Shown here one piece after another: positions 1-37,254 of a DNA stretch of 37,254 nucleotides (its first letter is position 1; each line of letters begins with the position of its first letter). Made by a program: the position numbers and the translations under genes. The stretch spans positions 1 through 37,254 of the forward strand of contig JANYHE010000144.1 in assembly GCA_025359215.1 (NCBI GenBank), read 5' to 3'. The DNA is from Hyphomicrobiales bacterium. GTDB lineage: Bacteria > Pseudomonadota > Alphaproteobacteria > Rhizobiales > Aestuariivirgaceae. Below the pieces are notes generated by a model. The model was not told where the DNA came from. It was given only the letters and a program-made list of their open reading frames with translations, and did no database searches.

Positions 1-1
1 T

Positions 2-469
2 ATTATGGCGATTGCCAAAGGCATTGGCGGCGGCTTTCCTTTGGGTGCCGTGCTAGCAACAGAAAGTGCTGCCAGTGGCATGGTGGCAGGCACGCATGGC
101 TCTACATTTGGGGGCAATCCTTTGGCCACGGCTGTGGGCAACGCGGTGCTGGATGTCGTTCTTGAGGATGGTTTTCTCGAAAATGTTCAGCGCCAGTCGA
201 TTAATCTGAAGCAAAAGCTTGAACGACTGAAAGATCAGCACCCTTCAGTTATTGAAGAAATTCGAGGCACGGGTTTAATGATGGGTATTAAGACTAAGCC
301 CCTCAACACTGAATTTATAAAAGCAGCATTAGATCAACATCTCTTAGTGCTGGCCGCGGGCGATAATATTGTGCGCCTTTTGCCGCCGCTCATCGTAACC
401 GATGCCGATGTGACTGAGGCCGTGAACAAACTGGAAGCCGCTTGTGTGGCTTTAGAGAAGAAAAACTAA
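2..469 (+). CDS. argD: Acetylornithine aminotransferase, C-terminal part (cut by window edge)
   Basis: This is the C-terminal part of a class III PLP-dependent aminotransferase. It transfers an amino group from glutamate to N-acetylglutamate semialdehyde in arginine synthesis, in the cytoplasm. The reading frame is open from base 2, and the first visible residues, [16 protein letters not shown], contain the PLP-binding lysine motif AKGIGGGFP. The [12 protein letters not shown] stretch that follows is also typical of the family. About 155 residues of a protein usually near 400 are present, so the start lies outside the window. The stop codon directly abuts the ATG of argF (TAA-ATG), so the two are almost certainly one operon. 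Ornithine or succinylornithine aminotransferases look similar, but the argF neighbour favours ArgD. Confidence 0.93.
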
Positions 470-1393
470 ATGTCTCATTTTCTAGATTTGAAAGATTTCA
501 CCAAGCTCCAATTGCGGGCCATGCTGGACGGCGCATCAAGCCGCAAAAAATCTCGCATCAATTTGCCAAAGGGTGCTGTGGATTCTGATCTTCCTCTGAA
601 AGGCAAAGCCATTGCTTTGGTGTTTGAGCGCCCCTCCACGCGCACGCGCTTCTCGTTTGAAATGGCCATCCGGCAATTGGGTGGCGAAGTGTTCACTGTG
701 TCCGGTGCTGAAATGCAACTGGGCCGCGGTGAAACCATTGCCGATACGGCGCGCGTTGTTTCGCGCTATGTTGATGGTGTGATGTTGCGCGCCAAGGCGC
801 ATGAGACAATGCTGGAGTTTGCCTCGGCAGCCAGCATTCCCGTGATCAACGGCCTCACCAATCGCACCCACCCCACACAAGTTCTGGCCGATGTGCTCAC
901 TCTTGAAGAGCATAGAGGTGCAATCGACACGCAGCGTGTGGCTTGGGTTGGCGATGGCAATAATGTTTGCGCCTCATGGATTGAAGCTGTGGGTGTGTTG
1001 GGTGGCTCGCTGCGGATTGGCAGTCCAGACTCTTTGCGCCCCGGTGCTGAGTTTATGAATTGGGCAACCCAGAAAAAAGCCGATGTTGAGGTGATGCTTT
1101 CGCCAGAAGACGCTGTGCAACAAGCTGATTGTGTGGTGACCGACGCGTGGGTTTCTATGCATGATGAAGACATTGAAAATCGTCATAACCTGCTGAAGTC
1201 TTATCAAGTGAACCAAGCCTTGATGAAACATGCGGCCAAAGACGCCTTATTCATGCATTGCTTGCCTGCGCACCGCAATGAAGAAGTGACCGACGATATT
1301 ATGGATGGCCCACATTCAGTTGTGTTTGACGAAGCTGAAAATCGCCTCCATGCGCAAAAGGCGATTCTGCTGAACTGCTTCGGAAAACTCTAA
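470..1393 (+). CDS. argF: Ornithine carbamoyltransferase
   Basis: This cytoplasmic enzyme makes citrulline from ornithine and carbamoyl phosphate. The 307-residue length is normal for the family. The carbamoyl-phosphate loop STRTR is at residues 56-60 and the HPTQVLAD motif follows in the first domain. The ornithine-domain HCLP motif is at about 263-266. The ATG begins immediately after the argD stop, and the gene's own TAA overlaps the hslO start by one base (TAATG). Translation of argD, argF and hslO is therefore likely coupled. The presence of HCLP and the arginine-pathway neighbour argue against aspartate carbamoyltransferase. Confidence 0.97.
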   Translation: MSHFLDLKDFTKLQLRAMLDGASSRKKSRINLPKGAVDSDLPLKGKAIALVFERPSTRTRFSFEMAIRQLGGEVFTVSGAEMQLGRGETIADTARVVSRYVDGVMLRAKAHETMLEFASAASIPVINGLTNRTHPTQVLADVLTLEEHRGAIDTQRVAWVGDGNNVCASWIEAVGVLGGSLRIGSPDSLRPGAEFMNWATQKKADVEVMLSPEDAVQQADCVVTDAWVSMHDEDIENRHNLLKSYQVNQALMKHAAKDALFMHCLPAHRNEEVTDDIMDGPHSVVFDEAENRLHAQKAILLNCFGKL

Positions 1394-2316
1394 TGGTCGA
1401 TGTTGTCATTCCCTTTGCTGTAAAGCCCCTTGGCGTGCGCGGTCGCATTGTCAGGCTTGGGGCAGTGATTGATGATATTCTGTCGCGTCATGATTATCCT
1501 GAGCCTGTCTCGGCACTTGTGGCAGAATCGGTGGCTCTCACCGCCATGCTGGGCACAGCGCTCAAGTTCAACGGCAAATTTATTCTGCAAACCAAAACCC
1601 AAGGCCCCGTGCAAATGTTGGTGGCCGATTTTGTGTCGCCCGGCGGGGTTCGGGGTTGCGCCAAATTTTCCAAGCCTCGCATTGAGGAGATGAAAAAACC
1701 TGATCAAAAGCAATTGCTTGGCGAAGGCATTCTGGGAATGACGGTAGATCAGGGTGCCGACATGGAGCGCTATCAAGGCATTGTGCAATTGGGCGACTCG
1801 ACGCTGGCCGATGCCGCACACACTTATTTCCACCAGTCAGAGCAAATCCCCACCCGCCTGCGCGTTGCTGCTGGGCCATTGTTAGCGCGCGGCGAAAAGC
1901 AAACCCATTGGCGCGCCGGTGCCATTCTTGTGCAGCATTTACCAAGTGAAGGTGGCTCGTCGCCCTTGCCTGAAATGCAAGGTGATGTGCCTGAGGGCGA
2001 AGAACATGTCGTTGAGGAAGACGATAACTGGGTCAAAGCCCGTTTGCTTCTCGACACCATCGAAGACCATGAATTGCTGGACCCGACTTTAACGGCAGAG
2101 GATATTCTTTACAGGCTCTATCATGAAGATGGCGTCATAGTTTATCCGGCCATTCCCATCACACGCCACTGCACCTGCTCGCGCGAAACAGTGTCCACGA
2201 TGTTGCAAAATTTCTCGGCAAGTGACCGTGCCGATATGGTGAAGGATGAGCAGATCGAAGTCACCTGCGAATTCTGCTCAACCCCTTATCGTTTTAAGCT
2301 TGCAGATTTCGCTTGA
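1393..2316 (+). CDS. hslO: Hsp33 redox-regulated molecular chaperone
   Basis: Hsp33 is a cytoplasmic holdase activated by oxidation when four zinc-binding cysteines form disulfides. The C-terminal redox switch is complete: a CxC pair at residues 260 and 262 and a CxxC pair at 292 and 295. The spacing matches the family. Length is 307 residues, close to the usual 290-330. The start ATG shares its first base with the argF stop. The 3' end overlaps the convergent yccF gene by 31 bp, so no terminator lies between them. The argF-hslO pairing is common in Hyphomicrobiales. Confidence 0.96.
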   Translation: MVDVVIPFAVKPLGVRGRIVRLGAVIDDILSRHDYPEPVSALVAESVALTAMLGTALKFNGKFILQTKTQGPVQMLVADFVSPGGVRGCAKFSKPRIEEMKKPDQKQLLGEGILGMTVDQGADMERYQGIVQLGDSTLADAAHTYFHQSEQIPTRLRVAAGPLLARGEKQTHWRAGAILVQHLPSEGGSSPLPEMQGDVPEGEEHVVEEDDNWVKARLLLDTIEDHELLDPTLTAEDILYRLYHEDGVIVYPAIPITRHCTCSRETVSTMLQNFSASDRADMVKDEQIEVTCEFCSTPYRFKLADFA

Positions 2317-2732
2317 GGCATTGCCGGCCACAACACTTCAGTTGAGACCACAGTTTTGCCCACAGGGAAAAGCGATGCCATGGCCAGCTTCACGTGCGCC
2401 CACGCAAAGGGAATGCCAATGATGGTGACAGCAAAGGCAACTGCTGCCGTGAGGTGAGCCAGTGCTAACCACCACCCAGCCAGCACAAACCAAATCACAT
2501 TGCCAATGGTGCCAAGCGTGCCGGTGCCCAAATCGCCTCGGCCATTCAACTCATTGCGTGAAACAATATCATAGCCAAACGGCCAAAACGTGTAGCGAGC
2601 AATCATAAAGCACGAACGCGCCCAAGGCAGGCCCACAATGGTGAGCGCCATAATTACGCCAGCCAAAACCCAGCCTAACCCAGCAAAAAATCCACCAAGC
2701 ACAAACCAAACAAGATTGAGAATGAAGATCAT
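2286..2732 (-). CDS. yccF: YccF domain inner-membrane protein
   Basis: A small membrane protein of the YccF family with no established biochemical role. It is 148 residues long, the same length as the E. coli protein as I recall it. Two hydrophobic blocks are visible, at about residues 1-35 and 75-115. They carry the family features VGLPWARSCF and, in the second half, IIGIPFAWAHVKLA and PVGKTVVS. A strong Shine-Dalgarno (GGAGG at 2741-2745) sits 8 nt before the ATG. The gene runs convergent to hslO and overlaps its end. A repeat element lies upstream, leaving only a short promoter region. Confidence 0.9.
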   Translation of the reverse strand: MIFILNLVWFVLGGFFAGLGWVLAGVIMALTIVGLPWARSCFMIARYTFWPFGYDIVSRNELNGRGDLGTGTLGTIGNVIWFVLAGWWLALAHLTAAVAFAVTIIGIPFAWAHVKLAMASLFPVGKTVVSTEVLWPAMPQAKSASLKR

Positions 2733-2789
2733 AATGGGGTCCTCCGATTAAGGGAGATGTGGGGAGAGTATTGAAAAATGCAATACTCT

Positions 2790-2930
2790 TTCTCCTATCC
2801 CTCTACGCGGAGCGGGGAGGGTGGATCGCGTAGCGAGACGGGTGGGGAGCTCGGTGTTAGATGTTACTTTCATTGCCCCAGCCCCATCCGCCCCAAGTGG
2901 GGCACCTTCCCCCTTGCGGGGGAAGGAGAA
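2790..2930. repeat. Structured intergenic repeat, copy A
   Basis: A GC-rich non-coding element fills most of the gap between yccF and apaG. It is bounded by short inverted arms TTCTCCT (2790-2796) and AGGAGAA (2924-2930). It contains a 9-bp hairpin at 2905-2926 and a 5-bp hairpin, GCCCC-AAGT-GGGGC, at 2890-2903. A closely related copy lies at 23111-23244 in the opposite orientation. The stretch from about 2816 to 2838 is essentially identical between copies. I see no coding capacity and no transposase. It looks like a dispersed palindromic repeat of the kind common in alphaproteobacterial intergenic regions. Confidence 0.8.
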
Positions 2931-2935
2931 GATCC

Positions 2936-3328
2936 TCAATTCACACTGTGCTTGTCATAAGGGCTATCGAGTGAAAACGCAGGGATCACCACATCAAAAT
3001 GTTCAGCCTTGCTGTTCACCATGCCGTAGCTGCCACTCATTAATCCTGAAGGTGTCGCAAGCGGGCACCCTGAAGTATATTCAAATTTGTCGCCGGGCTG
3101 TAGCAAGGGTTGCTCGCCAATCACGCCATCGCCGCGCACCTCTTGTTTGCGGCCCAAACCATCGGTGATCACCCAATGCCGCGTCAGCAGTTTCACAGGC
3201 TCGCCGCTCAAATTTTCCAGCGTGATGGTATAGGCCCACACATATTTGTTTTCGTCAGGGTCCGATTGGTGTTCCAGAAATTGGGGTCGCACAACAACGT
3301 GAATATGCCGGGTGGTTTGTTCATACAT
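2936..3328 (-). CDS. apaG: ApaG/CorD domain protein
   Basis: A small cytoplasmic beta-sandwich protein of the ApaG family, linked to metal or nucleotide binding but with no settled function in bacteria. The body shows the family pattern: SDPDENKYVWAYTITLEN, then TRHWVITDGLG, the glycine-rich RGDGVIGEQP, and SGSYGMV. I chose the ATG at 3328, giving 130 residues, because family members start MY..TR.I.V at this point. A GTG two codons upstream at 3334 is possible. The stop lies 5 bp beyond repeat copy A. The gene is divergent from dcd across about 85 bp. Confidence 0.93.
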   Translation of the reverse strand: MYEQTTRHIHVVVRPQFLEHQSDPDENKYVWAYTITLENLSGEPVKLLTRHWVITDGLGRKQEVRGDGVIGEQPLLQPGDKFEYTSGCPLATPSGLMSGSYGMVNSKAEHFDVVIPAFSLDSPYDKHSVN

Positions 3329-3413
3329 CCCCACAGTCTAGCCCCTTCTGAGCAGTTTTCCACTGAGAAACTTCGCACTTGCGCAAAACCCTGAATTCCC
3401 GCCAAAAGGGATC

Positions 3414-4526
3414 ATGAGCACAATTCAAACCCATGGCATTTTGCCGGCCCGCCAGATCGCAGATTATTGCGAGCAGGGCTATATCACTTTGGCGCACGCG
3501 CTTGCCGCCGATCAAATCCAGCCCGCCAGCCTCGATCTGAGATTGGGAAATGTGGCCTACCGTGTGCGCGCATCTTTTCTGCCGGGGCCAAACCGAAAAG
3601 TTTCAGACAAGCTTAAAGATATAGTCTTGCATGAAATGAATCTCGCAGAAGGAGCCGTTCTTGAAACCGGCTGTGTTTACATCGTGCCCTTGCAGGAATC
3701 TTTGAACTTGCCCAAAGGCATTTCCGCCGCCGCCAATCCAAAAAGCTCTACGGGCAGGCTCGATATTTTCACACGCGTGATTACGGACTATGCGCAAGAA
3801 TTTGATAAGGTTCCGGAAGCCTATGAAGGCCCCCTCTATGCTGAAATTTCGCCACGCACATTTTCCATCCTGGCCCGCGAAGGCTCCAGACTTTCACAAA
3901 TCCGTTTCCGTGCCGGCCCAAGCCTTGCCACCGATGCGTTGATCCATGAACTCAATGCACGAGAACCTTTGATTGCTTCCGGCACTGTAAACATTGATGG
4001 TGGCCTTGCTCTCACCGTTGATCTTTCGGGCGGCGATGGCTCAAACCCAGTGGGCTTTCGCGCCAAACGCCATTCAGCGTTAGTCGATGTTGATAAAAAA
4101 TCGGCATTGAATGTGCTCGATTATTGGGAACCCATCTGGCACAAGGGCTCGCTCATTTTAGATCCCGATCAGTTTTATATTCTCGCTTCAAAAGAAGCCG
4201 TGCGCATTCCGCCAAGCCATGCCGCCGAAATGGTGCCGTTCAATCCATTGGTGGGAGAATTCCGCGTGCATTATGCAGGCTTCTTTGATCCAGGCTTTGG
4301 TCACTCATCGGGCCACGGTGAAGGCGCGCGTGCTGTTTTGGAAGTGCGCAGCCATGAAGTGCCCTTTATATTGGAAGATGCTCAAATAATAGGCAGGCTC
4401 ATTTACGAGCCCTTAACAGAAGCACCGCAGATGGTTTATGGTCAAGACATGGGTAGCAATTATCAAAAACAGGGGCTAAAACTCTCTAAACATTTCAAGA
4501 CCTATGATGGGGCATATAGGTCATAA
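3414..4526 (+). CDS. dcd: 2'-deoxycytidine 5'-triphosphate deaminase, double-length form
   Basis: Predicted to deaminate dCTP to dUTP for thymidylate synthesis. At 370 residues it is about twice the length of E. coli Dcd and matches the two-domain form found in many alphaproteobacteria. The N-terminal half has IQPASLDLRLG and ANPKSSTGRLDIFTRV, including the PKSS.GR substrate-binding motif. The second half repeats the pattern loosely: ILASKEAVRIPPSHAAEM, then PFNPLVGEFRVHYAGFFDPGFG. Start is the ATG at 3414 with a weak AAAAGGG upstream. The gene is followed by a hairpin and tRNA-Gly. Confidence 0.93.
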   Translation: MSTIQTHGILPARQIADYCEQGYITLAHALAADQIQPASLDLRLGNVAYRVRASFLPGPNRKVSDKLKDIVLHEMNLAEGAVLETGCVYIVPLQESLNLPKGISAAANPKSSTGRLDIFTRVITDYAQEFDKVPEAYEGPLYAEISPRTFSILAREGSRLSQIRFRAGPSLATDALIHELNAREPLIASGTVNIDGGLALTVDLSGGDGSNPVGFRAKRHSALVDVDKKSALNVLDYWEPIWHKGSLILDPDQFYILASKEAVRIPPSHAAEMVPFNPLVGEFRVHYAGFFDPGFGHSSGHGEGARAVLEVRSHEVPFILEDAQIIGRLIYEPLTEAPQMVYGQDMGSNYQKQGLKLSKHFKTYDGAYRS

Positions 4527-4536
4527 GGTGTGTGCT

Positions 4537-4557
4537 ACAAAACTTGCAGAGTTTTGT
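4537..4557 (+). terminator. Hairpin after dcd, possible terminator
   Basis: A perfect 8-bp inverted repeat, ACAAAACT and AGTTTTGT with a 5-nt loop, begins 10 bases after the dcd stop. The flanks GTGTG and CGCAC can extend the stem with one G-T wobble. There is no T-run after it, so it is not a textbook Rho-independent terminator. It lies 25 bp before the tRNA gene. Confidence 0.45.
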
Positions 4558-4582
4558 AATTCGCACATGCTGATAAATAAGC

Positions 4583-4657
4583 GCGGGCGTAGTTCAGTGG
4601 TAGAACATCTGCTTCCCAAGCAGAATGTCGTGGGTTCGACTCCCATCGCCCGCTCCA
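4583..4657 (+). tRNA. tRNA-Gly (anticodon CCC)
   Basis: A full cloverleaf can be folded by eye. The acceptor stem pairs GCGGGCG at 4583-4589 with CGCCCGC at 4647-4653. The anticodon stem TCTGC/GCAGA encloses the loop TTCCCAA, with anticodon CCC at 4615-4617 reading GGG glycine codons. The T-arm contains GGGTTCGACTCCC. The 3' CCA is encoded at 4655-4657. Only 30 bp separate it from the glgP start, leaving little room for a separate glgP promoter. Confidence 0.97.
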
Positions 4658-4687
4658 AATTCATTTCAATAAAATAAAGGTTGTCGA

Positions 4688-7138
4688 ATGTCGTTAGCAG
4701 CGAAGTCCAGTGCAGAAGCGGTGAAAGCCGAAATTATTTCAAAGCTCACTTATGCAATTGGCAAAGACCCTGTTGTCGCCAAGCGGCATGATTGGCTGGC
4801 CGCAACTATTTTAGCTTTACGCGATCATATTATCGACCGTTGGATGGAATCGACCCGCGAGGCCTATAAGGCTAATTCCAAGCGCGTCTATTATCTGTCA
4901 CTCGAATTTCTGATCGGCCGTTTGCTGCGCGATGCGTTGAGCAACCTTGACCTCACCACCAGTTTTGAAAATGCCCTCGAAAGCTTGGGCGTCGATCTGG
5001 CGCTCACTGAGGCTTTGGAGCCTGACGCGGCTTTGGGAAATGGCGGGCTTGGTCGCTTGGCCGCCTGCTTTATGGAAAGCATGGCCAGCCTTGGCATTCC
5101 GGCTTATGGCTATGGCATACGCTATAAGCACGGCCTGTTCCGTCAGCTCATTAAAGATGGTTGGCAAATGGAAGTGCCGGAAGATTGGCTTGAAAACGGC
5201 AATCCATGGGAATTTGCCCGCCGCGAATCCGCTTATAAAATTTCATTTGGCGGCTCCATTTTTGCCGACAAGCCCAATGATGTGACATCAAAAGCAACGT
5301 GGCACCCTGATGAAGTGATGTTGGCCATGGCCTTTGACACACCCATGGTGGGTTGGCGTGGCAAGCGCGTGAACACCTTGCGCCTCTGGTCGGCACGCTC
5401 CATTGATCCGATACAACTGGAAGCTTTTAACCAAGGCGACTTTACCGGCGCATTGTCAAATGCAAACCGCGCTGAAATTCTCACACGTGTGCTCTATCCG
5501 TCAGACTCAAATCCGGCTGGTCAAGAGTTGCGCCTGCGCCAAGAATATTTTTTCACCTCAGCTTCTTTGCAGGATATTATCCGCCGCCATTTGCAGCAAT
5601 ATCCTGATGTGTTGAACTTGGCTGATAAAGCGGCTGTGCAAATCAACGACTCGCATCCGGCCATCGCCGTAGCGGAACTCATGCGCCTCTTGGTTGATGA
5701 GCATCACGTGGTGTGGAGCAAGGCTTGGGAAATCACCCAAGCGGTGATTGCCTATACCAATCACACGCTTTTGTCTGAGGCTCTGGAAAGCTGGCCGCTG
5801 CAATTGTTTGAACGCATGTTGCCGCGTCATTTGCAAATTATCTATGCCATCAATGATCTGATTATCGTGCGCGCCCGCAATGTGGTGGATTCGAACGATG
5901 AGTTTGTGGCCTCAGTCTCCTTGATTGACGAGCATGGTTCTAAGCGTGTGCGCATGGCGCAACTGGCTTTTGCCGGGGCCCACAGTGTGAATGGTGTTTC
6001 TGCCTTGCACACCGAGTTGATGAAAAAGAATGTGTTTAAAAATTTGAACACATTGTTCCCCGGCCGCATTAACAACAAAACCAATGGCATCACACCGCGC
6101 CGCTGGTTGCGCGGTGCCAATCCGCAGCTTTCGGCGTTGTTAACAGAGGCAGCAGGTGTTGAGTCGCTGGATAATGCTGAATTATTGGTCAATGCGGCAA
6201 GCCATGTCAATGATAAAAACTTCATCGCAAAGTTTTCAAAAATCAAACTGCAAAATAAAATGGAACTGGCGAATTTGATCCAAGCCCGCATGGAAATCAA
6301 AGTTGACCCAAGTGCCATGTTTGACGTGCAGATCAAGCGCATTCACGAATATAAGCGTCAACTTTTAAATATTCTGGAAACCATTGATCTCTATTTGAAG
6401 ATCAAAGCTGAACCCAATCGTGACTGGTCGCCACGTGTTAAAATTTTTGCAGGCAAAGCGGCAGCAAGCTATGCCCAAGCCAAGCTGATCATTAAACTGA
6501 TCAACGAAGTGGCCAATGTTGTAAACAACGATCCAGACATTAAGGGCCAGCTCAAGGTCGTTTTCATTCCAAATTATAATGTAAGCTTGGCTGAGGTGAT
6601 TGTTCCGGCGACTGACCTGTCCGAGCAAATTTCAACGGCGGGCATGGAAGCCTCCGGCACCGGCAATATGAAGTTTGCCCTGAATGGCGCGTTGACTGTT
6701 GGCACCTTGGACGGCGCCAATGTTGAAATGCGTGACCATGTGGGGGCAGAACATTTCTTCATCTTCGGCCTCACTGCTCAAGAAGTGGAAGACCGCCGTG
6801 CCGCAGGAGTGGATGGTCACGGCGTGGTTGAAGCATCGCCGCGCTTGCGCGTTGTCTTAAAGGCTTTGGCGCAAGGCCTGTTTTCAGCAGGTGACACCGG
6901 ACTTTACCAGCCGATCATCGGCTCAATTTATAACGGTGACTATTTCATGATCGGTTCTGATTTCAACTCTTATGTGGCGGCCCAGAAAAATCTTTCTAAC
7001 ATTTGGAAGCAACAACAGGACTGGACGAAGCACGCAATTCAGAATAGCGTTCACATGGGCTGGTTCTCTTCTGATCGCACAATCAAGGAATATGCCCGCG
7101 AAATTTGGAACGTACCGGTCAACTGGCCGGCAAACTGA
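4688..7138 (+). CDS. glgP: Glycogen/starch phosphorylase
   Basis: A GT35 phosphorylase that uses phosphate to release glucose-1-phosphate from alpha-1,4-glucan ends. It is 816 residues, normal for the family. The N-terminal block includes YYLSLEFLIGRLL and the glycine-rich DAALGNGGLGRLAACF. The C-terminal PLP site is ASGTGNMKFALNG with lysine at about residue 662, followed by GTLDGANVEM. It is the first gene of a six-gene glycogen operon and is followed by glgB after 13 bp. Its product feeds pgm, encoded downstream. The start ATG has AAAGG upstream. Confidence 0.97.
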   Translation: MSLAAKSSAEAVKAEIISKLTYAIGKDPVVAKRHDWLAATILALRDHIIDRWMESTREAYKANSKRVYYLSLEFLIGRLLRDALSNLDLTTSFENALESLGVDLALTEALEPDAALGNGGLGRLAACFMESMASLGIPAYGYGIRYKHGLFRQLIKDGWQMEVPEDWLENGNPWEFARRESAYKISFGGSIFADKPNDVTSKATWHPDEVMLAMAFDTPMVGWRGKRVNTLRLWSARSIDPIQLEAFNQGDFTGALSNANRAEILTRVLYPSDSNPAGQELRLRQEYFFTSASLQDIIRRHLQQYPDVLNLADKAAVQINDSHPAIAVAELMRLLVDEHHVVWSKAWEITQAVIAYTNHTLLSEALESWPLQLFERMLPRHLQIIYAINDLIIVRARNVVDSNDEFVASVSLIDEHGSKRVRMAQLAFAGAHSVNGVSALHTELMKKNVFKNLNTLFPGRINNKTNGITPRRWLRGANPQLSALLTEAAGVESLDNAELLVNAASHVNDKNFIAKFSKIKLQNKMELANLIQARMEIKVDPSAMFDVQIKRIHEYKRQLLNILETIDLYLKIKAEPNRDWSPRVKIFAGKAAASYAQAKLIIKLINEVANVVNNDPDIKGQLKVVFIPNYNVSLAEVIVPATDLSEQISTAGMEASGTGNMKFALNGALTVGTLDGANVEMRDHVGAEHFFIFGLTAQEVEDRRAAGVDGHGVVEASPRLRVVLKALAQGLFSAGDTGLYQPIIGSIYNGDYFMIGSDFNSYVAAQKNLSNIWKQQQDWTKHAIQNSVHMGWFSSDRTIKEYAREIWNVPVNWPAN

Positions 7139-7151
7139 AAGTTAAACGGAA

Positions 7152-9344
7152 ATGGCCGAACCGAAGTGGAAAACCAGCGGCCCTGAAATCGAAGCCATTG
7201 TAAATGGCAGGCATGCAGACCCATTCAAAGTGCTGGGCCTGCATCCCGTGGGCAAAAGCTGGGTGGCGCGCGCGTTTATACCGGGCGCTGAAACCGTAAC
7301 TGCACAAAGCCTCGATGGGAAGAATTTAGGCGAGTTGACCATGGTCAACAAAGCCGGATTTTTTGAAGGCAAAGTAAAAGCCAGCGCGCAGCAGGTTTTG
7401 CAATTTGTCTGCGCCAATGCCAAAGCCACTTGGACAGTTTCAGATGCCTATTCGATTGGCCCTGTCCTTGGCCCTCAAGATGATTACTTTATGGCAGAGG
7501 GCAATCACCTTCGCCTTTACGATAAGTTGGGCGCACATCCTTTGAAAATGGATGGCGTAGAAGGTGTTCACTTCGCAGTGTGGGCCCCCAATGCTGAGCG
7601 CGTTTCTGTGGTGGGCGATTTTAATCTGTGGGATGGCCGCCGCCACGTGATGCGCAAACGCATGGATGTGGGCGTATGGGAAATTTTCGTGCCCGATGCG
7701 CATGTGGGCCAAGGCTATAAATTTGAATTGATCGACAAGCAGGGCGGTCTGCATTTAAAGTCTGACCCCTATGGTTTTGCAGCAGAGCTTCGGCCAAACA
7801 CGGCGTCCAAAGTCACCCGCACGGATGGCTTCACATGGTCCGATGAAAATTATCTAAAAGCCCGTGTCGCTCCCGATAAGCGCCGCGTGCCCATGAGTAT
7901 TTATGAAGTTCATCTGGGCTCATGGCGCAAGAATGATGGCGATGCTTTTCTCAGTTACGATGAATTGTCCGACCAGCTGATTTCTTATGTGGTTGATATG
8001 GGTTTTACCCACCTCGAACTTTTACCCGTTAGCGAATTTCCTTATGATCCTTCATGGGGCTATCAGCCAGTGGGCCTGTTTGCACCCACCTCGCGCTTTG
8101 GCGATCCTGCCGGTTTTGCACGGTTCGTTGACAAAGCCCATGCCGCAAATATTGGCATTATTCTCGATTGGGTTCCGGCCCATTTCCCAGTTGATGCGCA
8201 TGGCCTTTCAAAATTTGATGGCACAGCACTTTATGAACACGAAGATCCGCGCCAAGGTTTCCACCCTGATTGGAACACGGCGATTTATAATTTCGGCCGC
8301 AAGGAAGTGCAAAGTTTCCTGCTCAATAATGCGCTGTTCTGGCTGGAGCGTTATCACCTTGATGGCTTGCGCGTTGATGCTGTGGCCTCGATGCTTTATT
8401 TGGATTACAGCCGCAAAGAAGGTGAGTGGATTCCCAATCAATATGGTGGCCGCGAAAACTTAGAAGCCATCGCATTCCTGCAACGCATGAACCACGAAAC
8501 TTATGGCCAGCACCCGGGCATTGTGACGATTGCCGAAGAATCCACCGCGTTTCCCGGTGTGTCCAAACCCACCAGCACGGGTGGTTTAGGTTTTGGTTTC
8601 AAATGGAACATGGGCTTCATGCACGACACGCTGCAATATATGCAGCGCGAAGGGGTTTATCGTAAACACCACCACAATGATCTCACCTTCGGCCTGCTCT
8701 ATGCCTTCACCGAAAACTTTGTGCTGCCTTTGTCTCATGATGAAGTGGTGCATGGCAAAGGCTCGCTGCTGGCTAAAATGTCCGGCGATGATTGGCAAAA
8801 ATTTGCAACCTTGCGCGCTTACTTAAGTTTCATGTGGGCCTATCCCGGCAAAAAGCTTTTGTTCATGGGTCAAGAAATGGCACCTTGGGGCGAGTGGAAC
8901 CACACGCAAAGCCTTGATTGGAACTTGCTGCAACACGCCCCCCACAAGGGCATGCAATCCCTCATCCGCGATCTTAACCATCTCTATCGCAACAATCCCG
9001 CACTCTATGCCCGCGATTGCGAGCCTGAAGGCTATGAATGGCTGATTGGTGATGACGCTGAAAATTCAGTCTTCGCTTGGGCAAGACATGCAGGTGATGG
9101 AAAAAAACCCGTTGCGGTGGTTTCGAATTTCACATCAGTAGTGCGCGAAAATTATATTCTGCCCTTGCCAAAGTCTGGAATCTGGGTTGAAGTCTTTAAT
9201 AGTGACGCAGAAAACTATTGGGGCACAGGCAAAGGCAACCAAGGAAAAATAGAAGCAAAGAACGGGCCGTCGCACGGAAAGCCAGCCTCAGCCCTCATAA
9301 CTTTGCCACCGTTAGCCACAGTGTATTTTGTGGCTGAAGAATAA
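7152..9344 (+). CDS. glgB: 1,4-alpha-glucan branching enzyme
   Basis: A GH13 branching enzyme that makes alpha-1,6 branch points in glycogen. The protein has 730 residues with N-terminal branching-enzyme/CBM48-type regions, for example VHFAVWAPNAERVSVVGDFN. The GH13 barrel follows from about residue 245. Catalytic motifs are clear: DWVPAHFP, GLRVDAVASMLYLDYS with the nucleophile Asp at about 409, IAEESTAFPGV with the acid/base Glu at about 462, and LSHDEVVHG. The 53-residue spacing between Asp and Glu matches E. coli GlgB. It lies between glgP and glgC on the same strand. Confidence 0.97.
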   Translation: MAEPKWKTSGPEIEAIVNGRHADPFKVLGLHPVGKSWVARAFIPGAETVTAQSLDGKNLGELTMVNKAGFFEGKVKASAQQVLQFVCANAKATWTVSDAYSIGPVLGPQDDYFMAEGNHLRLYDKLGAHPLKMDGVEGVHFAVWAPNAERVSVVGDFNLWDGRRHVMRKRMDVGVWEIFVPDAHVGQGYKFELIDKQGGLHLKSDPYGFAAELRPNTASKVTRTDGFTWSDENYLKARVAPDKRRVPMSIYEVHLGSWRKNDGDAFLSYDELSDQLISYVVDMGFTHLELLPVSEFPYDPSWGYQPVGLFAPTSRFGDPAGFARFVDKAHAANIGIILDWVPAHFPVDAHGLSKFDGTALYEHEDPRQGFHPDWNTAIYNFGRKEVQSFLLNNALFWLERYHLDGLRVDAVASMLYLDYSRKEGEWIPNQYGGRENLEAIAFLQRMNHETYGQHPGIVTIAEESTAFPGVSKPTSTGGLGFGFKWNMGFMHDTLQYMQREGVYRKHHHNDLTFGLLYAFTENFVLPLSHDEVVHGKGSLLAKMSGDDWQKFATLRAYLSFMWAYPGKKLLFMGQEMAPWGEWNHTQSLDWNLLQHAPHKGMQSLIRDLNHLYRNNPALYARDCEPEGYEWLIGDDAENSVFAWARHAGDGKKPVAVVSNFTSVVRENYILPLPKSGIWVEVFNSDAENYWGTGKGNQGKIEAKNGPSHGKPASALITLPPLATVYFVAEE

Positions 9345-9378
9345 ATAAGAAACGAATGCTGGATTGGGAGTTACAGCA

Positions 9379-10640
9379 ATGAGTGAAAAAAAGAGAACTG
9401 CACCACTGGCGCGTGATGCCATGGCTTATGTGTTAGCCGGCGGCCGTGGCAGCCGGTTGATGGAGCTGACAGACAGGCGGGCCAAACCCGCTGTGCCCTT
9501 TGGCGGTAAATCGCGCATTATCGATTTCGCATTATCGAATGCAATGAATTCAGGCATCCGCCGCATTGGCGTTGCCACGCAATATAAAGCCCACAGCTTG
9601 ATCCGCCACTTGACCAGAGGCTGGAACTTCTTCCGCACAGAGCGCAATGAAAGCTTTGATATTCTCCCCGCCAGCCAGCGTGTGTCAGAAGACCAATGGT
9701 ATGCAGGAACCGCTGATGCGGTTTATCAAAACTTGGACATCATCGAAACATACAATGTGAAATACAGTGTGATCCTTGCAGGCGATCATATCTATAAGCA
9801 AGATTATGAATTGATGTTGCAACAGCACGTGGATTCAGGGGCTGATGTCACCATTGGTTGCCTCGAAGTGCCCCGCATGGAAGCCACAGGTTTTGGCGTC
9901 ATGCATGTCGATAAGAACGACACCATCATCGAGTTTATTGAAAAGCCAGCAGATCCTCCGGGCATTCCTGATAATCCAGAATTGGCTTTGGCCTCAATGG
10001 GCATCTATGTTTTCGAAACAAAATTCTTGGCCGGGCTTCTGCGCCGCGACGCCGCCACGAAGGGTTCCAGCCGCGATTTCGGCAAAGACATCATTCCCTA
10101 TGTTGTGAAAAACGGCAAAGCCGTTGCTCATCGCTTCACCAAATCGTGCGTGCGTTCGCCGCTCGAAAAGCAAGCTTACTGGCGTGATGCAGGCACCATT
10201 GATGCCTATTGGGAAGCCAATATCGATCTCACTGATACGCTTCCTTCGCTTGATCTTTATGACAAGGATTGGCCGATCTGGACTTACGGCGAAGTAACAC
10301 CACCGGCCAAGTTTGTGCATGATCTTGAGGGTCGCCGTGGCAGTGCCATCGCCTCGCTTGTCTCCGGCGGTTGCATCGTGTCGGGTGCTTCGATCAAGCG
10401 GGCATTGTTGTTCACCAATGTGCGAGTGAATTCATTTTCAAATTTGGAAGATGCTGTTGTTTTGCCGAATGTGGAAATTGGCCGCAATGCCAGCCTCACC
10501 AAAGTGATCATTGATTCCAGCGTGCGCATTCCTGAAGGCCTTGTGGTGGGTGAAGACCCGGTCTTAGATGGCCAAAGGTTCCGCCGTTCAGAAAAAGGTG
10601 TTTGCCTGATCACCCAAGCCATGATCGACCGTCTGGTCTG

Positions 10641-10641
<1 letters not shown>
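9379..10641 (+). CDS. glgC: Glucose-1-phosphate adenylyltransferase (ADP-glucose pyrophosphorylase)
   Basis: Makes ADP-glucose from ATP and glucose-1-phosphate, the committed step of glycogen synthesis. The nucleotide-binding loop [11 protein letters not shown] is near residue 20, followed by [20 protein letters not shown]. The middle has [12 protein letters not shown] and [11 protein letters not shown], and the C-terminus is a left-handed helix-type domain. I chose the ATG at 9379, giving 420 residues, because GGGAG at 9366-9370 sits 8 nt before it. The in-frame TTG at 9364 would place that ribosome site inside the gene. The stop overlaps the glgA ATG by one base. Confidence 0.97.
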
Positions 10642-15556
<4,915 letters not shown>

Positions 15557-15557
<1 letters not shown>

Positions 15558-15586
15558 GCGGCACAACTATATTCGGCCGTGCCGCC
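15557..15586. terminator. Bidirectional hairpin between glgX and the DUF805 gene
   Basis: A perfect 8-bp inverted repeat, GGCGGCAC and GTGCCGCC with a 14-nt loop, begins at the last base of the glgX stop codon. It ends 7 bp before the stop of the convergent DUF805 gene. The position fits a shared terminator for the two converging transcripts. A T-run is lacking on both sides, so the call is by position and pairing only. Confidence 0.5.
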
Positions 15587-15593
15587 AAGCTGC

Positions 15594-16007
15594 CTAATTG
15601 CCCAGCGGATCAGGGCCAAATCGATTGGCACCATCAGTGCCGCGTAGAAAGCCGAGTTCAACAAGCAGCCAAATTCCACCAATGATTGGCACAAATGCTA
15701 TCAATGACCACCAGCCTGATTTATCACGGTCATGCCAGCGTTTGGTATAAATCGCCAAGGCGGGATAAAGCGTAATCAGTGTAACAATGCCAATTGGCAA
15801 CATCATCCCGCTCATTGCTGCTTGAGCGGCAGCGGCCGCTGCTTCAGGCGTGGCATTCGGATCAATATGCATCATGCCGGCGCCGAACAGATAGAAAATT
15901 ACAAATTCAACAATCCAAACAAATATTGCAAATACCAAAATCGAAAGCCAAAACGGCTTGCGGTTCGTGCGGCCTTCAAAGCTCGATAAGAGATATTTCC
16001 AGTCCAT
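15594..16007 (-). CDS. DUF805 family membrane protein
   Basis: A 137-residue inner-membrane protein of the DUF805 (YhaH-like) family, whose function is unknown. The family pattern is clear: MDWKYLLSSFEGRTNRKPFW at the N-terminus, then hydrophobic segments at about 20-45 and 70-90. After these come AIYTKRWHDRDKSGWW, a third segment near 100-118, and the polar tail GTDGANRFGPDPLGN. A strong GGAGGG ribosome site sits about 5 nt upstream of the ATG. It lies 55 bp downstream of dapD on the same strand and may be transcribed with it. Confidence 0.9.
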   Translation of the reverse strand: MDWKYLLSSFEGRTNRKPFWLSILVFAIFVWIVEFVIFYLFGAGMMHIDPNATPEAAAAAAQAAMSGMMLPIGIVTLITLYPALAIYTKRWHDRDKSGWWSLIAFVPIIGGIWLLVELGFLRGTDGANRFGPDPLGN

Positions 16008-16062
16008 TTAACCCTCCGTGCACAGTGTGCCAATTAGGCCCCCAGACAAGTATCGCGCAGAA

Positions 16063-16899
16063 TCAGTCGCGGAGCAATTCATTGATAGAAGTCTTGCTGC
16101 GGGTCTTCTCATCCACGCGTTTCACAATCACCGCGCAATAGAGCGACGGCGATGGGGAGCCGTCAGCAAAAGGCTTTTGCGGCAAAGAACCGGAAACCAC
16201 CACCGAGTAAGGCGGCACGCGGCCCATGAACACTTCGCCCGTGGCGCGGTCGATAATTTTGGTGGATTGGCCAATGAACACGCCCATGGAAATAACCGAA
16301 CCTTCGCCCACAATCACGCCTTCAACAACTTCAGAGCGCGCCCCGATGAAGCAATTATCTTCAATAATTGTAGGGCCAGCCTGCATCGGCTCTAATACGC
16401 CGCCAATGCCAACACCACCCGACAAGTGAACATTTTTGCCAATTTGCGCGCAGGAGCCAACCGTCACCCATGTATCAACCATGGTGCCCGTATCGACATA
16501 AGCACCGAGATTAACGAAGCTCGGCATGAGAATGGCACCCGGCGCAATGTGGGCTGAGCGGCGCACAATGCAATTGGGCACCGCACGAAAGCCCGCATCA
16601 CGGAATTTCTTAGCGGTCCAGCCATCAAACTTTGATGGCACCTTATCCCACCACTTTGATTTGCCCGGCCCACCGCCAATCACTTCCATGTCATTCAAAC
16701 GGAAGGAGAGCAGCACCGCCTTCTTCAGCCATTGGTGCGTCACCCATTCGCCCGTTTCTTTGGAGGCCACGCGAAGCTTGCCAGCATCCAGCTCTCCCAA
16801 AGCAAATTCAACGGCTTTGCGAATGTTGCCCTTGGTTTTTAAATTCACCTTGTCGCGGGCTTCCCATGCATCATTGACAATGGTTTGGGCGTTCTTCAT
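16063..16899 (-). CDS. dapD: 2,3,4,5-tetrahydropyridine-2,6-dicarboxylate N-succinyltransferase
   Basis: Transfers succinyl from succinyl-CoA to tetrahydrodipicolinate in lysine and diaminopimelate synthesis. At 278 residues it is the usual family length. The left-handed beta-helix repeats are visible from about residue 105: [20 protein letters not shown], then [20 protein letters not shown] and [16 protein letters not shown]. The C-terminal [20 protein letters not shown] is also typical. The start ATG overlaps the stop of the upstream HAD gene (ATGA), so the two are translationally coupled. Confidence 0.97.
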
Positions 16900-17540
16900 G
16901 AGGCAACTCCTTTTAGAAATTCTGCAATGTCATTGGTGGTGTGATGCACATAAGGCGCATCATATTTTTTGTCTTCCGTAATGAGAACCGTGGTCATGCC
17001 CATGTCGTGGGGTGCTTCAAGGTTTAAGTGAATATCTTCGAACATGGCAGCGCATGTTGTGTCAATATTATAGAGTGCTGCAAACTTGTCATAAGGTTTG
17101 CGATCTGGTTTTGGAATATAATCAGAATCGACAATATCAAAAACGCCATCGAATGAATCTTCAACACCCAGCCGCTTCAACACGCGCTTTGCGTGGCCTG
17201 TGGTGCCATTGGTAAAAATCAATTTGCGCCCTGGCAATTTTGCCAAAGCTGTTTTCAGTTCAGCACTATGAGCGACCGCCGTATAATCAATCTCATGCAC
17301 ATAATCTAAAAACGCATCAGGCTGCATATCATGCTCCACCATCAGCCCGCGCAAGGTTGTGCCATATTTTATGTAGTATTCAGAACGGCGGCGTTTGGCT
17401 TCGGCTTCATCCACACCAAATTGCTGAATGATAAAATCACTCATGCGCACATGCATCTGGTCAAACAGGCGGCATGACGCAGGGTAAAGCGTGTTGTCTA
17501 AATCAAACACCCAAGTGTTGATGTGGTTGAACCCCCTCAC
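16896..17540 (-). CDS. HAD-family pyrimidine 5'-nucleotidase
   Basis: A 214-residue HAD hydrolase of the SDT1/pyrimidine 5'-nucleotidase type. Motif I is [10 protein letters not shown] with the nucleophile Asp near residue 13. Motif II is IFTNGTTGH, motif III falls in [11 protein letters not shown], and motif IV is [10 protein letters not shown]. It probably dephosphorylates nucleotides or related phosphates in the cytoplasm; the true substrate cannot be read from the sequence. The start is GTG at 17540, overlapping the argB stop (GTGA), and its own stop overlaps dapD. This argB-HAD-dapD order is familiar from Hyphomicrobiales. Confidence 0.9.
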
Positions 17541-18427
17541 ACGCCGTCCCGTGAAATACGTGTGCCCACACCATGCGGGGTGAGCAATTCCAAAAGCACA
17601 GAATGCGGCACCCGGCCATCCAAAATAATCACACCTTCAACACCGGCATGCACCACAGTTGCGGCACTTTCAATTTTTGGAATCATGCCCGCTGTGATGG
17701 TGCCGTCATCAACCAGGCCTTGCACATCGCCCAGTTTCAATTCGCTAATCAGCTCTTTGTTTTTATCAAGCACGCCCGCCACATCCGTCAGCAGCAAAAG
17801 CCGTTTTGCATTCAGCGCCACGGCAATGGCACCTGCCGCAGTGTCGGCGTTCACGTTATAAGTGTCGCCATCCCAACCTACACCAATAGGCGCAATCACC
17901 GGAATGGCATCGCTCTTCATGATGGTTTGTAAAATTTCAATGTTCACCCGCGCAGGTTCCCCCACTTGGCCAAAATCAATAGTGGTCACTTCGCCCGTCA
18001 TAGGGTCTGTTTTCTTTTTGGTGTAGCGCTCTGCAATCAGCAAACTGCCATCTTTGCCTGAAACACCAACAGCCCGCCCACCCGCTTGCTGAATGGAAGC
18101 GACAATAGATTTATTGATGGATCCGGAAAGAACCATCTCTACCACTTCCATGGTCTCAGGATCGGTGACGCGCAGTCCATCGCGAAACACTGGCTTTACG
18201 GCCAGCTTATCCAACATTTTGTTAATCTGTGGCCCACCGCCATGAACCACGACTGGATTGAGCCCACACACCTTTAACATCACCATGTCACGGGCAAATT
18301 GCTGCGCCAATTTCTTGTCGACCATGGCATGGCCGCCAAACTTCACCACAATGATCTGATCATCATAGCGCTGTAAAAACGGCAAAGCTTCCGAGAGAAT
18401 TCGCGCCGTTTCAGAAATGTCAGTCAT
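17537..18427 (-). CDS. argB: Acetylglutamate kinase
   Basis: Phosphorylates N-acetylglutamate in arginine synthesis; in many bacteria it is the arginine-inhibited step. At 296 residues it matches the longer, arginine-sensitive class, although sensitivity itself is not proven here. The phosphate-binding [11 protein letters not shown] has Lys at about 29, and [13 protein letters not shown] follows. The C-terminal half has [20 protein letters not shown] and GMIPKIESA. It is the first gene of a set with the HAD nucleotidase and dapD, linked by 4-bp overlaps. Confidence 0.97.
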
Positions 18428-18495
18428 GGTGGCAACCCTTGATTTGAAAGGGCCTTATAAAACAATTGAGAAGCTTGCCAAGTGTTTTGCTTTAT

Positions 18496-18524
18496 CTACC
18501 CTTCCCCCAGCGGGGGAAGGGTAG
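18496..18524. repeat. Perfect 13-bp palindromic hairpin after the M29 gene
   Basis: The 13-bp arms CTACCCTTCCCCC and GGGGGAAGGGTAG enclose an AGC loop. The hairpin directly follows the stop codon of the aminopeptidase gene on the minus strand and lies about 70 bp upstream of argB. It could terminate the fab/aminopeptidase transcript, but no T-run follows. The CTTCCCCC-GGGGGAAG core equals the main hairpin of repeat copy A, so it may be a reduced member of that repeat family. Confidence 0.7.
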
Positions 18525-19763
18525 TCAATCCACCCATTCGCCATTGCGCATCAAAGGCTCTGCGCTGCCATCCTTGAACACGCCTTCCACATTCAGCTCA
18601 CCAGAGCCGATCATCCAATCTACATGGATGAGCGATGTATTCATGCCTCGCGCGAGTTTTTCTTCGGCGTTCAAAATGCTCGTATCTTTCATGTTCTGCG
18701 AATAAGCTTGGCCCACCGCGATGTGTGAGGCTGCATTTTCATCATAAAGCGTTTCATTGAAAACAATGCCCGAGGCTGAGATGGGCGATGATTGCGGCAC
18801 TAAGGCCACTTCACCCAAACGCGCTGCACCATCATCAGTTTCAATCATCTTGCGAAATACATCTTGCCCGGTGGTGGCGCTACCTTCAACAATACGGCCC
18901 TTTTCAAAGCGCACCTGAATGCCATCAATGAAAGTGCCTTGATAGGACAGGGGCTTCGTTGACAGCACAACGCCATCCACCCGCTCGCGATGTGGCATGG
19001 TGAACACTTCTTCGGAAGGGATATTGGGGTTGCACAAAATGCCATTTTTGGCGACGGATGCACCACCGCACCAAATGTGATCATCCACCAAACCTAAGGT
19101 GAAATCGGTGCCGGGGCCCTTATAGCGAAGTGCAGAAAATCGTTTAGCATTCAATGTGGCCGTGCGCGCATGAAGCGCCTTTGTGTGCAGTTCCCAAGCG
19201 CCAACCGGATCTGGCAAGTCGGCCCTTGTGCATTTGAAAATCGCAGTCCACAAAGCGGCCAGCGCTTCGTTCTCCGACAAATTTGGAAACACTGATTTGG
19301 CATGTGAAGGCGTTGCCGCCGAGATCACACACCAGTTGGTGGCAAAGCTGGTGATCAATTCCACAACAGGCCTATAAGCTGTTGAGCGCGCGCGATTGGC
19401 GCGGGAAACTTTGTCAATATCTTGGCCGGACAGAAGCGATGGGTCTTCGCCGATGACTGCCAGCCTTGCGCAATTCCCATCACGAAACGCCTCAGCCATG
19501 CCGTCGAAAAGCCAAGCAGGTGCAGCATCAAAAGCAGCAGCATTGCCATCGGTATACCGCATCAAAGCGGTTTTCTCGTCATTGTACAAAGTGGTGACCA
19601 ATGAAGCGCCAACCTTGTAAGCATGATGCGTAATCCGCCGCACCAGATCAATCGCCTCAATCGGCGCTGAGATTAAAACCTGTTGGCCCACCCGCACATT
19701 GAGGCCAGACCGAACTGTGAGTTCAGCATATTTATCAAGCAGGATTTCGTGGCTTGCAGTCAT
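18525..19763 (-). CDS. M29-family aminopeptidase
   Basis: A metallo-aminopeptidase of the thermophilic (AmpS/AmpT-like) M29 family, expected to be cytoplasmic and to remove N-terminal residues with divalent metal. Family features include YAELTVRSGLNVRVGQQVLI at the N-terminus, then IPSEEVFTMPHRERVDGVV and NASHIAVGQAY-like sequence. The C-terminal MIGSGELNVEGVFKDG is also typical. I chose the ATG at 19763, giving 412 residues, because it follows the fabI stop by one base and the family begins here. The upstream in-frame ATG at 19829 lies within fabI. Coupling to fabI translation is likely. Confidence 0.92.
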   Translation of the reverse strand: MTASHEILLDKYAELTVRSGLNVRVGQQVLISAPIEAIDLVRRITHHAYKVGASLVTTLYNDEKTALMRYTDGNAAAFDAAPAWLFDGMAEAFRDGNCARLAVIGEDPSLLSGQDIDKVSRANRARSTAYRPVVELITSFATNWCVISAATPSHAKSVFPNLSENEALAALWTAIFKCTRADLPDPVGAWELHTKALHARTATLNAKRFSALRYKGPGTDFTLGLVDDHIWCGGASVAKNGILCNPNIPSEEVFTMPHRERVDGVVLSTKPLSYQGTFIDGIQVRFEKGRIVEGSATTGQDVFRKMIETDDGAARLGEVALVPQSSPISASGIVFNETLYDENAASHIAVGQAYSQNMKDTSILNAEEKLARGMNTSLIHVDWMIGSGELNVEGVFKDGSAEPLMRNGEWVD

Positions 19764-19764
19764 T

Positions 19765-20550
19765 TTATAATTCCGCAGGTTGAGGCATTGAAATAATATT
19801 ATAGCCAGAGTCCACATAATGAATTTCACCTGTCACACCACCTGAAAGAGGTGACAACAGATAAAGCCCAGCACCACCCACTTCTTCCAGCGTGATCGTG
19901 CGTCTGAGGGGGGCGTGGCTGTTTTGATAGTTGAACATCGCTCTGGCATCGCCAATGCCAGCACCCGCCAAAGTGCGCATGGGGCCTGCGGAGATTGCAT
20001 TCACGCGCACCCCTTGCGGGCCATAATCGCCTGCAAGATATCGCACCGAGGATTCCAATGCTGCTTTCGCCACACCCATTACGTTATAGTTGGGCATCAC
20101 GCGGGTGGAGCCACCATAAGTGAGCGTGATGATTGAGCCACCATCCGGCATCAACGCTGCGGCGCGTTTCGTGATCTCTGTGAAAGAGAAGCACGAGATG
20201 ATCATCGTCTTGGTGAAATTCTCGCGGGATGTTTCAGCGTATTTTCCCTTGAGTTCATTCTTGTCTGAAAACGCAATGGCGTGAACCAGAAAATCAATCG
20301 TGCCCCATTTTTCTTTCAGCACCGCAAACACATGATCAACGGTTGCAACATCTTCCACATCGCAGGGGATCAAGAGATTCGAGCCCACGCTTTCCGCCAG
20401 CGGGGCCACGCGTTTTCCAAAGGCTTCGCCTTAGGTGAAAGCCAATTCTGCGCCGTGCTTGGCAAGCTCTGTGGCAATGCCCCAAGCAATCGAGTGATCA
20501 TTCGCAACACCCATCACCAGGCCGCGTTTGCCGTGCATCAATCCATTCAT
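19765..20550 (-). pseudogene. fabI: Enoyl-ACP reductase (NADH), interrupted by an in-frame stop
   Basis: FabI reduces enoyl-ACP in the last step of fatty-acid elongation. Reading from the ATG at 20550, the N-terminus [20 protein letters not shown] is classic, including the NADH-binding loop and SIAWG. Codon 40 is TAA at 20431-20433, in the context AELAFT-stop-GEAFGKR, where relatives read FTYQGEA. Two codons (Tyr-Gln) appear replaced by one stop, as a 3-nt deletion would do. After it the frame continues intact to 19765 with the catalytic YX6K (YNVMGVAK) and SGYNIISM end. The downstream piece alone (GTG at 20409, 214 residues) lacks the nucleotide-binding loop. It lies 8 nt after fabB. Confidence 0.85.
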
Positions 20551-20558
20551 GTTCGTGA

Positions 20559-21773
20559 TTATCCGTTATAGCGTTGCATAATAAGGGTGGCGTTGGTGCC
20601 GCCAAAGCCGAAGCTGTTGGACATCACGGTATCAATCTTGGCATTGTCTAAGCGCTTGCGCAGAATCGGCACATCGGCAAATTCTGGATCAAGCTCTTGA
20701 ATATTAGCACTCTCCGCCATGAAATTATTTTTCATCATCAGAAGGCAATAGATCGCTTCCTGAACACCGGTTGCACCGAGTGAGTGGCCCGTCAGAGATT
20801 TTGTCGATGAGATATGTGGAATGTCATTGCCAAACACTTCTCGGATAGCTTGAATTTCCTTTTGGTCACCCACCGGTGTCGATGTGCCGTGCGGGTTGAT
20901 ATAATCAATCTTGCCCTTCACAGTGTTCATCGCATTGCGCATGCAGCGGATCGCACCTTCGCCTGAAGGGGCCACCATGTCATAGCCATCGGACGTTGCA
21001 CCATAGCCCACGATCTCAGCATAAATTTTTGCACCGCGGGCTTTGGCGTGCTCGAGTTCTTCGAGAACTAATACACCAGCGCCGCCAGCGATCACAAAAC
21101 CATCACGGCTTTTATCGTAAGCTCTGGAAGCAACCGATGGCGTGTCGTTATATTTCGAAGACATGGCCCCCATGGCATCGAACAACACGGAAAGGGTCCA
21201 ATCCAATTCTTCGCCGCCACCTGCAAACATCACATCTTGCTTGCCCCACTGAATCATTTCCGTGGCATTGCCAATGCAATGGGCCGACGTGGCGCAGGCT
21301 GAGGATATGGTATAATTCACACCGCGAATGCCAAACGGCGTTGCAAGCACGGCAGAATGCGCTGAAGACATGGAAGGCGGCACTGCAAAGGGGCCAACGC
21401 GCTTGGGGCCTTTCTCACGTGTCGTATCAGCAGCGGCCACAATGGTTTTAGTGGATGGACCGCCAGAACCCATGATGATTCCGGTGCGCTCGTTCTTCAC
21501 ATCTCTTTCTTCGAGGCCGGAATCAGCGATGGCTTGTTGCATTGAAGCATAATTCCAAATGCCACCATCGCCCATAAAGCGGCGCGCCCGCCTGTCTACC
21601 AATTCAGAATCAAAGTTCGGTTGACCATGCACTTGGCTGCGGAATCCGAGCTCGGCATATTTTTCAGCCCGCACAATGCCAGATTTGGCAGCGCGCAAAC
21701 TGGCGGTGACGTCTTCAGGATTATTGCCAATGCAAGAGACAATGCCCATTCCGGTAATAACAACACGACGCAT
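20559..21773 (-). CDS. fabB: Beta-ketoacyl-ACP synthase I
   Basis: A condensing enzyme of type II fatty-acid synthesis, needed with FabA to make unsaturated acyl chains. The Cys-His-His triad is visible: Cys at about 160 in [11 protein letters not shown], His at about 295 in NPHGTSTP, and His at about 330 in [11 protein letters not shown], with Lys at about 325. Length is 404 residues, as in E. coli FabB. It lies 10 bp after fabA and is followed by fabI after 8 nt, so the three form an operon. FabF is the alternative, but [15 protein letters not shown] and the fabA neighbour point to FabB. Confidence 0.96.
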
Positions 21774-21783
21774 ATTGAACCTC

Positions 21784-22290
21784 TTAAGCTTGGAACAGAC
21801 CGACCTTCATGTCGGTCACGTTATAAATCACTTCGCCGTCTGCTTTCATAACGCCATTGGCCACCGCCAGTTTCAGCTTGCGCAAGATGAGGCGCGTGAC
21901 TTCAACTTCATATGTCACTTTTTTTACAGCGGGGGTGACCATGCCGGAAAATTTAACTTCCCCCACACCCAATGCGCGGCCACGGCCGGGTTCACCCAGC
22001 CAGCCTAGAAAGAATCCGGTGAGTTGCCACAAAGCATCAAGGCCCAAGCAGCCGGGCATCACCGGGTCACCTTGGAAATGGCACGGGAAAAACCAGAGAT
22101 CAGGCTTGATATCAAATTCAGCGACAATCTTGCCAAGGCCAGCAGCGCCGCCTTTTTCTTCTACGTGAGTGATGCGATCAAACATCAGCATAGGCGGCAA
22201 TGGCAATTGCGCATTGCCGGGGCCAAACAATTCGCCACGCCCACAGGCAATCAAATCATCATAAAGAAAGCTGGATTTCCGTTCGCTCAT
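21784..22290 (-). CDS. fabA: 3-hydroxydecanoyl-ACP dehydratase/isomerase
   Basis: Dehydrates 3-hydroxydecanoyl-ACP and isomerises trans-2 to cis-3-decenoyl-ACP, the branch point of anaerobic unsaturated fatty-acid synthesis. The hot-dog fold motif [20 protein letters not shown] is present with active-site His at about 71 and Asp at about 85, as in E. coli. Length is 168 residues. It is the first gene of fabA-fabB-fabI and is divergent from irr across 119 bp. Confidence 0.97.
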
Positions 22291-22341
22291 TCGCTTGCTA
22301 CGCCTTTAGAAATTGTGTTAGGCGATCATTAACACGGGTGC

Positions 22342-22359
22342 GGCCTTTCATCAAAGGCC
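22342..22359. promoter_or_regulatory. Inverted repeat in the irr-fabA divergent region
   Basis: A perfect 7-bp inverted repeat, GGCCTTT-CATC-AAAGGCC, lies in the 119-bp region between the divergent fabA and irr starts. It is 51 bp from the fabA start and 50 bp from the irr start. It may be an operator or a hairpin in one of the leaders; I cannot assign a regulator. Confidence 0.35.
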
Positions 22360-22409
22360 AGAAAACGACTGTGGATTGCATAAGCGCTTCGAAATTTGTA
22401 TATGGAATT

Positions 22410-22820
22410 ATGCAAACCTCGCTTTCAATCGCTGAAAAGCTCCGCATTTCTGGCCTGCGCCCCACGCGGCAGCGGGTGGCTTTGGCCAAATTGCTGTTCA
22501 GCGAAGGCGATCGTCACATTTGCGCAGAATCATTGCACGCTGATGCTTTGGCTCAAAAAGTGCCGGTTTCATTGGCCACAGTTTACAATACGCTCAATCA
22601 ATTCAAATTCGCAGGCCTGCTGCGCGAAGTGGCCATTGAAGGCGACCGCAGTTATTACGACACCAACACTTCAAACCATTTTCATTTTTACAATGAAGAT
22701 GAAGGCCGCCTCACAGACATTGCCCCCGGTGATTTGGTAATTTCCGGCCTGCCCAAGGTGCCAGCTGGCAAAACGATCGACCGCATTGACGTGATCGTGC
22801 GACTGAAAAAAATCTTATAA
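22410..22820 (+). CDS. irr: Irr-type Fur-family iron response regulator
   Basis: A 136-residue DNA-binding regulator of the Fur superfamily. Irr controls haem synthesis and iron genes in rhizobia in response to haem. It has a winged-helix N-terminal half with RPTRQRVALAKLLF, HICAESLH and SLATVYNTLNQF. The acidic second half carries HFH at about 90-92 before FYNEDEGR. The ATG at 22410 is chosen because the family begins near SIAEKLRISGLRPTRQR; the frame is open further upstream but without homology. Its position divergent from fabA is the usual one in Hyphomicrobiales. No haem-regulatory Cys-Pro motif is present, and the protein has only one Cys. Confidence 0.92.
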   Translation: MQTSLSIAEKLRISGLRPTRQRVALAKLLFSEGDRHICAESLHADALAQKVPVSLATVYNTLNQFKFAGLLREVAIEGDRSYYDTNTSNHFHFYNEDEGRLTDIAPGDLVISGLPKVPAGKTIDRIDVIVRLKKIL

Positions 22821-22836
22821 ACAAGAAAATAATCCT

Positions 22837-23030
22837 TGACTGCGTACGGTCAAAAGGCTAAGAGCTGGCATATTCCAGAATTGTACTTCAGCATGTGAGC
22901 GTAAAGGGCCATAGAAATAAGGCCCTCGCTAAATTCCAATCGGCGTAAGCCATGGTAAAACGCAAACGAGTTTCTATATTTTCAGTTCAGTCTCAAGCCC
23001 TCGCTATTTTAGAAGGGCTATCAAAAAAGC
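22837..23030 (+). ncRNA. Possible small RNA downstream of irr
   Basis: The 285 bp between irr and repeat copy B hold no convincing gene but do hold structure. A TTGACT box near 22837 is followed after 17 nt by TAAGAG, a plausible -35/-10 pair. Three hairpins follow: CTGG-CATATT-CCAG at 22865-22878, AGGGCC-N10-GGCCCT at 22905-22926 extended by AGCG/CGCT, and AGCCCT-N12-AGGGCT at 22996-23019. The 10-mer GCCCTCGCTA occurs in both of the last two. A 73-codon frame at 22952-23173 runs into the repeat and is probably not coding. Evidence is structural only. Confidence 0.3.
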
Positions 23031-23110
23031 ACAGCCAGTGCCGAATTATTATCAGAGTTCAAACAAAGGTTGCGTCGCTGTTAGTGCTGTGTGTCTCAAT
23101 GCTCCTCACT

Positions 23111-23244
23111 TTCTCCTTCTCCGCTTGCGGGGAAGGTGCCCATTTGGGCGTATGGGGTGGCGGCGACAGATAAATTGTCTAACACCGAGATCCCCACCCG
23201 GACCGCTACGCGATCCACCCTCCCCGCGTTGCGAGGAGGGAGAA
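23111..23244. repeat. Structured intergenic repeat, copy B (inverted relative to copy A)
   Basis: This non-coding element matches the reverse complement of 2790-2930 along its whole length, with some substitutions and small gaps. Outer arms are TTCTCC (23111-23116) and GGAGAA (23239-23244). Hairpin 1 at 23115-23136 has a 10-bp stem with one T-G pair. Hairpin 2 at 23138-23149 is GCCC-ATTT-GGGC. A 9-bp imperfect stem lies at about 23218-23238. It sits between the irr downstream region and the 181-residue unknown gene, 32 bp from that gene's stop. Confidence 0.8.
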
Positions 23245-23275
23245 GAAATCGCTGCTCGACCACCTAAATCAAAGC

Positions 23276-23821
23276 CTAAACTGTATAGACAGCAAAAATA
23301 CGAAATGGACCAGGTTCGGAGTTGTTGAAAGCACCAGCCTCGAGGAGTTCTTTTGCGGTGTCGAGCGAGTCTAACAAACAATGGTCGTTGACAATAATTT
23401 TTTGGCAAAAATTGCAGCACGACAAGGGCGAACATTCAGGGCTAGTGCCAGCATAAAAACTGACCACATCAAAACCTTGGAGTTGTTTGCTTTGTGGTAC
23501 TCGAACTTTCGTCTGAAAGCTCAATTCTGAACTAAAAGCTCTCCACAGGTTGACGCTGTCGTCAAACTCAAGTTCATAGACCTCGTAGTAAAATAATCGC
23601 GTCGCAGATAGATCAATTGACGCTTCTTGTGCAATCTGGTGGATGAGGTTGGGACTGTCGAACAGCCAAAACCCATTGTGTTTCCAATAATCAATATAGT
23701 CGGCAAAATCTTTCGAAATGCAATTGCTCAGCGAATAGATGTCAGTAACATGATCATTCAAAATCCATCTGGGCTTTGCAATAATCCTTTTTGCCAGATA
23801 ACCTGCGGGGATCATCTTCAT
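23276..23821 (-). CDS. Protein of unknown function with a C-terminal cysteine cluster
   Basis: I do not recognise this 181-residue protein. There is no signal peptide or membrane segment. The middle is acidic and aromatic (YYEVYELEFDDSVNLWRAF). A cluster of cysteines sits at 130, 135, 136 and 139 (CX4CCX2C), with another at 148, which could bind metal. Base composition is visibly more AT-rich than the neighbours and codon choice is less biased, suggesting a foreign or lightly expressed gene. The start is ATG at 23821; ATG at 23815 is possible. It begins 15 nt after the stop of the SH3 gene and could share its transcript. Repeat copy B flanks its 3' end. Confidence 0.65.
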   Translation of the reverse strand: MKMIPAGYLAKRIIAKPRWILNDHVTDIYSLSNCISKDFADYIDYWKHNGFWLFDSPNLIHQIAQEASIDLSATRLFYYEVYELEFDDSVNLWRAFSSELSFQTKVRVPQSKQLQGFDVVSFYAGTSPECSPLSCCNFCQKIIVNDHCLLDSLDTAKELLEAGAFNNSEPGPFRIFAVYTV

Positions 23822-23836
23822 ATGAAATTTTTATCT

Positions 23837-24451
23837 CTAATTCACCACTTCACCCGGATAAGCGCCCCACAGCATGGATTGCTCGACGTATCCTGAATAA
23901 TCACTCACGGTGATTTTGCACCAGTTGCCATCGCATGATTTTATATCGGCCATGGCACCCGATGAAAGGTTTGCAATCAGCCCACTGGTGGCATCTGCGC
24001 TCACGTGCAGCGCCGTCATCTGGTCTTTACGCCAAGGGGCAACCACGGCGGTGCGTTTTCCGGCCAGCATGTTTTGCAAAATCCAGCCCTCAGTTCCATC
24101 ACTATCTCTGATGCGGCGATAGGTTTCGAACTCGGCAATAATTTCAACCGGCAAGCCTTTGCTTTGGAACACCCAAGCCACCGGATGATCACTGGATGGG
24201 CCTTTGCGCACATTCACTTTTTCAGCTTTAAGCGAAACAAAGCGCGGAATGGGCAAGCCCGATGGGCCAAGCTGTGGAGCTTTTGAAACAGATGCTGTTG
24301 CCTCTTCGCCCAGTGCAACCGCGCTGGCGGCAGCAATGCTGTGGTTTTTGCCGAACACCGACCACAAAACCCCACCAGCAACCCCCACACAAGCCAAAGC
24401 CACCAGAGTGGAGGCCACTTGCCTGCGTGCTTTCCCCAATTTCGCCATCAT
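23837..24451 (-). CDS. SH3-domain protein with N-terminal membrane anchor
   Basis: A 204-residue exported or membrane-anchored protein. A hydrophobic segment at about residues 12-33 follows a basic N-terminus (KLGKARRQ). A bacterial SH3-like domain begins near residue 70: SLKAEKVNVRKGPSSDHPVA, then GTEGWILQNML. A second SH3-like stretch begins near 145, ending WCKITVSDYSGYVEQSMLWG. Such domains usually bind peptidoglycan peptides or other wall ligands in the periplasm; the ligand here is unknown. The start could be either of two adjacent ATGs. It is divergent from the Nudix gene across about 80 bp. Confidence 0.88.
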   Translation of the reverse strand: MMAKLGKARRQVASTLVALACVGVAGGVLWSVFGKNHSIAAASAVALGEEATASVSKAPQLGPSGLPIPRFVSLKAEKVNVRKGPSSDHPVAWVFQSKGLPVEIIAEFETYRRIRDSDGTEGWILQNMLAGKRTAVVAPWRKDQMTALHVSADATSGLIANLSSGAMADIKSCDGNWCKITVSDYSGYVEQSMLWGAYPGEVVN

Positions 24452-24530
24452 AAGTTTCCTGCTAATCTCGAATGAGTGCCGCGATAAGGTTAAGATTGTC
24501 TCAACATCTTTGCAAGGCTAGGAGAGCTTG

Positions 24531-25106
24531 ATGAGCACAGGCACCTATAGAATCATTTCCCGCGAAATCATGGCCAAGGGCTGGTCTTCGCTGTCGCAAC
24601 TAAAAGTGGTTGGCACCAGACGCGACGGCCGCCAAGTGGAACTGATCCGCGAAGTGGCCGACCATGGCCATGGCGCCAGCATTTTACCGGTTGATCACAC
24701 CCGCGGCCTGTGCCTGTTGGTGCGGCAATGGCGGGCAGGCGCCGCATTTGCAGGCCACGAGGGCTGGCTGATCGAAACTTGCGCGGGCCTTCTAGATGCT
24801 GATGACCCTGAAGGCTGCGCACGGCGCGAGGCTTTAGAGGAATTGGGCACACAGGTTCATAATATAACCTCTGTTGGCCAATGTTTCTCAAGCCCGGGTG
24901 CAGTGTCGGAGCACATCAGCTTGTTCATGGGCACTTACGGGGCTGCAGATCGACTTTCGGAAGGTGGCGGGCTGCATGCTGAGGATGAAGACATTGAAGT
25001 TTTGGAAATGCCATTGGCAGCGGCTTATGCAATGATCGCCACGGGCGAAATCGTCGATGCTAAAACCATCATACTTTTGCAACATGCGATGTTGAATTTG
25101 TCATGA
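24531..25106 (+). CDS. nudK: NudK-like Nudix hydrolase (GDP-mannose/ADP-sugar pyrophosphatase type)
   Basis: A cytoplasmic Nudix enzyme of 191 residues, the same length as E. coli NudK as I recall it. The core WLIETCAGLLDADDPEGCAR and the following REALEELG form the Nudix box. Further NudK-like parts are SSPGAVSEHISLFMG, GGGLHAEDEDIEVLEMP and MIATGEIVDAKTIILL. The Nudix box has Asp where the consensus has the first Glu, as NudK-type enzymes do. Likely substrates are nucleotide-sugars, possibly ADP-glucose or GDP-mannose; this is inference from the family. Start is ATG 24531 with AGGAG at 24520-24524; a TTG one codon earlier is less likely. Confidence 0.85.
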   Translation: MSTGTYRIISREIMAKGWSSLSQLKVVGTRRDGRQVELIREVADHGHGASILPVDHTRGLCLLVRQWRAGAAFAGHEGWLIETCAGLLDADDPEGCARREALEELGTQVHNITSVGQCFSSPGAVSEHISLFMGTYGAADRLSEGGGLHAEDEDIEVLEMPLAAAYAMIATGEIVDAKTIILLQHAMLNLS

Positions 25107-25171
25107 TCACGCGAAACTGATTGGCGTATTTTGCAAGTCATTTGCATAAAGAAAAAAAGGAAACATCCATT

Positions 25172-26359
25172 TTGATTAATCGTCGTTCACTGCTCAGTTT
25201 TGCCGCAGTCAGTCTTTTGCCAAACATGGCTTTTGCCGCTGACTGGAGTGCTGTGGAAGCTGAGGCAAAGGGCCAAGAGGTTTATTTCAATGCCTGGGCC
25301 GGGGCTGATAATATCAACGCCTATATTGCATGGGCGGGAGAGCAGGTGAAGGCCCGTTTCGGCGTTACTTTAAACCACATCAAAATCACCGACACTGCTG
25401 AGGTGGTGAAGCGTGTGCGCGATGAAGTGAAAGCGGGCAAGGCCGATGGCTCGGTTGATCTGGTTTGGATCAACGGTGAAAATTTCCGCGTGATGAAAAC
25501 TGAGAAATTATTGTTCGGCCCCTTTGCTGCGGCGCTACCCAATTTTGCCTTTGTCGATACCGTGGGCAAGCCAACCACGCTGCAAGATTTCACTGAAACC
25601 GTGGACGGTTTGGAAAGCCCTTGGGGCATGGCGCAGTTTACGTTCTTTGGCGATGGCGCAAAAATTTCATCGCCCCCTAAAAGCATGATTGAATTGGCCG
25701 CTTTCGCCAAAGCCAATCCGGGGCGAGTAACTTACCCCGCCCCGCCCGACTTTCACGGAACCACATTTTTAAAGCAGGCTTTGGTTGAAGCAACGTCTGA
25801 TCGCAGCATTTTTGCAAAGCCCATAGACAAAGAGGCCTTCGCCGCCGCCGCAAAGCCGTGGTTGGCTTTTTTGGATGAGCTTCGCCCCTCGCTGTGGCGC
25901 GAAGGCAAACAATATCCAAAGTCGCAAGCTGAAATCACGCAGATGGTGGCCGATGGTGAGCTGTTGATTGGTCTCACTTTCAACCCCAATGAACCAGCCA
26001 ATCTGGTGGCCGCGGGCACTTTGCCCAAAACCACAATTGCGTGGCAACACGCTGCAGGCACCATTGGCAATTCACATTTTGTGGCCATCCCCACCAACGC
26101 AAAAGCCAAGGCGGGTGCGCAAGTGGTGGCGAATTTCTTGCTTTCTGCCGAAGCTCAGGCCCGCAAAAATGATTTGAAAATCTGGGGTGATCCGACTGTG
26201 TTGGACGTGACAAAATTATCCGGCGATGATGCCAAACAGTTTGCCAACTTGCCCGCACCCGGCAGCGTCATATTTCCCGCGCCAGCGATGCTGGAACCCC
26301 ATGGCAGTTTTGTGCCGCTGATTGAGGCAATATGGTTGGACCATTACGGCAAGGGGTGA
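25172..26359 (+). CDS. ynjB: ABC transporter substrate-binding protein, YnjB type
   Basis: A periplasmic solute-binding protein of the YnjB family; the transported substrate is not established. The N-terminal signal peptide reads INRRSLLSFAAVSLLPNMAF, with a likely cut after AFA-A. I chose the TTG at 25172, giving 395 residues, because it places the basic N-region correctly and AAGG lies about 11 nt upstream. No ATG is available in frame. A longer TTG start at 25121 would add residues that spoil the signal peptide. The mature part has YFNAWAGADNINAYIAWAGE and, later, VDLVWINGENFRVMK, typical of the family. The stop overlaps the ynjC start. Confidence 0.9.
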   Translation: MINRRSLLSFAAVSLLPNMAFAADWSAVEAEAKGQEVYFNAWAGADNINAYIAWAGEQVKARFGVTLNHIKITDTAEVVKRVRDEVKAGKADGSVDLVWINGENFRVMKTEKLLFGPFAAALPNFAFVDTVGKPTTLQDFTETVDGLESPWGMAQFTFFGDGAKISSPPKSMIELAAFAKANPGRVTYPAPPDFHGTTFLKQALVEATSDRSIFAKPIDKEAFAAAAKPWLAFLDELRPSLWREGKQYPKSQAEITQMVADGELLIGLTFNPNEPANLVAAGTLPKTTIAWQHAAGTIGNSHFVAIPTNAKAKAGAQVVANFLLSAEAQARKNDLKIWGDPTVLDVTKLSGDDAKQFANLPAPGSVIFPAPAMLEPHGSFVPLIEAIWLDHYGKG

Positions 26360-27993
26360 CTGGCAAAGTGTGGCGCAGAGCATTTGGCTCCCCGATCATA
26401 ATTCTCTTCGTACTCCCGCTCGTTGTAAGTCTGCTCTTTGCTTTGGGCGCAGCGTTTGATTTATCCGCCTGGCAACTTTTGTGGGCTCATCCGCAGCTCT
26501 GGCCAGCCCTTGGGCTTTCAATTTTTACAGGGCTGATGAGTGTTTTATTGTCAGCATCATTGGCGATTATAATCGTCGCTGGTCTTTATCTCAGTGGGTG
26601 GTGGCCAAGACTTTCATTCCCAATCGGTGCTATGCTCGCCATGCCACATGTGGCCTTGGCGATTGGGCTATCATTTCTCATCATGCCATCGGGATTTTTG
26701 GCGCGTTCCGTTGCCTTGTTTAGCGGCTGGACCACACCCCCCAACTGGATCACAAATCACGATCCATATGGCCTTTCGTTGATCGCAGCTTTGGTGCTGA
26801 AGGAAACCCCATTTCTAATGTGGATTCTCATCAGCATTCTAAACCGCCAAGATGTGCGCGATAATTTTAATGGTCAACGTGCTGTGGGTTTAAGTCTCGG
26901 TCACACTATGACGTCAATTTGGCAGCGACTTTATCTGCCGCAAATAGTACCAAAACTGGTTTGGCCATTGTTCGTGGTCTTTGCCTACGCCGCCACCGTG
27001 GTGGATATGGCATTGGTCATCGGCCCCACCCAACCGCCAACCTTAGCAACACTGGTGTGGGCCGATATAAATGACTCGCAAGTGCTGAATAATGCGCGGG
27101 GTGCTGCAGGAGCGTGGCTTTTGACTGTGGCGATTGCGATAGTGGCGCTGGGTGTTTGGGGTTTGGCCAATGTTATATTTTCGAGACGTGAGTGGTTGAC
27201 GGTGGGGCCTGCACCAAGAGCCCTCATCAAGGTATTTTTCTTTGCACGATTAAAATTCTCAAGCTTGATATCAGTGTACCTCATCATCACTGTTTTGCTG
27301 GTGATCTTGTCCTTCGCAGCGCTGTGGCCATTTCCAAATCTTTGGCCAGAAATACTGAGCATTTCCGCTTGGTCGCGCGTTGGGCTGGACCCTTCGGCCT
27401 TTTTCACCAGTGGAGTTCTTGCGGTTTCAACAACTGTCACGGCATTTGCTTTGGTCATCGCTTGGATGGAAACGCAACCGCAAATGCGCGATAAATATGT
27501 GACCCTGTTGAGCGCCACGGCATTGGGTGTTCCCGCAATCGTGTTAGCCCTCGGCCAATATCGTGCCTTTCTGCAACTCGGCCTCACCGGTTCCACCTTT
27601 GGGTTGTTTCTCGCCCATCTGCTTCCAGTCACAGCCTATATGTTTATTGTTTTGGTTGGCCCTTACCGCAGTTTTGATTCCCGATGGCAGGCGTCCGCCT
27701 CAGGATTGCTTGCCAGTTTCCCGCGCTTTTTCTGGGCAATAAAACTGCCTTTGTTGAAAGCACCCTTGCTGGCCGCCAGTGCCATTGGCTTTGCTGTGAG
27801 TTTTGGCCAATATGTTCCCGCCCAACTTATTTCAGCGGGGCGCTATTCAACCTTGCCCATGGAGGCTGTGACGCTGACATCTGGAACCAATCGTCCCCTC
27901 ACGGCTGCTTTCACGTTGCTTTTGATGGTGCCACCGCTCTTGGTCTTCATGGCCGCCGCTCATTTCGGCAAATCGCGCTGGAGCAAGCTATGA
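26356..27993 (+). CDS. ynjC: ABC transporter permease, fused double permease of YnjC type
   Basis: An inner-membrane permease of about 545 residues with two binding-protein-dependent transport halves in one chain. About twelve hydrophobic segments can be counted. EAA-type loops are seen near AVGLSLGHTMTSIWQRLYLP in the first half and ASGLLASFPRFFWAIKLPLL in the second. The GTG at 26356 overlaps the ynjB stop (GTGA), which I favour; an ATG at 26332 lies within ynjB. The stop overlaps the ynjD start (ATGA). The double-length form matches E. coli YnjC. Confidence 0.92.
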   Translation: MTGKVWRRAFGSPIIILFVLPLVVSLLFALGAAFDLSAWQLLWAHPQLWPALGLSIFTGLMSVLLSASLAIIIVAGLYLSGWWPRLSFPIGAMLAMPHVALAIGLSFLIMPSGFLARSVALFSGWTTPPNWITNHDPYGLSLIAALVLKETPFLMWILISILNRQDVRDNFNGQRAVGLSLGHTMTSIWQRLYLPQIVPKLVWPLFVVFAYAATVVDMALVIGPTQPPTLATLVWADINDSQVLNNARGAAGAWLLTVAIAIVALGVWGLANVIFSRREWLTVGPAPRALIKVFFFARLKFSSLISVYLIITVLLVILSFAALWPFPNLWPEILSISAWSRVGLDPSAFFTSGVLAVSTTVTAFALVIAWMETQPQMRDKYVTLLSATALGVPAIVLALGQYRAFLQLGLTGSTFGLFLAHLLPVTAYMFIVLVGPYRSFDSRWQASASGLLASFPRFFWAIKLPLLKAPLLAASAIGFAVSFGQYVPAQLISAGRYSTLPMEAVTLTSGTNRPLTAAFTLLLMVPPLLVFMAAAHFGKSRWSKL

Positions 27994-28610
27994 GTTTGGT
28001 GTTGGAGAAAATTTCGGCCTATCTGGGCGACACACGCATTTTTGAAAGTCTTTCCCTAACGATTGAGCCGGGTGAAATCGTTACTGTGATGGGTGCCAGC
28101 GGCAGCGGCAAGACAACCCTGCTTGCGGCTATTGCCGGGGATTTGCCAACGCCCTTTTACGCCGTGGGTAAAGTTATTCTCAACGGCCACGATATGAGCA
28201 AGGTCAGGCCAGAGCAGCGCCGCATAGGGCGCTTGTTTCAAGATGATCTGTTATTTCCACATCTCACCGTGGGTGAGAACCTGCTCTTCGGCGTGGAGCG
28301 CGGACCCAAAGCAATGCGCACAATGCAGATGAAAGAAGCCTTACAACGTATCGATCTGGTTGGTTTAGAAAACCGCGCTCCACACACGCTTTCGGGCGGT
28401 CAACGCTCGCGTGTTGCCCTCATGCGCGCCCTTCTCGCCAAGCCCGATGCAATGTTGCTGGATGAGCCGTTCAGCAAGCTGGACCGCGCTTTGCGTGCTA
28501 CCATTCGTGACTACACTTACGCGCATTTGCAGGAGCGTAAAATTCCAACTCTGTTAGTGACCCATGATTTTGAAGATGTGCCCAAAGCTGGACGCGTGAT
28601 TCATGTTTGA
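27990..28610 (+). CDS. ynjD: ABC transporter ATP-binding protein, YnjD type
   Basis: The cytoplasmic ATPase of the YnjBCD importer, 206 residues. All ABC motifs are present: Walker A GASGSGKTT near residue 38, Q-loop FQDDLLFP, signature LSGGQRSRVAL, Walker B MLLDEPF, and the H-loop in VTHDFED. The ATG at 27990 overlaps the ynjC stop. The 3' end overlaps the next gene by 8 bp, indicating one translational unit. Confidence 0.95.
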   Translation: MSLVLEKISAYLGDTRIFESLSLTIEPGEIVTVMGASGSGKTTLLAAIAGDLPTPFYAVGKVILNGHDMSKVRPEQRRIGRLFQDDLLFPHLTVGENLLFGVERGPKAMRTMQMKEALQRIDLVGLENRAPHTLSGGQRSRVALMRALLAKPDAMLLDEPFSKLDRALRATIRDYTYAHLQERKIPTLLVTHDFEDVPKAGRVIHV

Positions 28611-29196
28611 TCGCATTGCCCTCAAAGTCACCAAACCCGTGGTCGATGCCATGGCCAAACGCATCCATCAGGCAGGCTATAATGCCGATCAAGTAACATT
28701 GGTAGCGTTCGGTCTTGGCATGGTGGCGGCGGCATTAATTGCTTTGGGCCATTCACAACTGGCAATCCTGCCCTTGCTGGCAGGGCGGCTGCTTGATGGT
28801 TTAGATGGTGCTGTCGCAAGGCTCACTGCACCCACTGACCGTGGCGCCTATCTGGACATAACACTCGACTTTTTGTTTTATGCCGCCGTGCCCTTGGCTT
28901 TTGCAACGGTTGATCCTGTCGCTTCAGCCGTTTTGCTGGCGGCCTTCATTGGCACCGGTACCAGCTTTTTAGCCTACGCGATTATGGCCGAAAAGCGCGG
29001 TGAGAAGAGTGACGTCTACCCATCGAAATCTTTTTACTATCTCGGCGGGCTCACCGAAGGTGCAGAGACTGTTGCCTGTTTCACTGCCATGTGCCTGTGG
29101 CCGCAGCACTTTGCAGCACTGGCGTATTTTTATGCAACCCTGTGCTGTGTGACGACGGCGACGCGACTGTTGGCGGGGTGGAAGAATTTTAGATGA
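28603..29196 (+). CDS. ynjF: CDP-alcohol phosphatidyltransferase family protein, YnjF type
   Basis: A 197-residue integral membrane enzyme of the CDP-alcohol phosphatidyltransferase family, which joins a CDP-linked donor to an alcohol. The signature is seen as LLDGLDGAVARLTAPTDRGA then YLDITLDF, with the conserved Asp residues. The family-specific SFYYLGGLTEGAETV closely resembles E. coli YnjF as I recall it. The start overlaps ynjD by 8 bp. The products of YnjF proteins are not known. Its linkage to the transporter suggests the imported compound may be the alcohol acceptor or a precursor; that is inference. Confidence 0.92.
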   Translation: MFDRIALKVTKPVVDAMAKRIHQAGYNADQVTLVAFGLGMVAAALIALGHSQLAILPLLAGRLLDGLDGAVARLTAPTDRGAYLDITLDFLFYAAVPLAFATVDPVASAVLLAAFIGTGTSFLAYAIMAEKRGEKSDVYPSKSFYYLGGLTEGAETVACFTAMCLWPQHFAALAYFYATLCCVTTATRLLAGWKNFR

Positions 29197-29211
29197 AGAG
29201 GCCGTGGCTAA

Positions 29212-29315
29212 GGACCTCATCTGCCCTTCGGGCACCTTGTCCAAAGGAGAAGGGCATCTTTTTGAATTCACGCTTCTCCTCTGGAGAAGCTGTCGCGATG
29301 CGACTGATGAGGTCC
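29212..29315. repeat. Multi-hairpin intergenic element, diverged relative of copies A and B
   Basis: Outer 10-bp perfect arms GGACCTCATC (29212-29221) and GATGAGGTCC (29306-29315) enclose three hairpins. These are TGCCC-TTC-GGGCA (29222-29234), GCTTCTCC-TCT-GGAGAAGC (29272-29290) and GTCGC-GAT-GCGAC (29292-29304). The first part has the same plan as copy A: a GC hairpin, CACCTT, a second pairing, then GGAGAAG. It begins 16 bp after the ynjF stop and may also end that transcript. Confidence 0.75.
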
Positions 29316-29339
29316 CTTTGCCAATAACAAAATCTTAAC

Positions 29340-29648
29340 TAAAAACTTTGTCACAACCCAAAATAATTCTTGAATGTAGCAGTCGAATCCATCATATGCG
29401 GCCCACCAGAAGTCGCACGTGCCGCAAGGTCTCCCCAAAGCAACGACGGTGTAAGGTTTTTTGGTCTCTGCTGGCTCTCCATCGGCCAGTGGTTCTGAGA
29501 GGCACCACTTTCATTGCCCCACAAGCGATTGGGTCACCCCACTCAAATCAAGGCGCAAACAGGTTAGTTAACGCGTTGTTACGTTTCCATCACGTATATG
29601 CGCCTACGCTGCTCTGTCACTTGAACTTTTTGATTCGGGAGAACACCC
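29340..29648 (+). promoter_or_regulatory. Long 5' leader of the decarboxylase gene; candidate speF RNA motif
   Basis: About 310 non-coding bases precede the decarboxylase start, unusually long for this compact window. The speF motif is a known structured RNA found upstream of ornithine decarboxylase homologues in alphaproteobacteria. Position, phylum and target gene fit, but I could not align the consensus. Local pairing is visible: CTGGC/GCCAG at 29471-29489 and AGTGGT/ACCACT at 29488-29509. These two stems share bases, so they cannot form together. A basic open frame from ATG 29396 runs through the leader and past the decarboxylase start. A clean GGGAG (29637-29641) sits 7 nt before the ATG at 29649. 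Confidence 0.55.
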
Positions 29649-30785
29649 ATGGCCGCTACCGCACGCATTTTAGATTTCTTGCGAACCCAAAATCCAGAAG
29701 GCCCCTGCCTTGTGGTCGATCTGGATGTTATTCGCGATAACTATAAGGCTTTTGATAAGGCCATGCCTGGCACTCGCATATTTTATGCGGTGAAAGCCAA
29801 TCCGGCTCCTGAAATTCTCTCATTGCTGGCCTCGCTCGGCTCAAACTTCGACACAGCATCTGTTGTTGAAATTGAAATGGCCTTGGCCGCTGGCGCATCA
29901 CCAGACCGTATTTCTTTTGGCAACACTATTAAGAAAGAACGCGATGTGGCTAAAGCCCATGCTTATGGCGTGTCTTTGTTCGCAGTCGACTCCGTTGAAG
30001 AAGTTGAAAAAGTGGCGCGCGCTGCTCCCGGCGCAAAAGTATTCTGTCGCATCCTCACCGATGGTGCTGGCGCTGAATGGCCGCTGTCTCGTAAATTTGG
30101 CTGCGAACCTTCTATGGCAACCGATGTATTGATGCATGCCCATAAGCTTGGATTGAATGCCAATGGCATTTCCTTCCATGTGGGTTCGCAACAAACCCGC
30201 CTTGGCGCGTGGGACACGGCTCTCGAGCAAGCGAAATCCATTTTCGACGAATGCGCAGCTGTTGGCATTCAATTGCAAATGGTAAACCTTGGCGGCGGCT
30301 TCCCGACCAAATATTTGAAAGCTGTTCCCGGCACCAATGCCTATGCCAATGCCATCCATGATGGTTTGGCCAAGCATTTTGGCAATGCGATTCCTGAAAC
30401 TATCATTGAGCCCGGTCGTGGCATGGTGGGCAATGCTGGTGTGATCAAAGCCGAAGTTGTTTTGGTGTCAAAGAAACATGCCAATGACAATCTGCGCTGG
30501 GTTTATTTGGACATTGGCAAATTCGGCGGCTTGGCCGAAACCATGGACGAAGCCATTCGTTATCCGATTGTAACGAGCAAAGATGATTCAGCAAAAGCGC
30601 CTTGTGTGATTGCAGGACCCACTTGTGATTCAGCCGACGTGCTTTACGAAAAGACGCCTTATGATTTGCCCTTGTCACTCTGTGTGGGTGATGAAGTGCT
30701 GATCGAGAGTTGCGGTGCTTATACCACGACTTATGCTTCTGTCGCCTTCAACGGCTTCCCGCCGCTGAAGTCCTACGTCATCTAA
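29649..30785 (+). CDS. Ornithine/lysine decarboxylase, fold III PLP enzyme
   Basis: Decarboxylates ornithine to putrescine, and in several alphaproteobacterial relatives also lysine to cadaverine; specificity cannot be read here. The 378-residue length fits the bacterial fold III type. The PLP lysine is at about 49 in YAVKANP. The phosphate-binding side has FHVGSQQ and NLGGGFP, then IEPGRGMVGNAG. The second-subunit active-site Cys is at about 326 in TCDSADVL. Start ATG 29649 has GGGAG 7 nt upstream. It is followed after 43 bp by a GNAT gene, a common pairing. The long leader suggests control by polyamine or amino-acid levels. Confidence 0.95.
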   Translation: MAATARILDFLRTQNPEGPCLVVDLDVIRDNYKAFDKAMPGTRIFYAVKANPAPEILSLLASLGSNFDTASVVEIEMALAAGASPDRISFGNTIKKERDVAKAHAYGVSLFAVDSVEEVEKVARAAPGAKVFCRILTDGAGAEWPLSRKFGCEPSMATDVLMHAHKLGLNANGISFHVGSQQTRLGAWDTALEQAKSIFDECAAVGIQLQMVNLGGGFPTKYLKAVPGTNAYANAIHDGLAKHFGNAIPETIIEPGRGMVGNAGVIKAEVVLVSKKHANDNLRWVYLDIGKFGGLAETMDEAIRYPIVTSKDDSAKAPCVIAGPTCDSADVLYEKTPYDLPLSLCVGDEVLIESCGAYTTTYASVAFNGFPPLKSYVI

Positions 30786-30828
30786 GTTTCAACATTTCAT
30801 TTTAACACTTTCGTTTTGGAGACTTTCA

Positions 30829-31347
30829 ATGGTCACAATTCGTGCTGAAATTTCGTCTGATACTGGTGCTCGCGAAGCCTTGCTCAACCGGGGCTTTGGG
30901 CCAGCACGCTTTCGCAAAACATCCGAGAAACTGCGCAAAGGCCGCGTGGCAGCGTTTGCTTTCACAGCTGTGGATGCCAAAGGCAAACTGATCGGCACAG
31001 TGCGTTTGTGGCACATCATTGCAGGTTCGGCTGGACCATCGCTTTTGCTAGGGCCTCTGGCCGTGGATGCTAAACACCAAAAATCAGGCATTGGCCGCGC
31101 CCTGATGGACCATGCCATTGCAACGGCACGTGCTGAGGGCCATGATTCAATTTTGCTAGTTGGAGATGCGCCCTACTACACGCGCTTCGGTTTTTTCCAA
31201 GGCTTGACCCGCAGCTTGCATCTGCCAGGCCCGGTTGACCGCGCGCGCTTCCTTGGCTTGGAACTGACTGAACAGGCGCTCGATGGCGCTGAGGGTTTGG
31301 TGGCCGCTTCAGGCGAGATGGTGGAAGCGCTGCAAGTCGCGGCTTAA
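30829..31347 (+). CDS. GNAT-family N-acetyltransferase
   Basis: A cytoplasmic acetyl-CoA-dependent N-acetyltransferase of 172 residues. Motif A is seen as GPLAVDAKHQKSGIGRALMD, with the acetyl-CoA pyrophosphate loop QKSGIG near residue 85. The tail LVGDAPYYTRFGFF is typical of the YhbS-like subgroup. Start ATG 30829 has GGAG 7 nt upstream. It follows the decarboxylase on the same strand and might acetylate its diamine product; this is inference. Its stop overlaps by 3 bp the stop of the convergent kinase gene, so no terminator separates them. Confidence 0.9.
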   Translation: MVTIRAEISSDTGAREALLNRGFGPARFRKTSEKLRKGRVAAFAFTAVDAKGKLIGTVRLWHIIAGSAGPSLLLGPLAVDAKHQKSGIGRALMDHAIATARAEGHDSILLVGDAPYYTRFGFFQGLTRSLHLPGPVDRARFLGLELTEQALDGAEGLVAASGEMVEALQVAA

Positions 31348-32753
31348 AAATTCTTCCAACCCTTTGATCTTAATATAGCAATATCAAAACGTGAATGCAG
31401 GGCAGCACTTAAAGGTGCAGTGGGAAGAAAACTTTGCCGGGGTGCGGGCAGGGGCGGGAGGGTTTTGGCTCCCGCTCCTGCCAAGGCCATGCGGGCTGTG
31501 CCTAGGCCTGTGAGGTCAGCTGAGCCTGCAACCACCACCATGCGGTTTAATGCATTGGCGAGGAACTGGCCAAAATAAGGGTTATTGGCCAAGCCCCCAT
31601 CAATCGAAATAAATTCGCCCTTGCCCATAGCCTTCACTACTTCGGTGGCGCGCAGGGCAACACCTTCCAGCACCGCCTGCATCATATCTTGCTTCGATGT
31701 ATCAAGGCCCAAGCCCAGCCAAAGGCCAGAAGCCGAACGATCCCAATGCGGTGCTGCCATGCCTGAAAGGGCCGGCACAAACACAAGGCCGCGCGAAAGG
31801 GCACTTGCTGCGGTGAAGGAATTAATCTCGGCATAGTCACTAAATAAGCCCAGCCCTTTGGCCCAATTCACAGCTGAGCCAGCATTGTATACGCCACCAT
31901 CAACTGCAAAAAGCGCAGGCTGGTGGGTGATACGCCATGCCACGGTGGGCAAAAGCCCCGATGAATTTTTTATTGGCCGTTCTTCCCCGCTGATCGCGAG
32001 TGCAAAAGCTCCAGTGCCAAAGGTGATTTTCGCATCACCCACGCGCATGCAACCATGGCCGAAAAGGGCTGCTTGCTGATCGACAATGGAGGCGGTGATC
32101 GGCGTGGTGTCAATCATGCCAAACGGGCCTGTGGTATTTCTAATTTCTGGCAGGCATTCCCGTGGCACTCCGAACAAGGCACACAACTCATCATCCCATT
32201 GCAACGTGTCTAATGACATGAGCGACGTGCGCGACGCCGTGGTGACATCGGTTGCAAATTCGCCTGTCAGATGATTGAGAAAAAATGCATCGCTGGTTCC
32301 CAAACGCAAACGCCCTGCGCTGAGAAGAATTTTTGCTTCATGCACATGATCCAAGATCCAGCGCATTTTGCTGGCGGAAAAATAAGGGTCCAGCGGCAGG
32401 CCTGCTTTGCTTTGTGTTAAAGCTTCAGCGCCATCTGCTTTCAATTTTTCGGTGATGTGCTTGGTGCGATCATCTTGCCACACGATTGCATGGTGAATGG
32501 GCTTTTTGGTCTCAGCATCCCACGCCACAATTGTTTCACCCTGATTGGCAATGCCAATCGCATCCACTTTGCCGGCTTTTTTGATGCAAGCATGAATGTG
32601 GGTGAGAAGCTCCTCAGCATCATGCTCCACATAACCACTTTGGGGATAGAGTTGCTTGTGCTCAAAGCTGGTCACTTTGGTAAAAGCGCCATCCTCATCC
32701 AGCGTGAAAGCCTTGGTGCCTGTGGTGCCTTGATCAATGGCAAGAACTTTCAT
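31344..32753 (-). CDS. FGGY-family kinase, glycerol-kinase-like
   Basis: A cytoplasmic sugar or polyol kinase of 469 residues. The phosphate 1 motif is VLAIDQGTTGTKAF. The glycerol-kinase-like VWQDDRT occurs near residue 93, and VDQQAALFGHG carries the likely catalytic Asp. ITFGTGAFAL and the C-terminal ISIDGGLANNPYFGQFLAN also fit. It is shorter than typical GlpK (about 500), so glycerol as substrate is likely but not certain. The start overlaps the stop of the FAD oxidoreductase upstream by 4 bp (ATGA). It is the last gene of a three-gene set that resembles glycerol-3-phosphate oxidation modules. Confidence 0.85.
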   Translation of the reverse strand: MKVLAIDQGTTGTKAFTLDEDGAFTKVTSFEHKQLYPQSGYVEHDAEELLTHIHACIKKAGKVDAIGIANQGETIVAWDAETKKPIHHAIVWQDDRTKHITEKLKADGAEALTQSKAGLPLDPYFSASKMRWILDHVHEAKILLSAGRLRLGTSDAFFLNHLTGEFATDVTTASRTSLMSLDTLQWDDELCALFGVPRECLPEIRNTTGPFGMIDTTPITASIVDQQAALFGHGCMRVGDAKITFGTGAFALAISGEERPIKNSSGLLPTVAWRITHQPALFAVDGGVYNAGSAVNWAKGLGLFSDYAEINSFTAASALSRGLVFVPALSGMAAPHWDRSASGLWLGLGLDTSKQDMMQAVLEGVALRATEVVKAMGKGEFISIDGGLANNPYFGQFLANALNRMVVVAGSADLTGLGTARMALAGAGAKTLPPLPAPRQSFLPTAPLSAALHSRFDIAILRSKGWKNF

Positions 32754-33625
32754 TGTAAATCCTTGGCGATGGTTTCAGCTAAAGCTCTCGCATTCACAAC
32801 ACATGCGCCAGCGGTGTGCACAGTACCGAGCGCGTTTCCCGTTATGATAATGTTTGAAGGTGCTGTGGCCAGCAGGGCATTCTCAGGCTTGAATTTTCCA
32901 GACAGTATAACCCCGTCACAAGCGATCATGTTGCGCTGGCCATTGCGTTCAAACTGCACGGCTTCAACCCGTGTGCTTCCGTGAATCGCGATGAGTTTAG
33001 TTTTGGTTTGCACTGGAACACCATATGCAAACTTTGCACCCAACGGAAAAAACCATGGCGCATCCAGTTTTTGTTCCTCTGCGAAAATACCAACAGGTTT
33101 AATGCCCGCATGGCGACACGTCAGCAGGGCTGAAAACGTCACCCACTCGTTGCCAATGATCATCGGATTGGAAAACGGCTTTTGATTTTTGAGATAAACA
33201 TACTGCTGCAAGGTTCCAGTGTTCATCACGCCGGGTAACCTGTTGCCCCCAATTAGCTGTGCCGCGCGTGAAGATTCACGCGTGCCCGTGGCCAGCACAA
33301 TGCGCTTGGCACTCATATCGGAAATGCCTTTCGAAGAATGCACCCGCAAACTATTGCGCATTGTGAATTCAAGAACAGTGGTGCTGGTTCTGATGTCGAT
33401 ATCGTTTGCCGCGCTCGCCATGCGCTTTGCGAATTTAGGGCCACTCATCAAGCGTTTGTGGCTCTCCCAACCAAAACCGAAATGCCCACAATGGCGCGGC
33501 ACTCCGCCTGCTTTAGTTTCGCGTTCCAGCACCACAACATCCTTTACACCTAATTCACGCAGGCGCATTGCGGTGGACAATCCAGCAGGACCAGCGCCGA
33601 TGATAATCACATCATGGTTTTCCAT
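32750..33625 (-). CDS. FAD-dependent pyridine-nucleotide-type oxidoreductase
   Basis: A 291-residue flavoprotein. The FAD-binding motif is at the N-terminus: DVIIIGAGPAGLSTAMRL, with GAGPAG at about 10-15. IVLATGTRESSRAA and the C-terminal GNALGTVHTAGACVVNARAL complete the usual fold. The active site lacks a redox CxxC disulfide. I chose the ATG at 33625 because a perfect GGAGG lies 6 nt upstream and the family starts here. The frame extends to 33664 without support. It overlaps the upstream GlpA-like gene by 14 bp and the kinase by 4 bp. Proteins of this kind commonly partner a GlpA-like subunit and a glycerol kinase. Confidence 0.85.
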   Translation of the reverse strand: MENHDVIIIGAGPAGLSTAMRLRELGVKDVVVLERETKAGGVPRHCGHFGFGWESHKRLMSGPKFAKRMASAANDIDIRTSTTVLEFTMRNSLRVHSSKGISDMSAKRIVLATGTRESSRAAQLIGGNRLPGVMNTGTLQQYVYLKNQKPFSNPMIIGNEWVTFSALLTCRHAGIKPVGIFAEEQKLDAPWFFPLGAKFAYGVPVQTKTKLIAIHGSTRVEAVQFERNGQRNMIACDGVILSGKFKPENALLATAPSNIIITGNALGTVHTAGACVVNARALAETIAKDLQ

Positions 33626-34958
33626 GCGCGGCCTCCTTGAAAAGGGAAGCAATTTCCGCGCCACAATAGAACCCTTGGCAGCGGCCCATCATGGCGCGTG
33701 TGCGGCGCTTTAACCCGCCCAGATCGCCAGCGGGCAAGGGGCCTGAACATGCCGTTTCAATTTCGCCGCGCGTCACCCATTCGCAATGACACACAATCTC
33801 GCCGCCCTTCATATAGGGCCGGATGGAGTGTTCCGCGAGATTGGGCACGGGTGTGAAAATAGGCTCGGGCGGTTTCTTTGGCAGCTTGCCAAAATTTTTA
33901 GCGTAAAGTTTGGCCAAGTGCTGTGCGATGCCAAGCGAACCCGTGAGGCCAGTGGAGCGAATGCCAGCAACCGTAATCCAGTTCTGATCCTTGAGCGCTT
34001 CGATCACATAGTCTTTCTGTTCAGTCGCAGGGCGCAGGCCGGCATAGACTGCTGTCACATTTACATCTCCGAGCGCAGGCACCATTTCAATGGCGCGGGC
34101 TTTGAGTTTTTCGAGTGTGGCAGAATCAGTCGAGCCATTTTCGCGTTCATCAGTGTCTTCAGCGGTGGGGCCAATGGCGAGATTGCCGAAAATCGTTCTA
34201 AATAGAACTACGCCTTTGGTTCGTTCGTTGGGTACAGGCAAAATAATGCTCCGCGCCAATTTGGCGGCAGGTTTGTCAAACACCACAAACTGCCCTTTGC
34301 GGGGTTTGATTGTGAAAGGCGAAGGTCGCACCAAGGCCTCGACATGATCGCCAAACAATCCCGCCGCATTGATCACGACACGCGCCGTGATGCCTGCAAG
34401 CTGCCATTCATCCTTCTTGAATTCTGCCGCTTTCACTTCGGTGTTGCGCATGATTACAGCCCCATGCGCAATGGCTTGTTGCGCATAAGCAAGCGGTGCC
34501 GACCATGGATCAATCACATGCTCACCTGGCACGAGCACGCCGCCTAAAACAGATTTTGAAAGCTGCGGCTCACGGATGCGCAGTTCAATCTGCGAAAGTT
34601 TTTTGACATCGGCCACACCATTGGCATGAGCTTTCTTGATAATACCATCGAGTGCCGCCAGTTCATGCTCAGTCCAAGCAGCAACCACAGCCCCTGTTTC
34701 CAACAATGGTAAATTAAGTTTTTGGCGAATTTCGATATATTCGGCATAGCCTGCTTTCATGCACTGCAACTCAATGCTTTTGGCAGGTGCATCAAAGCCC
34801 GTGTGCAGCAAGGCGCTATTGCCTTTGGAGGCGCCAGATAAAATGTCAGCCCCCTTTTCAAGCAGCACACATTTCAAACCCGACATGGCAAAGCGGCGCA
34901 AGATTGCGAGCCCCACCACACCGCCACCAATCACAGCAATATCGAATCTCTTGTCCAT
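33612..34958 (-). CDS. GlpA-like FAD-dependent dehydrogenase with C-terminal BFD [2Fe-2S]-type domain
   Basis: A DAO-fold flavoprotein of 448 residues from the ATG at 34958. The N-terminal FAD motif is IAVIGGGVVGLAILRRFA. The DAO fold follows, with SGASKGNSALLHTGFDAPA and later VINAAGLFGDH. A C-terminal BFD-like domain contains CxC at 390/392 and CX4C at 427/432, which should hold a [2Fe-2S] cluster. It resembles anaerobic glycerol-3-phosphate dehydrogenase GlpA; the substrate is inferred. Another ATG at 34976 falls directly after a terminator's T-run, so I prefer 34958, though neither start has a clear ribosome site. It heads the FAD oxidoreductase/kinase operon. Confidence 0.87.
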   Translation of the reverse strand: MDKRFDIAVIGGGVVGLAILRRFAMSGLKCVLLEKGADILSGASKGNSALLHTGFDAPAKSIELQCMKAGYAEYIEIRQKLNLPLLETGAVVAAWTEHELAALDGIIKKAHANGVADVKKLSQIELRIREPQLSKSVLGGVLVPGEHVIDPWSAPLAYAQQAIAHGAVIMRNTEVKAAEFKKDEWQLAGITARVVINAAGLFGDHVEALVRPSPFTIKPRKGQFVVFDKPAAKLARSIILPVPNERTKGVVLFRTIFGNLAIGPTAEDTDERENGSTDSATLEKLKARAIEMVPALGDVNVTAVYAGLRPATEQKDYVIEALKDQNWITVAGIRSTGLTGSLGIAQHLAKLYAKNFGKLPKKPPEPIFTPVPNLAEHSIRPYMKGGEIVCHCEWVTRGEIETACSGPLPAGDLGGLKRRTRAMMGRCQGFYCGAEIASLFKEAAHGKP

Positions 34959-34976
34959 GGGCGCAGTCTTACACAT

Positions 34977-35006
34977 AAAAAAAGGGCGGCCAAATGACCG
35001 CCCTTT
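34977..35006 (-). terminator. Rho-independent terminator of the APC permease gene
   Basis: On the minus strand a 9-bp perfect stem, AAAGGGCGG and CCGCCCTTT with an 8-nt loop, is followed by T residues giving a run of seven including the stem end. It lies 18 bp after the permease stop. It ends at the first possible ATG of the GlpA-like gene, leaving no room for a promoter between them. Confidence 0.88.
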
Positions 35007-35024
35007 AAGATTTTTGAGTTTAGC

Positions 35025-36590
35025 CTATTTCGCGTCTAAAGCGCGTTCAGCAGCTGCAATTGAAGCCTGACGCTTAGCAATTTCAGCACCCATGGGTGGG
35101 CCTTTGAAACGCTTGTTTTCTACACCAAACCACAGGACTGCCAAGAATATGCAGAAACCAGCTGAATAGTACCAAAGACCAGGTACGAAGCTTGATGTGT
35201 CAGTTGCAGGAACAGACACAACAAACGCATGACCGCCGATAGTAACAAGCACCGTCAAAATCATCACCAATATGGCAAACAATTTTGACAATCCACCGAG
35301 GCGGAAGCTGCCATAGGTTGTCCATGATTTTCCTTCGGCAAAGAAGCCAGCGATAATTGGCATTGCATAGGAAATGTAGAGATACATGGCGCAGCCCGTT
35401 GAAAGGGCGGCGAATGCATTGAGGGGTGTTGTAATTGCGGTGAGCAGCACAGCCATGAAGGCCGAGAACCAAATCGCATTTACGGGTGTGCGGTATGTTG
35501 GGCTGACTGAAGCCAAAGCTTTAGAGAACGGCAAACCACCATCACGCGCGAAAGCATAGATCATACGTGATGTTGAAGTGACGGCTGCAAGAGCGCAAAG
35601 GAAGTTTGAAATGATCACACCGATCAACATCACCTTACCAATGAAGCTTGGTAGAATGGCCGAGATAAACAGATTGTTGAAAGAGCTCCAACCAGTTGCC
35701 GCAGCGGCTTTCAAATCAGGAATAGCCATGATCATCGCAAGGATCATCACGAAGCCAAACACGATCGACCAGAACACTGAGTAGATCATGCCCTTGTGAA
35801 CAGTGTTGCGAGCATCTTTAGTTTCTTCAGATGTATGAGCCGAAGCATCAAAACCAGTGATGGTGAACAATGGATAAAGCAGACCGATGATAATCGCCAT
35901 CCAAGAACCATATTCTGGTGAAACGCCACCGCCTGCTGCACCTGTGTTATTTACAAATTCAAAGGCTTTCCCAACGTTCATATCAGGAGCCGCCATAAAG
36001 AACATGATGATCAAAATGATGGTTACCACGAAAATCAAATAACCAGCAAAGTCTGTGAGCATTGTTGTGAGCTTAATGCCAAGATGATTGAGCAAGGCTT
36101 GGGCCGCCGTGATGACGCCCACGGAAATGATCTGCGTTGTGTTGGTCCAGCCAGAAACATCCCAACCTAACACTGAAGCGCAAAGCAAATCGCGCGTGAT
36201 GAGATAAAGGAAAACGTTCACGGCTGGAATAACGAACAGCAGGCCCAGCAAGTTGACGTAAGCTGTGGCCCAGCCCCAGAAGCGACCACCAAGAATGGAC
36301 GACCAATGATAAAGTGAACCAGCAGTGGGATAAGCTGATGCGATTTGACCGAGCGATGCTGCAACAACCAATGCAAATGCGCCGCCGATGAGCCAGCCAA
36401 TTGTGAGTGAGAATGGACCACCTGTGGCAAGTGCAATCGGGAATGAACCGAAGCCGCCTGAGATGATGCAGATGATTGAAAATGAAATTGCAAAACTTTG
36501 GAACGTGCCCATGCGTCGGGATAATTCCTGCGCATAACCCATTCCGTGCAGGACTTTTTCGTCCTCACTCATATGTTTATTGTCTGCCAT
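35025..36590 (-). CDS. APC-superfamily amino acid permease
   Basis: An inner-membrane transporter of 521 residues with about twelve hydrophobic segments. The N-terminus has the APC signature AISFSIICIISGGFGSFPIA, preceded by a cytoplasmic tail (DEKVLHGMGYAQELSRRMG) typical of GABA/choline-type permeases. YPTAGSLYHWSSILGG and ITGFDASAHTSEET also fit this group. The substrate is probably an amino acid or a related amine, not fixed by sequence. I chose the ATG at 36590 because GGAG lies 7 nt upstream; the frame extends to 36713 without family support. It is divergent from the MttB-family gene and precedes a strong terminator. Confidence 0.9.
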   Translation of the reverse strand: MADNKHMSEDEKVLHGMGYAQELSRRMGTFQSFAISFSIICIISGGFGSFPIALATGGPFSLTIGWLIGGAFALVVAASLGQIASAYPTAGSLYHWSSILGGRFWGWATAYVNLLGLLFVIPAVNVFLYLITRDLLCASVLGWDVSGWTNTTQIISVGVITAAQALLNHLGIKLTTMLTDFAGYLIFVVTIILIIMFFMAAPDMNVGKAFEFVNNTGAAGGGVSPEYGSWMAIIIGLLYPLFTITGFDASAHTSEETKDARNTVHKGMIYSVFWSIVFGFVMILAMIMAIPDLKAAAATGWSSFNNLFISAILPSFIGKVMLIGVIISNFLCALAAVTSTSRMIYAFARDGGLPFSKALASVSPTYRTPVNAIWFSAFMAVLLTAITTPLNAFAALSTGCAMYLYISYAMPIIAGFFAEGKSWTTYGSFRLGGLSKLFAILVMILTVLVTIGGHAFVVSVPATDTSSFVPGLWYYSAGFCIFLAVLWFGVENKRFKGPPMGAEIAKRQASIAAAERALDAK

Positions 36591-36650
36591 GTGGCACTCC
36601 CTAAAGCGTTCAAGGGCGGAACGCGCGTTGCTGATTTTTGATAAACTGAG

Positions 36651-36668
36651 CAAACGTCCCCACGTTTG
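36651..36668. promoter_or_regulatory. Perfect inverted repeat, candidate operator
   Basis: CAAACGT-CCCC-ACGTTTG is a perfect 7-bp inverted repeat in the 239-bp region between the divergent permease and methyltransferase genes. It lies 60 bp upstream of the permease ATG. Size and placement fit a dimeric repressor or activator site. The rest of this region shows no gene. Confidence 0.4.
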
Positions 36669-36829
36669 AAAAGTAAACAACCCCTTAACGGTATTGTGGC
36701 TGCTTTGTGGCAAAGCGTCAACACCGGGTTATGGGGCCAGTGTGCGGTGCAATAAATTCTCGATGATATTTCCTCACCTCGTGACGAACCTCTCGCCATC
36801 GTCGAAATGCTCATGCTAGGCTTTTGTCT

Positions 36830-37254
36830 ATGACTGACAATGAACCGCATCATCGCCGCAGCGGCGGCAGAGACGCCAGACGTGCTTTACGTGCCGCCCC
36901 AATGCTTTCATTTCCCACATTGGTGCGCGATATTCCCACTTATGAATTGCTGCCGGAAGACGCAGTGGAGCTGATCCATCAAGAGTCTCTCAAGATTCTT
37001 GAAGTGGTTGGCTGCGAATTTAGAGACGACCAAGCCCCCGCCATGTGGAAAGCTGCGGGGGCCGACGTGCAGGGCACATTGGTGAAAATTGATCGTGGCT
37101 TGTTGATGGATCTTATTGGAAAGGTTCCACCCGAATTCACGCTCAATGCGCGCAACCCCGAACGCACGGTGAAAGTGGGCGGCAAAAACACCGTGTTCGT
37201 TCCAATGTATGGCGCACCCTATGTGCGGGATCTTGAAGGCAAGCGCCGCTATGG
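36830..37254 (+). CDS. MttB-family (trimethylamine/glycine betaine-type) methyltransferase, N-terminal part
   Basis: The frame is open from the ATG at 36830 to the window edge, 141 codons. The sequence has an Arg-rich start (RRSGGRDARRALRAAP) followed by PTYELLPEDAVELIHQESLK. Further on are ILEVVGCEFRD, VKIDRGLLMDLIGKVPPEFT, LNARNPERTVKVGG and VPMYGAPYVRDLEGKRRY. This is the N-terminus of COG5598-type corrinoid methyltransferases, which demethylate quaternary amines such as glycine betaine. True trimethylamine MttB uses pyrrolysine, but the alphaproteobacterial relatives generally do not; the diagnostic region is outside the window. A weak TAGG precedes the start. The divergent permease could supply its substrate. 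Confidence 0.85.
   Translation, partial: MTDNEPHHRRSGGRDARRALRAAPMLSFPTLVRDIPTYELLPEDAVELIHQESLKILEVVGCEFRDDQAPAMWKAAGADVQGTLVKIDRGLLMDLIGKVPPEFTLNARNPERTVKVGGKNTVFVPMYGAPYVRDLEGKRRY

Follow-up and report, generated by a model that had tools for sequence, protein, structure and literature searches.

A fabI gene lying next to fabA and fabB was interrupted by a single in-frame stop codon in the 37,254-nucleotide stretch of DNA that we analyzed (hereafter the window). The explanation that we favor on balance is that this linked fabI is a very young null allele and that its loss is tolerated through a second FabI encoded on another contig, C72, of the same genome. In this explanation, a 3-nt in-frame deletion inside a Tyr-Gln codon pair would have created TAA, and translation would, by the genetic code, terminate after 39 residues. 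The later frame would yield no working enoyl reductase, since the N-terminal portion of the NADH-binding fold is missing from it. The cell would then rely on the paralogous FabI of C72, which we found to be present with an open frame and which is predicted to do the buffering. The host probably belongs to Aestuariivirga, a genus of environmental Alphaproteobacteria in the order Hyphomicrobiales, and the closest named match was Aestuariivirga litoralis (85% identity over 212 residues). We compared its draft genome (G000; 3.02 Mb, 148 contigs, stated completeness 99.2%) with 36 other genomes of the genus. The interrupted gene and its immediate neighbors were as follows:

19765 to 20550, minus strand: fabI, linked to fabA and fabB, interrupted; within NCBIfam, the portion past the stop matches NF005078 (PRK06505) best.
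20431 to 20433, minus strand: in-frame TAA at codon 40, replacing the Tyr-Gln pair of relatives, identified by translation and comparison with relatives.
19765 to 20409, minus strand: longest open frame past the fabI stop, with a GTG start and 214 residues; Tyr-x6-Lys is kept and the N-terminal cofactor-binding part is absent.
20559 to 21773, minus strand: fabB, beta-ketoacyl-ACP synthase I, intact, adjoining fabI upstream.
21784 to 22290, minus strand: fabA, 3-hydroxyacyl-ACP dehydratase/isomerase, intact.
18525 to 19763, minus strand: M29 aminopeptidase-type gene (PF02073), intact, with its first ATG 1 nt past the fabI stop.

A preliminary description of this DNA had reported a stop codon within an otherwise intact fabI frame, and we confirmed this. 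From the ATG at 20550, the frame meets TAA at 20433-20431, reads AFT*GEAFGKR around that codon, and is otherwise open to a terminal TAA at 19767-19765. Both halves match the single Pfam model PF13561, at profile positions 1-26 and 33-236 and with scores of 27.6 and 248.2 bits (each above the cut-off of 27), so we interpret them as one interrupted gene. The strength of the profile match (E = 1.2e-84 over 236 positions, with one stop inside) rules out a chance open reading frame. The NCBIfam scan covered the post-stop fragment only, which scored 402.2 bits against NF005078 and thus fell below the cut-off of 446, which is set for full-length proteins. The translation contains YNVMGVAK, which has the Tyr-x6-Lys spacing that we take to be the catalytic motif of FabI enoyl-ACP reductases, while the N-terminal cofactor-binding part is broken by the TAA after residue 39. 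In sequence, length, fabA and fabB neighbors, and Tyr-x6-Lys motif, the gene resembles the NADH-dependent enoyl-ACP reductase FabI of the NF005078 (PRK06505) type, and its nearest solved relative by sequence is PDB 5koi.

The window copy differs from linked fabI of the genus in its TAA at codon 40. All 31 of the relatives whose sequence covers the site had two sense codons there, Tyr-Gln in 29 and His-Gln in two, compared with one codon in the window. This count comprises 29 aligned loci (27 with TYQ and two with THQ) together with L140 and L141, both of which have TYQ. In the three nearest relatives, the pair is TAT plus either CAA or CAG, and the equivalent site of the C72 paralogue is also TYQ. 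The earlier proposal that one codon stands in for Tyr-Gln therefore held in every relative across the site, and the one-codon deficit supports its suggestion of a 3-nt in-frame change at this pair. TAA arises most simply if 3 nt within the pair were lost in frame, although loss of a codon combined with a point change is also possible.

Linked fabI was at least partly visible in 32 of the 36 relatives. We looked for natural losses in the eight genomes lacking a full linked match, and none was shown. Linked fabI with TYQ was present in G009, G015, and G029 (where a contig end cuts the gene), and the start of the gene was present at a contig end in G026. In G011, G019, and G021, the contig terminates inside fabB, and for G016, the search gave no linked fabB. 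As no relative shows a real loss, dispensability of the linked copy draws no support from natural losses.

Several comparisons suggest that the break is recent. Leaving out the stop codon, the window fabI departed from only one of 134 columns that were otherwise invariant among 28 relatives (an alignment that omits L118, where a contig end cuts the gene, as well as L140 and L141), whereas the relatives themselves departed from zero to eight invariant columns. Amino acid changes relative to outgroups, counted for the window gene versus each of its three nearest relatives, were 6:6, 8:9, and 7:7. This matches the earlier reading that fabI shows no other decay, as its protein has changed at the rate of its nearest relatives. 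Pairwise dN/dS between the window fabI and these three relatives was 0.080-0.087, compared with 0.025-0.030 within the three and 0.025-0.089 among six relatives (two pairs were not computable). The lower values within the three count against the favored explanation, although dS approached saturation for most of the pairs. Our comparison included no conspecific genome, as none was found, and it is coarse, with even the nearest relative sharing only 80% identity over fabI at the DNA level. Within that resolution, these sequence patterns indicate that fabI was constrained until very recently.

The preliminary description had listed a second FabI among the conditions that could make such a stop tolerable, and had proposed searching the genome for another enoyl reductase. 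An intact FabI is indeed encoded on C72 (L001), with no stop in its frame, a score of 505.8 bits against NF006019 (cut-off 452), and an alignment to a solved FabI that covers 268 of the 273 residues. Loss of the linked fabI would be tolerable given this copy. Across the genus, a second FabI-like match apart from the linked copy was found in all 37 genomes, including this one (partial in G029), with 57-62% identity to the window fragment. The view of fabI as a normally essential gene is accordingly weakened for the linked copy. The profile PF12241 had no match in this genome, but it also had none in any of 14 control genomes, so its silence says nothing about FabV.

Duplicated FabI has been described in related bacteria. 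A passage of PMC8024396 reports fabI1 and fabI2 in A. tumefaciens and a similar distribution among related bacteria, and PMC12838394, a paper on Agrobacterium, reports that neither fabI homologue was mutated in its two triclosan-adapted strains. Our own results have no bearing on triclosan. Among the papers listed by our literature searches, none addressed the loss of a FabI copy in the genus. The C72 copy is of the same type as the second FabI of Hyphomicrobiales (NF006019, PRK08159), and the window genome differs from the two-FabI state described for relatives in that one of its two copies is broken. This combination of one disabling change, no other visible decay, and an intact paralogue is what is generally expected of a young pseudogene, with fixation only presumed here. 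The intact second copy probably covers for the broken fabI, which would make the latter either a redundant gene inactivated in an ordinary way or a defect of the draft assembly, and neither the null allele nor an artefact is a surprising reading. If real, the interruption would be a natural test, in Hyphomicrobiales, of whether a cell with a second FabI can dispense with the one encoded in the fabA-fabB cluster. Either way, the interest of the interrupted fabI is modest.

The alternative that we consider a genuine but less probable possibility is that living cells do not carry the stop as a fixed allele and that it reflects either a consensus or assembly error or a minor-strain allele captured in the draft, which consists of many contigs. 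Three other genes that appeared to be interrupted elsewhere in the assembly bear on it:

L177, 107 to 2866 (C16:20107-22866 of the same genome): acnA, aconitase, otherwise intact, with TAA at C16:20629, identified by a codon-pair screen and comparison with relatives.
L173, 17676 to 18797, minus strand: alpha/beta hydrolase (PAF-AH-like), with TAA at 17981 (C138:57981).
L286, 11788 to 12642 (C67 of the same genome), minus strand: TPR-repeat protein that looks interrupted by TAG, with the stop at 12174.

The aconitase speaks for an artefact or minority allele. Its TAA occupies a site that is Gln in all 29 relatives looked at (28 plus L184), and its two parts match PF00330 at positions 9-93 and 97-463. 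The gene is apparently single-copy, as LeuC was the one further PF00330 match in the genome, and losing aconitase seems implausible for a free-living organism whose genome is otherwise complete. A nonsense codon in this assembly is therefore not necessarily fixed in the living population, and an artefact or minority allele becomes likelier than fabI alone would suggest. If the fabI stop is not real, single nonsense codons in this assembly, that of aconitase included, are no basis for gene-loss calls. Against such an origin, interruptions that we judged clear were few (four in 1.27 Mb, picked by eye from the screen lists), and relatives support three of the four (fabI, aconitase, and hydrolase). 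When 826 kb of the assembly was compared by tblastn, no frameshift appeared over 233 relative open reading frames with matches, shadow frames included, which gives little sign of abundant indel errors. In addition, sequencing seldom produces an error such as a clean 3-nt deletion, which differs from the usual single-base indel, and short-read assembly as a rule creates no k-mers that are missing from the reads, although the method used here may differ. The same tblastn comparison returned 38 stop rows, seven of them from aconitase and the rest mostly antisense or shadow frames by eye; the reverse comparison, against sequence of the relatives, returned 28 stop rows and one frameshift.

The remaining alternatives keep a FabI product despite the stop, and we regard each as very improbable. 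Readthrough, by natural ochre suppression or by TAA sometimes being read as Gln, would fit the sites that TAA occupies (Gln in aconitase, Tyr-Gln in fabI), as well as the otherwise unspoilt state of both genes. However, TAA is an ordinary terminator in this genome, ending 90 of 213 open reading frames of at least 300 codons in a first 437-kb sample; the third TAA, in the hydrolase, falls at a Glu or Asp site in the four relatives (of seven loci) where the motif was found; and a read-through fabI would still be one residue short. We found neither an altered release factor nor a suppressor tRNA. Both RF1 and RF2 are intact, and the 37 tRNA genes that we found, Gln TTG and CTG among them, all lack a stop anticodon, making recoding unlikely. 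No tRNA-Tyr or tRNA-Ile was among these 37, and genes in assembly gaps would be missed. It is scarcely to be expected, then, that the lineage reads some TAA codons as sense through a suppressor outside the assembly or context-dependent readthrough, in which case fabI and the single-copy aconitase would both still be produced despite their in-frame stops. Restart of translation at the GTG at 20409, the eighth codon past the stop, seems similarly remote as a source of a useful protein. The frame from this codon is open and retains the Tyr-x6-Lys pair, but its alignment with solved FabI chains begins only near residue 50 of the shorter ones. Judged by the FabI fold, the 214-residue fragment would thus lack the first strand, the first helix, and the cofactor loop, and without this N-terminal cofactor part the restart product is most likely inactive.

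The additional interruptions came from a codon-pair screen that replaced a first stop screen with a sensitivity of 7-15%. The codon-pair screen recovered 88% of mock breaks, measured in its own training genes rather than in held-out ones, and covered 1.27 of the 3.02 Mb of the assembly in steps. Rates were similar in this genome and the control G020 (26 matches in 437 kb versus 24 in 400 kb); after a frame filter, they were 38 in 826 kb versus 17 in 436 kb. The 1.27 Mb gave 56 matches in all, many of which were adjoining genes in one frame, and the final part of these matches was also judged by eye alone. By eye, the matches in G020 included no clear interruption. For the hydrolase, the frame was open over 350-406 residues in seven relative loci, one of them a weak match. 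The TPR gene is the least sure of the four interruptions and could be two adjoining genes; both halves match TPR family models, all below cut-off. A candidate at L177 5282 on the minus strand was dropped, as neither side has a family match, and the candidates at L164 11049 and at L171 9939 resemble adjoining genes.

Elsewhere in the window, the early fabI stop might lower translation of the M29 gene by polarity, and by eye a similar reading start downstream of fabI is seen in L105 and L115. Positions 4688-15557 hold what looks by eye like a run of glycogen-metabolism-type genes, including phosphorylase, branching enzyme, and GlgC-, GlgA-, phosphoglucomutase-, and GlgX-like genes.
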